Shown here: in pieces, positions 1 through 64,000 of the stretch | How the letters are laid out: each line of letters begins with the position of its first letter | Numbering within the stretch: position 1 is the stretch's first letter | NCBI GenBank assembly: GCA_024699595.1 | Contig: JAILPG010000313.1 | Span: 1 to 64,000 of the forward strand | Source: Lachnospiraceae bacterium | GTDB lineage: Bacteria > Bacillota_A > Clostridia > Lachnospirales > Lachnospiraceae | DNA: 64,000 nucleotides | Reading direction: 5' to 3' | Notes under the pieces: generated by a model | The model's database searches: none | Told to the model about the DNA's origin: nothing | What the model saw: the letters and a program-made list of their open reading frames with translations, nothing else | Made by a program: the position numbers and the translations under genes

Positions 1-1755
1 CTGCCGTATATGAAACCCTATGTAAAAAAGATAATACTTATGATCATCCTGGGAATACTTTCAAGCCTTATCGATTCGGTCTTTCCTCTTTTCCACAGGC
101 ATGTTCTTGATAAGAACGTAATGGGAAGGACTCTTGACGGGCTGGCAGCCGTGATCATCATCTATGTTGCGATATTACTGTTTCAGGTATGGGATAATTA
201 TGTCACGACCTATATCTGCTCGCGCCTTGAGCTGTGGGTTGACAGGGATCTTCGCAACAAAGCATTTCACCACCTTCAGACGCTTTCTTTTTCGTATTTC
301 AACAAACATAACGTGGGATATATCCACGCAAGGATAATGAGTGATACGGGAAAGATAGGCGTCCTGACTTCATGGAGGATGATGGACATCGTATGGAATC
401 TTTCATACATCATCTGCGTCATTGCCGTAATGCTTTTGGTAAACCTTAAGCTTGCTCTGGTGCTTATGGCACTCATTCCCGTAGCAGTCGTTGTGATAAT
501 CTATTTCCAGGCAAAGCTCGTACCGCTTAACAGGAGAGTGCGGGAGATCAATTCGACGATCACGGGTGATTTTAACGAAGGTATCACAGGGATACATACG
601 ATAAAGACCCTTGTTGCGGAAGAGAAGATGAACGAAAGCTTCAGAGAAGATACTTCCGATATGGAAAAGACTTCTGTAAGGACAGCTCATCATTCTGCTC
701 TGTTTAAGTCGCTCATGACGTTTTTGTCCTATTTTGCCCTTGCTCTCGTGCTGTGGCAGGGCGGCAGGCTTACTATGGATAACGTCATTCTCATAGGAAC
801 TCTTTCGGTATTCATGTCCTATGCCCTGGGTATCCTTGAACCGATCCAGAATATCATAAACACGATCTCTGAGCTCATCACCATACAGGTCAACATTGAG
901 CGTTTTACCGGGCTTATAAGTACAAGCTCCGATGTAAAGGATACGGACGAGGTCGTAGAAAAGTACGGAAGTACGTTTGAGCCGAAGTATGAAAACTGGG
1001 AAGAGCTTAAGGGCGATGTTGAATTTAAGGATGTATCATTTATCTATCCCGACGGGGATGAATATGTATTAAAGGATTTCAATCTGAGTATTCCTTACGG
1101 GACAAATGTTGCGATAATCGGAGAGACCGGAGCGGGAAAATCAACCCTTGTAAATCTTGTCTGCAGATTCTATGAGCCTACAAAGGGCCGGATCCTCATC
1201 GATGGGAGGGATGCAAGAGAGAGATCCCAGAGCTGGCTTCACAGTAATCTCGGATATGTACTTCAGACACCTCATCTGTTCACGGGAACCGTCAGGGAAA
1301 ATCTTAAGTACGGGAAAGAGGATGCAGATGATGAGGAGATAATAAAGGCCTTAAAGGCAGTCTGCGCCTATGATATAGTGATGAAGATGGACAAAGGTCT
1401 TGATACGGATATCGGAGAAGGAGGAAGCAGCCTGTCGACCGGAGAGAGACAGCTTCTGTCATTTGCAAGAGCGATCCTTGCAGATCCGAAGATCCTTATC
1501 CTTGATGAGGCTACCTCATCTGTGGATACAGTGACCGAAAAAGTGATACAGGATGCGATAAAAACAGTGATCAAAGGAAGGACCTCCTTTGTGATCGCGC
1601 ACAGACTGTCTACCGTCGTGGACGCCGACATAATACTGGCCGTAAAGGACGGAAAGATCGTGGAACAGGGAAATCACAGGGAACTCATGGAAAAGAAGGG
1701 CTATTATCATACGCTCTACATGAGCCAGTTCATAGAGGCATCACTTAACGGGTAA
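1..1755 (+). CDS. ABC transporter, fused permease/ATP-binding protein (5' end probably outside window)
   Basis: This is an exporter-type ABC half-transporter: an N-terminal membrane domain with several hydrophobic helices in about the first 290 residues, then one nucleotide-binding domain. Visible motifs are Walker A GETGAGKST, signature LSTGERQ, Walker B ILILDEATSS and the switch histidine in IAHRLST. The frame is open to the window edge (codons Leu-Pro-Tyr before the Met at 10) and the first helix begins only a few residues after that Met. No ribosome site is visible there, so the true start is probably upstream. Such proteins work as homo- or heterodimers, and the partner would lie upstream. 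The substrate cannot be told from sequence. There is no terminator before the next gene, but a promoter-like element lies in the gap. Confidence 0.9.
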   Translation: MPYMKPYVKKIILMIILGILSSLIDSVFPLFHRHVLDKNVMGRTLDGLAAVIIIYVAILLFQVWDNYVTTYICSRLELWVDRDLRNKAFHHLQTLSFSYFNKHNVGYIHARIMSDTGKIGVLTSWRMMDIVWNLSYIICVIAVMLLVNLKLALVLMALIPVAVVVIIYFQAKLVPLNRRVREINSTITGDFNEGITGIHTIKTLVAEEKMNESFREDTSDMEKTSVRTAHHSALFKSLMTFLSYFALALVLWQGGRLTMDNVILIGTLSVFMSYALGILEPIQNIINTISELITIQVNIERFTGLISTSSDVKDTDEVVEKYGSTFEPKYENWEELKGDVEFKDVSFIYPDGDEYVLKDFNLSIPYGTNVAIIGETGAGKSTLVNLVCRFYEPTKGRILIDGRDARERSQSWLHSNLGYVLQTPHLFTGTVRENLKYGKEDADDEEIIKALKAVCAYDIVMKMDKGLDTDIGEGGSSLSTGERQLLSFARAILADPKILILDEATSSVDTVTEKVIQDAIKTVIKGRTSFVIAHRLSTVVDADIILAVKDGKIVEQGNHRELMEKKGYYHTLYMSQFIEASLNG

Positions 1756-1758
1756 ATG

Positions 1759-1767
1759 TGGTACAAT
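1759..1767 (+). promoter_or_regulatory. Extended -10 promoter element upstream of thrH-like gene
   Basis: The sequence TGGTACAAT is an extended -10 (TG-N-TACAAT), in the context TGTGGTACAAT. No convincing -35 is seen. A very similar TGTGGTATAAT lies upstream of the ybjQ-like gene at 36760-36768. It could start transcription of the cobalamin locus independently of the ABC transporter. Confidence 0.4.
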
Positions 1768-1814
1768 TAGCATGATATGATGCGTGGGCGTCATCAGACA
1801 TTAAAAGGAATTAT

Positions 1815-2429
1815 ATGGAGAAGATTATGAAAAGAATTGTATGTTTGGATCTTGAGGGAGTGCTGGTCCCCGAAATATGGATAGCATTCTCAAAAGCCAG
1901 CGGGATCGATGAACTGAAGAGAACAACAAGGGATGAGCCCGATTATGACAAGCTCATGAAATGGCGTCTCGGTATACTGAAAGAGAACGGACTGGGTCTT
2001 AAGCAGATACAGGAGACCATTGATAAGATAGATCCGCTTGAAGGAGCTAAGGAATTCCTTGATGAGTTAAGGAGCCTGACACAGGTGATCATCATATCAG
2101 ATACTTTTTATGAATTTGCAGGTCCTCTTATGGCAAAGCTTTCGTATCCTACACTTTTCTGTAATTCTTTAGAGGTATCGGATACCGGAGAGATAACTGG
2201 CTATAAGATGCGCTGTGAAAAATCGAAGCTTACGACTGTAAAGGCACTTCAGTCGATGGGCTTTGAAACGATAGCCTGCGGGGACAGTCATAACGATCTT
2301 GCAATGATAAGGGCAGGGAAGGCAGGTTTTCTGTTTAAGAGTACCGAGAAGATCATTGCAGACAATCCGGACATTCCAGCTTTTGAGACTTTTGATGAGC
2401 TGCTTTCGGCCATAAAAAAAGAACTTTAG
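1815..2429 (+). CDS. thrH: ThrH-type HAD phosphatase/phosphotransferase (phosphoserine phosphatase / homoserine phosphotransferase family)
   Basis: This is a HAD-superfamily enzyme of about 200 residues that closely resembles Pseudomonas ThrH, an enzyme that hydrolyses phosphoserine and can pass the phosphate to homoserine. The N-terminal CLDLEGVLVPEIW block carries the nucleophile motif DLEG, with Asp12 counted from this start. The SDTFYEF segment supplies motif II, and GDSHND supplies the acidic motif IV. Two starts are possible. The ATG at 1815 has AAAAGG at 1803-1808. The ATG at 1827 has GGAG at 1817-1820 and matches the length of known ThrH better. The stop is 3 bases before cbiA, so it is co-transcribed with the cobalamin genes. 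From that context I infer a possible role in making threonine phosphate for CobD; this is not shown. Confidence 0.85.
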   Translation: MEKIMKRIVCLDLEGVLVPEIWIAFSKASGIDELKRTTRDEPDYDKLMKWRLGILKENGLGLKQIQETIDKIDPLEGAKEFLDELRSLTQVIIISDTFYEFAGPLMAKLSYPTLFCNSLEVSDTGEITGYKMRCEKSKLTTVKALQSMGFETIACGDSHNDLAMIRAGKAGFLFKSTEKIIADNPDIPAFETFDELLSAIKKEL

Positions 2430-2432
2430 GGA

Positions 2433-3860
2433 ATGAAAACGATCATGATATCCGCACTTACAAGCGGAAGCGGAAAAACAACCATTACGGCAGCTCTTCT
2501 CATGCTCCTAAAAAGAAGGGGTTATGACGTTACGGGGATAAAATGCGGCCCGGATTATATAGACCCTTTGTTTCATAAACTGATCACGAAAGATGATGAA
2601 CCGGGCGGTCAGAACATAGACTTTTTTTTACAGGGAAAAACAAAAGCCCTTAAGATCTTTGAGGGAATAGATCATGACATGGCTGTCGCAGAGGGAGCCA
2701 TGGGATTTTATGACGGGATAAGAGGCACAAGCGGAAACAGCGCTTATGATATAGCTGTGTCTCTTGGCATTCCCGTCATTTTAATTGTAAAACCCGGAGG
2801 TTCGAGCCTGACTCTTGCAGCAATGATACGCGGCATCCTTGATTTTAGGAGCCCGATGCCGGTAAAAGGTATCATCTTAAATGACTGCAAACCCTCTCTC
2901 TATGAGCATTTAAGGCCGGTCATTGAAAGGGAGTGCGGGATAAAAGTTTTAGGATATGTCCCTCATATTGAAGGCGCGGTCATAGAGAGCAGACATCTGG
3001 GTCTTAGGCTTACGGATGAACCAAAAGATATCATGAACAGGTTAAGCCTGGTTTCTGATGCGATAGAAGAGCATGTGGATATGGATCTTCTTATGGAGAT
3101 CTTTAGTGATGTTTGTGACTGTGTGTCTGAAGGACGGAAAAAAAGTGCAGAGAAAAACGGGAAAAATGACGGCCCGGAGAACAGTGTCAGGATAGCGGTA
3201 GCCTACGACAGGGCGTTCTGTTTTTATTACAGGAGTTCGCTTAATGCGCTTAAAAAAGCAGGGGCAGAGCTTGTGTATTTCAGTCCGCTAACAGATCATA
3301 AGCTTCCCGATAACATACAGGGATTATATATCGGGGGAGGCTATCCGGAGCTGTATCTTAAGGAGTTAAGTGAAAACAAAGAAATGCTTTCCGATGTGAA
3401 AAAAAGAGTTGAAGAGGGTCTCCCGTCAGTTTTTGAATGCGGAGGCTTCATATATCTGCATGAGCAGGTCTTTGATCTAAGAGGGGAATCCGAATACGGC
3501 ATGGTAGGATTTGTCAAAGGGAAAGCTTCCTGTAGCGGAAGTCTAAAAAACTTTGGATATAAAAATATAAGGTTGAATTCTTCCGACGATAATATGCTCT
3601 TTAGGCCGGACGAGCAGATACCCGCCCATGAATTTCACTACTATGAAAGCGATGCAAACGGAGACGATCTCATTGCTCTAAGACCAAAGATCTCAGAGGC
3701 TGTCTGTCTGTCAGACCGCAAAGAAGAAGAAAAGGGATCTTTGTTTGGGTATTCAACCGGTTCGCTTTATGCGGGTTTTCCGCATTTGGAGTTTTCGGGA
3801 GAGATACCGCTTGCAGAAAGATTTACAGAGAGAGCGCGTGAATATGGAAAAAAGAGATGA
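2433..3860 (+). CDS. cbiA: Cobyrinate a,c-diamide synthase (CbiA/CobB)
   Basis: Glutamine-dependent amidase that converts (cobalt-)cobyrinic acid to its a,c-diamide using ATP. The N-terminal dethiobiotin-synthetase-like domain has the P-loop SGSGKTT at the very start. The C-terminal class I glutaminase-like domain has the nucleophile Cys in FECGGF and a late His in EFHYYE. The length of 475 residues is normal. The start ATG at 2433 follows a GGG-rich stretch just after the thrH stop. The 3' end overlaps the start of cobT. The family call is firm. The name CbiA rather than CobB is chosen because the surrounding genes are of the anaerobic, cobalt-early pathway. Confidence 0.95.
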   Translation: MKTIMISALTSGSGKTTITAALLMLLKRRGYDVTGIKCGPDYIDPLFHKLITKDDEPGGQNIDFFLQGKTKALKIFEGIDHDMAVAEGAMGFYDGIRGTSGNSAYDIAVSLGIPVILIVKPGGSSLTLAAMIRGILDFRSPMPVKGIILNDCKPSLYEHLRPVIERECGIKVLGYVPHIEGAVIESRHLGLRLTDEPKDIMNRLSLVSDAIEEHVDMDLLMEIFSDVCDCVSEGRKKSAEKNGKNDGPENSVRIAVAYDRAFCFYYRSSLNALKKAGAELVYFSPLTDHKLPDNIQGLYIGGGYPELYLKELSENKEMLSDVKKRVEEGLPSVFECGGFIYLHEQVFDLRGESEYGMVGFVKGKASCSGSLKNFGYKNIRLNSSDDNMLFRPDEQIPAHEFHYYESDANGDDLIALRPKISEAVCLSDRKEEEKGSLFGYSTGSLYAGFPHLEFSGEIPLAERFTERAREYGKKR

Positions 3861-4977
3861 TTACGAATACCTGAACAGGATACTTAAGAAGATCCCGAAA
3901 ACGAGCGAATATGCAAGGCTTCAGTGCGAAAAAAAATGGGACCGGCTTGCAAAACCCATTCATTCACTTGGTGCATTTGAGGACATGATAAGCCGGATCG
4001 GCGGCATCCGGGGAAATACAGGAATGAATCTCGATAACAGAGTACTGCTCGTATTCTGCTCCGATAACGGTGTGGTAAGCGAGGGAGTAAGCCAGTCGTC
4101 AAACGAAGTCACTGCGAAGGTTGCAATGTCGCTTGCGAAAGGGATGAGTACGGTATGCAATCTCGTAAAGGGCAATAACATTAAGGTCGTTGCCGTTGAT
4201 ATGGGAATAAAGGATAAGAAAGAGCTGTGCCTTGAGAAAGATCTGAACAAGATCTTAAAAGGAAAGAAGCGCATACTTGACAGGAGCATATCCGCCGGAA
4301 CACAGAATATTGCAGAAGGTCCTTCGATGAAGAGAGAAGACTGCATAAAGGCGATAGTAAGCGCCATAGATATTATCGGTGAGCTTAAGAAATACGGATG
4401 TAAGATAGTACTTACAGGGGAAATGGGCATAGGTAATACCACAACATCTTCCGCCATAGCTTCGGTTCTTCTGGATCTTGACCCGGCTCTTGTAACCGGA
4501 AGAGGAGCGGGTCTTGACGATGAGGGCTATAAAAGAAAAATCGAAGTCATAAAAAGGGCGATAAAGATCAATGAACCGAAGGCTTCCAATCCGATAGATG
4601 TCATCACAAAGATCGGAGGATATGATATAGCAGCACTGTGCGGTACGTTTATAGGCTGTGCATATTACAGGCTTCCGGTCATCATTGACGGTTTTATTTC
4701 ATCGGTTGCCGCTCTTCTTGCCGTGAAGCTTAAAGAAGAGTCACGATATGTGATGATAGCAAGCCATATGTCAAAAGAACCTGCCTGTAAGATGATATTT
4801 GAGGCATTAGATCTCTCTCCCGTGATAGATGCCGGAATGCATCTTGGAGAGGGAAGCGGTGCAGTGATGCTCTTATCTCTTTTAGATAATGCGATAAATG
4901 TATATAACAGCGGTCACAGTTTCAGACGTCTCGGGATAGAACCGTACGAAAAGGAAAACAGGGCGGATAAATGCTGA
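3844..4977 (+). CDS. cobT: Nicotinate-nucleotide:dimethylbenzimidazole phosphoribosyltransferase
   Basis: CobT activates the lower-ligand base by moving phosphoribose from nicotinate mononucleotide to dimethylbenzimidazole or a related base, giving the alpha-ribazole phosphate for the nucleotide loop. Typical motifs are GEMGIGNTTT in the middle and LGEGSGAV near the C-terminus, whose Glu is the catalytic base. I place the start at the ATG at 3844, giving about 377 residues, because the longer open frame from 3745 lies inside cbiA and the family begins near the MEKRDDYEY segment. This start overlaps the cbiA end by 17 bases. The 3' end overlaps cobU by 7 bases. No gene for making dimethylbenzimidazole (bluB or bza) is in the window. 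Confidence 0.94.
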   Translation: MEKRDDYEYLNRILKKIPKTSEYARLQCEKKWDRLAKPIHSLGAFEDMISRIGGIRGNTGMNLDNRVLLVFCSDNGVVSEGVSQSSNEVTAKVAMSLAKGMSTVCNLVKGNNIKVVAVDMGIKDKKELCLEKDLNKILKGKKRILDRSISAGTQNIAEGPSMKREDCIKAIVSAIDIIGELKKYGCKIVLTGEMGIGNTTTSSAIASVLLDLDPALVTGRGAGLDDEGYKRKIEVIKRAIKINEPKASNPIDVITKIGGYDIAALCGTFIGCAYYRLPVIIDGFISSVAALLAVKLKEESRYVMIASHMSKEPACKMIFEALDLSPVIDAGMHLGEGSGAVMLLSLLDNAINVYNSGHSFRRLGIEPYEKENRADKC

Positions 4978-5522
4978 TACTTATAACAGGAGCCGCATCC
5001 GGCGGAAAAAGCAGATATGCGGAAGACCTTGCCTTAAGCCTTCCTTTCGCGCACAGGATCTATCTTGCCACAATGGAAGATAAGGAATACAACAGAGACC
5101 GGATAGACAGGCACAGATCGATGAGAGAAGGAAAGGGCTTTGAAACTGTTGAGTGTGAAACCGATATTTTAAGATCATCGGAGAGGATCGGTAAAGACAC
5201 GCTTGTCCTTTTAGAAGATATCCCGAATCTGCTTGCTAATGAGATGTTTTCAAAAAAAGAGGGGAAAGTCCCCGGATACCGGATGGAAAACAGTATGGAG
5301 ATCAGTGAAAGGCTCGGCAGGGAAATAATAACTCTTTCCGAAAAAGCCGGTACATTTATCGCGGTTACGGGAGAACTTTTATCGGACGGTAATGTATATG
5401 ATGCGGAAACAGAAGGATATTTAAAAGCGCTTTCCCGGATAAACAGGATGATCGCACATGAGGCAGACAGTTTTTTCGAAGTGGCAGCAGGCATAGGGAT
5501 ACAGCTTAAGGGAGGTAACTGA
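4971..5522 (+). CDS. cobU: CobU-type adenosylcobinamide kinase/guanylyltransferase, full-length but with an altered EVG motif
   Basis: CobU phosphorylates adenosylcobinamide and then transfers GMP to it, preparing it for CobS. The 183-residue protein has a good Walker A (GAASGGKS, residues 7-14) and the RHR segment with His48, equivalent to the guanylylated His of Salmonella CobU. The family motif NEVGxGIVP is not conserved: the aligned region reads GELLSDG (134-140), and the usual RxFRDLAG stretch after it is changed. The C-terminus (GIGIQLKGG) fits the family. The shorter paralogue at 6369 keeps exactly the motif missing here. It overlaps cobT by 7 bases and abuts cobS, so the genes are translationally coupled. 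Confidence 0.85.
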   Translation: MLILITGAASGGKSRYAEDLALSLPFAHRIYLATMEDKEYNRDRIDRHRSMREGKGFETVECETDILRSSERIGKDTLVLLEDIPNLLANEMFSKKEGKVPGYRMENSMEISERLGREIITLSEKAGTFIAVTGELLSDGNVYDAETEGYLKALSRINRMIAHEADSFFEVAAGIGIQLKGGN

Positions 5523-6293
5523 ATGAATATTTTCGGCGCTGTGGTCACGGCTTTTTCCACATACTCAAGTATTCCGATGCCTCAGATCAAATGGGATGAA
5601 AAGAACATGCGCTATAGCATGTGTGCATTTCCTCTGATCGGAGTATTTATCGGAGCATTATCGTGGCTTTTCTGTATACTGAATGAAAACTGTATACAGT
5701 CGCCGTTCTTAAAGGCGGTCATGCTGGTACTGATCCCCGTGTGGATCACGGGAGGCATTCATTTAGACGGGTTCATGGACACGGTGGATGCCATCTGCAG
5801 CAGAAAGGTAACGGATGAAAAATACACCATACTGAAGGATCCGCATATCGGTGCTTTTGCAGCGATACATCTTGCGGCACTTATCCTGTTCGAACTTGGG
5901 ATATTCAGTCTGGCCGGTAATATGAAGCCTGTAATGTTTATTCTCATATATGCTTTCAGCAGATGTCTTTCGGGTATTGCCGTAGTGACGTTTCCGGTCT
6001 GCAGGAAGAGTTCACTTCTGTTTGCTTTTTCGGATTCGGCGGATAAAAAACCCGTACGCATCATACTGGCTGTTATGGGTGTCATACTGGCCGTCATGAT
6101 GAGCTTTACTGGAATAAGCGGTGTCATCACGGTCATATCGGGGCTTCTTATGTTTGCATGGTACCGTGTGAGATCGATGAAGGAATTTGAGGGGATTAAC
6201 GGGGATATGGCAGGCTGGTTTGTATGCCTTGCAGAAGCCGTAATGTTTGCAGCGGCCATTCTTACAGAGACTGTGATCCTGCACCTTGGATAG
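5523..6293 (+). CDS. cobS: Adenosylcobinamide-GDP ribazoletransferase (cobalamin synthase)
   Basis: Integral membrane enzyme that joins adenosylcobinamide-GDP to alpha-ribazole (phosphate), the last assembly step. The 256-residue sequence is hydrophobic, with several membrane segments. It has the family acidic motif HLDGFMDTVDAICSR about residues 80-94, and DPHIGAFA after it. Its ATG directly follows the cobU stop codon and is preceded by GGGAGGT, so it is co-translated with cobU. The length is normal for CobS. Confidence 0.93.
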   Translation: MNIFGAVVTAFSTYSSIPMPQIKWDEKNMRYSMCAFPLIGVFIGALSWLFCILNENCIQSPFLKAVMLVLIPVWITGGIHLDGFMDTVDAICSRKVTDEKYTILKDPHIGAFAAIHLAALILFELGIFSLAGNMKPVMFILIYAFSRCLSGIAVVTFPVCRKSSLLFAFSDSADKKPVRIILAVMGVILAVMMSFTGISGVITVISGLLMFAWYRVRSMKEFEGINGDMAGWFVCLAEAVMFAAAILTETVILHLG

Positions 6294-6368
6294 GGGCGGA
6301 CACATTGGCCGCGGGATAAGCTGCAAGGACACCATGACATAACAGCAGGAGGCTTTTAGGGAAAGATC

Positions 6369-6713
6369 ATGATACTGATTACAGGTGCCTTATATTCGGG
6401 AAAAAGAGAATATGCACATGAAAACTACGGTGTTTCAGAGGAAGATTTGGGAAAAAGCTGCGTATTTGAAGCACAGGAGCTGGTACGTGACCCTGAGAAG
6501 TATCCTGACTTAAGTGTACTGTGCGGACAGCTTTCAAAAATGAAGGTGGTGACAGTCTCGGAAACCGGTGCGGGCGTGGTTCCTGTCGGTATAGACGAAA
6601 GGGAATACAGAGAGAGAGCAGGAGTGCTTTCCCAGATGCTTGCAAAAGAAGCAGAGACCGTAGTGAGAATGATATGCGGAATACCCCAGATCATTAAGGA
6701 CACGAACAGATGA
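6369..6713 (+). CDS. Short CobU-like protein (114 residues) with variant P-loop
   Basis: This small protein aligns with the two ends of CobU. The N-terminus MILITGALYSGKR looks like the CobU P-loop, but the last residue is Arg instead of Ser/Thr (GALYSGKR, residues 6-13). Residues 64-72 read SETGAGVVP, matching the CobU NEVGxGIVP motif, followed by the EYRERAGxLSQxLA block typical of CobU. The central part with the guanylylated His is absent, and the protein is about 70 residues shorter than normal. Its stop overlaps the cbiB start by 4 bases. It may be a subunit that complements the upstream CobU, a CobU-derived regulator, or a degenerate copy. Co-translation and good conservation of the EVG region argue against simple decay. 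Confidence 0.75.
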   Translation: MILITGALYSGKREYAHENYGVSEEDLGKSCVFEAQELVRDPEKYPDLSVLCGQLSKMKVVTVSETGAGVVPVGIDEREYRERAGVLSQMLAKEAETVVRMICGIPQIIKDTNR

Positions 6714-7723
6714 TTTATAAGACACTTAGCCTGTTAGCATTTATAACTGCTTTTGTCCTGGATCTCTTTGCCGGTGATCCGGAGTGCCTTGTACATCCGG
6801 TCGTGATGATCGGAAGGATGGTTTCGGCTCTTGAAGATCCCTGCAGAAGGATATTTAAAGATGATGAAAAGGGCAGGAAGAGTGCAGGAAGACTTATGAC
6901 GGTAACTGTCCTGTTTATTACCCTCTTTTGTTCTGTTACACCCTTTTTTATCCTGCACAGGATACATGACAGGATCTCGATCATCCTTCTGTTTTTGATC
7001 GAAGCGTTTTTCGGGTTTCAGGCCCTTGCCGTAAAAAGCATGATAACGGAGAGTACCGGGGTATATAACGCCCTTAAGGAATATGAGAACCATCCCGGCA
7101 GCTCTCTTACAGCTTCAAGAAAGGCTGTGGGAAGGATAGTCGGAAGAGACACGGAAAACCTTTCGGAGGAAGGGATAATAAAGGCAGCAATAGAAACCGT
7201 GGCCGAAAGCTTTTCCGACGGTGTGATCGCACCGATGCTGTATCTTTCCATCCTTGGAATACCCGGAGCGTATTTCTGCAAGGCAGTAAATACAATGGAC
7301 AGCATGGTGGGTTATAAAAACGAGAGGTATCTTGATTACGGAAGGACCGCCGCAAAGCTTGACGATCTTATCAATTTCATCCCATCAAGGCTTGCGGCAC
7401 TCTTAATGATACTCTCCGTATTTCCCAAAAAAGATGATATGAAAAATGCATACAGGATATGGAAGAGGGACAGAAGGAAACACGCAAGCCCCAATTCGGC
7501 CCAGACCGAATCTGTTATGGCGGGGGCTCTGCATCTTAAGCTTCTCGGGGGAGCATACTATTTCGGAGAGTATTATGATAAACCCTTCATCGGAGATGAT
7601 GACAGAAGTCCGGTCTGTGAGGACATATTAAGAGCAAACAGGCTGTTTATAAAGGCATCTTATACAGGATTTTTCTTCTGTCTTCTGATAAGATTCCTGA
7701 TACTGCTATTGCTTACAGTATAA
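6710..7723 (+). CDS. cbiB: Adenosylcobinamide-phosphate synthase (CbiB)
   Basis: Membrane enzyme that attaches aminopropanol phosphate to adenosylcobyric acid. The 337-residue sequence has the family features: N-terminal helix followed by DLFAGDPECLVHPVVMIG, RKAVGRIVGRDT, ETVAESFSDGVIAP, the NTMDSMVGYKNERYLDYGR block, and HASPNSAQTES near residue 260. Its start overlaps the preceding short CobU-like gene (ATGA). It uses the product of CobD, encoded next. Confidence 0.95.
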   Translation: MIYKTLSLLAFITAFVLDLFAGDPECLVHPVVMIGRMVSALEDPCRRIFKDDEKGRKSAGRLMTVTVLFITLFCSVTPFFILHRIHDRISIILLFLIEAFFGFQALAVKSMITESTGVYNALKEYENHPGSSLTASRKAVGRIVGRDTENLSEEGIIKAAIETVAESFSDGVIAPMLYLSILGIPGAYFCKAVNTMDSMVGYKNERYLDYGRTAAKLDDLINFIPSRLAALLMILSVFPKKDDMKNAYRIWKRDRRKHASPNSAQTESVMAGALHLKLLGGAYYFGEYYDKPFIGDDDRSPVCEDILRANRLFIKASYTGFFFCLLIRFLILLLLTV

Positions 7724-7779
7724 AAGCCGTATCGGAGTCGGGTTTATCGTAAGGATCTGCGGAGCTGGAGAGTGGAAAC

Positions 7780-8865
7780 ATGCATGGCGGTGATATTACA
7801 GGATATGAAAAAAAGGGAATAAGGATAGACTATGATTTTTCGGTAAATACCGCCCCTTTTGGGATGCCGGATAAGATAAGGGATGCTCTTTACGGATACA
7901 TTAAGGGTGAGGGACTCTCAAGATATCCGGATCCATACTGTCTTAAGCTCAGGGAAGCGCTTGCGGAAAAGCTTAATGTTAATATTAACTGCGTGGTCAC
8001 AGGAAACGGATCATCAGATCTTATCTACAGACTCGTTAAGGCTTTGAAAAATGCGGATAACAAAAGACAGGCTCTGGCGCTGATAGCTGAGCCTGCATTT
8101 TCCGAATATGAAAAGGCACTTTCCGAAGAAGGATATATAACCGATCATTATTACTGCAGCAGGGAACACTCATTTTGTATCAGGGAGGATATATATCACC
8201 ACCTTGAAGAAAATGACTACAGGATCGTCTTTATTGCCAATCCTTCAAATCCGGCAGGTACTCTTACGGATAAGGATACCCTTCTTAAGATCCTTAAGAT
8301 ATGTGAGAAGAGAGATACTTTTCTGGTACTTGATGAGTGCTTTATGGGATTTGTGGAAAAAGAAGAGGATCACAGCCTGATAAATGAGATAAAGAACCAT
8401 AAAAGGCTCATCATTCCAAGCTCCTTTACAAAACTCTACTGCATGCCTGATGTAAGGATCGGATATATGGTCTGCAGTGATGAGACATTATCTGAAAGTG
8501 TACTGAATACGGGACAGCCATGGGCTGTTTCGGGATTATCCCAGGCTGCGGCAAAGGCTGCACTGTCATTGTCAGACGACGAATACAGGCTTGGGATCGT
8601 AAGGCATCTTAAGGATGAAAGAGATAAGATGAGTAAGTTTTTATCGGATCAGGGAGCATGGGTATCCGGCGGACAGGCCGATTATCTGATGTTCTATCAT
8701 CCGGTGGAAGGTCTTTTTGATGCGCTGTTAAAAAGAGGTATACTGATAAGAGACTGCAGCGATTACAGGGGATTAGGCAGAGGATATTACAGGATCTGCA
8801 TAAAAACGGGGGAAGAGGATCAGGTATTTAAGGATGCATTTACGGAGATAATAAATGGCACATAA
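7780..8865 (+). CDS. cobD: L-threonine-O-3-phosphate decarboxylase (CobD), PLP-dependent
   Basis: Aminotransferase-fold enzyme that decarboxylates L-threonine phosphate to (R)-1-amino-2-propanol phosphate, the linker of the cobalamin nucleotide loop. The N-terminal HGGDITGY and DFSVNTAPFG motifs are typical of CobD. Also seen are NPSNPAGTL, the DECFMGF block, and the PLP lysine in SSFTKLY. It is 361 residues long. It overlaps cbiP by 11 bases. The close homologue histidinol-phosphate aminotransferase is the main alternative, but the HGGD start and the operon context decide for CobD. Its substrate needs a threonine kinase such as PduX, which is not in the window; see thrH. Confidence 0.93.
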   Translation: MHGGDITGYEKKGIRIDYDFSVNTAPFGMPDKIRDALYGYIKGEGLSRYPDPYCLKLREALAEKLNVNINCVVTGNGSSDLIYRLVKALKNADNKRQALALIAEPAFSEYEKALSEEGYITDHYYCSREHSFCIREDIYHHLEENDYRIVFIANPSNPAGTLTDKDTLLKILKICEKRDTFLVLDECFMGFVEKEEDHSLINEIKNHKRLIIPSSFTKLYCMPDVRIGYMVCSDETLSESVLNTGQPWAVSGLSQAAAKAALSLSDDEYRLGIVRHLKDERDKMSKFLSDQGAWVSGGQADYLMFYHPVEGLFDALLKRGILIRDCSDYRGLGRGYYRICIKTGEEDQVFKDAFTEIINGT

Positions 8866-10432
8866 TATCATGCTGCAGGGAACCATGAGCGGTGTCGGAA
8901 AGAGCCTGATGACCGCAGCCCTCTGCAGGATCTTTTTACAGGACGGATACAGTGTTGCTCCTTTTAAGAGCCAGAACATGGCTCTTAATTCCTATGTAAC
9001 AAAGGACGGACTGGAGATGGGAAGGGCACAGGTATTGCAGGCTTTTGCCTCGGGAAAGGAGCCTGATATCAGGATGAATCCGATCCTGTTAAAGCCTTCC
9101 GATGAAACCGGAAGCCAGGTCATTGTCAACGGCAAGGTAAGGGGAGACTATAAGGCAGGTGAGTATTTCCGCTTAAAGGAAGGGCTTAAGGAGGATATAC
9201 TTAAGGCATATGAGAGCCTTGAGAAAGAAAATGACATAGTAGTCATAGAGGGTGCTGGCAGTCCTGCAGAGATCAATCTGAAGAAAGGGAAGAATTCATC
9301 GGTCGACAGCCCTGATATCGTAAACATGGGGCTTGCAGAAATGGTCGATGCTCCGGTGATACTGATCGGGGATATAGATCCGGGAGGAGTATTTGCGCAG
9401 CTGTACGGAACAGTCATGCTGCTTGGTGAGGATGAAAGAAAACGGATAAAGGGAATATTCATAAACAAATTCAGGGGAGACAGGACCCTCCTTGAAGGGG
9501 GATTGAGACAGATAGAGGATATCACGGGGATCCCCGTACTGGGCGTTATCCCGTATACAAAGGTTTATCTTGATGAAGAGGATTCGCTGTCTGAAAGACT
9601 GAAGAGGGACCGGCACGACAGACTCATCGATGTTGCCGTTATACGGATGCCGTTTATTTCAAATTATACGGATCTTGACCCGCTTGACAGATCACCGCTT
9701 ACGGGTGTGCGCTATGTTGACAGGGTAGAGGATCTGAAAAGACCTGACGTGGTGATACTGCCAGGCAGCAAGAACACGGTCTCAGATCTTAAATGGCTCA
9801 AAAGCTCAGGAATAGCTTCTTCGATCAGAGCTCTTTCGGAGGATACCATGATACTTGGTATCTGCGGAGGCTTTCAGATGCTTGGAAACAGCATATATGA
9901 TGAAAAAACAGGTGAGTGCGAAGAAGGGCTTGGGCTTCTTAACGTAAAAACGGTATTTAAAGACAGCGATGAAAAGGTAAGGAGGCTTTCAAAGGCCAAG
10001 ATACTTGACGGGATCTTTAAGGATCTTTGTATAGAGGGCTATGAGATACATATGGGTATGACTGGGCCTGATGAGAGATCCTGTAATGATGCTTCAGAAG
10101 ATACCGGAAAGTGTGCAGATGAATGCTTTTGTATGAAAGATGACGGAAATACCGACGGTTTCATTAAAGGGGACATAATCGGGACATATATCCACGGACT
10201 CTTTGATAACGGAAGCCTGATCCCGGTACTTGAGGATCATATCCTTAAAAAAAGAGGGCTTAAGAGAGAGATGTTAAAGACCGCTCCTATGTATACGAAA
10301 GAGCCCGAAGGAAAGGTTAAGATCACGGATCATAACCTCTACAGGGAGGAACAGATAGACCTTCTTGCGGATACGGTAAGGAAGAATGCCGATATGGATG
10401 CAATATACAGGATAATGGGATTAAGAGGATGA
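8855..10432 (+). CDS. cbiP: Cobyric acid synthase (CbiP/CobQ)
   Basis: Amidates the b, d, e and g side chains of adenosylcobyrinic acid a,c-diamide with glutamine and ATP. The N-terminal dethiobiotin-synthetase-like domain starts MLQGTMSGVGKS (P-loop) and contains PFKSQNMALNS. The C-terminal glutaminase domain has the Cys nucleophile in GICGGFQMLG, and the late His in GTYIHGLFDN. The length of 525 residues is near normal. A slightly longer acidic, Cys-containing stretch lies between the two glutaminase motifs, around residues 405-430. It overlaps cobD by 11 bases. Confidence 0.96.
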   Translation: MAHNIMLQGTMSGVGKSLMTAALCRIFLQDGYSVAPFKSQNMALNSYVTKDGLEMGRAQVLQAFASGKEPDIRMNPILLKPSDETGSQVIVNGKVRGDYKAGEYFRLKEGLKEDILKAYESLEKENDIVVIEGAGSPAEINLKKGKNSSVDSPDIVNMGLAEMVDAPVILIGDIDPGGVFAQLYGTVMLLGEDERKRIKGIFINKFRGDRTLLEGGLRQIEDITGIPVLGVIPYTKVYLDEEDSLSERLKRDRHDRLIDVAVIRMPFISNYTDLDPLDRSPLTGVRYVDRVEDLKRPDVVILPGSKNTVSDLKWLKSSGIASSIRALSEDTMILGICGGFQMLGNSIYDEKTGECEEGLGLLNVKTVFKDSDEKVRRLSKAKILDGIFKDLCIEGYEIHMGMTGPDERSCNDASEDTGKCADECFCMKDDGNTDGFIKGDIIGTYIHGLFDNGSLIPVLEDHILKKRGLKREMLKTAPMYTKEPEGKVKITDHNLYREEQIDLLADTVRKNADMDAIYRIMGLRG

Positions 10433-10436
10433 TAAA

Positions 10437-10970
10437 ATGTCAGGACTTGTGCACTTATATTACGGGGAAGGAAAGGGTAAGACGACCTCGGCTGCAGGTA
10501 TGGCTCTGAGAGCGATAGATGCGGGATACAAGGTTTTTGTTCTCAGATTTTTGAAGTGTTCCGGATCCGGTGAGGTAAACATTCTTAAGTCACTGGGGGC
10601 AAAAGTATATGACGGAAAAACAGTGGATGGCTTTACCTCTTCAATGTCGGATCAGGAAAGGGAAGTAACCAGACAGAGACAGGATATGCTGCTTAAGCAG
10701 ATTTTTGAAGAGGTATCCGAGCTGTCGGTAAATGGAATTAAAACCCTGATAATACTTGATGAGCTGACTCAGGCGTGCAAAAAAGGTCTTGCGGACGGAA
10801 AGCTTGCAAAAAAATGCATAGAGGAGAGGCCGGACGGAACTGAGATAGTGATAACGGGGAGAGATCCAGAGGAATGGATGTTTGAGATCTCGGATTATAT
10901 AACCGAGAACGTAAACAGAAAGCATCCCTATGAAAAGGGTATCAGGGCAAGACGGGGCGTGGAATACTGA
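10437..10970 (+). CDS. cobO: Corrinoid (cob(I)alamin) adenosyltransferase, CobO/BtuR type
   Basis: Transfers the adenosyl group of ATP to Co(I) corrinoids. The 177-residue protein begins with YYGEGKGKTTSAAG, a P-loop of the CobO/BtuR family, and has the later LIILDELTQA Walker B region, EIVITGRDPEEW, and the C-terminal KGIRARRGVEY segment typical of the family. It starts 4 bases after cbiP. Confidence 0.95.
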   Translation: MSGLVHLYYGEGKGKTTSAAGMALRAIDAGYKVFVLRFLKCSGSGEVNILKSLGAKVYDGKTVDGFTSSMSDQEREVTRQRQDMLLKQIFEEVSELSVNGIKTLIILDELTQACKKGLADGKLAKKCIEERPDGTEIVITGRDPEEWMFEISDYITENVNRKHPYEKGIRARRGVEY

Positions 10971-11020
10971 AATACCGGTATTGTAAGGGAAAATGCAGGT
11001 AAGATCTGAAGGAGCGGAAG

Positions 11021-11701
11021 ATGAAATACAGACCTGATGAAATAGAAAAAAGCAGCATGGAAATAATAGATGAGGAGCTTATAAAACGTGGCTGCAAGAA
11101 TGTCACCGATTCGGATGAGATGACAGTCATAAAGAGAGTGATACATACAACCGCGGATTTTGATTATTATGAAAATCTCTGTTTCATAAACGATCCCGTA
11201 AAGAGAGGGACAGAGACGATAAAGGGCGGAAATGCAACGGTCGTTACGGATACAAATATGGCTCTTGCAGGCATCAATAAAAGAGCACTTGAAAAGAACG
11301 GATGCGAAGCGGTCTGTTTCATGAATGATGAAAGGATAATAAAGATCTCTGCCGAAAGAAACATAACAAGGGCCGCAGCCTCAATGGAGCATGCCGCAGC
11401 ATTGTATCCTTCAGGGATATATTCTATCGGAAATGCTCCCACGGCACTTTTAAGTATAGGAGAGCTGATCGGGGAAAACAGGATAAGCCCGGCGCTTGTC
11501 ATAGCGGTTCCCGTCGGCTTTGTAAACGTCCTTGAGAGCAAGGAATATATAAAAGAGATATGCGAAAAAAAGGGTATTCCGCTGATCCTTTCAGAGGGAA
11601 GAAAAGGCGGGAGCACGGTAGCTGTTTCCGTTGTCAATTCGATCCTGTACATGGCAGGTGATATGACTGATCCGGCGGGGAGGTGCTTTAGTGGCTCTTG
11701 A
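11021..11701 (+). CDS. cbiC: Cobalt-precorrin-8 methylmutase (CbiC)
   Basis: Moves the methyl group from C11 to C12, forming cobyrinic acid. The 226-residue protein carries the catalytic His in RVIHTTADFDY about residue 47, FINDPV, TDTNMALAGIN, and the AVPVGFVNVLESKE block. A good ribosome site (GAAGGAG) precedes the ATG. Its 3' end overlaps the GTG start of cbiD by 11 bases. Confidence 0.95.
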   Translation: MKYRPDEIEKSSMEIIDEELIKRGCKNVTDSDEMTVIKRVIHTTADFDYYENLCFINDPVKRGTETIKGGNATVVTDTNMALAGINKRALEKNGCEAVCFMNDERIIKISAERNITRAAASMEHAAALYPSGIYSIGNAPTALLSIGELIGENRISPALVIAVPVGFVNVLESKEYIKEICEKKGIPLILSEGRKGGSTVAVSVVNSILYMAGDMTDPAGRCFSGS

Positions 11702-12878
11702 TGTTTATGTACAGTCAGCAGGAAGAAAACTCAGATGCGGATTCACCACGGGGACCTGTGCGACTCTTGCCTGTCTTGGTGCGGCAAGGGCACTCTTATA
11801 CAAAAATGATGAGAAGATCCCCTTATCGGTAATGACACCAAAAGGCATCAGGGTCGAGGTCATCCCCAAGGAACTGCTCTACAATGAAGAGGAGCAGACA
11901 GGCATATGCTCGGTCGTAAAGGATGGGGGAGATGACAGGGACGTTACAGACGGGATTGAGATATTTGCAAAGGTTAAGTATACCAAAGAGCATGATCATA
12001 TAGAGATAAGAAGCGCAGAGGGCATCGGCACTGTCACAAGAGCAGGCTTAAGTGTAGAATTGGGGGAGCCTGCTATCAATCCTGTTCCGAGACAGATGAT
12101 GGAGACAGCCGTAGATGAGATCAGAAGAGAGGCCGGATATACGGGAGGTCTTATCTGTACGTTAAGCGTTCCCGGAGGAGAAAAGGCGGCAGGCTCTACC
12201 TTTAATGAAAGACTCGGGATAAAGGGCGGCATATCCATAATAGGTACCACAGGGATCGTGGAACCTATGAGTGAAAAAGCCTTTTGCGATGCCGTATGTT
12301 TAGAGATTGGCCAGCTGTCTAAAGAGGGAAACAGGGATCTGATACTATATCCCGGCAATTACGGAATGGATTTTACGCAGAGTCTTGATCTTAATGATAT
12401 CCCATCGGTCATGTGTTCAAACTTTATAGGCGATGCAATAGATGCGGCCATAATAGACGGATATGAAAACGTGCTGCTCATCGGACATGCGGGAAAACTC
12501 GTAAAGCTTGCCGGCGGCATCATGAATACCCATTCAAGGATCGCAGACTGCAGGATGGAGCTTATAGCGGTTCACGCGGCAATGCACGGAGCAGACAGGG
12601 ATGAGGTAAGCAGTATAATGGAACAGCTTACGACCGATGCGGCTTTTGAGGTAATAAAGACCCGGGATGAAAAAGACAACACCGGGATATACGATGAAAC
12701 CGTCAGGTCCCTTCTGGAAAGCATCCAGTATCATATAAACGAACGGATCAGAAAAGACAGGGCCGGTAAAGAAATAAAGATCGGTGCCGTGCTGTTTGCG
12801 GATCAGAACAGACTTATAGGTGTGACAAAAACGGGACAGGAGATACTTAATGTATTCGGTAAGGATCTGAGACCCTGA
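11691..12878 (+). CDS. cbiD: Cobalt-precorrin-5B C1-methyltransferase (CbiD)
   Basis: SAM-dependent C1 methylation in the anaerobic corrin pathway. The RCGFTTGTCATLA segment near the N-terminus and the SVPGGEKAAGSTFNERLGIKGG and GTTGIVEPMS motifs are diagnostic. It is 395 residues long. Translation starts at GTG 11691 inside the end of cbiC, preceded by GGGGAGG. CbiD has no counterpart in the aerobic pathway, so it fixes the pathway type here. Confidence 0.96.
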   Translation: MALDVYVQSAGRKLRCGFTTGTCATLACLGAARALLYKNDEKIPLSVMTPKGIRVEVIPKELLYNEEEQTGICSVVKDGGDDRDVTDGIEIFAKVKYTKEHDHIEIRSAEGIGTVTRAGLSVELGEPAINPVPRQMMETAVDEIRREAGYTGGLICTLSVPGGEKAAGSTFNERLGIKGGISIIGTTGIVEPMSEKAFCDAVCLEIGQLSKEGNRDLILYPGNYGMDFTQSLDLNDIPSVMCSNFIGDAIDAAIIDGYENVLLIGHAGKLVKLAGGIMNTHSRIADCRMELIAVHAAMHGADRDEVSSIMEQLTTDAAFEVIKTRDEKDNTGIYDETVRSLLESIQYHINERIRKDRAGKEIKIGAVLFADQNRLIGVTKTGQEILNVFGKDLRP

Positions 12879-12926
12879 CCGGATCAATGAAAATGATGTC
12901 ATAAACATACGGATCGGGAGAAAAGG

Positions 12927-14723
12927 ATGGTACATTTTGTCGGAGCAGGTCCCGGAGCAGTGGACCTGATAACGATAAGAGGAGAAAGACTGTTAAGAGA
13001 GGCAGATGTTATAATATATGCGGGAAGCCTTGTAAATCCTGCACTACTTTCTGTCTGCAAGGATGGTGCGGTGATCCATGACAGCTCACTCTTAAACCTT
13101 GATCAGATAATTAAGATATGCGCTGATGCGGAGCGTGAAGGAAAGAATACGGTCAGGCTTCACACAGGTGATCCTTCGATCTACGGTGCCATAAAAGAGC
13201 AGTTTACTGAGCTTGACAGACTGGGGATCTCCTATGATGTAACTCCCGGTGTATCAAGCTTTCAGGGGGCAGCAGCATCCATAAAGGCCGAATATACTCT
13301 CCCTTTGGTGTCCCAGTCGATAATTATCACAAGACTTGAGGGAAGGACAAAGGTTCCCGATGCGGAAAAGCTTAATAAGCTTGCTTCCCATGGTGCATCC
13401 ATGGCTGTCTTTCTGTCGGCGGGCAATATAAAGGGAGTCGTGGAGGAGCTGTTAAAGGGTGGCATTTACACCAAAGACACCTGTGCCGCTCTTATATACA
13501 AGGCTACCTGGCCGGATGAAAAGGTCATTATCACCACGCTTTCAAAGCTTTCGGAAAAAGCGAAAGAAGCGGGGATCACAAAGACCGCTCTTATACTCGT
13601 GGGAGATTTTCTGACCGATAATAAAGTCGTGGAAAGATCTAAGCTCTATGACAGAGATTTTTCAACAGGTTACAGAAGAGGAAAGAAACAGGGAACGGGT
13701 ATATTATCATTTACCGATGAAGGTCACAGACTTTCGGAAAGGATAAAAGAAGGTCTGATATCGCAGGGCTATGACAATATCGTATCGGTAAAAAACAACG
13801 GAGATACTGCAGTTAAGGAATGGATAGGGAAGTCTTTTTACGATGTGGAAAATATCATATTCATAGGTGCCTGCGGGATTGCCGTAAGAATGATCTCTCC
13901 CTTTCTTGAGAGCAAGATCTCGGATCCTGCGGTCATAGTGAGCGATGAGAAAGGGATCAACGTGATCTCCCTGCTTAGTGGTCATATCGGAGGGGGAAAC
14001 AGTCTTGCAGAAACAATTGCCCATATTACCGGAGGAAATGCGGTGATCACTACGGCGACCGATATAGAAAACAGATTTGCGGTCGATGTCTGGGCTGAAA
14101 AAAACGGGATGTTCATTCAGAATCCACAGCGTATAAAAACCGTATCCGCAAAGCTTCTTAAGGATCAGCCGATAAGCATAAGATCCGAATATGAGATAAG
14201 AAAAAGAAATATACAGGGTGACCGGGACAGTGAGCTTATATGCATAAATGATGAAAAAGACCCGCCTGATATATACATAGGCATACATGAAGGCGGTGGT
14301 CAGAGTCTTAATCTTTGTCCTAAAACAGCAGTACTTGGTATTGGCTGTAAGAAGGGTACAAAAAAAGAGACCATAGAATCCGTTTTTGCCGATTTTTCGA
14401 AGGAGAACAGAATACTTCCGTATTGCCTGATCTCAGCTGCTTCCATAGATCTTAAGAAAGATGAGGATGGGATAAAGGGATTCTGTAAGGATCACGGACT
14501 TGCCTTTAAGGTATACAGTAAGGAAGAACTAGGTGCGCTAAAGGGAGAGTTTACCGGCTCTGAAATGGTAAAAGAGGTAACGGGCGTTGACAACGTCTGT
14601 GAAAGAAGTGCTCTTAAGTCAGCCTGTGAGTATGATGTTAATGCAGAGGTACTTGTCAGAAAATATGCAAAAGACGGGGTGACCTTTGCACTCGCTGTGG
14701 TAAGGAAAGAGTTTGAATTATGA
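12927..14723 (+). CDS. cbiFG: CbiF-CbiG fusion: cobalt-precorrin-4 C11-methyltransferase / cobalt-precorrin-5A hydrolase
   Basis: A 598-residue two-domain protein. Residues about 1-235 are a tetrapyrrole methylase (CbiF/CobM) with FVGAGPGAVDLIT and the LHTGDPSIYGA and TPGVSSFQGAAA motifs. After a short linker, residues about 250-598 are CbiG, which opens the lactone and releases acetaldehyde; it shows GACGIAVRMI, LLSGHIGGGN and the C-terminal LGIGCKKGT block. The two reactions are consecutive, so the fusion couples successive steps. The ATG at 12927 has GGGAG at 12916-12920. The end overlaps cbiH by 4 bases. Confidence 0.95.
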   Translation: MVHFVGAGPGAVDLITIRGERLLREADVIIYAGSLVNPALLSVCKDGAVIHDSSLLNLDQIIKICADAEREGKNTVRLHTGDPSIYGAIKEQFTELDRLGISYDVTPGVSSFQGAAASIKAEYTLPLVSQSIIITRLEGRTKVPDAEKLNKLASHGASMAVFLSAGNIKGVVEELLKGGIYTKDTCAALIYKATWPDEKVIITTLSKLSEKAKEAGITKTALILVGDFLTDNKVVERSKLYDRDFSTGYRRGKKQGTGILSFTDEGHRLSERIKEGLISQGYDNIVSVKNNGDTAVKEWIGKSFYDVENIIFIGACGIAVRMISPFLESKISDPAVIVSDEKGINVISLLSGHIGGGNSLAETIAHITGGNAVITTATDIENRFAVDVWAEKNGMFIQNPQRIKTVSAKLLKDQPISIRSEYEIRKRNIQGDRDSELICINDEKDPPDIYIGIHEGGGQSLNLCPKTAVLGIGCKKGTKKETIESVFADFSKENRILPYCLISAASIDLKKDEDGIKGFCKDHGLAFKVYSKEELGALKGEFTGSEMVKEVTGVDNVCERSALKSACEYDVNAEVLVRKYAKDGVTFALAVVRKEFEL

Positions 14724-15457
14724 TGAAGGGAAATGTATTTGTTGTGGGCACAGGCCCCGGAGACATGATGGATATGACATACAGGGCAAGAGAGGCACTG
14801 TCCCTGTCTGATCTGATATGCGGATATCCCGTATATGTCGACCTGATAAGAGATCTGTATCCGGATAAGGAATACTATGTATCCGGTATGGGACAGGAGC
14901 TTGAAAGGTGTGAATATGCCTTAAGGTATGCACAGACCGGATGTAAGACGGTATCGGTCATATCAAGCGGTGATTCGGGGATATACGGAATGGCAGGTCC
15001 CGTTCTTGAGCTGTCCGAAAGATACGGGGATGTGGAAATAGAAATTGTCCCCGGGATCACTGCTGCGATATCTGCAGCCTCTGTTTTAGGGGCTCCGATA
15101 ATGAATGATTATGTTACACTGTCCCTGTCTGATCTGATGACTCCCTTTGATGTCATCATGAGAAGACTGAAGGCAGCGGCGGAAGGTGATTTTGTGATCT
15201 GTATCTACAATCCGATGTCAAGAAAGAGAAGGGATCATCTAAAGATAGCCTGCGATCTGTTAATGGAGTATAAAAGCTCCGATACGGTATGCGGATATGT
15301 CCAAAATATCGGACGCTCCGGAGAAAATGCAGGGATCTTAAGCCTTAGGGAACTAAGGGATATGGAAGCGGATATGTTTACGACGATTATTGTCGGATCG
15401 GCTGATACATACAGTAAGAACGGAAGGATGATCACAGGCAGAGGTTACAGGGTCTGA
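14720..15457 (+). CDS. cbiH: Cobalt-precorrin-3 C17-methyltransferase (CbiH)
   Basis: Tetrapyrrole methylase that methylates C17 with ring contraction. The 245-residue protein shows VVGTGPGDMMDMT, the ISSGDSGIYGM motif, PGITAAISAASVLGAPI, and the YNPMSRKRRDHL block typical of CbiH/CobJ. It is linked to its neighbours by ATGA overlaps on the 5' side and a one-base overlap (TGATG) on the 3' side. Confidence 0.95.
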   Translation: MMKGNVFVVGTGPGDMMDMTYRAREALSLSDLICGYPVYVDLIRDLYPDKEYYVSGMGQELERCEYALRYAQTGCKTVSVISSGDSGIYGMAGPVLELSERYGDVEIEIVPGITAAISAASVLGAPIMNDYVTLSLSDLMTPFDVIMRRLKAAAEGDFVICIYNPMSRKRRDHLKIACDLLMEYKSSDTVCGYVQNIGRSGENAGILSLRELRDMEADMFTTIIVGSADTYSKNGRMITGRGYRV

Positions 15458-16284
15458 TGAAGAGACTGATCTTATTCGGAGGAACAACAGAAGGGTATGA
15501 TCTGTCATATCTGCTTGCAGAGGAAGGGTATGATGTGACTGTAAGCGTGGCTACGGATATCGGAGCCGAGCAGTACAGGGATCATGATGCGGGTATGCCG
15601 GGTCAGCGCATAAGGACGATACAGGGAAGAAAGAACAAAGAAGAGCTTGAGAGCCTGCTTTCGGAATATGATGCCTGTATAGATGCAACACACCCCTATG
15701 CCGTAGAGATAACCCGTAATCTTAAGGAGATATGTGAGAACAGGGGGATGCCCTGCTACAGATACATAAGATCCGAAAGATCGGATCAGGCTGTCAGGTA
15801 TGAACAGCTTCTGAAAGAGTCTGAAAGGTTCATACAGGTATCATCTGCGCCAGAAGCGGCAGAGTATCTTAAAGATAAGCAGGGTAACATACTGATCACC
15901 ACAGGATCAAAGGAGATCGGATGTTTTGGCGGCATAGATAAAAAACGGCTGTATATAAGAGTGCTTCCGACAGTTGAGAGCATTAAAGCCTGCGAAAGCA
16001 TTGACCTTCCTCACAGGAATATCATAGCAATGTGGGGACCTTTTAGCAGCAGTTTAAATGAGGCACTGATAACGCAGTATGACATAGCCTATGTAGTGAC
16101 CAAGGAAAGCGGCACAGAGGGTGGCTATGATGACAAGCTTTCAGCTTCATATAACAGCGGATGTACAGCCGTTGTGATAAAGAGACCGGAGGAATCCGGA
16201 ATGACCTTTAAGGAGATAAAAAATGATCTATCTGACCGGTACGGGAATGGGAAATCTGACGGGAGCGACTGTCTGCGCCCTTGA
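15457..16284 (+). CDS. cbiJ: Cobalt-precorrin-6A reductase (CbiJ)
   Basis: NAD(P)H-dependent reduction of the corrin precursor. The 275-residue protein begins LILFGGTTEGYDL, has DATHPYAVEITRN, TTGSKEIGCF, RVLPT and the GPFSSSLNEAL block seen in CbiJ/CobK. Its last 62 bases also encode the first residues of cbiET in another frame, an unusually long overlap for this operon. The C-terminal tail (GNGKSDGSDCLRP) looks unconserved and is probably dictated by the overlap. Confidence 0.93.
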   Translation: MKRLILFGGTTEGYDLSYLLAEEGYDVTVSVATDIGAEQYRDHDAGMPGQRIRTIQGRKNKEELESLLSEYDACIDATHPYAVEITRNLKEICENRGMPCYRYIRSERSDQAVRYEQLLKESERFIQVSSAPEAAEYLKDKQGNILITTGSKEIGCFGGIDKKRLYIRVLPTVESIKACESIDLPHRNIIAMWGPFSSSLNEALITQYDIAYVVTKESGTEGGYDDKLSASYNSGCTAVVIKRPEESGMTFKEIKNDLSDRYGNGKSDGSDCLRP

Positions 16285-17494
16285 TGCGATAAAACGCTCA
16301 GAACTTCTCATCGGGAGCAGACGGCTGGCTTTGGAGGCGGGGAAGATCTATCCGGAAAAAAAGATATATTCCGCAAACCCGGATCCTGAGAGCATGATGG
16401 AGATCATCAGAAAAAAATGTGACATAAACAGTACAGATATCTCGATACTTTACAGCGGCGATACGCTTTTTTATTCCGGAGCTTCCAGAATGGCGGAATA
16501 TCTCGGTGAAAGGGATATACCCTTTGTTATCCTGCCGGGAATATCTACCTGCCAGTATATGGCTGCAAGACTTGGCAGATCATATGAAGGTTGGAATCTT
16601 TTGTCTTCACACGGAAGAAGTATAGATATCGGTGGCGAGCTTATGAAGAAAAGTCCGCTTTTTCTGCTTACTTCCGGAAAGAAAGATTGTGAGGTTATCC
16701 TTGATGAGCTGTCAGATACAGGAATAGAGGGGATAAGCGTTACAATTGCGGAAGATCTTTCCTATGCTTCGGAAAAGATCATAAAGGGTGAACCGGCCGG
16801 GATAAAAAAGGCCCTGTCAGGATCAGACGTTGAAAATGACGGAAGCGGTCACGGTCTTATTGCCCTGCTCATAGATGCACCAGTGCCGTTAACAGCCTCA
16901 GGTGCCATAGAGGATGATGCTTTTGTAAGGGGAGAGTCCCCGATGTCCAAACAGTACGTAAGATCGATGATACTGTCTCTTCTTCGGATAGATGCGGATG
17001 ATATCTGTCTTGATATCGGAGCGGGAACCGGTGCGGTCACGATCGACATGGCAATGCATGCAAAGAAGGTATACTCGGTTGAATGCATTGATGAAAGAAC
17101 AGAGCTGATAAAAAAGAACATTAGGAAATTTAAGGCCTATAATGTCAGCGTGATCAAAGGGGATGCGGCAGACATCCTTGAGGATCCTTCTGCAGCTTCA
17201 GTGGAAAACGTGACAAAGATCTTTATCGGAGGAAGCGACGGCAGGCTGTCAAAGATCTTTAAGCAGATAAATGAATCATTTCCGAATGCCGTGACCGTAT
17301 TTTCTGCAGTATTGTATGAAACACTGTCTGAAGGCACCAGAGCACTTGATGAGCTTGGTATGGATTATGAGATCATGCAGCTTTCCATCTCAAGGGCTAA
17401 GGGCTCTGATCACGGACATATGTTAAAAGCCGAGAATCCGGTATATCTTGTAAGGGCAGGACGGTTTCAGGGAAATATCCCGGGGGTATCTTGA
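16223..17494 (+). CDS. cbiET: CbiE-CbiT fusion: cobalt-precorrin-7 C5-methyltransferase / C15-methyltransferase (decarboxylating)
   Basis: A 423-residue fusion like aerobic CobL. Residues about 1-215 are CbiE, with LTGTGMGNLT, LYSGDTLFYSG and PGISTCQYMAARLG. Residues about 235-423 are CbiT, a Rossmann methyltransferase with LDIGAGTGAVTIDMA as the SAM site and the KIFIGGSDGRL segment. The start at ATG 16223 is supported by AGGAG at 16211-16215 and lies 62 bases inside cbiJ. It is the last gene of the cobalamin locus. The promoter of the KDG kinase gene overlaps its stop codon. Confidence 0.94.
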   Translation: MIYLTGTGMGNLTGATVCALDAIKRSELLIGSRRLALEAGKIYPEKKIYSANPDPESMMEIIRKKCDINSTDISILYSGDTLFYSGASRMAEYLGERDIPFVILPGISTCQYMAARLGRSYEGWNLLSSHGRSIDIGGELMKKSPLFLLTSGKKDCEVILDELSDTGIEGISVTIAEDLSYASEKIIKGEPAGIKKALSGSDVENDGSGHGLIALLIDAPVPLTASGAIEDDAFVRGESPMSKQYVRSMILSLLRIDADDICLDIGAGTGAVTIDMAMHAKKVYSVECIDERTELIKKNIRKFKAYNVSVIKGDAADILEDPSAASVENVTKIFIGGSDGRLSKIFKQINESFPNAVTVFSAVLYETLSEGTRALDELGMDYEIMQLSISRAKGSDHGHMLKAENPVYLVRAGRFQGNIPGVS

Positions 17495-17519
17495 AAAACC
17501 CCTGACATAAAATTATGAT
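17491..17519 (+). promoter_or_regulatory. Sigma-A-type promoter for kdgK-eda group
   Basis: TTGAAA (17491-17496), 17-base spacer, TATGAT (17514-17519). The -35 overlaps the cbiET stop codon. It separates the keto-deoxygluconate module from the cobalamin locus. Confidence 0.6.
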
Positions 17520-17551
17520 AAAGAAAACAACAGGAAAGAAAGGCGGTTATC

Positions 17552-18649
17552 ATGGACGTAAAATTAAAGGATCCAAAGGATTGTAAATTTGATGCGGTAT
17601 CACTCGGAGAGATAATGTTAAGGCTAGATCCCGGTGAAGGACGTATCAGAACGGCACGTTCATTCAGAGCATGGGAAGGCGGCGGAGAGTATAACGTCAT
17701 CAGGGGACTTCACAAGTGCTTTGGCTTAAATACAGCGGTCATTACAGCTTTTGCGGATAATGAGATAGGTCTTCTTATGAAGGATTTTATCGAGCAGGGC
17801 GGTGTTGATACTTCCCTTATTTACTGGAAGAAAACCGACGGGATAGGGCGTATATGCAGAAACGGTCTGAACTTTACGGAAAGAGGCTTTGGGATAAGAG
17901 GCGCCGTAGGATGCTCAGACAGGGCTAATACTGCTATATCACAGGCTACTCCAAAGGACTTTGACTTTGAGTATATCTTCGGTACGCTTGGAGTACGCTG
18001 GCTGCATACCGGTGGCATCTATGCGGCACTTTCAGAGCAGTCCTGCGAGACCGTCATCGAGGCCATAAAGACAGCCAAGAAATACGGAACCGTGATATCC
18101 TACGATCTTAATTACAGACCGTCCATGTGGAGTGCCATCGGCGGGATAGAGAAGGCCCAGGAGGTTAACAGGGAAGTCGCAAAGTATGTTGATGTAATGA
18201 TCGGAAACGAAGAAGACTTCACTGCCTGTCTCGGATTTAAGATCGAAGGAAATGATGAGAACTTAAAGGAACTGAATATTGACGGCTACAAAAAGATGAT
18301 CAGCGAGGCCGCAAAGACCTACCCCAATTTCAAGGTCGTAGCTACCACTCTTCGTACCGTAAAGACCGCAACCGTAAATGACTGGAAAGCGATCTGTTAC
18401 GCTGAAGGAGAGATCTATAAATCAAAAGAATACAACGGTCTTGAGATAATGGACAGGGTCGGAGGAGGAGACTCCTTTGCATCGGGTCTCATATACGGTC
18501 TCATGACAACGGGAGATCCTGAAAAAGCAGTGAATTACGGAGCGGCACACGGTGCGCTTGCAATGACCACACCCGGGGATACCTCCATGGCTTCGAAAAA
18601 AGAAGTGGAAGCCATAATGGGCGGAGCCGGAGCAAGAGTAAAGAGATAA
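17552..18649 (+). CDS. kdgK: PfkB-family sugar kinase, probable 2-keto-3-deoxygluconate kinase
   Basis: Cytoplasmic ribokinase-fold kinase that would phosphorylate 2-keto-3-deoxygluconate to KDPG. The 365-residue protein has GEIMLRLDPGEGRI near the N-terminus, the GGGEYNV segment, DLNYRPSMW, and the C-terminal PfkB signature GGGDSFASGLIYGL containing the catalytic Asp. The substrate is assigned mainly because the next gene is a KDPG aldolase and the two would act in sequence. Another sugar acid is possible. The ATG has GAAAGG upstream. Confidence 0.88.
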   Translation: MDVKLKDPKDCKFDAVSLGEIMLRLDPGEGRIRTARSFRAWEGGGEYNVIRGLHKCFGLNTAVITAFADNEIGLLMKDFIEQGGVDTSLIYWKKTDGIGRICRNGLNFTERGFGIRGAVGCSDRANTAISQATPKDFDFEYIFGTLGVRWLHTGGIYAALSEQSCETVIEAIKTAKKYGTVISYDLNYRPSMWSAIGGIEKAQEVNREVAKYVDVMIGNEEDFTACLGFKIEGNDENLKELNIDGYKKMISEAAKTYPNFKVVATTLRTVKTATVNDWKAICYAEGEIYKSKEYNGLEIMDRVGGGDSFASGLIYGLMTTGDPEKAVNYGAAHGALAMTTPGDTSMASKKEVEAIMGGAGARVKR

Positions 18650-18682
18650 CAGACCATAAGAAAAAATACGGAGGAAGATCAG

Positions 18683-19324
18683 ATGAGTGACGGATTTTGG
18701 GAAAAGCTTGAAAAGGTGGGTATCATACCCGTTGTGGTACTTAACGATGCAAAGGATGCAAAGGATCTCGGAAATGCACTTATGGAGGGCGGACTTCCGG
18801 CAGCGGAGGTAACCTTCAGGACGGATGCAGCTGAAGAATCCATTAAGATATTAAGTGAGAATTTCCCTGATATGCTTGTGGGTGCGGGAACCGTGCTCAC
18901 AACGGAACAGGCAGACAGAGCGGTTAAGGCGGGTGCAAAGTTCATCGTGGCGCCGGGTTTTGATCCCGAGCTTGTAAAATACTGTCAGTTAAAGGGTATC
19001 CCTGTATGTCCGGGAATACAGTCTCCTACTGAGATCACGGGAGCGATAAAGCTTGGTCTTGATCATGTGAAATTCTTCCCTGCCGAGAATTCGGGCGGGC
19101 TTAAAATGATAAATGCCATGGGGGCTGCCTTTGTAAACATGAAGTTTATGCCCACGGGAGGCATAAATGCGTCAAATGTGACCGAATACCTGAAATCCCC
19201 AAAGATCTTCTGCTGCGGCGGCAGCTGGATGGTAAAAAAAGACATGATAGCCGAAGGAAGATTTGACGAGATAAAGGATCTTGTTAAGGAAGCAGCTGAG
19301 ATAGTAAGGACGGCAAGAGGATAA
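18683..19324 (+). CDS. eda: KDPG/KHG aldolase
   Basis: Class I aldolase that splits 2-keto-3-deoxy-6-phosphogluconate to pyruvate and glyceraldehyde 3-phosphate. The 213-residue protein has the catalytic Glu in AEVTFRT, GAGTVLT, FIVAPGFDPE and the Schiff-base Lys in VKFFPAE, followed by MPTGGIN. It lies 33 bases after kdgK with a GGAGG site. With kdgK it forms the lower part of uronate or ketodeoxysugar degradation. Confidence 0.95.
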   Translation: MSDGFWEKLEKVGIIPVVVLNDAKDAKDLGNALMEGGLPAAEVTFRTDAAEESIKILSENFPDMLVGAGTVLTTEQADRAVKAGAKFIVAPGFDPELVKYCQLKGIPVCPGIQSPTEITGAIKLGLDHVKFFPAENSGGLKMINAMGAAFVNMKFMPTGGINASNVTEYLKSPKIFCCGGSWMVKKDMIAEGRFDEIKDLVKEAAEIVRTARG

Positions 19325-19336
19325 GAGGAAGTATCA

Positions 19337-19702
19337 ATGAACGAAAACAGACCGGGTGTATCGCCTAATTTCAGATATACCGTAAGGCTTATTGTGGGAG
19401 GATATCTCCTTTATACCGACTATTCTGTATTTGATTATTTTATGTCATTAACAGGGTGGGAAAAGATCGCTCTCGGGGCAGTGCTCGTTCTGTTTATCGT
19501 TGCGGGAGTCTATCTGATAGTAACATCTCTTAAAGAACTCATATCATCCGGTAATAAGAAGGATCAGAGCAAAGCTTTAAGTGATACGGAGATTGCCGGA
19601 ATACAGGAAAAAACTGAGGATCATGATCTGCCGGAGAGCGCTTCGGACGGATCTCTGCAGGATAAGGATCAGACAGACAGTGAGGAAGATAAAGGGGATT
19701 GA
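19337..19702 (+). CDS. Small membrane protein of unknown function
   Basis: A 121-residue protein with an N-terminal region rich in aromatic and hydrophobic residues (about 17-37), a clear membrane helix (about 45-64, ALGAVLVLFIVAGVYLIV), and a long acidic, Ser/Asp/Glu-rich hydrophilic tail. I recognise no family. It lies between eda and the response regulator, 12 bases after eda. Its stop is just before the regulator start, so it is part of the same transcript. It may be a membrane accessory of the signalling or transport system, but nothing in the sequence proves that. Confidence 0.7.
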   Translation: MNENRPGVSPNFRYTVRLIVGGYLLYTDYSVFDYFMSLTGWEKIALGAVLVLFIVAGVYLIVTSLKELISSGNKKDQSKALSDTEIAGIQEKTEDHDLPESASDGSLQDKDQTDSEEDKGD

Positions 19703-19707
19703 CCGGG

Positions 19708-20430
19708 ATGCTTAATGTATATATTGCAGACGATGAAGTCTGGATAATTCTCGGAATAAAAAAGATGCTTGAAAAGATCGATGTTGATTCCTATGTGGTC
19801 GGGACTGCAAACAACGGACTGACTGCAAAGGAAGAGATAGGCCTGTTTAAGCCTGATGTGGTCTTTACCGATATCAGGATGCCGGGACTTTCAGGGCTTG
19901 ATCTGTTACAGGCAATACCCGAGGTATCTCCGGATTCAAAGGTTGTAATAATCACCGGATTTGCCGAATTTGCATATGCCAGGGAAGCGGTACATAATCA
20001 TGCCTATGATTATCTGTTAAAGCCGGTAAAAGAGGAGGATCTTGCAAGAGTCATGACCTCCATTATGGAAAGCTTCGGTGAAACAAATGATGAGGAGAGT
20101 AAGCCTCCGGTGTCTGATAAAATGATCGACAATGTTATCTCAGACATAAGGGAGCATTATACGGAGGATATTTCCCTTACATCTCTTGCAGCAAAATACA
20201 ATATAAGCACGGGGCATCTGAGCAATATGATAAAGGAGCATTTACAGGTCAATTTCTCGGATTATATAGCCTCCTTAAGAATACAGCGGGCCAAGGAACT
20301 GCTGCGTGACGACGGCTATTCCATACAGGAGATAGCGGAGATCGTCGGATATAACGATTATTTTTACTTTACAAAAGTATTTAAAAAGATAGAAGGAATA
20401 TCACCCAGTAAATACAGAAAAAACATATGA
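19708..20430 (+). CDS. AraC-type response regulator (YesN family)
   Basis: A 240-residue regulator. The N-terminal receiver domain has the DD acidic pair (residues 8-9), phospho-acceptor Asp55 in VFTDIRMPG, and Lys in LLKPVKEED. The C-terminal domain (about 145-240) has two helix-turn-helix motifs of AraC type ending in FKKIEGISPSKYRK. I choose ATG 19708 rather than the in-frame TTG at 19699, because AAAGGGG (19691-19697) is correctly spaced only from 19708. The end overlaps the next gene (ATGA). The likely partner kinase is encoded at 21854, after two intervening genes. The likely targets are the transporter genes downstream and/or kdgK-eda. Confidence 0.92.
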   Translation: MLNVYIADDEVWIILGIKKMLEKIDVDSYVVGTANNGLTAKEEIGLFKPDVVFTDIRMPGLSGLDLLQAIPEVSPDSKVVIITGFAEFAYAREAVHNHAYDYLLKPVKEEDLARVMTSIMESFGETNDEESKPPVSDKMIDNVISDIREHYTEDISLTSLAAKYNISTGHLSNMIKEHLQVNFSDYIASLRIQRAKELLRDDGYSIQEIAEIVGYNDYFYFTKVFKKIEGISPSKYRKNI

Positions 20431-21338
20431 AAGCAAGAAATCTTACAAAAAGCGAGCTTGAAAAACTGATAGCTGATGAAGTGAACATATATGCAGATAC
20501 CAGAGTTATCGTAAAAGCATCGATGGCCGAGCGTATTTTTGTAAAAAGAGTGTCCTGTTCAAAGCTCCATCCGAATCCCGATGACGAATTCAGTGATCCT
20601 AAGATAGGGCCGAATTATCAGATCGTTTCATCTTATGTACAGGCGATCAAGCATGCTGAATTACACGGAGACGAGCCCTGGCTTGATGATCCGGTGATCG
20701 TGGAAAAATCATTTCCGGACGGATATCTTCTCTTAAACGGTCATCACAGATGGGCCGCCTGCAGGATGTACGGAAAGAAAAGGATACGCACCAAGATAGT
20801 GAATCTGACTCAGCAGCAGGATATCGAAAAGATGTTAAAAAGTACGGATTATTCAAAACGGGCTGCACTCGATCTTGAAGAAGTTGTTTTTTCCGATAAT
20901 GAAGATCTGTGTGAAAAGCCGCTTAAGTTTCTGTCGGGATTCTCTTATAAAGAAAGGCTGAGGTTAGGGATACCGGCTCTGTTCAGATATCTGTCATCGG
21001 AAGGATATGATATCTGGGTCTATTCCAATGAGTATTATTCCTTTGATTACTTAAGACACCTGTTTGGCAAATATCATGCGGGGGTTACCGGAGTCATCAC
21101 CGGAGTCGGGAGAAAGACAAAATCCTTTAAGGAAACACGCTTACAGAGAGAAAAGCTGTTTGAAAGCAAGTATTCGGAGACGCTTCATATATCGATCGAT
21201 AATATAGTAAGAACAAAGAGATCCGGTGAAGAGCCTGAAGTGTACGATATAAAGGACACGGATAAAGGATGGTACAGAGAGGCCGTCGATATTGTCAAGG
21301 GTATGACAGATCCTCTGCCTGATGATAAAAAGGAATGA
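20427..21338 (+). CDS. ParB/sulfiredoxin-like domain fused to degenerate HAD-like domain
   Basis: This 303-residue protein has two parts. The N-terminal part (about 1-135) resembles ParB/Srx-like folds: SCSKLHPNPDDEF, then LLLNGHHRWAACRMYGKKRI, where the NGHHR-type motif is the nucleotide-binding or catalytic signature of the fold. The C-terminal part (about 145-290) is clearly paralogous to the next protein: YKERLRLGIPALFRYL and DIWVYSNEYYS align with FKERLRLGTPRLIRRL and EVWVYTSSFRT. The HAD nucleophile motif DLDEV is changed to DLEEV, and the late DDE is changed to DN, so phosphatase activity there is doubtful. The ATG overlaps the regulator stop. The function is unknown. Confidence 0.75.
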   Translation: MKARNLTKSELEKLIADEVNIYADTRVIVKASMAERIFVKRVSCSKLHPNPDDEFSDPKIGPNYQIVSSYVQAIKHAELHGDEPWLDDPVIVEKSFPDGYLLLNGHHRWAACRMYGKKRIRTKIVNLTQQQDIEKMLKSTDYSKRAALDLEEVVFSDNEDLCEKPLKFLSGFSYKERLRLGIPALFRYLSSEGYDIWVYSNEYYSFDYLRHLFGKYHAGVTGVITGVGRKTKSFKETRLQREKLFESKYSETLHISIDNIVRTKRSGEEPEVYDIKDTDKGWYREAVDIVKGMTDPLPDDKKE

Positions 21339-21342
21339 TCCT

Positions 21343-21849
21343 ATGGCAAAAAAGATTGATAACAGCAGGATGAGGGTGTCCTTTGATCTGGATGAAGTGC
21401 TGTTTGTGTCTCCGTCAACCCATAAGACGGAGCCGCCGCTTTTTTTTCCCTTTAATCATATATTCAAAGAGAGGCTGAGACTCGGTACGCCCAGACTTAT
21501 AAGGAGACTGCAGGAGATGTCCTATGAGGTATGGGTCTATACCTCGTCCTTTCGCACGGAGAGATACATAAAGTTTCTGTTTTTAATGTACGGAGTAAGA
21601 TTTGACGGAATAGTAAACGGCTACAGACATCAGGCCGAGGTGCAGAAAGGTCATGCCCAGACACTTCCGCAGAAGCTTCCGAGCCGGTACAGGATATCGC
21701 TTCACATAGATGACGAGACGATCATCTGTACAATGGGAAGGCAGTACGGATTTAACGTATACCAGCTGGAAGCACAGGATGATGACTGGGAGGAAAAGAT
21801 CGTAAAGCGGGCTGAAGAGATCAAAAAAAGAGAGTTTGGAGGGAACTGA
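21343..21849 (+). CDS. HAD-like hydrolase of unknown substrate
   Basis: A 168-residue single-domain protein. HAD motif I is SFDLDEVLFV, motif II is VYTSS, a Lys follows in the middle (around AEVQKGHAQ), and motif IV is HIDDE. The active-site residues look intact, in contrast to the paralogous C-terminal domain of the preceding gene. The ATG at 21343 is preferred over 21322 because AAAAGG lies at the right distance. It begins 4 bases after the preceding gene and ends 4 bases before the kinase, so it is tightly co-translated with the two-component system. Substrate unknown. Confidence 0.75.
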   Translation: MAKKIDNSRMRVSFDLDEVLFVSPSTHKTEPPLFFPFNHIFKERLRLGTPRLIRRLQEMSYEVWVYTSSFRTERYIKFLFLMYGVRFDGIVNGYRHQAEVQKGHAQTLPQKLPSRYRISLHIDDETIICTMGRQYGFNVYQLEAQDDDWEEKIVKRAEEIKKREFGGN

Positions 21850-21853
21850 TAGG

Positions 21854-23542
21854 ATGATACAGAAGATACGCAACAGCCTGTTACTGCAGTTTATCTGTAT
21901 TATTTTTGCAATTCTCGTTGTTCTTTCAGTAACGCTCTTCACATCTTTTATCTATGTCAAGGATACAACCCAGAATTATGCCATGACGCTTGCGGACAGT
22001 CTTCTGCGCCAGGCGGACAATGCGTTAAGCCTCTATGAGGAGAGCCTAAGATACAATGCGGAGTCACTATGTCAGTTCATGATCATGGATGATATGGACC
22101 TGGTCTCAAGCGATGCCGGAAAGGCAAAGCTTTCATCGTATTATACCCAGGTCGCACTTAAAAACAGAGAGATCGTATCGGCTGTCATATTTGACAGTGA
22201 CCAGAATGTACTTGTATCCATGGGAAGATCGGTGGTACTGTCAGAGAAACAGACTTATCTGAGAAAAGAAGCTGATCTGGATGCGGACCGGTATTATCCC
22301 GATGATGACAATTATTATTACGCGTTCTATTATCCTGTCTACAGCGGAAACGGATCGAACACAAAGCAGCAGGGCATGTGCGTGTTCATCCTGGAACCGT
22401 GGAGGATAGAGGGAACCTTACACAATATCCTCAATGCCAACATGGTAGCCATTCTCTTAAGTGATTCCAAAAATCTGGATCTGTCCTTCCGCGCATTTGG
22501 CGATGTGCCCGCGGATCTTACCATGGAAGAGCTTAAGTATAATGATGACTATGTATACAGGGAGGGTAACTGGCAGAACGGAATAAGGATAGCAGTTGCC
22601 GTTTCGGTATCGGGAAATACTTCCGGAAGCAACGCGATACGAAACATGATACTGCTTGCTGCCATACTGACACTTCTTTTCATTGCGGTAATACTGTTCT
22701 TCTCGTATTACCAGATGGCAAGGCCGATACATGCACTGGACAGATTTATCGACAGCTCCATCAAACATCCGGAACGCAGGCTTCACTTAAACCGGACCGA
22801 CGAGATTGGTACGGTCGCGGCAAGCCTTGATCATATGCTTGATGAGAACCAGAGGATGATCGAGGAGATTAGGGAAAGCAAGATCCGCCTTTATGAGACC
22901 GAGCTTGCCCAGCAGAAGATGGAGATCCTTGCATACCGTAATCAGATCAATCCGCATTTTCTCTATAATACCCTCTCCTGCATGAGGGATATGGCGCTTA
23001 TCAACGATCAGGACAATATCGCGGAGATGGCCATGGCACTGTCTGATATATTCAGATATGCGGTCAAGGCCAGCAATATTGTGACCGTCGGTGACGAAGT
23101 ATCCTATATCAACAAATATGCACTTATCATTGATTACCGCTTCATGGGTAAGATAAGCATTACAACGGAAGTGGAAGATCATGTCCTTAAAAAGCCTATG
23201 ATCAGATTTTTCCTGCAGCCTTTGGTTGAAAATGCAGTGTTTCACGGACTTGAGAGCAAGATGGACGACGGTTCGGTCGATGTCCGTATTGATAGCAATG
23301 ACGATGACGAAACCGTGGAGATAACCATTAAGGACGACGGATGCGGGATGGATGAAGAGACACTTGAAAATCTCAGAGACCAGCTTAAAGATCCGAAGGA
23401 GAATAACGGTATCGGGCTGTCAAACATCGTACAGAGACTGCGCCTGTTCTACGGAGATGATTATACATTCAGTATTGAAAGCCGTGTGAATGAAGGAACC
23501 GTAATACATGTAACCGTGCCGGATCATATAAAGGAAGCATAG
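21854..23542 (+). CDS. Sensor histidine kinase, YesM/LytS type
   Basis: A 562-residue membrane kinase. TM1 is about residues 9-33, an extracellular sensor region of about 230 residues follows, then TM2 (ILLAAILTLLFIAVILFF), a HAMP-like linker, the His_kinase domain with NQINPHFLYNTL (phospho-acceptor His), and an ATPase domain with QPLVENAVFHG, DDGCGMD and NGIGLSN. I choose ATG 21854 with GGAGGGA at 21838-21844. It is the probable partner of the regulator at 19708 and lies just upstream of the sugar-binding protein. Its ligand is probably a sugar or a binding-protein complex (inference). Confidence 0.92.
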   Translation: MIQKIRNSLLLQFICIIFAILVVLSVTLFTSFIYVKDTTQNYAMTLADSLLRQADNALSLYEESLRYNAESLCQFMIMDDMDLVSSDAGKAKLSSYYTQVALKNREIVSAVIFDSDQNVLVSMGRSVVLSEKQTYLRKEADLDADRYYPDDDNYYYAFYYPVYSGNGSNTKQQGMCVFILEPWRIEGTLHNILNANMVAILLSDSKNLDLSFRAFGDVPADLTMEELKYNDDYVYREGNWQNGIRIAVAVSVSGNTSGSNAIRNMILLAAILTLLFIAVILFFSYYQMARPIHALDRFIDSSIKHPERRLHLNRTDEIGTVAASLDHMLDENQRMIEEIRESKIRLYETELAQQKMEILAYRNQINPHFLYNTLSCMRDMALINDQDNIAEMAMALSDIFRYAVKASNIVTVGDEVSYINKYALIIDYRFMGKISITTEVEDHVLKKPMIRFFLQPLVENAVFHGLESKMDDGSVDVRIDSNDDDETVEITIKDDGCGMDEETLENLRDQLKDPKENNGIGLSNIVQRLRLFYGDDYTFSIESRVNEGTVIHVTVPDHIKEA

Positions 23543-23685
23543 GTCATATCTGTTGCAATAGTCCTCAGATATGCCTGCTTTTGTACAAACTGCGCAATAA
23601 GAGACCATATCGGAAGACCAAATCCAAAAATATTACCAAAACACCGAAATTTTTACATTTTTTTTTGTGTATTATTGCCATAAGA

Positions 23686-23699
23686 TGTAATCGCTGAGA
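23686..23699 (+). promoter_or_regulatory. cre-like catabolite control site
   Basis: TGTAATCGCTGAGA matches the CcpA cre consensus TGWAANCGNTNWCA at 13 of 14 positions. It lies 54 bases before the start of the sugar-binding lipoprotein gene, in a 210-base A/T-rich leader. That leader also contains a TTTACA/TATTAT-like region, but I could not fix a promoter with standard spacing. CcpA would act here with HprK-dependent Ser46-phosphorylated HPr or Crh. Confidence 0.4.
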
Positions 23700-23752
23700 G
23701 TACTCTAATACATATTCAACTATTCAACAAACGGACAGGAGGTATATTCTTT

Positions 23753-24952
23753 ATGAAAAAGAAACTGATTTGCGGTATACTCAGTCTGGCAATGGTATTA
23801 TCAACACTTGCCGGCTGCGCAACCGTAGCAACCACTACTGCACCTGAGACAAAGGCAGATGACAGTACAGCAACAACCGATACAGCTGATACAGCAACAA
23901 CAGCTGACGGCGACATCAAGATCGGTGTATCGATCTGGAGTTCAACCGACGTACTCGGTTCACAGTGTAAGCTCATCCTTGATGAGGCTGCAAAAGCACT
24001 CGGTGTTCAGGTTCAGTATGTTGACCAGGGACATGTATCGGAGAAGGTTACGGCTTCTGTAGAGCAGTTATGTGCAGCAGGATGTCAGGGAATCATTATC
24101 TGTAACTCATCAGATACAGAAATGGCATCAGCAATCAAGACATGTAATGACAACGGCGTTTATCTTGCACAGTTCTTCCGTATAATCAGTGAGCAGAACA
24201 GCCCTGACATCTATCAGGCAGCTGTTGATTCCGAGTATTATGTGGCAGCAGTTCATGAGAACGAGCCCGAGAACGGCGAAAAGCTCGTTAATATCCTTCT
24301 TGAGAAGGGTGACAGAAACATCGGTCTTATCGGCTGGGAGCAGGGTGATGCTACATGGCTTGGAAGACTTGAAGGTTACACAGCAGGCGTTGAGAAGTGG
24401 AATGCTGAGCATCCCGATGATCAGGCAACTCTTTCTGAGCCTCAGTATGCAGGAACTTCTTCAGAAGGCGGCTCAAAGGCAGCAGAAGCTCTTATGAGCG
24501 CAATCCCTGATCTTGATGCACTTATTCCCGCAGGTGGCGGCGGAGATCCCCTTCAGGGTGCTATCGCAGCTGTAGAGCGTGCAGGAAAGACAGATTCCAT
24601 CGATATCGTTTCAACAGACTTCTTACCTGATCTTGGTGAAAGACTTGCCAACGGTTCAATGGCAGGAGAATCAGGCGGACATTACTGTGATCCTCTGTTC
24701 GCATTCATGGCTGTTTACAATGCTATAAAGGGCAACTACTCAGGATTCGGCGGCAAGTTCGAAGACATCAAGTTCCCTTATCTGTATGTAGCATCTGCAG
24801 ATGACTATAAGGATTATGAGAAGTACTTCGTAGATCAGCTTCCGTACACCGACGAAGAACTCGTTGAGATGTCAAAGCTTGATATGGAAGGACTTAAGGC
24901 AGCAGCAGCAGCTCTTTCAATAGAGGATGCAGCGGCAAGATCCGGTAAGTAA
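23753..24952 (+). CDS. Sugar ABC transporter substrate-binding lipoprotein
   Basis: A 399-residue periplasmic-binding-protein type I fold (RbsB-like) anchored as a lipoprotein. It has a signal peptide with lipobox LAGC (Cys22) and a Thr/Ala/Asp-rich linker (about 25-60). The core starts DIKIGVSIWSSTD, with IIICNSSDTEMA and VSTDFLPDLG later. The gene uses GCA, ACA and ATC codons more than its neighbours, as strongly expressed genes do. AGGAGGT precedes the ATG. It is followed by a strong hairpin and then the permease gene. The substrate is unknown; the context (KDG kinase, KDPG aldolase) suggests a uronate, gluconate or similar sugar acid. Confidence 0.92.
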   Translation: MKKKLICGILSLAMVLSTLAGCATVATTTAPETKADDSTATTDTADTATTADGDIKIGVSIWSSTDVLGSQCKLILDEAAKALGVQVQYVDQGHVSEKVTASVEQLCAAGCQGIIICNSSDTEMASAIKTCNDNGVYLAQFFRIISEQNSPDIYQAAVDSEYYVAAVHENEPENGEKLVNILLEKGDRNIGLIGWEQGDATWLGRLEGYTAGVEKWNAEHPDDQATLSEPQYAGTSSEGGSKAAEALMSAIPDLDALIPAGGGGDPLQGAIAAVERAGKTDSIDIVSTDFLPDLGERLANGSMAGESGGHYCDPLFAFMAVYNAIKGNYSGFGGKFEDIKFPYLYVASADDYKDYEKYFVDQLPYTDEELVEMSKLDMEGLKAAAAALSIEDAAARSGK

Positions 24953-24964
24953 TCTTGATTTCTG

Positions 24965-25003
24965 GGGCCGGTATCGACAGACGGTACCGGCCCTGTTTTG
25001 TTT
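24965..25003 (+). terminator. Intercistronic hairpin/attenuator after binding-protein gene
   Basis: A 12-base-pair stem (GGGCCGGTATCG, one G-T pair) at 24965-24976 and 24982-24993 with a 5-base loop, followed by TGTTTTGTTT. Its place between binding protein and permease fits partial termination that makes more binding protein than membrane components. Confidence 0.8.
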
Positions 25004-25033
25004 ATCAGTCCCTAATAGGTGAGGTAAATCGGT

Positions 25034-25999
25034 ATGAATGCATCAACTGAAAAAGCCGGAAAAAAGATGTCGGGTCAGGTCAAAGGCTACCTGTTGCTTA
25101 TTATTCTGGTCATAATCTCCTGGGGTATCTTTAAGATAATCACCCCCAATAATTTCGGATCGCCGAAGAATCTGCTCAGTTATTTTGAGGCTTCCCTTCT
25201 TGCGGCAGTGGGCGCAGTAGGCTTTTACTTTGTAATGGTAATGGGAATGTTTGATTTTTCCATAGGCGCCAACATCATGCTGTCAGCGATCGTAGGCTGC
25301 GTATTTGCATCCCGTTTCGGTCTCGGATATTTCGGTCTTATCATCGGCGCGATCCTTACGGGAGCCATAGTAGGTCTTTTAAACGGAACCTTCTATGTTA
25401 AGTTACGTATCCCCTCAATGATCGTTACGACAGGTCTTGCACTGATCTATGAATCGATCGCCAATTATATCGCAGGGGGTGTGGAACAGACACTTCCGTC
25501 GGATCTGAGGGCGTTTGGACAGATGCCGGGCAACCTGATCCTTGCGGTGATCGCTTTTGCGGTAGCATATCTGCTTCTTAACTATACCAAGATAGGTACC
25601 TATACCTACGCAATAGGAAGCAATGAGTTCGTTGCGAAGAATATGGGTATAAAGGTCAACAGATATAAGATACTTGCTTTCATAATAAGCGGTGCGTTTT
25701 TAGGGGTCATGGCTGTTCTTACGATAAGCTACGGTTCCTCAATGGTAGCCGTTACCGGAATGGCCTCCATGAGCCGTAACTTTGTACCGACCATGGGATG
25801 TTTCTTCGGTCTGGCATTCAGAAAATACGGAATGCCGATCCCCGCGATCATCATAGGAGAATTTGTCATCAACATAATCTTCTTCGGATTCATCGCGCTC
25901 GGAGCACCTACAGCGATCCAGGATGTTATCACCGGATTTGCTCTTCTTATTATCGTTACGCTTACAACCAAAGTTGCCAAGGGCGAGATCGTTAAGTAG
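25034..25999 (+). CDS. Sugar ABC transporter permease (RbsC-like)
   Basis: A 321-residue integral membrane protein of the BPD_transp_2 family with about 8-10 hydrophobic helices. It shows VMVMGMFDFSIGANIMLSAIVG, the GLLNGTFYVKLRIPSMIVTTG loop, and YAIGSNEFVAKNMGIKVNRYK, the conserved cytoplasmic segment that contacts the ATPase. GGTGAGG precedes the ATG. It pairs with the second permease at 27526, so the channel is probably a heterodimer. Confidence 0.92.
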   Translation: MNASTEKAGKKMSGQVKGYLLLIILVIISWGIFKIITPNNFGSPKNLLSYFEASLLAAVGAVGFYFVMVMGMFDFSIGANIMLSAIVGCVFASRFGLGYFGLIIGAILTGAIVGLLNGTFYVKLRIPSMIVTTGLALIYESIANYIAGGVEQTLPSDLRAFGQMPGNLILAVIAFAVAYLLLNYTKIGTYTYAIGSNEFVAKNMGIKVNRYKILAFIISGAFLGVMAVLTISYGSSMVAVTGMASMSRNFVPTMGCFFGLAFRKYGMPIPAIIIGEFVINIIFFGFIALGAPTAIQDVITGFALLIIVTLTTKVAKGEIVK

Positions 26000-26013
26000 G
26001 GGAGGAGACAGTC

Positions 26014-27513
26014 ATGAGTGATATCAGATTAGAGGTTAAAAATGTCAGCAAGGCATTTGGAATAACAAAAGCTTTAAGTGATGTATCCTTTAACATTAAC
26101 AAAGGTGAGATACATGCACTGATCGGTGAAAACGGATCCGGCAAGTCAACTCTTACGAATTCCCTTGCGGGTATCTATCAGAAGGACTTGGGATCATTTA
26201 TACTCGACGGCAAGGAGATCCATCCGGTAAATCAGGTGGAAGCGAACAATGAGGGTATCTCGATCATCGTTCAGGAGCTTGGAACACTTGACGGACTGAC
26301 CGTTGCAGAAAACATCTTCCTTGGGCATGAAGATGCTTTCGTAAAGTTCGGTATAAAGAACACAGCTGCCATGAACAAAAAGGCAGGAGATCTTCTTAAG
26401 GAATACGGATTTGACCGTATCAAGCCTTACGATATGATCGAAAACTACAACTTTGAGGACAGAAAGCTTGTGGAGATCGTAAAGGCTACCTATTTTGATC
26501 CGAAGATCGTCGTAATTGACGAAACGACTACGGCTCTTTCAAGAGAAGGTCGAGAAGAACTCTACAAACACATGAAGAGGATAAAGGAATCGGGAAATAC
26601 GGTTATATTCATTTCCCATGACCTTCCCGAAGTGCTCAATATGTCGGATTCGATAACGGTGTTAAGAGACGGGATATACATTGATACCGTAAAGAGCTCC
26701 GAGATAGACGAGGACGGGCTTAAAAAGCTGATGGTCGGACGTGAAGTGACCGGCGGATATTACCGTGCCGATTATGACGAAGAGATATCGGATGAAGTAG
26801 TACTGAAGGTTGAGAATGTTACTGTTCCGGGACTTATCTCTAACATAAGCTTTGAGCTTCACAAGGGCGAGATACTCGGATTCGGCGGATTGTCGGAGTC
26901 GGGAATGCACGAGATCGGAAAGGCCTGCTTCGGAGCTTCTTTTGACAGGGAAGGAAAAGTCAGTCTTGCAGACGGAACGCAGATCAATGACATTCCCACT
27001 GCCATAGCTCACAGTATGGCTTATACATCAAAGGACAGGGATAACGAGTCTTTGGTAATGAATCAGAGCATTAGGGACAACATCTGTCTTCCTTCTCTTG
27101 ATGATCTTGCAAATAAGGCTCATATGCTCAGTGATAAGAAGCTTAAGGAATTTGCGGATAAATATGCTGCTACGATGTCGACCAAGATGCAGAGCGTCGA
27201 TCAGTTCGTATCGAATCTGTCAGGAGGAAACAAGCAGAAGGTCGTGCTCGCACGCTGGATCGGAAAGGATTCGGATATACTGGTGCTTGACAGTCCTACC
27301 AGAGGAATAGATATCAAGGTTAAGCAGGATATCTACCAGCTTATGGATAAGATGCGCAAATCCGGCAAGTCTATAATCATGATCTCGGAAGAGCTCATGG
27401 AATTAATAGGTATGTGCGACCGGATCATAATCATGAAGGACGGTCAGATCAATGGCGAGCTTAAAAGAAGTAAAGATATGGATGAGAATACTCTCATCGC
27501 AAAGATGGTATAG
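26014..27513 (+). CDS. Sugar ABC transporter double ATP-binding protein, asymmetric
   Basis: A 499-residue RbsA-type protein with two ATPase domains. Domain 1 has Walker A GENGSGKST and Walker B VVIDETTTALS, but the ABC signature position reads YNFEDRK instead of LSxGQ. Domain 2 (from about residue 265) has no proper Walker A (GGLSESGMHEIG), keeps the signature LSGGNKQK, and its Walker B is LVLDSPTRG, with Ser in place of the catalytic Glu. Only one of the two composite ATP sites therefore looks functional. The paralogue at 52233 keeps LGTGKQQ and both DEPT motifs. It lies 14 bases after the first permease, with GGGGAGGAG. Confidence 0.93.
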   Translation: MSDIRLEVKNVSKAFGITKALSDVSFNINKGEIHALIGENGSGKSTLTNSLAGIYQKDLGSFILDGKEIHPVNQVEANNEGISIIVQELGTLDGLTVAENIFLGHEDAFVKFGIKNTAAMNKKAGDLLKEYGFDRIKPYDMIENYNFEDRKLVEIVKATYFDPKIVVIDETTTALSREGREELYKHMKRIKESGNTVIFISHDLPEVLNMSDSITVLRDGIYIDTVKSSEIDEDGLKKLMVGREVTGGYYRADYDEEISDEVVLKVENVTVPGLISNISFELHKGEILGFGGLSESGMHEIGKACFGASFDREGKVSLADGTQINDIPTAIAHSMAYTSKDRDNESLVMNQSIRDNICLPSLDDLANKAHMLSDKKLKEFADKYAATMSTKMQSVDQFVSNLSGGNKQKVVLARWIGKDSDILVLDSPTRGIDIKVKQDIYQLMDKMRKSGKSIIMISEELMELIGMCDRIIIMKDGQINGELKRSKDMDENTLIAKMV

Positions 27514-27525
27514 GGAGGGATGAAG

Positions 27526-28494
27526 ATGGATAACAAGGAAGTAAAACAATTCTCCGCGACCGATGCACTGAAAAAACAGTCGATCATCAACGTGGTCCGT
27601 TCCTCGCTCCCTATAATAGGTCTTATAGCGGTGTTCATCGTTTTCAATATGCTTACGAAGGGCGGAATGTGGAACAGCAGAAAGCTGATCCTCAATCAGA
27701 TCTATGTGGTAATGATATCAGCGACGGGCGTATTTTTCATAATGTCCATGGGAGGTCTGGACTTTTCACAGGGATCGATCCTTGGAATAGCTTCGATCGT
27801 CGTATGTAAGCTGTCAGGTGTGAACATGCTTTTAGCTGTTTTGGGAGGAATAGTTGCAGGTGCTGCGATCGGTGCCTTTAACGGTTTCTTCTATGTCAAC
27901 AGAAAGATCAAATCATTCATAGTTACGATATGTACGATGTTCCTCTTCAGAGGTTTTATCAAGTATATGGCATCCAATTCTCCGGTTGCCGCAAGTATGA
28001 AGGTATATGATTACGATACTACCGGGATCAAACTTGGGATCACTGTTGTAGTGCTTGGCGTAAGCTTTGTCATATTCCGGTTTACGAAGTTCGGGATCAA
28101 CTTAAAGGCTATCGGTGCAGGTGAGAAGGCGGTTAAATTCGCAGGAGTCAGAACAGACAGGGTTAAGTTCCTTATCTATGTACTTGCAGGTGCCATCACC
28201 GGACTGGCTGCATTCGTAAATATCGTAAAAGTAGGATCAGCGACGGCAAATGTCGGCAACCAGCTGGAGACACAGATACTTATAGCTCTGGTGCTCGGAG
28301 GCATGCCGATATCGGGTGGTGCCAAGGTAAAATTTGAGAATGTCATAGTAGGTTCTCTCCTGTATATCGTGCTTTCAAACGGACTCATAATGATGGGTCT
28401 TACCACTCAGGCGATGCAGCTTATACAGGGTGTTGTATTCCTGATCTTTGTTGCGGTATTTGCGGACCGTGAGAGTCTGTCGGTAATAAAGTAA
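27526..28494 (+). CDS. Sugar ABC transporter permease (RbsC-like), second
   Basis: A 322-residue membrane protein of the same family as that at 25034. It shows FIMSMGGLDFSQGSILGIASIV, GAFNGFFYVNRKIKSFIVTI, and the AIGAGEKAVKFAGVRTDRVKF coupling loop. I choose ATG 27526 rather than 27520 because the GGGAGGG (27513-27519) is too close to the latter. It is the last gene of the transporter operon and is followed by an intrinsic terminator. Confidence 0.92.
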   Translation: MDNKEVKQFSATDALKKQSIINVVRSSLPIIGLIAVFIVFNMLTKGGMWNSRKLILNQIYVVMISATGVFFIMSMGGLDFSQGSILGIASIVVCKLSGVNMLLAVLGGIVAGAAIGAFNGFFYVNRKIKSFIVTICTMFLFRGFIKYMASNSPVAASMKVYDYDTTGIKLGITVVVLGVSFVIFRFTKFGINLKAIGAGEKAVKFAGVRTDRVKFLIYVLAGAITGLAAFVNIVKVGSATANVGNQLETQILIALVLGGMPISGGAKVKFENVIVGSLLYIVLSNGLIMMGLTTQAMQLIQGVVFLIFVAVFADRESLSVIK

Positions 28495-28544
28495 AAGATC
28501 GTATAAATAAACTGAATAGATCAATAGTGTTGTATGAAAAAATG

Positions 28545-28571
28545 CCCCCGGTCTCCGGGGGTATTTTATTT
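28545..28571 (+). terminator. Intrinsic terminator after the sugar transporter operon
   Basis: Stem CCCCCGG/CCGGGGG (28545-28551 and 28555-28561) with a TCT loop, followed by TATTTTATTT. Confidence 0.9.
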
Positions 28572-28621
28572 AACAGGGTAGATTTTTTCTATCCGTCCGT
28601 TAACCCCAAAAGCCTTAAAAC

Positions 28622-28856
28622 CTTGAAAATTATGAAATGCCGGTAACAAGCGGGCCCCAGGTCCTTGAAATGCTCAGGTCTGATGCTGCCACAGCTGATA
28701 TTCCGGTAATGTTCCTTACCGGAAAGGACGACAGGGAAAGCCATTATGAAGGTGCTTGCCTTAAGACCCGTCGGATATCAGCTTAAAACAGTGGAGAAGG
28801 ATCAGCTGAGAGAGAGCATAGCAAAATTCTTTGCTTCGCAGAGAAGGAAAGTGTAA
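28622..28856 (+). pseudogene. Frameshifted remnant of a response-regulator receiver domain
   Basis: From about 28622 one frame reads NYEMPVTSGPQVLEML and then IPVMFLTGKDDRES, a typical second half of a receiver domain with its conserved Thr. After Ser at 28739-28741 one extra base shifts the frame. The continuation is in the frame of ATG 28746: MKVLALRPVGYQLK (the conserved Lys region) and a C-terminal stretch ending in a stop at 28854-28856. The first half with the phospho-acceptor Asp is absent, and a stop lies just upstream. It is a decayed gene, not expressed as a whole. The rest of the 384-base gap holds only the terminator before it. Confidence 0.75.
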
Positions 28857-28878
28857 AGCCGCACGGGAGACAAAGCGG

Positions 28879-29925
28879 CTATATCATATATTGCTCAATA
28901 TGGATGACAAACTCCCTGAATCTGGGAAGAGAAAATGAAAGCTTTCCGTAGGTCTCCGTATTGATTAGCCCATTTTCCCTGAGTTTTTCCCGGTATGGAG
29001 AGAACTGGTTCTGTTCCATTCCTGTCTTATTGCGGATATCCTTTACTGACATGTCTGAACTGTGCGCGATTGCCTGCATAATGAGTTTTTCTTTTTCCGT
29101 CAGATGATTCCAGATGGCCTGATATGAACCCTCAAACAGCAGAGTATCAAGTGATCCAAGAATACCTTCATCTGCCGTGTCTTTTTTTGATTCCCATAAC
29201 AGTGATCCCAATAGCTGAAAGGCATAAGGATAGCCCATTACGATCTTTGACAGTGTTATAGCCTTATCCTGTGTTATGGAAAGGATTTCCCGGTATTTTT
29301 CCTCGATCATCAGGTTGCTTAGTCCCGCAAGCTTTACTTTGGGAAGACGCCTGATAAACGTTCCGTTTTTGGAATTGGAGAGAGAACTGAAATTTTCCGG
29401 CAGGGATGTCATTAACAAAAATACAGGCAGATTTTCTCCTATAAATGCCTGATAGGAATGAGAGAATACCTTGATATTCTTAGTGTTGGAGGCTTCATCT
29501 ATAGCGATCAGCACTCTTTTTTTCCTTTTTGCTGCTTCCTTTAACATCCTGCGGAGCAGGGTTTCATTATCCGAAAGAGAACGAAGAATGATCCCTCCGC
29601 CAAATCCGGCAAAAGATGCGTTTATTCCGGTTATCTTTTCATCTTTCAGGGAGATGAATTCCGAAAGCTGACTGATCGCAGATGAATAAAGATCGATATC
29701 CGGATTGAGGCGAAGGACATACCAGTCTTTTTTTTCAGCAAAATAATTCTGTATGGAGGTCATGAGCACTGTTTTGCCGCAGCCTCGCACACCTGTTATA
29801 ACATAGCCCATAGATATCGGCCTTTCGCTCTCAAATGCTTCAGTTATGATCCGAGTTTCTTCGTTTCTGGGGATTATGGATTGAGGTTTCATACCGAATA
29901 TTATGGTAAATGGATTGCTGTTCAT
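28879..29925 (-). CDS. AAA ATPase with C-terminal winged-helix-like region
   Basis: A 348-residue STAND/Orc1-Cdc6-like ATPase. Walker A is GVRGCGKT, Walker B is VLIAIDEAS, and LLMTSLPENF is sensor-like. The C-terminal part (about 270-345) looks like a winged helix (TEKEKLIMQAI, MSVKDIRNKTGMEQNQFSPYREKLRENGLI), so DNA binding is likely. The start is placed at ATG 29925-29923, which has GGAGGA upstream; the longer frame to 29961 lacks a ribosome site. Direct repeats lie just upstream. It is a lone gene on the opposite strand to its neighbours. Such ATPases occur as lone genes in many Firmicutes and archaea; the role is unknown. Confidence 0.8.
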   Translation of the reverse strand: MNSNPFTIIFGMKPQSIIPRNEETRIITEAFESERPISMGYVITGVRGCGKTVLMTSIQNYFAEKKDWYVLRLNPDIDLYSSAISQLSEFISLKDEKITGINASFAGFGGGIILRSLSDNETLLRRMLKEAAKRKKRVLIAIDEASNTKNIKVFSHSYQAFIGENLPVFLLMTSLPENFSSLSNSKNGTFIRRLPKVKLAGLSNLMIEEKYREILSITQDKAITLSKIVMGYPYAFQLLGSLLWESKKDTADEGILGSLDTLLFEGSYQAIWNHLTEKEKLIMQAIAHSSDMSVKDIRNKTGMEQNQFSPYREKLRENGLINTETYGKLSFSLPRFREFVIHIEQYMI

Positions 29926-29964
29926 GGATTTCCTCCGGGTGTCAATAATTATGCTTGTCAATAA

Positions 29965-30048
29965 CTTATTATAGGTTTTAAAATCTATTATAACTTACTA
30001 TACTTTACTATAGGTTTGAAATAATACTATATCTTACTATAGGTTTTG
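29965..30048. repeat. A/T-rich direct repeats upstream of the AAA ATPase gene
   Basis: The core CTTA(C/T)TATAGGTTT occurs at 29965-29979, 30003-30018 (CTTTACTATAGGTTTG) and 30033-30048 (CTTACTATAGGTTTTG). A partial copy, CTTACTATA, lies at 29994-30002. The spacing of the TATAGG cores is 39 and 29 bases. They begin 40 bases upstream of the ATPase start codon. They may be binding sites for the ATPase itself (autoregulation) or another regulator. Confidence 0.75.
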
Positions 30049-30158
30049 TCAAACTGAGATGACCTGTACAGTACCAGCTTTTGTTGAAATGTATTGAAAA
30101 AGGTCAGATTTCCTGATATCTATAAGAGTAAGATTTGTTCGAAGGGATTTGAAGGATC

Positions 30159-30926
30159 ATGAACATAGAAAGAATAATCGAGATCGTAAAGGAAGCAGGG
30201 AATATGATGATGGGCGCTAAGCGTCCGAAGATAATGGAGAAATCCGGACATTCCAATTTCTGTACGGAGACTGATGAAAAGATCCAGGCTTTTCTGATGG
30301 AGAAGCTTAAGGAAGCGGCGCCTGATGCAGAGTTTCTTGGAGAAGAGGACGGTCAGGATGTCTTTTTATCCAAGATGAGTAACGGCTACTGTTTTGTGAT
30401 AGACCCGATAGACGGGACCTCCAATTTTATATATGAATACAGACCCTCTGTTGTATCCGTAGGTCTGTTAAAAGACGGTAAACCGTATATGGGTGTTGTA
30501 TATAATCCCTATGATGATATGGTGTTCTCCGCTGTATCCGGACAGGGTGCCTATATGAACGGAGAGAGGATAATGTCTTCGGATGCACCTCTTTCGGAAT
30601 CACTTGCCGTATTTGGTACTGCACCGTATTATACGGAGCTTTTGGACAGAACATTTGATATAGCAAAAAAGCTGCTTCCGCTGTGTGTTGATATAAGAAG
30701 ATCCGGGACAGCGGCATGGGATATGTGCTGCGTAGCACTGGGAAGGTGCAGCCTTTATTTTGAAATGAAGATACAGCTGTGGGATTATGCGGCAGCAGCT
30801 CTTATAGCCATGGAAGCCGGATGCTGTGTTACGGATATCTCCGGTAATCCGCTCTCATTTACCGGAGGCACCTCGGCACTTTGTATGGCAAGGGGAATAA
30901 AGGAGATCCCGGATTGTTTCAGATGA
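30159..30926 (+). CDS. Inositol monophosphatase family protein
   Basis: A 255-residue Mg-dependent phosphatase of the IMPase/SuhB/CysQ family. It shows EEDG (metal ligand), DPIDGTSNFIY (the metal-binding signature), and WDYAAAALIAMEAGC (the second signature). The substrate may be inositol phosphate, fructose bisphosphate or a nucleotide 3'-phosphate; sequence alone does not decide. A TTGAAA at 30094-30099 with TATCTA 17 bases later is a possible promoter. It converges with the lipoprotein gene at 30948. Confidence 0.9.
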   Translation: MNIERIIEIVKEAGNMMMGAKRPKIMEKSGHSNFCTETDEKIQAFLMEKLKEAAPDAEFLGEEDGQDVFLSKMSNGYCFVIDPIDGTSNFIYEYRPSVVSVGLLKDGKPYMGVVYNPYDDMVFSAVSGQGAYMNGERIMSSDAPLSESLAVFGTAPYYTELLDRTFDIAKKLLPLCVDIRRSGTAAWDMCCVALGRCSLYFEMKIQLWDYAAAALIAMEAGCCVTDISGNPLSFTGGTSALCMARGIKEIPDCFR

Positions 30927-30947
30927 TCTTTTCATATCGTGTGCTGT

Positions 30948-31949
30948 TTACTCCCCTGCTTTTGTAAAGGAGACAACGGTTGCGTCAAAGTATTCGTCGA
31001 AATACTCTCCTTCGTCGATGATCATCTCCGATACGGATTCATCGATATGTACTTTGTTCATGTAATGATGGCCGCCGTAGAAGAGCTCACTGTCCTTTGC
31101 TGCTAAGGGTGTAGCCGTTCCGCCGCCCGCTACAAATCCATAATAAATGATCATGCCGTTTTCATCATATCCGTACACATCGGCTTCAGTGGATGCCATG
31201 TTTCCGTCAAGATTATCAAAGACTGTTTCATCTCTTGCGATAAGAAGCGCATCATGATCCTTATCCATGTCGGCATAGGCATAATATGAATCTTCGGAGA
31301 GATAGCTTATGATCGTATCATAGCTGTATATATCCCATGTAAGTGAGTCGATGATACCTGCAAGATGATCGGATACTTCTATATTCATCTCTTCGTCGTC
31401 TCCCATATGACCCGTAAGCTCAAAGATCAGAGCCCCGTCCATATAGTCACGTCCTATGGCAGTCATATACAGGCCTGATCCGCCTCCTTCGGGTTCAAGA
31501 AATGCCCAGTATCCGGTGGCATATTCAGCTCCGGGGAAGGGTGCTTCGTAGTACTCAGTGCTGTCTCCCCATGAATCACCAAGCTCCTGTATGGCTTCCT
31601 TACCCCTGTTTTCCACGGTATAGGTCACGGTTATCATATTGGTTCCTGCCGATTCACCCGTGTAGACTATATAGACTTCAGGTCCGTTCGGAGTGATCTC
31701 AAATCTTTCCGGATCATATTTTATGTTCCAGCCGTTTGCATCGTTATATTCACTGTACTCCGGTATAATGGGATCTTCCCCGGAATTGAATTCATCGATA
31801 TCAGATACATCATTTTTAGATACGGTATCAGTATCTTCCGTGCTTTCAGCAGGATATATATTTACATTTACCACTATGCATCCTGTCAAAAGCATTCCGG
31901 CACAGACTGCAGCCAGTAATGAAGCTATGAGGTGTTTTGTTTTGACCAT
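30948..31949 (-). CDS. Lipoprotein of unknown function
   Basis: A 333-residue secreted protein with a lipobox (LLTGC, Cys24), then a Thr/Asp/Glu-rich linker and a long acidic globular part rich in Tyr, Asp and Gly. I recognise no domain. The start is supported by GAGAGGA upstream. It lies in the same direction as the DUF898-like and peptidase genes, with 53 bases between, and may share their transcript. Confidence 0.75.
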   Translation of the reverse strand: MVKTKHLIASLLAAVCAGMLLTGCIVVNVNIYPAESTEDTDTVSKNDVSDIDEFNSGEDPIIPEYSEYNDANGWNIKYDPERFEITPNGPEVYIVYTGESAGTNMITVTYTVENRGKEAIQELGDSWGDSTEYYEAPFPGAEYATGYWAFLEPEGGGSGLYMTAIGRDYMDGALIFELTGHMGDDEEMNIEVSDHLAGIIDSLTWDIYSYDTIISYLSEDSYYAYADMDKDHDALLIARDETVFDNLDGNMASTEADVYGYDENGMIIYYGFVAGGGTATPLAAKDSELFYGGHHYMNKVHIDESVSEMIIDEGEYFDEYFDATVVSFTKAGE

Positions 31950-32002
31950 TTTTCAATCCTCTCAGGTTGTATATTGTATCGTTTAACTTAAGGCATGAGC
32001 CC

Positions 32003-32614
32003 TTACGCAAAAGAAGTATGCAATGTCTTCCATTTTATCAGCTTAATATGAGTCCAGAGTCCGTATATACCCAGTGTGATCACTGTAAGCAGGAACCATT
32101 TTATCCAGTTGCCGAACAGCCCGATCGCTGTACCGTGAAAGTGAAGCCTGTGGCCGTTTATAACGGTATGCTTGATCTCCCAGTTGTATAGCATTGTATA
32201 TGACCAGGGAAGGCAGATCCCGAGTGTTATTGTCGTAACAAGCATTCCTAACAGAGTGTATCCTATAAGCTGCAGCAGTCCGCCGTCAAAATATGATTCA
32301 ACCTGCATTCCCGATTCGGTATGTGTATGGGCAACTCTCCATTTTTTGAGCTTGATGCCAACCCAGAATCCATATATTCCGCATGTTATTATCGTAAGAA
32401 GCAGCCACTTGATCCAGTTGCCAAAAAGACCTATGGCCGTGCCGTCAAAACAAAGTCTTTCTCCGTTTATAACGGTATGCTTTGCTTCCCAGTTATATAC
32501 CATCGTATATGACCAGGGAAGACAGATCCCGAGCGTTAATACAGTCACAAAAAATCCAAGGATCCTGTATCCTGCGAACTGTAACAGTCCGCCGTCAAAA
32601 TATGATTTTTCCAT
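32003..32614 (-). CDS. DUF898/YjgN-like membrane protein made of two tandem units
   Basis: A 203-residue membrane protein. Residues 4-97 and 107-200 are near copies of each other: SYFDGGLLQ, TLGICLPWSYTM, KHTVING, GTAIGLFGNWIKW and GIYG occur in both at a period of 103 residues. Each unit has about two membrane helices. The start is placed at the ATG at 32614, which has GGAG upstream and begins exactly before the first unit. The longer frame runs into the peptidase gene. Function is unknown. It is encoded 22 bases after the S10-like peptidase gene and is probably co-transcribed. Confidence 0.85.
   Translation of the reverse strand: MEKSYFDGGLLQFAGYRILGFFVTVLTLGICLPWSYTMVYNWEAKHTVINGERLCFDGTAIGLFGNWIKWLLLTIITCGIYGFWVGIKLKKWRVAHTHTESGMQVESYFDGGLLQLIGYTLLGMLVTTITLGICLPWSYTMLYNWEIKHTVINGHRLHFHGTAIGLFGNWIKWFLLTVITLGIYGLWTHIKLIKWKTLHTSFA
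32015..32296 (-). repeat. Second copy of the 309-base internal repeat
   Basis: It encodes residues 107-200 of the DUF898-like protein. It is highly similar to 32324-32605 in both protein and DNA, for example around the segments encoding TLGICLPWSYTM and GTAIGLFGNWIKW. Confidence 0.85.
32324..32605 (-). repeat. First copy of the 309-base internal repeat
   Basis: It encodes residues 4-97 of the DUF898-like protein. The DNA-level similarity to 32015-32296 suggests a recent duplication or ongoing gene conversion. Confidence 0.85.
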
Positions 32615-32636
32615 AATCTGTAGAACTCCTTTTTCT

Positions 32637-34199
32637 CTATTTCTTATACCACTTCTGCGCATCTTCCTTAAACTTTGCATGTGAATCCCTGTCAAGGTAG
32701 AACATATGCCCTGAAGGATAGTAGGTAAAGCTTAAGTTGTTAAGTCTTGAATCATCCAGAAATACGTGATCATATACCCATTCAGATCCAAAGAACGGTG
32801 TTGCTCCATCGTAATAACCGCAGAGTACCCATACCTTTAAGTTGCTGTTAGCGGACATGCAGTCGTGTACTATCTCCTCCTGTGCAAGGAATTCATTGTC
32901 ACTGTCAAATTCCCACCGGTAATTAACATCTAAAGAGAGGGGGATGTAAGGCGTGTCTGTACTGAAACCGAGATCATCCACCATGTACTGGTTTACTGCT
33001 GCTATAAGAGGCATATCTATGTCAAAAGTTGATGGATCACTGGTACCGTCGTAGATCGATCCGCTTGTCACAGGACCGGTATAACGTCCGTCATAACGCC
33101 CGACTACAAGGTGCTGATCCTTTAACAGTTCCCTGCTGTACTCATCAAGATCAAAACGAAGATTATGATCAAGGACAAAAGCCTTTGTAAGCCCGGTATA
33201 TTCAGCTATTTTCCCTGCGATCTCATCCTTCTTGTCAGCAGATAGACTGCGTCCCCTAAACAGGGCAACGACGTATTCTTCTGTGACAAAATTTCTGACT
33301 TCATCAAGGAACTCTTCAAGCTTCATGTTCTGATATTTATCATCAAGACGGTTATGATACCAGGCATCTGCCGCAAAGGTGGGAAGGAAGAATGCATAAG
33401 GCATGTCATTTCCGTCTGTAGATATCAATGATAGAAAATCATTTACGGAGGATATGAGCATAAGACCGTTAAGTCCCATGGAGTATGCATCCGCAAGATA
33501 ACTGCAGATCCCGACAGCTCTTGTCGTTCCATAGGATTCGCCTGCTACATATTTAGGCGAGCTCCAGCGTTTGTTCCTGTTTATATAGAGTCTGATAAAA
33601 TCTCCGATAGTTCGGATATCGTCCTGGTATCCGATGAAATAATCCTCATCCTCATCGGGAAGAGCACGGGAATAACCGGTTCCGACAGCATCAATGAACA
33701 CAAGGTCTGTCAGATCAAGGACCGAGTTTTCATTATCCGTAAATACTGCGGGAAGCTTTGTAGCATGTCCTTTCTCATCAAGCTCCATGCGTTTGGGTCC
33801 CATGAAGAGGAAATCCGTATAATAGCTGGCACTGCCCGGCCCTCCGTTAAATGTGAAGGTAATGGGACGTTCGCTTAAGTCCTCTACACCGTCACGTGTA
33901 TAGGCTATGAAGAAGATCTCACACTGTTCACCTCCGGTCTCAACGATCATGGTGCCTGTTGTTGCCGTATAATCAATGGTCTGTCCGTTTAAGACCATGG
34001 AATGCTTTGTTGTGACAAGATTGTCTCCGGCTGCTCCTGTTTGCTCCATGAGATCCTCAGTTTCCTCCGGAGCCTGCGTAGCATCCTGAGTCTGAACATC
34101 TTCCGGTATCTGTGCATCATTTTCATCGGCAAAAACGGGAATTATAGCAAGCGATAAAAGGATGCCAAGCACCAGTATAAATGACAACGCCTTTTTCAT
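32637..34199 (-). CDS. Secreted S10-family serine carboxypeptidase-like protein
   Basis: A 520-residue protein with an N-terminal signal peptide (about 1-24) and an acidic linker. It has the S10 features: oxyanion-hole motif NGGPGS (118-123), nucleophile Ser222 in AGESYGT, a later Asp in CGYYDGATPF (about 464), and His498 in YPSGHMFYL. All catalytic residues are present, so it is probably active outside the cell on peptides or esters. S10 enzymes are acid carboxypeptidases in eukaryotes; the bacterial members are little studied. AAGGAGG precedes the ATG. Confidence 0.88.
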   Translation of the reverse strand: MKKALSFILVLGILLSLAIIPVFADENDAQIPEDVQTQDATQAPEETEDLMEQTGAAGDNLVTTKHSMVLNGQTIDYTATTGTMIVETGGEQCEIFFIAYTRDGVEDLSERPITFTFNGGPGSASYYTDFLFMGPKRMELDEKGHATKLPAVFTDNENSVLDLTDLVFIDAVGTGYSRALPDEDEDYFIGYQDDIRTIGDFIRLYINRNKRWSSPKYVAGESYGTTRAVGICSYLADAYSMGLNGLMLISSVNDFLSLISTDGNDMPYAFFLPTFAADAWYHNRLDDKYQNMKLEEFLDEVRNFVTEEYVVALFRGRSLSADKKDEIAGKIAEYTGLTKAFVLDHNLRFDLDEYSRELLKDQHLVVGRYDGRYTGPVTSGSIYDGTSDPSTFDIDMPLIAAVNQYMVDDLGFSTDTPYIPLSLDVNYRWEFDSDNEFLAQEEIVHDCMSANSNLKVWVLCGYYDGATPFFGSEWVYDHVFLDDSRLNNLSFTYYPSGHMFYLDRDSHAKFKEDAQKWYKK

Positions 34200-34422
34200 A
34201 ACGATCCTCCTTATGATAGAAATCTTTACTGTATATCAATGAACGCATTTAACCAGTCTGTGTGCCATCTTTGATGTATTACGGTACACATATACATATA
34301 CTATCATACTTCGCTTCCAATATGAAACGAGGGATTTACGGATGAATGGATATTCTTTTGAAAGTGCGGATATGTTATTATGAGAAGGTCAGAAGGTGTT
34401 CATCTTTAAGGGAGGATCAGTC

Positions 34423-36054
34423 ATGAGCATAAAAAGAATATTGTCTCTTATCATAGTGTTAAGTCTGTGCGTTAATCTGACCGGATGCTCATTAAGATCC
34501 GTAAAGGATACGACGGGACAGACAATAAAGGATATAGAAAAAAAGGCTGAAACCGTAAAGGATGTCGTGACGGACTGGTATTCGGAACTTGGCCTGCAGA
34601 AATTTAAGGATGGCTGGGATTATTCGATAAAATTCATGGGAGATAAGTATTCCGAGGTAATGAGCAGCGAATACGCATCCCGCATTGAAACAGCACTGAC
34701 GGAGCTTAAAGAATACCTAAGCTCCACTTCGGGTGCAAAGGAGCTGACACCTGAGTATATACAGGGACTGGCGGATAAATGGGTTACCGACACCTATAAC
34801 GGAGCAAAGGACGGAGCTTCGGAATATGTAACAAAGATCATCGGTGATTCATCCGAGGCAGCTGCAGAATATTTTAAAAATGCCTGTCTGAAATATTATC
34901 AGGACTACGACAGTAATACCTCCGAACAGGCGGAAATGCTGCTTGAAGCATACAGACTGTACTGTAACGGATTGACTGAAAATGAGATCCTGCCTTCCCT
35001 TGCAGAATATATGGATGAAACAGGCTATGATCCCGATATGTTTAATTATCTTTTATCCGCAGCCTTTGATGGTCAGGACAGGATGATCCCGGAGGATATG
35101 CTTCCCGAAGCGATCTCCTTCCTGCAGGGAACGATCAGTGTATTATCCGAAGCGGATAAAGATTTCGATCCCGACGAAGCAAAGGCCTGCCAGGACGTTC
35201 TTGAAGGATTGAAGGAAAGGCTCTCGGATCCGGAAAATGCAGGCTCAGAGCCGTTAACATATGAAGAGGCACAGGTCATTGCTGAGCTTACAGAGGACAA
35301 AAGCTACAGCCCGGAGGATTTCGGAATACCTCTTTCCTCAATTATAAGTCCAAAATTTGTGGTAAAACAGGCTCTCGGAACAGAGATTGACGATGAGGAG
35401 CTTGATACGGTACTGGCAATCGGTCCCGATATCTTTTCAATTATGAAGGAAGCTGCAAAGCTCGGTGAGATCGATGATGAGGCATTAAGAGAAAACGGAG
35501 TTGAGGGTACGATAGCGTTAAGCGAGGGATTTGTGGAAGGCTCAGTAAGCAGAGTGGCTACAACACTCTGTTCATCCGGTGTATTGGGTCAGGATCTTAA
35601 AGATGCGGATCCTGAAGTTGTTGCAGCACTTACTGTTATTGTGATCGAGGCTGCGATCCACGGTTACGAGCTGTCGCAGGGAAGGATATCCCCTGATATG
35701 TACGGAAACATCATGGCTGAAAGACTCATGGGTTCGCTTTTGTCACTGCCGCCCGGAGTATTGTTAAAAAACATTCTTCCCGCAGCACACATAGTAATGG
35801 TTGCAGGATGCATGGCCGGAGGAATGCTTGCGTGCATAGGAGTCGGTGAAGCAAAGACAGCCATGATGGATATGGTGGACGGAGGCGGCTTTGAAGCTTT
35901 AGTTCCTGTAAAGGCTACAGAGACCATGAGCATAGCATCGGATACGATAGCATCCTTAAATATCAAGGATCAGCTCTCATCATTCAGCGATACTATAGTA
36001 TCGACAGCAAAGGACGGATATATACAGGTTTCCTCTGCGGTGTCGGGTAAGTAA
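34423..36054 (+). CDS. Large lipoprotein of unknown function
   Basis: A 543-residue protein with lipobox LTGC (Cys22), then a mostly helical, acidic sequence. Near the C-terminus is one hydrophobic, Gly/Ala-rich stretch (HIVMVAGCMAGGMLACIGVG, about residues 453-472). I recognise no family. The ATG at 34423 follows GGGAGGA; the earlier in-frame ATG at 34396 has no ribosome site. It may be anchored outside and inserted a second time by the hydrophobic stretch. Confidence 0.8.
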   Translation: MSIKRILSLIIVLSLCVNLTGCSLRSVKDTTGQTIKDIEKKAETVKDVVTDWYSELGLQKFKDGWDYSIKFMGDKYSEVMSSEYASRIETALTELKEYLSSTSGAKELTPEYIQGLADKWVTDTYNGAKDGASEYVTKIIGDSSEAAAEYFKNACLKYYQDYDSNTSEQAEMLLEAYRLYCNGLTENEILPSLAEYMDETGYDPDMFNYLLSAAFDGQDRMIPEDMLPEAISFLQGTISVLSEADKDFDPDEAKACQDVLEGLKERLSDPENAGSEPLTYEEAQVIAELTEDKSYSPEDFGIPLSSIISPKFVVKQALGTEIDDEELDTVLAIGPDIFSIMKEAAKLGEIDDEALRENGVEGTIALSEGFVEGSVSRVATTLCSSGVLGQDLKDADPEVVAALTVIVIEAAIHGYELSQGRISPDMYGNIMAERLMGSLLSLPPGVLLKNILPAAHIVMVAGCMAGGMLACIGVGEAKTAMMDMVDGGGFEALVPVKATETMSIASDTIASLNIKDQLSSFSDTIVSTAKDGYIQVSSAVSGK

Positions 36055-36121
36055 GATACAGAAAAAAACGGGCAGATAAGAAAACGGCAGAGATCGTATT
36101 CAGAAAGGCAGGCAGATCAGA

Positions 36122-36757
36122 ATGACTGAAAACATTACAGTATTCACACAGAACAGCATAAGGATAAAGAGCAGTTTAGGGAACATATACATAGATCCCT
36201 TTAAGATGAATGAAGCACCGAAGGATGCCGCCTTCATCCTGATCACGCATGATCATTACGATCATTTCTCACCTGAGGATATAAAGAAGGTTTGCTGTGA
36301 AGACACGGTGCTTGTTGTTCCTGAAAAGATGGTTGGAAAAGCCGGCGAAGTATCCGGTCTGGTAAAAAAGACCGAGACCGTAAAGCCCGGGATAAGTAAG
36401 ACCATCGACGGGCTTGAAATGGAGACTGTTCCTTCATATAACAATCTGAAGCCTTTTCATCCGAAGAGCGCGGGATGGGTAGGATATATCCTTGTGATCG
36501 AAGGAAAGAGGATATACATCGCAGGAGATACGGATGCAACAAAGGAAGCAAAGGCCGTAAAGTGTGATGTCGCACTGGTCCCTGTCGGAGGCACATATAC
36601 AATGGATGCAAAGAAGGCCGCAGAGCTTGTGAATGAGATCCGTCCTGAGGTGGCAATACCGGTGCATTACGGCGGCGCTGTGGGAAAACCTTCTGACGGA
36701 GCCGATTTTGCCGGATACGTGAAGGCACCCGTTAAGGTTGAGATAAAAATGGGATGA
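36122..36757 (+). CDS. Metallo-beta-lactamase-fold hydrolase
   Basis: A 211-residue cytoplasmic MBL-fold protein (UlaG/UPF0173-like). It shows the metal motif THDHYDHFS (HxHxDH), GDTDAT for a further ligand, VPVGGTYTMD, and the late His in PVHYG. The length is usual for this group. Substrate unknown. It is 67 bases after the lipoprotein gene. Confidence 0.88.
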   Translation: MTENITVFTQNSIRIKSSLGNIYIDPFKMNEAPKDAAFILITHDHYDHFSPEDIKKVCCEDTVLVVPEKMVGKAGEVSGLVKKTETVKPGISKTIDGLEMETVPSYNNLKPFHPKSAGWVGYILVIEGKRIYIAGDTDATKEAKAVKCDVALVPVGGTYTMDAKKAAELVNEIRPEVAIPVHYGGAVGKPSDGADFAGYVKAPVKVEIKMG

Positions 36758-36768
36758 TGTGGTATAAT
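36738..36768 (+). promoter_or_regulatory. Promoter for ybjQ-like gene
   Basis: Extended -10 TG-G-TATAAT (36760-36768) with a weak -35 TTGAGA at 36738-36743 and a 19-base spacer. It overlaps the end of the MBL-fold gene. Confidence 0.6.
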
Positions 36769-36817
36769 CTGAACAATACAGTGCGAGAAGCAGCTGTAAT
36801 GATTAGGAGGGTAAAAC

Positions 36818-37129
36818 ATGCTTATAGTAACAACTGAAACAATTTCCGGACGCAATATTGAAATGATCGGAGTGGTAAAGGGCAGCACTATACAGACCGT
36901 CAATGCTTTTAAGGATATCGGAGCAGGACTTAAGACTCTTGTTGGCGGAGAGCTCGGAAACTACAACAAGATGATGGAAAATGCGAGAAATATCGCTACC
37001 GAGCGTATGGTTGAGGAAGCAAACAGACTGGGAGCTGATGCTGTAGTCTGCATGAGATATGCAACTTCAGCCGTTATGCAGAGTGCCGCAGAGGTTATGG
37101 CATACGGCACAGCGGTTAAATTTGTGTAG
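36818..37129 (+). CDS. YbjQ family protein (UPF0145)
   Basis: A 103-residue protein with the YbjQ features: GRNIEMIGVVKGSTI, GGELGNYNKMMENARNIA and LGADAVVCMRY. It forms ring-like oligomers in structures of relatives. The biochemical role is unknown. GGAGGG precedes the ATG, and a strong terminator follows, so it is a single-gene unit. Confidence 0.9.
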   Translation: MLIVTTETISGRNIEMIGVVKGSTIQTVNAFKDIGAGLKTLVGGELGNYNKMMENARNIATERMVEEANRLGADAVVCMRYATSAVMQSAAEVMAYGTAVKFV

Positions 37130-37149
37130 ACGTATAAGCTCAGATAACG

Positions 37150-37178
37150 GAACCGGCCATCTGGCCGGTTCTTTTTTT
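37150..37178 (+). terminator. Intrinsic terminator after ybjQ-like gene
   Basis: Stem GAACCGGCC/GGCCGGTTC with an ATCT loop (37150-37171), followed by TTTTTTT. Confidence 0.93.
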
Positions 37179-37192
37179 GGGCCGATAAAAAT

Positions 37193-37205
37193 CGACTAAA
37201 AGTCG
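37193..37205. promoter_or_regulatory. Probable TetR operator, upstream copy
   Basis: CGAC-TAAAA-GTCG, inside the larger perfect palindrome TCGACTAAAAGTCGA (37192-37206), just before the -35 of the tetR promoter. Confidence 0.65.
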
Positions 37206-37214
37206 AAAAAGTTC

Positions 37215-37243
37215 TTGACAGACATCCGGGTGTAGTATAACAT
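37215..37243 (+). promoter_or_regulatory. Promoter for tetR-MFS-CPBP group
   Basis: TTGACA (37215-37220) is a perfect -35. The -10 is TAACAT (37238-37243, 17-base spacer) or TATAAC (37236-37241, 15-base spacer). It lies between two similar inverted repeats. Confidence 0.65.
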
Positions 37244-37249
37244 AAAAAC

Positions 37250-37262
37250 CGACCGATAGTCG
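37250..37262. promoter_or_regulatory. Probable TetR operator, downstream copy
   Basis: CGAC-CGATA-GTCG has the same half-sites and spacing as the copy at 37193-37205. It is in the leader 16 bases before the start codon. The two copies bracket the promoter. Confidence 0.65.
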
Positions 37263-37277
37263 AAAAAGGAGAAAACG

Positions 37278-37874
37278 ATGAGAAAAGGTGAAAAAAGAAA
37301 GCAGGAACTCTTACAGATCGCATACGGAATGTTTATATCACGCGGTTATGAAAATACGAGCGTAGATGACATCATCGAGGCAGCAGGGATCGCAAAGGGT
37401 ACTTACTACTATTACTTCGAGAGCAAGGAGCAGACACTTGAGGAAGTGATAGGGATGATGATAGATCAGGAAGCAGAAGCAGCAAAGCGGATCCTTGAAG
37501 CGGACATAACGGTGCCTGAAAAGATCATAGGCATCATAGCCTCCTTAAAGCCGTCGCAGGAAGAGCATCCGATAGAAGGAGCGCTTATGCAGCCCGAAAA
37601 CATCCTGATGCACAAAAAGATCATACAGAGACTGATAGAGATAATAGTGCCTCTTCTTACCGAAGTAGTTAAGGAAGGTATATCGGAAGGGATCTTTTCC
37701 TGTGATAACATTCCGGAGCGCGTTAAGATGATGCTTGTCGTCAGCAATGAAATCTTTAATGAGTGTTCTTTTTCCGAAAACGACATTACGGTATTCATCG
37801 ATATGGTTGAGAAGCTTCTCGGAGCAAAAGAGGGGACGATGAGCTTTATAAAAGATCTGATAGAAAGGGCTTAA
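37278..37874 (+). CDS. TetR family transcriptional regulator
   Basis: A 198-residue repressor. The N-terminal helix-turn-helix shows FISRGYENTSVDDIIEAAGIAKGTYYYYFESKEQ, the TetR signature, in residues about 18-52. The C-terminal ligand domain is variable. It probably represses itself and the following MFS transporter through the twin inverted repeats. AAAGGAG precedes the ATG. Confidence 0.93.
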   Translation: MRKGEKRKQELLQIAYGMFISRGYENTSVDDIIEAAGIAKGTYYYYFESKEQTLEEVIGMMIDQEAEAAKRILEADITVPEKIIGIIASLKPSQEEHPIEGALMQPENILMHKKIIQRLIEIIVPLLTEVVKEGISEGIFSCDNIPERVKMMLVVSNEIFNECSFSENDITVFIDMVEKLLGAKEGTMSFIKDLIERA

Positions 37875-37877
37875 CTG

Positions 37878-39125
37878 ATGGAACAAAACAGCAATTTCAG
37901 AAAATTCCTGCTTCTCTTTTCAGGAGAGCTCATATCGGGAATAGGCGGCGGTCTTACAAGCTTCGGCCTCGGAGTATATATCTTTAACAGGACAGGAAGC
38001 GCCGCAAGCATGGCTCTCATTACCCTCCTTGGATTCTTGCCGACCCTGGTATTGTCTGTGCCTGCCGGAGTGCTTGCTGACCGCTATGACAGAAGACTTC
38101 TTATGATGATAGGAGACGGATGTTCCGCACTTGGTGTCATTTATATCCTGGTCTGTATGATGAAAGGCGGTGCCACCTTATTTCAGATATGCATAGGAGT
38201 CTTCATAAGCGCAGTATTTTCGGCACTCCTTGAGCCTTCCTTTAAGGCAACGATCACTGATCTGCTCACAGAAGAGGAGTATTCGAGGGCAAGCGGCCTT
38301 GTCTCTCTCGCAGGAAGTGCAAGATATCTCTTTTCTCCGGTGATCGCGGGGTTTTTACTTTCGATAAGTGACATTAAGCTCCTTCTTATCATCGATATCT
38401 GCACCTTCTTTCTGACAGTGATAAGTGCTGGGGTGGTAAGATCCGGTCTCGGAACAAAAGTTACGGAAAAGAAGGAGGCTTTTTTACAGAGTCTTAAAGA
38501 GGGTTTCGGGATCCTGTGCAGCAAAAAGGGAGTACTCATTCTGGTAGCGGTATCCTCAGTGATCACACTGTTTATGGGAATGTTCCAGATACTTGCGGAG
38601 CCGCTCATCTTATCCTTTTCGGATGCAAAGACCCTGGGTGTGGCTGAAACCCTGTGCGCCACCGGAATGCTCATAAGCGGGATGATACTCGGGATAAGGG
38701 GACTTAAAGGAAATTATGTCACAACACTTGGATCCGCACTTTTTCTGGCAGGGTTATTCATGACCGGATTCGGGATCTTTGAAAATATCATACCCATCTG
38801 TATTTTCGGCTTTCTTTTTTTTGCATCACTGCCCTTTGCAAACAACAGCCTTGACTATCTGGTACGGACCAGTATTCCGGATGAGGCTCAGGGGAGAGTC
38901 TGGGGACTGGTCGGATTTATATCGCAGCTTGGATATGTGGTGGCATATGCGGTATCCGGTGTTTTAGCTGATGCACTTGGAAAAACAGGAAACAGGGGAG
39001 TCGGAAGAGGCGCGGCTCTTGTGGTGATCATAGCAGGTGTATGCCTTGCTTTTACAGCACTTCTGATCTTTTCCCGGAAGAGTATAAAGGAACTTGAAAA
39101 AACATCAGAGAATAGGAGACATTAA
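37878..39125 (+). CDS. MFS transporter, drug-efflux-like
   Basis: A 415-residue protein with 12 predicted membrane helices and the MFS loop motif GVLADRYDRRLLM between helices 2 and 3. It resembles the macrolide-efflux (MefA-like) group in overall form. It starts 3 bases after tetR, so it is probably induced when the regulator binds its ligand. The substrate is unknown. Confidence 0.88.
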   Translation: MEQNSNFRKFLLLFSGELISGIGGGLTSFGLGVYIFNRTGSAASMALITLLGFLPTLVLSVPAGVLADRYDRRLLMMIGDGCSALGVIYILVCMMKGGATLFQICIGVFISAVFSALLEPSFKATITDLLTEEEYSRASGLVSLAGSARYLFSPVIAGFLLSISDIKLLLIIDICTFFLTVISAGVVRSGLGTKVTEKKEAFLQSLKEGFGILCSKKGVLILVAVSSVITLFMGMFQILAEPLILSFSDAKTLGVAETLCATGMLISGMILGIRGLKGNYVTTLGSALFLAGLFMTGFGIFENIIPICIFGFLFFASLPFANNSLDYLVRTSIPDEAQGRVWGLVGFISQLGYVVAYAVSGVLADALGKTGNRGVGRGAALVVIIAGVCLAFTALLIFSRKSIKELEKTSENRRH

Positions 39126-39126
39126 T

Positions 39127-40059
39127 ATGAAAACGATCGCACTGAACGAAACTGAAACAAACATTATGGGAAAATTAAAGGCTTCGGAAACAGAGACAGG
39201 AAAAAAAGAAACCGGACACTACAGATACAGACCGGTACTGTTCTTCTCCCTTGCGTATCTGTTTACATGGATATTCTGGGTACCTGCCATATTTATACCT
39301 GAAGGCCCCGCTGCTTTCCTGATGCTGTTAGGCCTTTTTGCACCTGCGGTAGTATCCACGGTATTTGTGCTTAAGTCAGGCTCGGATGTGCTTAAGCAGG
39401 ATCTTAAGAACAAGATCGTGGGATTCTATAAGGTTAAGTGGTCAAATGTCATCATCGCGATCCTCGTTTTTGCGGGTATCATAGTGGCTACCATTCTGTT
39501 ATCGCTCCTCTTTGGACAGTCTCTTGACCAGTTTGCCTTTACAGAGGATTTTTCCTTTACGGGTGTTGGCATAGCAGGTGCGCTTGCCAGTGTCACGATC
39601 GCTGCGATCGTCGAGGAAGTCGGCTGGAAAGGATACTGCGAAGATTCTATCGGAGAATACATGAACTGGTTCTGGGAATCTATGATCTTTGGCGCTCTTT
39701 GGGCTCTCTGGCATTTCCCGCTTCTGTTCATCAAGGGTACCTATCAGGCAGGCCTCATGGTAAATCCGCTGTTTGCCGTTAACTTCTTTGTAAGTGCGGT
39801 TCCGATGGGATTCATCATTACCTGGGTATATCTTGCAAGCGACCGTTCGATCCTTGCCTGCATGATCTTCCATCTTGTGGTCAATTTCTTACAGGAAAAG
39901 ATCGCAATGACTCCGGAGACAAAATGTGTGGAGACCATAGTTGTGACGCTTGTGACCGTGGTAATCGTGATCATCAAAAAAGATATGTTCTTTGAAACCA
40001 GACATGTGGGAAGGCTGCTTGATGATCTTTCAGAGCAGCAGAAAGCGGCGGCCCGTTAA
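39127..40059 (+). CDS. CPBP family intramembrane metalloprotease
   Basis: A 310-residue membrane protein of the CAAX protease/Abi family. Motif 1 is EEVGWKGY (EExxxR in most members; here Lys is in place of Arg), motif 2 is WALWHFPLL (FxxxH), and a later His lies in ACMIFHLVVNF. The ATG at 39127 follows AGGAG at 39114-39118; the longer frame from 39094 overlaps the MFS gene. It is co-transcribed with the tetR-MFS pair and may be linked to resistance or immunity. Confidence 0.87.
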   Translation: MKTIALNETETNIMGKLKASETETGKKETGHYRYRPVLFFSLAYLFTWIFWVPAIFIPEGPAAFLMLLGLFAPAVVSTVFVLKSGSDVLKQDLKNKIVGFYKVKWSNVIIAILVFAGIIVATILLSLLFGQSLDQFAFTEDFSFTGVGIAGALASVTIAAIVEEVGWKGYCEDSIGEYMNWFWESMIFGALWALWHFPLLFIKGTYQAGLMVNPLFAVNFFVSAVPMGFIITWVYLASDRSILACMIFHLVVNFLQEKIAMTPETKCVETIVVTLVTVVIVIIKKDMFFETRHVGRLLDDLSEQQKAAAR

Positions 40060-40074
40060 CGGGAGCCGTTTTCC
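40046..40074 (+). terminator. Intrinsic terminator overlapping the CPBP gene end
   Basis: CGGC-GG-CCCGTT/AACGGG-A-GCCG (40046-40068) followed by TTTT. The stop codon lies in the stem-loop. Confidence 0.7.
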
Positions 40075-40686
40075 TCAGCCTATACGTTCATACAGTTCTC
40101 TGTATTCGGACGATGTGCTAAACAGTTCGTCGGTAACAGCCTTTATCCAGGGATCAAGCTTATCGTCAAGTGAGAAGCGTGTTGAAGCTCCTTTGGTCAT
40201 GTCGTAAAAATCTGCCACCATCTGCTTTTTGCGTGTTTTATCATCGGCAGGTATTATACCAAACAGACTTCTGTAGGAAGAAGCATCGCAGGTCTTTATA
40301 TAACAGGCTGCGGTGTTTCTGTATTCTCTGTGCAAAAGCTCCTTTTTCTGTTCGCTGAAGGATCCGTAATCATTAAGTCCCAGGGAAACGAGAGCTTCAT
40401 TAAGGCGCTTCTTTGTCGTAATGGAAAAAAACATCGTATTTTTGCACAGATACGGAAGATTTATGCATTGAAACAGGAAATTGTCATTATCATCCGTGGT
40501 AAGGATGCCTTTCCGTCTTTTAAGGTAGCGAAGCTCATAAATCTCCTTTATGCAGGAAAGCTTTGAAAGCTCATCGGTGTCTCCACACTCCGCTATAGCG
40601 CTTTCAAGGCTTTTTAATGCCTCATCCCTCTTGTCTCTTTCCGTTTCCTTAAAATATCTATAGTATAAGCTTTCAAGTTCTTCCAT
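40075..40686 (-). CDS. Protein of unknown function
   Basis: A 203-residue soluble, charged, mostly helical protein. I recognise no domain. The start is placed at the ATG at 40686, which has GGAGG upstream; the longer frame to 40734 lacks one. It converges on the CPBP gene and diverges from gdhA. Confidence 0.7.
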   Translation of the reverse strand: MEELESLYYRYFKETERDKRDEALKSLESAIAECGDTDELSKLSCIKEIYELRYLKRRKGILTTDDNDNFLFQCINLPYLCKNTMFFSITTKKRLNEALVSLGLNDYGSFSEQKKELLHREYRNTAACYIKTCDASSYRSLFGIIPADDKTRKKQMVADFYDMTKGASTRFSLDDKLDPWIKAVTDELFSTSSEYRELYERIG

Positions 40687-40701
40687 AAAACGCCTCCATA
40701 G

Positions 40702-42201
<1,500 letters not shown>

Positions 42202-42260
42202 GATATCGAAATACTCATTCAGGCAAGCAAGGTTGTCTGACAGAAAAAAGTGATGAACAA

Positions 42261-42303
42261 ATGAGCCATGTACCGATTGTCCGGTGCATGGCTCATTCTT
42301 TAA
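42261..42303 (+). terminator. Intrinsic terminator after gdhA, possibly bidirectional
   Basis: A long stem ATGAGCCATGTACCG/CGGTGCATGGCTCAT (one T-G pair; 42261-42296) is followed by TCTTTAAAT. The A-rich left flank could serve as the U-tract for the opposite strand. A second, smaller hairpin (ACGCC-AGAC-GGCGC at 42323-42335, then ATTTTT) follows. Confidence 0.8.
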
Positions 42304-42352
42304 ATCTATATGCTGTTTTAATACGCCAGACGGCGCATTTTTCTACAGGATA

Positions 42353-43204
42353 TTATTCCTCATCCTCGTCATATTCTTCATCATCAAAATCTTCCTGAAA
42401 ATAAAGGAGTTCTTCTTTGGTAAATCCGAACAGGAAATAGTGTGAAAAGCACTTTTTCCCATCCATATCCTTTGAGCAGATATAGTTTACCGCATCATAG
42501 ACCTTTCCGAAAAATGCGATATCTTCCATTTCATCAGGATCAGCTTCCGACACGTCATCGTTAAAATTAAAGCAGAATCCGTCATCGGTGATCTCATATT
42601 TATAGCCATAATATGTCTCTGCAGGTCTTGGCTCATCTTCAATGTCTATATAACCGTCATACTTTTCATCCAAAAACCTGCCGATCACATCAAGGGCATT
42701 TTTATAGTCGCCTGAAGCCTTCTCTTCATCAGCTGTTTCTGCAAGCTCGTCGGAGCTGTTAAGAAGGATGAGATCCATCTTTTTAAGTACGTCATCTTTG
42801 TTTATTCCGTCAGAGAACTGAAGGAATAATCCGGAAGCCAGAGCGATGTCTCCTTTGGTAAGATTTGCTTTATCAATGGTTTCCACAGCCATTTCCTGTC
42901 CGAAGTCTTTTAAGAAGACTTTTATTTCGGGATTCTTATTCTTCATTTCTTCAAGTTTTTTCTTTTTTTCGGCTCTCTCTTCTTCGGTCAGATCATCTTT
43001 ATCAAGAGACTCTAAAATATCGGCAGCCGGTTTGATCTTTTCATTTACCGAGTCGCCTATTGAACTGGCAAGCTTGGTTAGTACCACTGCGACGCCTACG
43101 ATACCGGGGATAGCCTTTACAAGTTCGTCAAGATGATCTATCATCGGATCCTTTGCGATCTTGACGGCACTGAAGATTATCTGCTTTAGGTTTTTCACTT
43201 TCAT
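42353..43204 (-). CDS. Protein of unknown function with acidic C-terminus
   Basis: A 283-residue protein. An amphipathic or hydrophobic segment lies near residues 30-48 (AIPGIVGVAVVLTKLASS). Next comes a Lys/Glu-rich helical part (about 65-95), then a mixed domain, and a tail made almost only of Asp, Glu and Tyr. I recognise no family. The ATG at 43204 is chosen because AGGAGG precedes it. Confidence 0.75.
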   Translation of the reverse strand: MKVKNLKQIIFSAVKIAKDPMIDHLDELVKAIPGIVGVAVVLTKLASSIGDSVNEKIKPAADILESLDKDDLTEEERAEKKKKLEEMKNKNPEIKVFLKDFGQEMAVETIDKANLTKGDIALASGLFLQFSDGINKDDVLKKMDLILLNSSDELAETADEEKASGDYKNALDVIGRFLDEKYDGYIDIEDEPRPAETYYGYKYEITDDGFCFNFNDDVSEADPDEMEDIAFFGKVYDAVNYICSKDMDGKKCFSHYFLFGFTKEELLYFQEDFDDEEYDEDEE

Positions 43205-43381
43205 ATATATGTAACCTCCTGTTTTTGTTGTTATTATAAGGATTTCCGAAAGCAGTCCCGTGATCCTTTTTTGCACAGACTATACTATCACCTTTTTAAA
43301 GGATTGAAAACGTCCTGCCTGACAGGAGGCCCGACAGGCTTTATTTCATTATTTTTTTACTTCTTTTCTCTGAACATTTTA

Positions 43382-43410
43382 TTGATTTTGAGTATTTCCG
43401 TATATATAAT
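43382..43410 (+). promoter_or_regulatory. Promoter for ftsH
   Basis: TTGATT (43382-43387), 17-base spacer, TATAAT (43405-43410), 87 bases before the start codon. Confidence 0.75.
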
Positions 43411-43497
43411 GAATCACGTGTACGGTCGTGTTTTTCATGACCGGTGTTGCGGATAAGGTATATGAAAAAGACACAGCATATAAATCGGAGAAATTAA

Positions 43498-45549
43498 ATG
43501 CCGGATAACAATTCAAACAACGGAAATAACGGAAATAACAGAAACAACGGAACAGGCGGCGGAAAGGGGCCCAAGAACAAACAGACCTTAATGATACTGT
43601 TTATAGCATCCCTCCTAACCCTTTTATTTCTGTCCTATTTAAGAGGTATCGTAAACAACGCCTCCACACAGAAGATATCCTATGATGAATTTATTGCAAT
43701 GGTGGACAGCGGACAGGTTGACAGTGTCTCCATAGGCTCTGACAGGATCACGATAAAGCCCAGAAAGCAGGCTGATTCATATGTGAGCATGACCTATTAC
43801 ACGGTAAAGATGGATGATCTCGAGCTTCCTGACAGGCTCCTTGATGCCGGAGTTACCTTTGAGCAGGAGGAGTCAAGCTCTTCGGATACCATTATCTACA
43901 TAATAGTATCCTACGTGCTACCGATAGTATTGGTATGGGTGCTCCTAAGCTTTCTTATGAACAGGATGAGCAAGGGCGGCGGAGTAATGGGCGTCGGAAA
44001 GAGCAACGCCAAGGTCTATGTACAGAAGGAGACCGGTGTTACCTTCAAGGACGTAGCCGGTCAGGAGGAAGCCAAGGAATCACTTCAGGAAGTGGTTGAC
44101 TTTCTGCATAACCCCGGAAAATACATACAGATAGGAGCTAAGCTTCCCAAAGGTGCCCTGCTTGTGGGACCTCCGGGAACCGGAAAGACGCTGCTTGCAA
44201 GGGCGGTTGCGGGAGAAGCACACGTTCCTTTCTTTTCGCTAGCGGGCTCGGATTTCGTGGAAATGTATGTCGGTGTCGGCGCTTCGAGAGTTAGGGATCT
44301 TTTCAAGGATGCCACTAAGAATGCTCCGTGCATAATCTTCATAGATGAGGTTGATGCGATCGGAAAGAGCCGTGATTCAAGATTCGGAGGCGGCAATGAC
44401 GAGAGAGAACAGACCCTTAACCAGCTGCTTTCTGAGATGGACGGCTTTGATACCTCAAAGGGTATCTTTATCTTAGCTGCCACCAACAGACCCGAGATAC
44501 TTGACAAGGCACTGCTTCGACCCGGAAGATTTGACAGAAGGATAATCGTTGACAAGCCGGATCTTAAGGGAAGAGTGGATACTCTGAAGGTGCACTCAAA
44601 GGATGTGCATCTTGATGATACAGTGGATCTTGACGAGATAGGACTTGCTACTGCAGGAGCCGTTGGTTCGGATCTTGCCAACATGGTCAATGAGGCTGCC
44701 ATAAATGCAGTAAAGCACGGAAGAGCAGCAGTAAACCAGAAGGATCTTTTGGAAGCCATAGAAGTGGTCATGATGGGTAAGGAAAAGAAGGATCATATAA
44801 TGGGTCCCGAGGAAAGAAAGCTTGTATCCTATCATGAGACGGGGCACGCGCTTGCATCAGCCCTTCAGAAAAATACGGATCCCATCCAGAAGATCACTAT
44901 AGTACCCCGTACCATGGGAGCTCTGGGCTATGCATGGTATGTTCCCGATGAGGAAAAGCATCTTCGGTCCAAAAAAGAGCTGGAAGAGAGGATAATCACC
45001 GCTCTTGCGGGACGTGCAGCCGAGGAGATAATATTCGGTGCGGATGATATAACGACCGGAGCCGCAAATGATATAGAACAGGCTACAAATCTTGCAAGGA
45101 ACATGATAACCATGTACGGAATGAGCGAGAAGTTCGGCCTGATACAGATGGAGACTGTAGAGGATCAGTATCTAAGCGGACGCAAGATCCTTAATGTATC
45201 GGATGAGACTGCTTCGGATGTCGATACAGAGGTCATGAGGGTACTTGCCGGAGCTTACAAGGAGGCAAAGAGACTCCTTAATGAGAACCGCGACCTTATG
45301 GAAGAGATCGCAGGCTTCTTACTTGAAAAAGAGAGCATTACGGGCAAGGAATTCATGGCTATATTCAGGAAAAAATATCCTGAAGAAGAAAAGAATGATA
45401 CGGTTTCGGATGAGGCAGAGGGTGATCCTTCGCAGACAGCGGATACACAGGAAACAGAAGCTGAAACAGCAGATAATGGGGTTTTAGAAACCGGGGATAC
45501 CGAAGCTTCGGACGACACAAGGGGCACACTCTTTGATGCCAAGGGATAG
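43498..45549 (+). CDS. ftsH: ATP-dependent membrane zinc metalloprotease FtsH
   Basis: Membrane-bound AAA protease that degrades misfolded membrane and regulatory proteins. The 683-residue protein starts with an Asn/Gly-rich stretch (about 3-25). Then come TM1 (about 30-50), an extracellular domain, TM2 (about 138-158), the AAA domain with GPPGTGKT, IIFIDEVDAIG and the second region of homology (LRPGRFDR), and the Zn site HETGH with a later Asp. The C-terminal tail is acidic and Thr-rich. The ftsH stop codon is followed directly by the next ATG, an unusual neighbour for ftsH. Confidence 0.97.
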   Translation: MPDNNSNNGNNGNNRNNGTGGGKGPKNKQTLMILFIASLLTLLFLSYLRGIVNNASTQKISYDEFIAMVDSGQVDSVSIGSDRITIKPRKQADSYVSMTYYTVKMDDLELPDRLLDAGVTFEQEESSSSDTIIYIIVSYVLPIVLVWVLLSFLMNRMSKGGGVMGVGKSNAKVYVQKETGVTFKDVAGQEEAKESLQEVVDFLHNPGKYIQIGAKLPKGALLVGPPGTGKTLLARAVAGEAHVPFFSLAGSDFVEMYVGVGASRVRDLFKDATKNAPCIIFIDEVDAIGKSRDSRFGGGNDEREQTLNQLLSEMDGFDTSKGIFILAATNRPEILDKALLRPGRFDRRIIVDKPDLKGRVDTLKVHSKDVHLDDTVDLDEIGLATAGAVGSDLANMVNEAAINAVKHGRAAVNQKDLLEAIEVVMMGKEKKDHIMGPEERKLVSYHETGHALASALQKNTDPIQKITIVPRTMGALGYAWYVPDEEKHLRSKKELEERIITALAGRAAEEIIFGADDITTGAANDIEQATNLARNMITMYGMSEKFGLIQMETVEDQYLSGRKILNVSDETASDVDTEVMRVLAGAYKEAKRLLNENRDLMEEIAGFLLEKESITGKEFMAIFRKKYPEEEKNDTVSDEAEGDPSQTADTQETEAETADNGVLETGDTEASDDTRGTLFDAKG

Positions 45550-46608
45550 ATGAAAGAATCTGATAAAAAGTATTCTGATAAATCATACAGATTCATGATC
45601 ATCGGAGCGGTGATCATGATAGCCGCTGCCGTTATCACGGGCATTATCTTCAGAATGATAACAAGGACCATGCAGGAGATCGAGCAGGAGCTTACCATGA
45701 ATTATGATAAGCACTATGCGTTTATCGCCGAGGATTCGGAGAGCGATCTCTGGCAGGAGGTCTTTGCCGCCGCCGATGAAAAGGCAAGGGAATATAACGT
45801 ATATCTTGAGGATCTCGGCAAGAGTCTCGGTGCAGACTATACTGCCGAGGATCTTTTGCGTATAGCGGTCAATTCCAAAATGGACGGGATAGTATATTCC
45901 GGGGGTGCGGGCGAGAGAGTCGTGGAGCTTATAGACAGAGCTGCCGATGAAGGGATAGGCGTCGTAGTCCTTCAAAATGATGTTGAAGCTTCAAAGAGGC
46001 AGTGCTATGTCGGGCTTAATTATTTTGAGCTGGGACAGATGTATGCTCTTCAGATAGAAAAGCTTACCGAGGATACGGGAATAGATGATATATCCGTTGA
46101 CATCCTTGTGGACGGGGATATGTCTGAAGGTTCCGCAAATCTTATAATAATGGCAATAGAGGAATCCTTAAGAGAGAAATACGCAGATGCCGCACTTCCC
46201 GAGATAGTTGTCACAAGGATAGAAGCGGAGGATATCTTCAGTGCCGAGGAGAGCATCAGGACTGTATTTTTGGAAAAAGAAAAGCTTCCCGACATAATGT
46301 TATGCGTAAACAGTGTCTATACAAGGTGCGCCTATCAGGCGATAGTTGATTACAATCTGGTGGGACAGATCCAGATAGTCGGGTATTTTGCAAATGATAC
46401 GATACTTGATGCGGTTGACAAGGAAGTCATCTTTTCCACCATCTCGATAGATACGGATGAAATGGGAAAGACCTGTATAACCGCTCTGTATGAATACAAC
46501 AATATGGGCTATACCAACTCATATCTGCCGGTTGATATCGAGATAGTTGACAAGGATAAAGCACATCAGATAATCCGTGAAAAGAGCATAAGGGAAGAGG
46601 GACTATGA
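45550..46608 (+). CDS. Membrane-anchored sugar-binding protein, sensor partner of the two-component system
   Basis: A 352-residue type I periplasmic-binding fold held by an N-terminal membrane helix (about 15-37) with no lipobox or cleavage site. Core segments are DLLRIAVNSKMDGIVYSGG, GIGVVVLQNDVEASKRQCYVG and DIMLCVNSVYTRCAYQAI. Its stop overlaps the kinase start (ATGA), so it is co-translated with the kinase. By analogy with XylFII-LytS/YesN of Clostridium beijerinckii, where a binding protein presents D-xylose to the kinase, I infer a sensing rather than transport role. The ligand is unknown. Confidence 0.83.
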   Translation: MKESDKKYSDKSYRFMIIGAVIMIAAAVITGIIFRMITRTMQEIEQELTMNYDKHYAFIAEDSESDLWQEVFAAADEKAREYNVYLEDLGKSLGADYTAEDLLRIAVNSKMDGIVYSGGAGERVVELIDRAADEGIGVVVLQNDVEASKRQCYVGLNYFELGQMYALQIEKLTEDTGIDDISVDILVDGDMSEGSANLIIMAIEESLREKYADAALPEIVVTRIEAEDIFSAEESIRTVFLEKEKLPDIMLCVNSVYTRCAYQAIVDYNLVGQIQIVGYFANDTILDAVDKEVIFSTISIDTDEMGKTCITALYEYNNMGYTNSYLPVDIEIVDKDKAHQIIREKSIREEGL

Positions 46609-48098
46609 CCGGAGTGATCAGGAGAAAATGGAATAATGCCTCGGTCAGATTCAAGCTCCTTGTGGCCTTTATCGTACCCGTGGCTCTCATACTTGCCGTT
46701 AACATATACATGTATATCGGTGTCAATACCATGATCGCAAGGGTTGATGAGATATATGCCGCAAACGTCAGCTTAAACGACCTGTCGGAGTCACTTACAT
46801 TTTTGCAGAATTCCATGAAGGAATATCTCGAGAGCAAAGGAACTGCTGCGCTTAATGATTATTACAAGGCGGATCAGGACTACAGGAACGGGCTTTCATC
46901 GCTTGACCTTAAATCCTCCGGAACGGCCGTATATGCGATGCAGGAAAACATCGTAAACCAGTCTGAGGTATATTTACAGATCGCCGGTGAGACGATAACC
47001 GCAAAAAGAGGCCGTAACGTGGAAAAATACAAGGCGACCTACGAGGATGCAGTTGTCATCTATTCGGATCTTCAGACCTGCATACATTCCCTTAACAATG
47101 AACAGTTTAAAAAGAACACCTCGGATTACAGTGCCCTTCTGTCTTCACTTAAATATATGGAGATAATGACCATCTCGATACTGTTCTTTATCGGCGCTGT
47201 CAACATCGCAGTGGTTTTCCTTATCACAAAGAGCATGACGCTGCCTCTTATAGATCTTTCAAGAGCTGCCAATGAGGTTGCGGAAGGTAATTTTGACGTC
47301 GACGTGGAGAGCATGGAGGGCAATGATGAGATAGGCGTTGTGTCCAAAGCTTTTACCAAGATGCTTGACAGCATACAGAGATACATAGCCGAAATAAGAG
47401 ACAGTGTTCTTCGTGAGAGCCAGTTAAAGGAACATGAGCTTGTGATGGAGAACAGGATGAAGGAGGTACAGCTTCGGTCCCTTCAGGCACAGATCAATCC
47501 GCATTTCCTGTTTAATACGTTAAATGCCGGAGAGCAGCTTGCCATGATGGAGGGAGCGGAAAAGACGACCGAATTCATTGAGAATATGGCCGATTTCTTC
47601 AGATATAACATAAAGAAGATTGACAATGACTCATCGATAGCCGAAGAGGTGGCACTGGTAGATAAGTATATCTACATATTAAATGTAAGGTTTACCGGAG
47701 AGATCCATTATTCCAAGGATGTCGACGGGGATGTCACAGAGATCAGGGTTCCGAGCATGATATTACAGCCGATCGTGGAAAATGCCGTAAATTACGGTAT
47801 CAGGGATATCGACTGGGAAGGGCACATCGCCCTTAGGGTATACAAGGAAGGCGGCTATGTATTCCTGTCGATCAAGGATAACGGTGTGGGCATGAGCAAG
47901 GACCTGATAGATAAGATCTTAGCCGGCGAGCCCATGGGTGATTCCTATACCGAACACTCCTCTTCAAACGGAATAGGACTTCAGAACGTTATAGAAAGAC
48001 TGCAGATATTTACGGGACAGAAGGACGTCATGGAGATCTACAGTGAAGGGGAAGGAAAAGGCTGCGAATTTATTATAAAAGTTCCATTACACGTATAA
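46605..48098 (+). CDS. Sensor histidine kinase, LytS/YesM type
   Basis: A 497-residue kinase. TM1 is about residues 18-40, followed by a mostly helical extracellular domain of about 140 residues. TM2 is about 185-207, with a HAMP domain after it (LPLIDLSRAANEVAEGNFDV). His_kinase shows QINPHFLFNTLN, and the ATPase domain shows QPIVENAVNYG, DNGVGMS and NGIGLQN. The small helical sensor region is suited to protein-protein contact with the preceding binding protein. It is 15 bases before the regulator gene. Confidence 0.93.
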   Translation: MTGVIRRKWNNASVRFKLLVAFIVPVALILAVNIYMYIGVNTMIARVDEIYAANVSLNDLSESLTFLQNSMKEYLESKGTAALNDYYKADQDYRNGLSSLDLKSSGTAVYAMQENIVNQSEVYLQIAGETITAKRGRNVEKYKATYEDAVVIYSDLQTCIHSLNNEQFKKNTSDYSALLSSLKYMEIMTISILFFIGAVNIAVVFLITKSMTLPLIDLSRAANEVAEGNFDVDVESMEGNDEIGVVSKAFTKMLDSIQRYIAEIRDSVLRESQLKEHELVMENRMKEVQLRSLQAQINPHFLFNTLNAGEQLAMMEGAEKTTEFIENMADFFRYNIKKIDNDSSIAEEVALVDKYIYILNVRFTGEIHYSKDVDGDVTEIRVPSMILQPIVENAVNYGIRDIDWEGHIALRVYKEGGYVFLSIKDNGVGMSKDLIDKILAGEPMGDSYTEHSSSNGIGLQNVIERLQIFTGQKDVMEIYSEGEGKGCEFIIKVPLHV

Positions 48099-48113
48099 TA
48101 CAAAGAGGTAACC

Positions 48114-49724
48114 ATGTACAGGATAATGCTTGCGGATGACGAAGGCATAGTGATCAATTCGTTATCCATGATAATTCAGAAGAATTTCCCGAACCAGTTT
48201 GAAATAGAGAGCGCAAAATCCGGGAGAATGGCCATTGAAGTCGCAGACAGGTTCAGGCCGGATGTGGTGTTTATGGATATACAGATGCCCGGCATCAACG
48301 GCATAGAAGCCATGAGGGAGATAAGGGACATGCTTCCTTCCGTCATCTTTGTGGTGCTCAGTGCCTATGATAAGTTTGACTATGCCAAGGAAGCAATTAA
48401 TCTCGGGGTTATCGATTATCTGAACAAGCCTTATAACCAGAAATCGATAGTCTCTGCTCTTGAGCGTGTGATCGGTGATCTTAATTCAAGGCGTGAGAGA
48501 AGAAGGCAGGATCTTCGGAACAAGGAAAGGCTTGAGACCGTGGTTCCGATCATAGAGAACGGCTTCATATCAAGCATCATGTTTGACCAGCCCTATGAAG
48601 AGGACATAGAAAACTATAAAAACCTGTTGAGCATAGATACAGACTGCGGTTACATGGTATCCGTGATGTTTGGTGAGATGCAGGAGGGAAGCTACCTGAC
48701 TAATGCAGTCGGATCAGCTATCAAGGCGCAGACCGTTTATTTTTCCAAGGTACGGGATATCATCAAGGATACCTTTAAGGATGCGATCGTAGGCTCCATA
48801 AGCTCCAACAAGATCCCCGTATTTGTACCGAGAAAAGACCTGCAGATGGAGTACTCCGAAAGGATAGACCTTATCGAAAGATCGAGGGTTGCTGCAAGAC
48901 AGATGCATGATGCCACAGATATTTTTTACAGGATAGGCATTGGCGGGATAAAGAAGTTAAAAAACTGCCATGAATCCTATGAAGAGGCCACAAAGGCGCT
49001 GTATTCCACAAAAGGGAGCGTAGCTCATGTTGATGATCTGCCTATAGCTGTATCCTATGAGGAAAGTTATCCTGCGGATCTTGAAAACGAGATGTTTGAA
49101 AAGCTTCACGACGGCGATACAGAGGGGTGTCTGTTAAAGAGTGCACAGTTTTTCGACTGGATGAGCGAAAAATATGCCGACGATATAATGAGTGTAAAGC
49201 TCAAGGTCCTGGAGTTCGTCCTCAGGGCGGAAAGCGATATGTACAGAAGCGGCGGACATCTGTACGCTTTTGAGAGCCGTAAGAATTATCTGTCCGAGAT
49301 AATAGGCATGGCGGGTATGGATGAGGCTAAGAACTGGTTCATCGATAAGATGAGAAATGCGGTGACCAATATGACCACGGGAAGCATAGACCATACCCAT
49401 TATCTGGTAAAAGAGGCACTTCAGTACATTGAGGATAACGTGGAAAAGGATATTTCCTTAAACGAGATATCCGAAAGGCTCAATATAAGCTCGTATTACT
49501 TCAGCAAGCTCTTTAAGGAGGAAACCAAGGAAGGCTTCATCGAATATCTCACAAAGAGAAGGGTGGAAAAGGCCAAGGATATGTTAAAGGATCCGTCAAA
49601 GAGCATCAAGGAAGTGGGAAGTGCGTGCGGATATTCCGATCCGAATTATTTTTCAAGGATATTCAAGAAAGCAACCGGCATGACACCGACAGAATATAAG
49701 GAGAGAGCAGGAAGTGTTGTCTAA
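48114..49724 (+). CDS. AraC-type response regulator (YesN family), long form
   Basis: A 536-residue regulator. The receiver domain has DDE near the N-terminus, phospho-acceptor Asp55 in VFMDIQMPG and Lys in YLNKPYNQ. A middle region of about 290 residues has no clear family, and an AraC DNA-binding domain lies at the C-terminus (LNISSYYFSKLFKEE and YSDPNYFSRIFKKATGMTPTEYK). It probably activates the transporter genes downstream. GAGGTAACC precedes the ATG. The end overlaps the next gene by 11 bases. Confidence 0.93.
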   Translation: MYRIMLADDEGIVINSLSMIIQKNFPNQFEIESAKSGRMAIEVADRFRPDVVFMDIQMPGINGIEAMREIRDMLPSVIFVVLSAYDKFDYAKEAINLGVIDYLNKPYNQKSIVSALERVIGDLNSRRERRRQDLRNKERLETVVPIIENGFISSIMFDQPYEEDIENYKNLLSIDTDCGYMVSVMFGEMQEGSYLTNAVGSAIKAQTVYFSKVRDIIKDTFKDAIVGSISSNKIPVFVPRKDLQMEYSERIDLIERSRVAARQMHDATDIFYRIGIGGIKKLKNCHESYEEATKALYSTKGSVAHVDDLPIAVSYEESYPADLENEMFEKLHDGDTEGCLLKSAQFFDWMSEKYADDIMSVKLKVLEFVLRAESDMYRSGGHLYAFESRKNYLSEIIGMAGMDEAKNWFIDKMRNAVTNMTTGSIDHTHYLVKEALQYIEDNVEKDISLNEISERLNISSYYFSKLFKEETKEGFIEYLTKRRVEKAKDMLKDPSKSIKEVGSACGYSDPNYFSRIFKKATGMTPTEYKERAGSVV

Positions 49725-50748
49725 AAAATGGTTTGTAAGCATCATATCAGTGATCACGGCGTTTTCGCTTCTTGGCTGCAGCACAAAGAGCATGAACAGT
49801 ACCGAGAAGCCTTCGCAGGAAAAAGAGGGCATACAGATAGGCCTTTCGATCGATTCGCTTCTTATTGAAAGATGGTCAAGAGAGAGAGATCTGTTCGTAT
49901 CTAAGGCTCAGGAGCTCGGAGCTGAGGTAAATGTCCAGAATGCGAACGGGGTAGTGGATGAACAGATAAAACAGATAAGATACTTTATAGATAAGAAGGT
50001 GGATGTGATAGTCGTCATATCAATAGATGATCTGGCACTAAAGGATGTTATCACCGATGCCAAGAAGGAAGGGATCAAGATCATCGCCTACGACAGGCCT
50101 ATCAGAAATGTAAATGCGGATCTGTTTCTGTCTGTCGACAATGAGAGGGTCGGTGAGCTTATGGCCGAATACATTAAGAAGTATGTCGGAAAAGACGGCA
50201 CGATCATCCAGGTGAAGGGATCGCCTACGGATTACAATGTCCAGATGGTTCAGGACGGATTCGAAAGGATCCTCTCCACCACTAATATAAAGATTGATTA
50301 TGCGGAGTTTTCCGACGGATGGGTTGCAGAGAACGGCTTTGATGTCACGGACAGATATTTAAAGACCGGAAAGATCCCTGATGCCATCATGTGCGGCAAT
50401 GACAATCTTGCTGCAAATGCGATAAGAGCTCTTATTGAGCACAGACTGGGAGGAAAGGTCTGCGTGGTGGGACAGGATGCGGATCTGGAGGCCTGCCAGA
50501 GGATAGTAGAGGGAATGCAGTACATGACAGTATACAAACCCGTCGAAAAGCTTGCGGTAAGAGCTGCAGAGCGTGCCGTAGACATGGCAAACGGTATTCC
50601 TTTGGGCCTCAGGGAAACGTTTAATGACGGAACCTACGATGTTCCCTATGAGAAGCTCGATCCTGTCGCCGTCACAAAGGATAACATGGATGAGGTCATA
50701 ACGGGCAAGTACCACCAGAGGAATGAGATATACTTAAACATACAATGA
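49714..50748 (+). CDS. Sugar-binding lipoprotein
   Basis: A 344-residue type I periplasmic-binding protein with lipobox SLLGC (Cys22). It resembles ribose/xylose/ChvE-type binding proteins: VVISIDDLALKDVI, IKIIAYDRPI, GSPTDYNVQM, DAIMCGNDNLAANAI and VVGQDADLEACQ. It starts at GTG 49714 inside the regulator gene, with AAGGAG at 49698-49703. It is separated from the transporter by a strong terminator, so it belongs to the signalling transcript. It may be a second sensor or a low-level receptor. Confidence 0.88.
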   Translation: MLSKKWFVSIISVITAFSLLGCSTKSMNSTEKPSQEKEGIQIGLSIDSLLIERWSRERDLFVSKAQELGAEVNVQNANGVVDEQIKQIRYFIDKKVDVIVVISIDDLALKDVITDAKKEGIKIIAYDRPIRNVNADLFLSVDNERVGELMAEYIKKYVGKDGTIIQVKGSPTDYNVQMVQDGFERILSTTNIKIDYAEFSDGWVAENGFDVTDRYLKTGKIPDAIMCGNDNLAANAIRALIEHRLGGKVCVVGQDADLEACQRIVEGMQYMTVYKPVEKLAVRAAERAVDMANGIPLGLRETFNDGTYDVPYEKLDPVAVTKDNMDEVITGKYHQRNEIYLNIQ

Positions 50749-50762
50749 ACAAAAAATTCATC

Positions 50763-50808
50763 AGCATAATTTTGTCATGGCCATGACAAAATTGTGCTAT
50801 TTTTTTTG
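50763..50808 (+). terminator. Intrinsic terminator with a long palindromic stem
   Basis: The 36-base hairpin at 50763-50798 has an inner perfect 26-base palindrome (AATTTTGTCATGG and its complement, 50768-50793). This is extended by a T-G pair and AGCA/TGCT, then a run of eight T. It ends the sensor transcript. Confidence 0.85.
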
Positions 50809-50890
50809 CATCCGCATTTTTCATAACATAAAAATTTGAAGAAAGAGACAAGTCTTTATAGAAGCAGGGATGATATTATATGAAACGTAG

Positions 50891-50911
50891 CGGGTAACAC
50901 AGTGTTATCCG
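50891..50911. promoter_or_regulatory. Inverted repeat in the leader of the transporter operon
   Basis: CGGGTAACAC-A-GTGTTATCCG, one mismatch (a G-T pair if folded as RNA). It lies 26-46 bases before the binding-protein start and just after a TATTAT-like -10 (50874-50879) that lacks a clear -35. This fits an operator for a regulator, or a leader hairpin. Confidence 0.5.
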
Positions 50912-50936
50912 GAAAAATTTTCAGGGAGGACGAAAA

Positions 50937-52100
50937 ATGTCAAAGAAAGTATTATCAGTATTACTTGCAACAGCAATGACAGCTTCTCTTTTAGTTGGAT
51001 GTGCAGGCACAGTTCCTACAGCTACTGTAGATCAGCCCACAGCAACAGAGGAGAACAAGGATGACGCTCAGCCTACAGAAGACAAGACTGACGATGCAAC
51101 TCCTACATCAGACGCAGCTGGCGCTAAGGTTGGTGTAGCAATGCCTACAAAGGATCTTCAGAGATGGAACCAGGATGGTGCCAACATGAAGGAAAAGCTC
51201 GAGGCAGCTGGTTATGAAGTAGATCTTCAGTATGCATCAAACAGCGTTGAGACTCAGGTTGGACAGATCGAGAACATGATCAACGGCGGATGCAGCGTAC
51301 TCGTTATCGCTTCTATCGACGGTGAGTCACTCGGAACAGTTCTTGAGACAGCTAAGGCTGCAGGGATCCCTGTTATCGCTTATGACCGTCTTATCATGAA
51401 GACCGATGCAGTTAGCTACTATGCAACATTTGATAACTACATGGTAGGTACAAAGCAGGGACAGTACATCATCGATACTCTTGATCTTGACAATGCTGAG
51501 GGACCTTTCACAATGGAAATCACAGCTGGTGATCCCGGTGACAACAATGCAGGTTTCTTCTACAACGGCGCTATGGATCTTCTTAAGCCCTACATCGATG
51601 AAGGCAAGATCGAAGTTAAGTCCGGACAGGTTGAGTTCACAGACGTTGCAACAGCTTCATGGGCAACTGAGACAGCTCAGTCAAGAATGGAGAACATCCT
51701 TTCAACTTACTATGCAGACGGAACAAACCTTGATATCTGCCTGTGCTCAAACGACTCTACAGCACTTGGTGTTGAGAACGCTTTAGCAGCTAACTACACA
51801 GGAGATTATCCTATCGTTACAGGTCAGGACTGCGATATCGCAAACGTAAAGAACATGATCGACGGCAAGCAGTCAATGTCAATCTTCAAGGATACACGTA
51901 CACTTGCTGAGCAGGTTGTTAAGATGGTTACTCAGATCCTTAACGGTGAGGAAGTTGAAGTTAACGATACAGAGACCTATGACAACGGTGACGGATACAT
52001 TGTTCCTTCATTCCTTTGCGAGCCTGTATTTGCTGATATCAACAACTACGAAGAGCTTCTTATCGAGAGCGGCTACTACACAGAGGCTGACCTTCAGTAA
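50937..52100 (+). CDS. Multiple-monosaccharide ABC transporter binding lipoprotein (ChvE-like)
   Basis: A 387-residue lipoprotein (lipobox LLVGC, Cys22) with a Thr/Asp/Glu-rich linker (about 25-60). The ChvE/xylose-binding core shows VGVAMPTKDLQRWNQDG, VIASIDGESLG, IPVIAYDRLI, NDSTALGVENAL and VTGQDCDIANVKNM. The codon choice (GCA, ACA, ATC, CTT) differs from the neighbouring regulatory genes and fits very high expression. GGGAGG precedes the ATG. A strong hairpin separates it from the ATPase gene. Confidence 0.93.
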   Translation: MSKKVLSVLLATAMTASLLVGCAGTVPTATVDQPTATEENKDDAQPTEDKTDDATPTSDAAGAKVGVAMPTKDLQRWNQDGANMKEKLEAAGYEVDLQYASNSVETQVGQIENMINGGCSVLVIASIDGESLGTVLETAKAAGIPVIAYDRLIMKTDAVSYYATFDNYMVGTKQGQYIIDTLDLDNAEGPFTMEITAGDPGDNNAGFFYNGAMDLLKPYIDEGKIEVKSGQVEFTDVATASWATETAQSRMENILSTYYADGTNLDICLCSNDSTALGVENALAANYTGDYPIVTGQDCDIANVKNMIDGKQSMSIFKDTRTLAEQVVKMVTQILNGEEVEVNDTETYDNGDGYIVPSFLCEPVFADINNYEELLIESGYYTEADLQ

Positions 52101-52158
52101 GAAAACAACATATAGTTAACGATGAATATGATTCGTCGCAGGCTATAAAGAACAATAG

Positions 52159-52188
52159 ACAGGCGGGCGCAAACCCGCCTGTTTATTT
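52159..52188 (+). terminator. Intercistronic hairpin/attenuator after the ChvE-like gene
   Basis: ACAGGCGGG/CCCGCCTGT with a CGCAAA loop (52159-52182), followed by TTATTTG. Same position as the hairpin at 24965 in the other transporter operon. Confidence 0.85.
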
Positions 52189-52232
52189 GAAAAGCTAAAA
52201 AGAACAGTAATGGATTTTAGGAGGGATACATT

Positions 52233-53774
52233 TTGGCCAAGATAATTCTTGAAATGAAAAACATAACCAAAACCTTCCCCGGTGTAAAGGCACTTGATAA
52301 CGTTAATTTACAGGTAGAGGAAGGAGAGATCCATGCACTGGTCGGTGAGAACGGTGCAGGGAAATCGACCCTGATGAATGTACTGAGCGGAATATACCCC
52401 TATGGTACATATGACGGGGACATCATCTATAACGGTGAGATCTGCAAATTCAATAAGATAAAGGATTCCGAGGAAAAGGGAATAGTAATAATCCATCAGG
52501 AGTTAGCACTTATCCCGTATATGTCGATAGGTGAGAACATGTTCCTCGGAAACGAAAGAGGAAAGGCAGCAGCGATCGACTGGAATGAGACCTACGGTGA
52601 GGCTGACAAGTATTTAAAGATGGTAGGTCTTTCGGACAGCTCGAGAACTCTTGTAAAGGAGCTTGGTACCGGTAAACAGCAGCTTGTCGAGATAGCAAAG
52701 GCACTTGCAAAAAATGCAAAGCTTCTTATCCTTGATGAGCCTACATCTTCTCTTAATGAGAAAGATTCAAGAGCTCTTCTGGATCTTCTGCTGCGTTTCA
52801 AGAAAGAGAACGGATTAACATCGATAATCATATCTCACAAGCTTAATGAGGTTTCCTATGTTGCCGATAAGATCACGGTCATCCGTGACGGCTCCACCAT
52901 AGAGACCCTCGACAAGGCTACTGAGGAGATTTCTGAGGATAGAATAATAAAGGGAATGGTAGGCCGTGAGATCACGGACCGTTTCCCGAAGAGACATGAT
53001 GTAAAGATCGGAGATGTCAACCTTGAGGTAAAGGACTGGAGTGTATATCATCCGCTCTATCCCGAAAAGAAGGTTGTTGACAACGTATCCTTCAATGTCA
53101 GGAAGGGAGAGGTTGTCGGTATCTACGGTCTTATGGGTGCGGGACGTACCGAGCTTGCCATGAGCATATTCGGAAAGAGTTACGGAACCGGTATCACAGG
53201 CACCATGACCTTAAACGGAAGACAGGTCAATCTGAAGAATGCCAGGGAAGCTATCAAAAATAAGATCGCATATGTTACCGAGGATCGTAAGGGTAACGGA
53301 CTGGTACTCAATAATCCCATTAAGATCAACAACACGCTTGCAAATCTCGAGGAAGTAAGCGCAAGAAGCATAATAGACAAGGATAAGGAATATCAGGTAG
53401 CCGTAGAGTACAAGGATAAGCTCAAGACCAAGACACCTTCGGTTGAACAGAATGTCGGAAACCTTTCGGGAGGCAACCAGCAGAAGGTGCTTCTTGCAAA
53501 GTGGATGTTTGCAAAACCGGATGTGCTCTTACTGGACGAGCCTACCCGTGGTATCGATGTCGGAGCCAAGTATGAGATCTACTGCATCATCAACGATCTT
53601 GTAAAGGAAGGCAAATCCGTTGTCATGATATCTTCGGAGCTTCCCGAGACCATAGGCATGAGCGACAGGATATATGTCATGAACGAAGGTAAATTCGTCG
53701 GCGAGTTAAAGCAGGAAGAAGCAAGCCAGGAATCCATAATGGCCTGCATCATGAAATCGGGAAGGGGTGAGTGA
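52233..53774 (+). CDS. Multiple-monosaccharide ABC transporter double ATP-binding protein (GguA-like)
   Basis: A 513-residue RbsA-type protein with two ATPase domains. Domain 1 has [21 protein letters not shown] and [10 protein letters not shown]. Domain 2 has the family-typical weak P-loop [17 protein letters not shown] and [11 protein letters not shown]. All catalytic Glu residues are present, unlike the paralogue at 26014. Translation starts at TTG 52233 with AGGAGGG at 52219-52225; the next in-frame ATG would cut into the first strand. It overlaps the permease by 4 bases. Confidence 0.94.
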
Positions 53775-54949
53775 CGATGTCAAATACAAAACTGATCGGT
53801 GTGTTAAAAAAATATGCGATGGCGATCGTCCTTGTACTTGTGATACTGCTGTTTTACATACTGACAGACAAGGCAATACTGATCCCCCAGAATATCAATA
53901 ACCTGCTTTCACAGAACGCATATGTATTTGTTCTCGGAACAGGAATGTTACTCTGCATCCTGACAGGAGGTAACATCGACCTTGCTGTAGGTTCTGTTGT
54001 CTGCTTCGCAGGAGCGGTCGGCGGCGTTGTTATTGATAAGGACGTGAACATTGTCGTAGCATTTCTCGTAATGCTCATTGTCGGTCTTCTGATCGGTATG
54101 TGGCAGGGCTTCTGGATAGCCTTTGTAAATGTTCCGCCCTTTATAGCGACCCTGTCAGGCATGTATGCCTTCAGAGGTCTTTCAAACGTTGTTCTTAAGG
54201 GACAGGCCATGAGCCTTACCAAGGAAACAGCTTTTCTTAATGCATTCGGAGGAGGAGCTGACTGTTATATACCTGATTTCTTCCACGGTGAATCATTAAA
54301 TATCACCTGTATGTTAGCAGGTATCATAGGTGTGATCGTATTTGTCGCAATGACGATGTATAGCAGGATAAATACCAAAAAGAGAGGATATGATACCGCC
54401 CCGTTTATCATGGATCTGTTAAAGATGGTCATCATATCCGCAGTTGTGCTGTATCTTACATACAAGCTTGCATCCTATAAGGGTATACCCACTTCACTCA
54501 TCTGGGTGCTGTTAGTGGTACTGATATTCGGATATGTGACACAGAAGACCGTGATAGGCCGTGACCTGTACGCAGTCGGCGGAAATAAAAAGGCAGCCCA
54601 GCTGTCCGGTGTTAACTTAAAGAAGATATACTTCTTTGCATATTCCTTTATGGGACTTCTTGCAGGCCTTGCCGGAACTCTTACCATAGCAAGATTCCAG
54701 GGTGCGCAGCCTACCTTTGGTCAGGGTTATGAGATGGATGCCATCGGTGCCTGCTTCATAGGTGGTGCTTCGGCATACGGCGGTATCGGAACCGTTCCCG
54801 GAGTTATCATAGGTGCTCTTTTAACAGGTGTCATCAACCAGGGTATGGTGCTCTGCAGTGTGGACGCAAACCTTCAGAAGGTTGTAAAGGGTCTGGTGCT
54901 GCTTGCTGCGGTAGTCTTTGATGTTCTGTCAAAGAAAGAGAAAAAATAA
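53771..54949 (+). CDS. Multiple-monosaccharide ABC transporter permease (GguB/XylH-like), first copy
   Basis: A 392-residue membrane protein of the BPD_transp_2 family. It is longer than RbsC because of the cytoplasmic insertion around [14 protein letters not shown] that is typical of XylH/GguB. It shows [41 protein letters not shown] and [18 protein letters not shown]. It overlaps the ATPase gene by 4 bases. Confidence 0.93.
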
Positions 54950-54967
54950 CAGAGGAAGGATAAAGAT

Positions 54968-56134
54968 ATGGAAAAAGTAGGTAAGATTTTTAAAGAACAT
55001 ACTATGCAGATCGTTCTGGTCCTTGTTGTTATTTTCTTCTATTTCACAACCAAAGGACAGATACTTTCCGCAATGAATTTTGAAGCCCTGATCACACAGA
55101 ATGCTTATGTATACATAATCGCAACAGGTATGTTCATGTGTATGCTTATAAAAGGTAATATCGACCTTTCCGTAGGTGCCACGGTTTGTCTCGTGGATGC
55201 CATAGGTGCATATCTGCTTGTAAACAAGGGCTGGCCCGTTCCGATCGCGATGCTTGCAATGGTACTTATCGGATGCGGAATAGGTGCGGTACTCGGATGG
55301 TTTATAGCTTATTTAAACATCCCCCCCTGGATCGCAACCCTGAGCGGATTCCTTGCTTTCAGAGGACTCGGAACAATGATCGTTACGGCAGCATCTACGA
55401 CTGCTTCTATCTCCGTTAACTCGATCGACGGATTCAAGAAACTCTTTAACAGTCATATTCCCAAGGCTGCATGTATCCCGATAGGAATAATCTGCTGTGC
55501 ACTGTTTGTTTTCCTGCAGATAAGGGACAGGGCCGTAAAGATCAAAAAAGGATATGAGACCGAATCAATTGTCGCCCTCATTGTAAGGTGCGTGATCATT
55601 TCGTTAGTCATAATGCTGTTTGCGATCAAATACGCAGGTGCAGTTGACAAGATCGCGCTCGGTATTCCCATGATGCTCATATGGGTTATTGTGGTACTCC
55701 TTGTATATAATTTCATCGCATCAAAGACAGTCCTTGGCCGTTACTTCTATGCGATGGGCGGAAATATGGAAGCTACAAGGCTTTCAGGTATAGATACCAA
55801 GCTCGTGCTTTTCTTTGCATATCTTAACATGCAGTTCTTATCGGTTGTTGCAGGATGGACATCACTTGCAAAGATGTCAACCGCCAACGCATTCATCGGT
55901 CAGAACTACGAGCTTGATGCGATCTCTGCCTGCATAGTCGGAGGTGTCAGCGCGTACGGCGGAGCCGGAAGTGTATTTGGAATGGTTGTCGGTGCTACGC
56001 TTATAGGTGTTATCAACCTTGGTATGTCAATAATGAGTATCGACATGAACTGGCAGAAGGTCGTAAAAGGCCTGGTACTGCTTGCGGCGGTAGTATTTGA
56101 GATAATGAACAACCGCCCGAAGACGAAAGCTTGA
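54968..56134 (+). CDS. Multiple-monosaccharide ABC transporter permease (GguB/XylH-like), second copy
   Basis: A 388-residue paralogue of the preceding permease with the same layout: LIKGNIDLSVGATVCLVDAIG, WFIAYLNIPPWIATLSGFLAFRGLG, the insertion around RAVKIKKGYETES, and AMGGNMEATRLSGIDTK. Most related operons have one permease gene. Here the two may form a heterodimer. It lies 18 bases after the first, with GAGGAAGGA. Confidence 0.93.
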   Translation: MEKVGKIFKEHTMQIVLVLVVIFFYFTTKGQILSAMNFEALITQNAYVYIIATGMFMCMLIKGNIDLSVGATVCLVDAIGAYLLVNKGWPVPIAMLAMVLIGCGIGAVLGWFIAYLNIPPWIATLSGFLAFRGLGTMIVTAASTTASISVNSIDGFKKLFNSHIPKAACIPIGIICCALFVFLQIRDRAVKIKKGYETESIVALIVRCVIISLVIMLFAIKYAGAVDKIALGIPMMLIWVIVVLLVYNFIASKTVLGRYFYAMGGNMEATRLSGIDTKLVLFFAYLNMQFLSVVAGWTSLAKMSTANAFIGQNYELDAISACIVGGVSAYGGAGSVFGMVVGATLIGVINLGMSIMSIDMNWQKVVKGLVLLAAVVFEIMNNRPKTKA

Positions 56135-56178
56135 TCTAATTCCTTTATTCGTCTCTTAAAATCCATTATTACTAAGGG

Positions 56179-56220
56179 GAGCCCTTCTTTCTCCGCATAT
56201 GCGGGATAGAAGGGCTCTTC
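56179..56220 (+). terminator. Hairpin terminator after the transporter operon
   Basis: GAGCCCTTCT (56179-56188) pairs with AGAAGGGCTC (56208-56217). Inside it a second palindrome, CCGCATATGCGG (56193-56204), extends the stem. The T-tract after it (TTC) is poor. Confidence 0.65.
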
Positions 56221-56255
56221 AAGTTGTGGTAATCTTATAGAGAGGTAGACTGGAT

Positions 56256-58181
56256 ATGGACAAAACCGCATTTAACATTGAAGAAGAACTGAAAAAGCTT
56301 CCCACGGAGCCCGGTGTATACATAATGCATGACGAGAACGATATCATCATCTACGTCGGCAAGGCTGTGATTTTAAAGAACAGGGTGCGCTCCTATTTCA
56401 GGGAGAGCACTAACAAGACCGCAAAGATCCGGCAGATGGTAGATCATATATCCTGGTTTGAATATGTTGTCACAGGCTCGGAGCTGGAGGCCTTAGTCCT
56501 TGAAAATAACCTGATAAAGGAGCATCAGCCCAAATACAATACTCTGCTTAAGGATGACAAGACCTATCCCTACATAAAGGTATCGGTAAATGAGGATTTC
56601 CCAAGGATATATCTGACGAGACAGGTTAAAAAGGACGGAGCAAGGTATTTCGGTCCCTTTACATCCGCGGCAGCGGTAAAGGATACCATAGAGCTTTTGC
56701 AGAAGCTGTATGGCATTAGACCCTGTGGGAAGAAGATAAAGGCAGGAGAAGATGATAAGTCTGAGGTTATGACAGATGCGGGATATCCTTCGGATACGGA
56801 TCCGAAAGGAACCTGCCTGTATTATCACCTAGGAAGATGCAAGGCTCCGTGCGTTAGAGCAGTGTCCAAGGAAGAATACGCAGGAATGGTGAAAAAAGCC
56901 CTGGATTTCTTAAACGGAAACTACAGGCCTGTGATCAATGATCTTAAGGAAAAAATGCAGATGGCCTCCGAGGAGCTTGATTATGAAAAGGCCATTGAAT
57001 ACAGGGATCTTATCGACAGCGTGACACAGGTAACGCAGAAGCAGAGGATAACGGATGCAGGCTCTGATGACAGGGACATAATCGCGATGGCAAGGGATGC
57101 AGGTTCCGTGATCATTCAGGTATTTTACATACGGGGCGGAAAGATAATCGGACGTGAGCACCATTATATGGAAAACGCGTATGATGCTTCCGATGCGGAT
57201 CTCATCAGGAATTTCATCCTTCAGTTTTATTCAGGAACTCCCTATATCCCGGGAGAGCTTCTGATCCCCGTAAACATAGAGGATTCGGAAGTCATGGAGG
57301 AATGGCTTACAAAAAAGAGAGGAAACCGGGTTCATATCCTGATACCGCAGAAAGGAAAGAAGGAAAAGCTTATAGAGCTTGCAGAAAGGAATGCGCAGAT
57401 CGTTTTAAGACAGGATCTTGAAAAAGTAAAAAATGAGGAAAAACGGACCAAAGGTGCGGTAAAGGAGATATCAGATCTTCTGGGCCTTTATGATATCTGC
57501 AGGATGGAGGCTTATGATATCTCAAACATAAGCGGATACGATTCCGTAGGCTCCATGGTCGTATATGAAAACGGAAAGCCGAAGAAAAATGATTACAGGA
57601 AATTCAAAATAAAGACAGTTGAAGGGCCTGATGACTATGCCTCGCTCTATGAAGTGCTTGACAGGCGCTTTAAGCACGGTCTTACGGAGAGTGAGGAAGA
57701 GAAAGACCGGGGTGCGGATGCTTCGGGAAGATTCTCCCGCTTCCCGGATCTTATAATGATGGATGGAGGAAAAGGCCAGGTCAATATGGCGCTTGAGGTC
57801 TTAAGAAATCTGGGCCTTGATATACCCGTATGTGGGATGGTAAAGGATGACAATCACAGGACAAGAGGCCTTTATTACAATAATACGGAGCTTCCGATAG
57901 ATAAGAATTCTGAAGGCTTTAAGCTGATAACAAGGATACAGGATGAGGCCCACAGATTTGCCATAGAATATCACAGGCATTTAAGGAAGGGATCACAGGT
58001 ACATTCGGTACTTGATGACATTAAAGGAATAGGCGTAAAGAGAAGAAAGGCGCTCATGCATTATTTTGAATCCATAGAAGACATCAAGAAGGCGGATGTG
58101 GAAGAACTTAAGAAAGTACCTTCGATGGATACGGCCTCGGCAGAGGCGGTTTATGGATTTTTTCACGGTGCTGTGCTATGA
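56256..58181 (+). CDS. uvrC: Excinuclease ABC subunit C
   Basis: Nucleotide excision repair endonuclease that cuts on both sides of a lesion with UvrA and UvrB. The 641-residue protein has the N-terminal GIY-YIG nuclease (PGVYIMHDENDIIIYVGKA), a Cys-containing stretch (GTCLYYHLGRCKAPC), a UVR motif (ELDYEKAIEYRDLID), the RNase H-like nuclease (FPDLIMMDGGKGQVN) and C-terminal helix-hairpin-helix (IKGIGVKRRKALMHYF). Complete and of normal length. Confidence 0.97.
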   Translation: MDKTAFNIEEELKKLPTEPGVYIMHDENDIIIYVGKAVILKNRVRSYFRESTNKTAKIRQMVDHISWFEYVVTGSELEALVLENNLIKEHQPKYNTLLKDDKTYPYIKVSVNEDFPRIYLTRQVKKDGARYFGPFTSAAAVKDTIELLQKLYGIRPCGKKIKAGEDDKSEVMTDAGYPSDTDPKGTCLYYHLGRCKAPCVRAVSKEEYAGMVKKALDFLNGNYRPVINDLKEKMQMASEELDYEKAIEYRDLIDSVTQVTQKQRITDAGSDDRDIIAMARDAGSVIIQVFYIRGGKIIGREHHYMENAYDASDADLIRNFILQFYSGTPYIPGELLIPVNIEDSEVMEEWLTKKRGNRVHILIPQKGKKEKLIELAERNAQIVLRQDLEKVKNEEKRTKGAVKEISDLLGLYDICRMEAYDISNISGYDSVGSMVVYENGKPKKNDYRKFKIKTVEGPDDYASLYEVLDRRFKHGLTESEEEKDRGADASGRFSRFPDLIMMDGGKGQVNMALEVLRNLGLDIPVCGMVKDDNHRTRGLYYNNTELPIDKNSEGFKLITRIQDEAHRFAIEYHRHLRKGSQVHSVLDDIKGIGVKRRKALMHYFESIEDIKKADVEELKKVPSMDTASAEAVYGFFHGAVL

Positions 58182-58182
58182 T
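58174..58182 (+). promoter_or_regulatory. Possible extended -10 for the hprK group
   Basis: TG-C-TATGAT at 58174-58182 overlaps the uvrC stop region and is 37 bases before hprK. No clear -35. Confidence 0.3.
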
Positions 58183-58219
58183 TAGATGACAGTAACATAT
58201 CCCGAGGCAGGAGGTTTAT

Positions 58220-59167
58220 ATGGCACAGACAGTAGCGGTAAAGGAATTAATAGAGAAGTTCAATCTTAAGGATCTTACTCCTGAGATAGATGTAAAAAAG
58301 ACAAAGATCACAAAGCCTGACATAAACCGTCCGGCCATACAGTTAGCGGGTTTTCTGGATAACTATGATGCAACCCGTGTGCAGATAATTGGTTTTGTTG
58401 AATATTCATATCTGGGGTCGCTTACTCCCGAGCAGAGGAAAGAGAGATATGAGGCGGTAATGACCGAGGAAACGCCATGTTTTATTTTCGCAAGAGACTT
58501 AAAACCCGGCGATATCTTCCTGGGAGTTGCAAGAAAAAAGGGCGTTCCGGTGCTTGTATCCTCCCTTGAGACTTCCAATCTGATGGCTGAGGTCATCAAA
58601 TGGCTGAATGTAAAGCTTGCACCCTGTATCTCCGTTCACGGAGTCCTCGTCGACGTATACGGCGAAGGCGTGCTGATAACCGGCGAGAGCGGCATAGGTA
58701 AATCGGAGGCGGCACTTGAGCTCATAAAGAGAGGACACCGTCTGGTAACAGATGATGTTGTGGAGATAAGAAAGGTAAGCGATGATACCCTGGTAGGTTC
58801 GGCGCCCGATATCACCAAGCATCTGATCGAACTGCGAGGGATCGGCATAGTTGATGTAAAGATGCTGTTTGGTGTTTCCTGTGTCAAGGAGACCCAGAAC
58901 ATCGATCTTGTCATAAGGCTTGAGGAATGGGACAGAGACAAGGATTATGACAGGATAGGACTTGAGGAGGAATACACGGAATATCTCGGCAATAAGGTCG
59001 TCTGCCACAATATTCCGATAAGACCAGGAAGAAACCTTGCCATCATCTGTGAATCCGCTGCGGTTAACCACAGACAGAAGATGATGGGTTATAATGCGGC
59101 CCAGGAGCTCTATAACAGGGTTCAGCAGTCTATGAAGAAGAGGGAAGAAGAGGAGGATGATGAGTGA
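58220..59167 (+). CDS. hprK: HPr kinase/phosphorylase
   Basis: Bifunctional enzyme that phosphorylates Ser46 of HPr (and Crh) and removes the phosphate, controlling CcpA-dependent catabolite repression. The 315-residue protein has the N-terminal domain ending about 130, ISVHGVLVDVYGEG with the catalytic His, Walker A GESGIGKSE, DDVVEI, and ELRGIGIVDVK and the signature near GRNLAIICE. AGGAGG precedes the ATG. It overlaps the next gene by one to four bases. A possible substrate is encoded at 62900. Confidence 0.96.
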   Translation: MAQTVAVKELIEKFNLKDLTPEIDVKKTKITKPDINRPAIQLAGFLDNYDATRVQIIGFVEYSYLGSLTPEQRKERYEAVMTEETPCFIFARDLKPGDIFLGVARKKGVPVLVSSLETSNLMAEVIKWLNVKLAPCISVHGVLVDVYGEGVLITGESGIGKSEAALELIKRGHRLVTDDVVEIRKVSDDTLVGSAPDITKHLIELRGIGIVDVKMLFGVSCVKETQNIDLVIRLEEWDRDKDYDRIGLEEEYTEYLGNKVVCHNIPIRPGRNLAIICESAAVNHRQKMMGYNAAQELYNRVQQSMKKREEEEDDE

Positions 59168-60096
59168 TGGGAAGCTGTTTTGGCGTTGATATAGGCGGTA
59201 CTACGGTAAAGCTTGGCCTGTTTGACACTGAGGGAAACCTTCTTGACAAGTGGGAGATACCCACAAGGACTGAAAACGGCGGAGTAAACATTATCCCCGA
59301 TATAGCGGATTCGATCAAAGATAAGATAAATGAGAAAAACATTGACATAAAGGACGTTATCGGCGTAGGAATGGGAGCTCCCGGACCTATAGACAAGGAA
59401 GGCGTCATATTCAAGACCGCAAATCTCGGATGGGGAATAAAAAACATAGTAAAAGAGCTAAGTGAACTGTTAAATGTTCCGGTAAAGGCAGGAAATGATG
59501 CAAATGTTGCCGCTCTCGGCGAAATGTGGAAGGGCGGAGGAAAAGGATACAAAAATGTAGTGCTGGTAACTCTCGGAACCGGAGTAGGCGGAGGCATCAT
59601 TACGGATGGAAATATCATAACAGGATCAACGGGAGCCGGCGGTGAGATAGGCCATATCCATGTCGAGGATGATGAGGACGACTGCTGCGGCTGCGGAAAC
59701 AAGGGATGCCTTGAGCAGTATGCTTCTGCAACGGGTGTGGTAAGACTTGCAAACAAAAAGCTTAAGGAAAGTGATGAAGACAGCCTGTTAAGGAGCACAG
59801 AAGTAAGCGCTAAGAGCGTATTTGATGCGGTAAAGGCAGGAGATAAGCTTGCAACGGAGGTTGCAGAAGAGTTTGGAGTATATCTTGCAAAGGGACTTGC
59901 AGCCATTGCCTGTGTTACCAATCCCGAGATCTTTGTTATCGGAGGCGGTGTATCGAAAGCAGGGGACATCCTGTTTAAGTTTATAGAGGAACCTTACAGG
60001 AAATATGTCTTCCATGCGAGCAGGGATGCAAAGTTTGCGCTTGCGACGCTTGGAAACGATGCAGGAATATACGGAGCTGTAAAGCTTGTGTTATAA
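59167..60096 (+). CDS. glcK: ROK-family glucokinase
   Basis: Phosphorylates glucose to glucose 6-phosphate with ATP. The 309-residue protein shows the phosphate-binding DIGGTTVKLG, GMGAPGPID, NDANVAALGE (catalytic Asp), TLGTGVGGGII, and the zinc motif around CGCGNKGCLEQYASA. The start is ATG 59167 or GTG 59164; AGGAGG at 59151-59156 suits both. It is coupled to hprK by TGATG. Confidence 0.94.
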   Translation: MGSCFGVDIGGTTVKLGLFDTEGNLLDKWEIPTRTENGGVNIIPDIADSIKDKINEKNIDIKDVIGVGMGAPGPIDKEGVIFKTANLGWGIKNIVKELSELLNVPVKAGNDANVAALGEMWKGGGKGYKNVVLVTLGTGVGGGIITDGNIITGSTGAGGEIGHIHVEDDEDDCCGCGNKGCLEQYASATGVVRLANKKLKESDEDSLLRSTEVSAKSVFDAVKAGDKLATEVAEEFGVYLAKGLAAIACVTNPEIFVIGGGVSKAGDILFKFIEEPYRKYVFHASRDAKFALATLGNDAGIYGAVKLVL

Positions 60097-60107
60097 AGGG
60101 GATATAA

Positions 60108-61064
60108 TTGAGAGAGGATACGGTTTCACGTTTAAGAGCAGGGATTAAGGAAAACGGAATAAGGCTTAATGAGATCATGGCAGGACACACTACCTTTAAG
60201 GCAGGGGGTCCTGTCGCGTGCTATATTGAGGCAGATGATGAAAAAGAGCTTGAGTACATCCTGAGGGTACTTAAGGAAAATAATGAGAAGTATTTCATAC
60301 TTGGAAACGGAAGCAATCTGCTCGTGTCCGACAAGGGATATGACGGTTTTGTCATAAAGCTTTCGGGGAATCTTTCCGCTGTCTCCATAAACCCTGATCC
60401 GGAATTATCAGAGGATGATCCGTGTAAAGATGAATACTTCACCGTAAGGGCAAAAGCCGGGGCTTCGCTTATAAGTGTTGCGGTAAAGAGCGCAGAGGCT
60501 TCCCTTACGGGTCTCGAATTTGCATCGGGAATACCGGGATCCATTGGCGGAGCCATGGTCATGAATGCGGGTGCGTACGGAGGCGAGATGAAGGATGTTG
60601 TACGATCCGTGACCCTGCTTGATACGGATACCTTTATGACCGTTCAAAGATCTGCCGGAGAAATGGAATTTAAGTACAGAGACAGTATCGTAAAGCATTC
60701 GGGCCTGATAGTCCTTGAGGCTGAGTTTTGGCTTAAAAAGGGAGATCCCGCCACGATAAAAAGCAGGATAGAAGAGTTAAAGCAAAAGAGGATCGAAAAG
60801 CAGCCTTTGGAATATCCGAGTGCAGGAAGCACCTTTAAAAGGCCTGAGGGCTATTTTGCCGGAAAGCTTATCGAAGATTCCGGACTTAAGGGCTACAGCG
60901 TCGGAGGTGCCATGGTCTCTGATAAACACTGCGGATTTGTGATAAACAAAGGAGGCGCCACGGCCTCGGATATCATGACACTTATAAAGGATGTTCAGAG
61001 GATCGTAAAGGAAAAACAGGGTGTGATGTTAGAGCCTGAGGTTATCCTCCTCGGGGAGTTTTAA
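60108..61064 (+). CDS. murB: UDP-N-acetylenolpyruvoylglucosamine reductase
   Basis: FAD enzyme of peptidoglycan precursor synthesis. The 318-residue protein starts at TTG 60108 (AAAGGGG upstream) and has HTTFKAGGPVACYI, ILGNGSNLLVSDKGYDG, ASGIPGSIGGAMVMNAGAYGGE and, near the end, YPSAGSTFKRP and KGYSVGGAMVSDKHCGFVIN. It lies 12 bases after glcK. It is a common neighbour of rapZ in Firmicutes. Confidence 0.96.
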   Translation: MREDTVSRLRAGIKENGIRLNEIMAGHTTFKAGGPVACYIEADDEKELEYILRVLKENNEKYFILGNGSNLLVSDKGYDGFVIKLSGNLSAVSINPDPELSEDDPCKDEYFTVRAKAGASLISVAVKSAEASLTGLEFASGIPGSIGGAMVMNAGAYGGEMKDVVRSVTLLDTDTFMTVQRSAGEMEFKYRDSIVKHSGLIVLEAEFWLKKGDPATIKSRIEELKQKRIEKQPLEYPSAGSTFKRPEGYFAGKLIEDSGLKGYSVGGAMVSDKHCGFVINKGGATASDIMTLIKDVQRIVKEKQGVMLEPEVILLGEF

Positions 61065-61117
61065 GAGGGAAATCCCGATCATCCGGGTATGGCAGTTTAA
61101 AGCGAAAGGCAGGATAT

Positions 61118-61993
61118 ATGAGATTTGTGATCGTGACCGGAATGTCCGGAGCGGGTAAGAGTACAACACTTAAGATGCTTGAGGATTTTGGATATTACTG
61201 CGTGGATAACCTGCCGGTACCGATGATCCCTATGTTTTCCGAATATACGACAACGCCCGGAAGCGAGATGGAAAAGGTAGCCATAGGTGTAGATGTCAGG
61301 GCATCGAGCAATTTTAACGAGCTTACCGGGATACTTAAGAGCATGAGAGAAAGAGGCGTTGATTATGAGGTCATCTTCCTTGAAGCCAGTGATGATATCC
61401 TGATAAAGCGCTATAAAGAGACGAGAAGAGTCCATCCCCTTGCGGGTCTTGACAGTATGGACGTGGGGATAAAAAGAGAGCGGGAGAAGCTTACCGAGAT
61501 CAAGAAGGATTCGGACTATATCGTGGATACAAGTAAGCTCCTTACAAGGGAACTGAGGGCGGAGCTTGAAAAGATCTTTGTAAACAATGAAAATTACAAG
61601 AATCTGTTTGTTACCATAGAATCATTTGGCTTCAAATACGGTATCCCGCAGGATGCCGATCTGGTGTTTGATGTCAGGTTTCTGCCCAATCCCTATTACC
61701 TGGATGAGCTGAGAGGCAAGAACGGCAATGATGACGAGGTAAAGGATTATGTGCTTGGCTTTGAAGAGGCCGGAGATTTTCTTGACAAGCTTGAGGATAT
61801 GGTGGTATTTCTCCTGCCCAATTACATCCTTGAGGGAAAGAACCAGCTGGTGATAGCTATCGGGTGTACAGGAGGAAAACACAGAAGCGTCACTCTGGCA
61901 AATGCATTTTACGAAAGGATCAAAGTCCACGAAGAGTACGGCTTTAAGATCACACACAGGGATCTTTTGAAGGATTCGGTCAGGAAAAAATAG
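61118..61993 (+). CDS. rapZ: RNase adapter/nucleotide-binding protein RapZ (YvcJ)
   Basis: P-loop protein that binds GTP/ATP and, in relatives, small RNAs or UDP-sugars. The 291-residue protein shows Walker A GMSGAGKST, FGYYCVDNLPVPM, the GVDVRAS segment, RFLPNPYY, and the C-terminal IGCTGGKHRSVTLAN. Complete. It lies 54 bases after murB and 14 before whiA. The usual yvcK between rapZ and whiA is absent. Confidence 0.96.
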   Translation: MRFVIVTGMSGAGKSTTLKMLEDFGYYCVDNLPVPMIPMFSEYTTTPGSEMEKVAIGVDVRASSNFNELTGILKSMRERGVDYEVIFLEASDDILIKRYKETRRVHPLAGLDSMDVGIKREREKLTEIKKDSDYIVDTSKLLTRELRAELEKIFVNNENYKNLFVTIESFGFKYGIPQDADLVFDVRFLPNPYYLDELRGKNGNDDEVKDYVLGFEEAGDFLDKLEDMVVFLLPNYILEGKNQLVIAIGCTGGKHRSVTLANAFYERIKVHEEYGFKITHRDLLKDSVRKK

Positions 61994-62006
61994 AAACGGG
62001 TGGAAA

Positions 62007-62873
62007 ATGTCTTTTTCAAAAAAGGTCAAGGAAGAACTGTATAAGCACATAAATCCGTCGAGGCATTGCGAGCTTGCGGAGCTGTCTTCTCTCACAGAGT
62101 ACGGAGGGGATATAGACAGGCTTTTGATAAGCACGGATAACGAAATTGTGGCGAGGAAGTGCTTTACATTATTTGAAAAAACATTTAAGATGAATGAGTA
62201 TGAGCTTAAGGAAGAAGACGCGCAGGGAAAGCATATTTTTACCTGTAAGCTTAAGGATGAGGATGCCAAAAAGGTAAGAGAAGTCCTTACCGGAGAGCTC
62301 CTGTTGCAGAAGATGTGCTGCAAGCGTGCATATTTAAGAGGAGCCTTTATTGCGTCGGGTTCCGTGATCGATCCCGGAAAGTCATATCATCTTGAGATAG
62401 TATGCAGGGATGAAAAAAAGGCAGAGAGGATCACGGAGCTGTTTAAAAGCTTTGACATACTGGCAAAGACCGTACTTAGAAAAGGCAGTTATGTAGTCTA
62501 CATCAAGGAGGGAGACAAAGTCTGTGATGCGTTGAATGTGATGGAAGCGCATGTTGCACTGATGGACTTTGAAAATGCCAGAATACTTAAGAATGTTTAT
62601 AATACCGTAAACAGAAAGGTCAACTGTGAGACGGCAAACATAAACAAGACTGTGGAGGCGGCGGTTAAACAGAGGGAGGCCATTGAATATGCCATGACGC
62701 TGCCCGAATACAAGAGCCTTCCGAAGGGTGTCAGACAGATCGCCGAATTGAGGCTTAAATATCCGGATATATCCCTTAAGGAATTGGGTGAGATGAGTGA
62801 TCCTAAAGTCGGTAAATCCGGAGTTAATCACAGATTGAGGAAAATAATGGATCTGGCCGGAAACGGCAGATGA
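62007..62873 (+). CDS. whiA: DNA-binding protein WhiA
   Basis: LAGLIDADG-like domain plus C-terminal helix-turn-helix; in relatives it affects cell division and sporulation. The 288-residue protein shows MSFSKKVKEELY, the CCKRAYLRGAFIASGSVIDPGKSYHLE block, N-rich hinge (NVYNTVNRKVNCETANINKTV), and the C-terminal RLKYPDISLKELGEM and SGVNHRLRKI of the helix-turn-helix. It is slightly shorter than the usual 300-320 residues. Confidence 0.95.
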   Translation: MSFSKKVKEELYKHINPSRHCELAELSSLTEYGGDIDRLLISTDNEIVARKCFTLFEKTFKMNEYELKEEDAQGKHIFTCKLKDEDAKKVREVLTGELLLQKMCCKRAYLRGAFIASGSVIDPGKSYHLEIVCRDEKKAERITELFKSFDILAKTVLRKGSYVVYIKEGDKVCDALNVMEAHVALMDFENARILKNVYNTVNRKVNCETANINKTVEAAVKQREAIEYAMTLPEYKSLPKGVRQIAELRLKYPDISLKELGEMSDPKVGKSGVNHRLRKIMDLAGNGR

Positions 62874-62899
62874 TCGGTTTGTAAAAGGAGTTCCTGATT

Positions 62900-63154
62900 A
62901 TGAAAAAAGAAGAGGTTGAGATCAAGCTTGAAAACGGACTGGAGGCAAGACCCATAGCACTGCTCGTGCAGGTTGCCAGTCAGTATGAAAGCAGTATTTA
63001 CATCCAGTCCGGAGACAAGAGAGTGAATGCAAAGAGTATCATGGGCATGATGACACTTGTACTTTCGGCGGGAGACAAGGTTTTGGTTTCCGCAGACGGA
63101 AGCGACGAGGACGAAGCTATCAAAGGAATAGCAGGATATCTCGGCGGGAAATGA
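62900..63154 (+). CDS. crh: HPr-like (Crh-like) phosphocarrier paralogue with Glu15
   Basis: An 84-residue HPr fold. The active-site His of HPr is replaced: the segment reads NGLEARPIA, with Glu15 where HPr has His15 and Bacillus Crh has Gln15. The regulatory Ser46 is kept in NAKSIMGMM. It therefore cannot accept phosphate from enzyme I but can be a substrate of the HprK encoded in the same group, acting as a CcpA co-effector. The whiA-crh order is the same as in Bacillus. AAAGGAG precedes the ATG, and a terminator follows. Confidence 0.9.
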   Translation: MKKEEVEIKLENGLEARPIALLVQVASQYESSIYIQSGDKRVNAKSIMGMMTLVLSAGDKVLVSADGSDEDEAIKGIAGYLGGK

Positions 63155-63183
63155 TCCCCGACATGTTATGATCAAAAAGCAGC

Positions 63184-63212
63184 AGTTCACCGGACAGGCC
63201 GGTGAACTATTT
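63184..63212 (+). terminator. Intrinsic terminator after the HPr-like gene
   Basis: AGTTCACCGG/CCGGTGAACT with an ACAGG loop (63184-63208), followed by ATTT. Confidence 0.8.
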
Positions 63213-63251
63213 ACATACAAGATATTTTTGTAGGACCTTAAAGGATGATAC

Positions 63252-64000
63252 ATGATTAAGCTTGGAATAGTGGTTCCCTGCTACAATGAAGAGGAAGTAC
63301 TGCCGGATACGATCGGACAACTGGAAGATCTCGTCAATGCTCTTATAAAAAAGGGCAGGATAGATGCTGACAGCTTTGTGCTTTATGTGGATGACGGGAG
63401 CAGGGATAAGACCTGGGAGATCATAGCGGAAAACAACAGGGAAAAAGAGCATGTCCAGGGTCTGAAGCTTGCAGGAAACGTCGGCCATCAGAATGCGCTT
63501 CTTGCAGGGCTTATGGCTGTAAAAGATGAGACGGATGCGGCAATTTCCATCGATGCGGATCTTCAGGATGACATTTCCGTCATAGAGGAAATGATAGACC
63601 GCTTCGAGTCCGGAAACGATATCGTATACGGGGTCAGATCCGAGCGTAATGCCGATTCATTTTTCAAACGTTTTACTGCCCAGAGTTTTTACAGGATAAT
63701 GAAGATGATGGGCACGAAAAGCATTTATAACCATGCAGATTACAGACTCATGAGCAAAAGGGCGATAGAGGGGCTGTCTCAGTACAAGGAGAGAAATCTT
63801 TTCTTAAGAGGCATTGTGCCGACTATAGGCTACAGCTCAGACTGTGTATATTATGCTAGAAAGGAAAGGATGGCAGGGGAATCGAAATACCCCCTGAAAA
63901 AAATGGTATCCTTTGCCTTTGACGGTATCACGTCTTTCAGCATCAAACCAATGAATTTTATAATGATATCCGGGATCGTGATGATATTCATTGCGATCAT
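63252..64000 (+). CDS. Family 2 glycosyltransferase (3' end outside window)
   Basis: About 249 residues are visible. The GT2 fold shows GIVVPCYNEEEVLP, VDDGSRDKTW and the DxD-type motif SIDADLQDD, then ADYRLMSKRAI. A hydrophobic segment begins just before the window edge (NFIMISGIVMIFIAI). This is the layout of DPM1/GtrB-like polyprenyl-phosphate glycosyltransferases, which have C-terminal membrane helices. The ATG at 63252 is preceded by AAAGGA. Confidence 0.88.
   Translation, partial: MIKLGIVVPCYNEEEVLPDTIGQLEDLVNALIKKGRIDADSFVLYVDDGSRDKTWEIIAENNREKEHVQGLKLAGNVGHQNALLAGLMAVKDETDAAISIDADLQDDISVIEEMIDRFESGNDIVYGVRSERNADSFFKRFTAQSFYRIMKMMGTKSIYNHADYRLMSKRAIEGLSQYKERNLFLRGIVPTIGYSSDCVYYARKERMAGESKYPLKKMVSFAFDGITSFSIKPMNFIMISGIVMIFIAI

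Follow-up and report, generated by a model that had tools for sequence, protein, structure and literature searches.

The window, by which we mean the whole stretch of 64,000 nucleotides that was analysed, contains a cobamide gene cluster with the order cobT-L-cobS-S-cbiB, in which all genes lie on the + strand and are tightly spaced or overlapping (Table 1). Two of these genes, cobU-L (L) and cobU-S (S), encode relatives of CobU. The start of L overlaps the end of cobT and L abuts cobS; a gap of 75 bases separates cobS from S, and the stop of S overlaps the start of cbiB. A preliminary description of this DNA had placed two CobU-type reading frames around cobS and within genes of the same pathway; both frames are present there, and the overlaps and spacing were checked. 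Rfam at gathering scores gave 0 matches over the whole window, and thus no cobalamin riboswitch was called.

Table 1. Genes and sequence features of the cobU-L/cobU-S locus, in positions of the window.
Feature	Position	Strand	Basis
cobT	end 4977	+	name assigned by eye
cobU-L (L), CobU paralogue with intact catalytic half, 183 aa	4971..5522	+	ORF; Pfam CobU 85.8 bits
L P-loop GAASGGKS, residues 7-14	4989..5012	+	sequence; K 99%, S 99% of 97 L rows
L His48, in the His region of canonical CobU (RIDRHR)	5112..5114	+	His in 100% of 97 L rows
L GELLSDG, residues 134-140, replacing NExGxGIVP	5370..5390	+	sequence; alternative block conserved in the L family
L Glu170 (canonical CobU: Leu/Phe)	5478..5480	+	aligned columns, pair counts
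cobS, between both cobU genes	5523..6293	+	Pfam CobS 147.2 bits
cobU-S (S), internally deleted CobU paralogue, 114 aa	6369..6713	+	ORF; Pfam CobU 45.6 bits
S degenerate P-loop GALYSGKR, residues 6-13, Arg for Ser	6384..6407	+	sequence; columns of 103 rows
S SETGAGVVP, residues 64-72, block missing from L	6558..6584	+	G, G, P columns 91%, 100%, 100% (103 rows)
S R78..R81-E82..G85 (REYRERAG), canonical Arg/acid pattern	6600..6623	+	98%, 100%, 97%, 100% of 103 rows
S Arg100, aligned column of L Glu170	6666..6668	+	aligned columns, pair counts
cbiB	start 6710	+	name assigned by eye

CobU is a trimer with its active sites between subunits, and solved CobU entries contain 3 or 6 chains in several cases. 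In the accessible text of one review it is written as a dimer, [CobU]2 (PMC8123684). Canonical CobU, or CobP, is a bifunctional adenosylcobinamide kinase / adenosylcobinamide-phosphate guanylyltransferase (Salmonella, 1CBU and 1C9K; Methylocapsa, 8YES and 8YKC; Akkermansia, 9VIS); it is one protein in the solved entries, whereas the type found in the window consists of two proteins or, elsewhere, of a two-domain fusion. According to the accessible parts of three papers, the canonical enzyme phosphorylates adenosylcobinamide and then transfers GMP to adenosylcobinamide phosphate (AdoCbi-P) via a covalent enzyme-GMP on a histidine (PMC4626045, PMC8749415, PMC8092220); in Salmonella CobU this is His46, as given by reference titles in PMC4626045 and PMC8749415.

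Both window proteins have the CobU fold and score above the cut-off of the Pfam CobU profile (PF02283, 27 bits), L with 85.8 bits over profile positions 1-168 and S with 45.6 bits over positions 115-166 only; at 70.5 and 49.2 bits, respectively, both stay below the 161-bit cut-off of the NCBIfam CobU equivalog (PRK05800.1). The L-family profile gives window L 203.0 bits, and the canonical profile 60.7 bits. The preliminary description had stated that L keeps the P-loop and the guanylylated His, which is borne out by GAASGGKS, a GxxxxGKS P-loop from which the canonical Arg is gone, and by RIDRHR, whose His falls in the canonical His column; Walker B is kept too, and window L also carries LLED. 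As for the NEVG block that L was said to have lost, the canonical NExGxGIVP...R..RD..GR pattern is indeed absent (the window protein has TGELLSDG where canonical CobU has TNExGxGIVP), but this is not mere loss, since a different block, conserved within the family, stands there instead. The L family's own conserved features are approximately [T/S]NE[V/I]FSDGxxYxxxT, and NLLANE.

The motifs of S were as first described, with SETGAGVVP and the RERAG block present, Arg at the end of the P-loop, and no His region. The ExGxGxxP motif and the Arg/acid pattern are features of the whole family, the E, G, G and P being found in 90%, 91%, 100% and 100% of 103 S rows. The P-loop Ser position is held by Arg in 50%, Lys in 17% and Thr in 10% of the same rows, and window S, with Arg, is without a Ser/Thr P-loop; the His and Walker B region is a gap in 99-100% of them, and it is this missing middle that makes S 69 residues shorter than L. 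Lacking the P-loop Ser, the His and Walker B, S has no evident chemistry alone.

We compared aligned columns in rows taken from fetched loci; thinning, with the profile score as criterion, left 29 canonical rows out of 32, 97 L rows out of 116 and 103 S rows out of 126. L retains YxAT, R and H in the His motif, T.E, LL[D/E] and N, all of them canonical columns that are absent from S. The P-loop Ser is found in 97% of canonical and 99% of L rows, and in S its place is taken by Arg, Lys or others. For the first G of ExGxG the canonical, L and S frequencies are 100%, 10% and 91%. Similar values were obtained for the columns of P198 (100%, at most 9%, 100%), R204 (97%, at most 6%, 98%) and R207 (76%, at most 9%, 100%), where the upper bounds for L denote a residue outside the three commonest in that column. 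At position 208 canonical CobU has D in 97%, L mostly R, and S has E in 97%; G211 is found in 97%, 32% and 100%. Compared with canonical CobU, L is thus without GxGxxP and the arginines, and S without the P-loop Ser, the His and Walker B.

Searching 5.8 billion database proteins with window L as query returned 314 proteins, L itself included, and window S returned 17, again including itself. A profile built from 15 of these 17 gave 674 matches at E<=0.001; the best 120 of the 674 are mostly ~110 aa long, and those outside the best 120 possibly include canonical CobU. In a tree over 97 shared columns (29 canonical, 45 of the 97 L and 45 of the 103 S rows), L, S and canonical CobU separate cleanly with support of 100, 100 and 96; as the tree is unrooted, the value of 96 describes one split, and which group is older stays undecided by it. 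The existence of two large families, each with separate conserved motifs, leads us to reject chance or misannotation, and the recurrence of the same L/S pattern across Clostridia leads us to reject local decay of one cobU.

To see how the two families are distributed, 393 Clostridia genomes were searched with the Pfam CobU, S and L profiles. A protein was called L if its L-profile score exceeded its Pfam score or its Pfam score was below 93.8 bits, and canonical if it reached at least 141 bits with Pfam CobU. The Pfam CobU cut-off was passed by 172 of the 393 genomes, namely 58 with L, 108 with canonical CobU and six outside these sets (G191; G135, canonical-like; G375; G324, divergent and canonical-like; and G132 and G393, listed as Pfam matches without coordinates). 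L was found in 58 genomes, S in 57 and both in 56. The sole genome counted with S and no L is G191, entered under S, where 600 bases separate the gene from the end of its contig. In G375 both genes are present in diverged form, on two contigs.

Among the findings that, according to the preliminary description, would overturn its proposal, the first was a wide occurrence of S next to canonical CobU. The S profile does match in 93 of the 108 canonical genomes (there is no match in 15), but all 90 matches with coordinates sit within CobU itself, and G079, G311 and G384, listed without coordinates, were judged on E-value; a separate S was seen beside canonical CobU in none of the 108, and we reject S as its companion. 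Conversely, each of the 58 L genomes has one L-profile match only at E<=1e-8, which means that no canonical CobU stands beside L at this threshold, and its presence alongside L is likewise rejected.

The preliminary description had asked whether L and S always occur together. They nearly always do, in 56 of the 58 L genomes, but G096 and G118 have L without S (no S match at E<=5, and none in the 12.5-13 kb around L), so that pairing is not universal. In these two genomes L has lost even the TNE part, and since S is missing there, L in this further changed form may act without it. Fisher's test on the co-occurrence counts, in which kinship among genomes is ignored, gives an extreme value; the sampled genomes are related, and the 56 joint presences are therefore not 56 independent events. 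Given this relatedness and the diversity of L (pairwise identity among 109 thinned sequences goes down to 19%, with a median of 43%), we read the result as long-term retention of the pair. The pairing of L and S is strongly supported by these observations.

A scan of species genomes gave the same picture. Among the best 80 of 134 S relatives, 77 have titles that are Clostridia-type or Bacillota, the others being 'uncultured bacterium' (loci L043 and L048) and Bacteroidales (locus L064). L lies just upstream of S in 75 of these 80 loci. Of the remaining five, four have at most ~300 bases of contig in front of S, and the genome of the fifth (L036) carries, on a different contig, adjacent CobU matches of full and of half length.

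The gene order is also largely constant. In 141 S loci, among which some genomes are counted twice, L and S flank cobS in 118, the two adjoin without cobS in six, they are fused in five, and no L is present in the locus in 12. Of the 129 pairs, 118 thus have the usual order, L-cobS-S. The single L-S reading frames come from five genomes (G198, G336, G306, G029 and G163). Five database proteins of ~300 aa are L-S fusions as well, and a further one (P0093) consists of L and then the beginning of S, where a contig end may cut it. The predicted fold of a natural L-S fusion is confident (pLDDT 92.4, pTM 0.90).

In the strand before the last, one aligned column carries Leu in 20 and Phe in 9 of the 29 canonical rows, while Glu in L is combined with Arg in S in 123 of 129 pairs, and in 106 of the 109 that remain after thinning. 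In the Faecalibacterium pair, found at three loci in two genomes, the L residue is Arg and the S residue Gln; no other paired lineage departs from Glu in L, and here S departs from Arg as well. The other exceptions are one pair with Glu/Lys and two with Glu/Thr in L/S, and the two L genes without S (G096 and G118) have Lys at the Glu position. The opposite charges, and the loss of Glu where the partner is missing or changed, are what would be expected of a salt bridge and may reflect one between L and S, bearing in mind that the position was picked post hoc, that the exceptions represent few lineages, and that the two pairs with Thr in S do not fit the pattern.

Taking these data together, we consider it likely that L and S are obligate subunits of one heteromeric CobU which arose by duplication and complementary loss, with L as the catalytic subunit and S completing the site in trans. 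An old duplication of cobU would have been followed by complementary losses that gave L and S. L would bind the NTP through its P-loop and Walker B and would carry the guanylyl-accepting His, while S, the shortened and catalytically degenerate partner, would pack against L and contribute what L lost, namely the ExGxGVVP loop and the conserved arginines. The site completed in this way would serve guanylylation of AdoCbi-P (and phosphorylation of cobinamide), and some lineages would later have fused L and S. For the unfused pair, we infer direct contact and a composite active site, together with the stoichiometry and activity of such a complex. The mixed complex envisaged in the preliminary description is well supported: L and S occur together and not with canonical CobU, their gene order is conserved, they are fused in some genomes, the two-domain model is confident, and one column shows the Glu/Arg swap. 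Besides the two genomes with L alone and the two Glu/Thr pairs, a further feature speaks against the pair reading: the canonical P-loop Arg, found in 97% of 29 canonical rows and in at most 11% of L rows, is lost in L and not restored by S.

The chief rival to a heteromeric site is that S serves only for assembly or scaffolding. S would then be a non-catalytic assembly, stability or scaffold subunit that binds L, or links L to CobS/CbiB at the membrane, and gives no active-site residues, L with its FSDG block being complete by itself. The place of the S gene between cobS and cbiB in the window fits such a role, as do rare database proteins in which S is joined to a shortened CobS (P0201) or to a CobC-like domain (P0011), the conserved block that L has of its own, and the occurrence of L alone in two genomes. 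However, S retains just those canonical-conserved residues that L lost, and the near-invariant ExGxGVVP and the arginines after it would be unnecessary in a pure scaffold; we thus regard this explanation as unlikely.

Since canonical CobU is bifunctional, duplication could also have divided its two activities, one protein acting as cobinamide kinase and the other, separately, as cobinamide-phosphate guanylyltransferase. This division of labour, which the preliminary description had offered as its alternative, is disfavoured because the P-loop Ser, the His and Walker B are missing from S and all three are kept by L; the single-chain fusions and the near-obligate pairing, moreover, suggest one machine, and we consider a division improbable. 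We give very little credence to L as a complete CobU with S as a decaying or unrelated paralogue retained through linkage, for although the P-loop Lys/Ser, His and Walker B of L are intact and L stands alone in two genomes, S is under strong constraint (its E, G, G, P, R, R, E and G columns are at 90-100% in 103 rows), accompanies L in 56 of the 58 genomes that have L, and in several genomes forms a single protein with it.

F1-ATPase alpha/beta combines catalytic and non-catalytic RecA-fold subunits. The heteromeric CobU that we favour might resemble it, in that a subunit with an intact P-loop is joined by a homologous partner whose degenerate site keeps arginines; the two are distant fold relatives that differ in reaction and oligomer, and no membership is claimed. 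The deoxyhypusine synthase of trypanosomes, whose fold and pathway are unrelated to CobU, is a heteromer rebuilt from two half-degenerate paralogues, and here the likeness would be that duplication and complementary loss make the heteromer obligatory. CobU is related to the RecA fold, as stated in the accessible text of PMC3814363, and RecA-fold proteins and F1 subunits were among the next matches; given this relationship, it is plausible that L and S form a catalytic/non-catalytic pair in the manner of F1 beta/alpha. Another enzyme of this step is CobY, the archaeal guanylyltransferase, which carries out guanylyl transfer without kinase activity (PMC4626045, accessible text); no CobY was listed among the Pfam, NCBIfam and PDB-sequence matches of the window proteins.

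We also lean, with somewhat less assurance, towards a more detailed picture, in which a branch of gut Clostridia that includes Faecalibacterium would use an obligate heteromeric CobU for guanylylation of AdoCbi-P, made of catalytic L and of S, a pseudoenzyme whose loop and arginines would be donated in trans across an interface with a Glu-Arg pair, in a fixed assembly like that of F1-ATPase, with later fusions in some lineages. The preliminary description knew of no split CobU, and in agreement with this no description of a split or heteromeric CobU was found in the accessible text of the literature searched, which was mostly outside subscription papers (and included PMC7242693, PMC8123684, PMC4626045, PMC3814363, PMC12888040, PMC8749415, PMC6593275 and PMC8092220). 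We rate the L/S pair as a new form of the known enzyme CobU.

Homologues of L and of S both carry the full bifunctional kinase/guanylyltransferase name where they are named, and neither has a complete set of motifs. In genome-based rules for cobamide production, as given in the accessible text of PMC6593275, CobU is one required gene; should L and S form one enzyme, both genes ought to be required when predicting which gut bacteria make or salvage B12. In many gut Clostridia, CobU as a single protein appears to have given way to two complementary relatives that probably work only as a pair. The pair also lends itself to testing as an example of how complementary loss turns a homomeric enzyme into an obligate heteromer, and the canonical, paired and fused states of CobU all exist today.

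Two genomes (G096 and G118) carry cobU-L, the longer CobU paralogue with its catalytic half intact, inside a cob cluster (loci L141 and L142), and are without cobU-S, the internally deleted paralogue with a degenerate P-loop: searches of both genomes returned zero matches to it at E≤5. In the L proteins of these same genomes the conserved Glu (Glu170 of the window protein) is replaced by Lys, and the TNE motif, part of the L-family block, is also lost. At both loci, a reading frame for a CobC-like phosphatase was seen by eye after cobS.

Locus L036, on contig C26, holds the second S of genome G005 and has no L upstream of it; the CobU matches in this genome comprise one full-length and two half-length proteins. 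The S of L036 and that of locus L038 have identical profile scores and the same open-frame length, and contig C26 is perhaps misbinned or misassembled.

At six loci (L059, L067, L071, L073, L078 and L079), all with record titles naming Lachnospiraceae, L adjoins S or the two frames overlap, and a phmmer search with the window CobS as query found no cobS within any of these loci.

In one sub-family of S, with proteins of 171-229 aa (P0013, P0014, P0015, P0017, P0169, P0177, P0200 and P0220), the degenerate P-loop is followed by a conserved insertion, and the C-terminus bears an extension that is rich in acidic residues in most members. In two further database proteins S is joined to another domain, a shortened CobS in P0201 (318 aa) and a PF00300 CobC-like domain in P0011 (188 aa), and these fusions may be assembly errors.

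Further features of the window
Feature	Position	Basis
ThrH-type HAD phosphatase	1815-2429	TIGR02137, 240.2 bits (cut-off 223.4)
Putative CbiF methyltransferase-CbiG fusion, 598-aa ORF	12927-14723	By eye

The ThrH-type gene directly precedes the cob genes of the window; phmmer found its product in 0 of the 180 fetched loci, many of which span just 3-4 kb. The protein might serve the cob pathway as a phosphatase or as a source of threonine phosphate.
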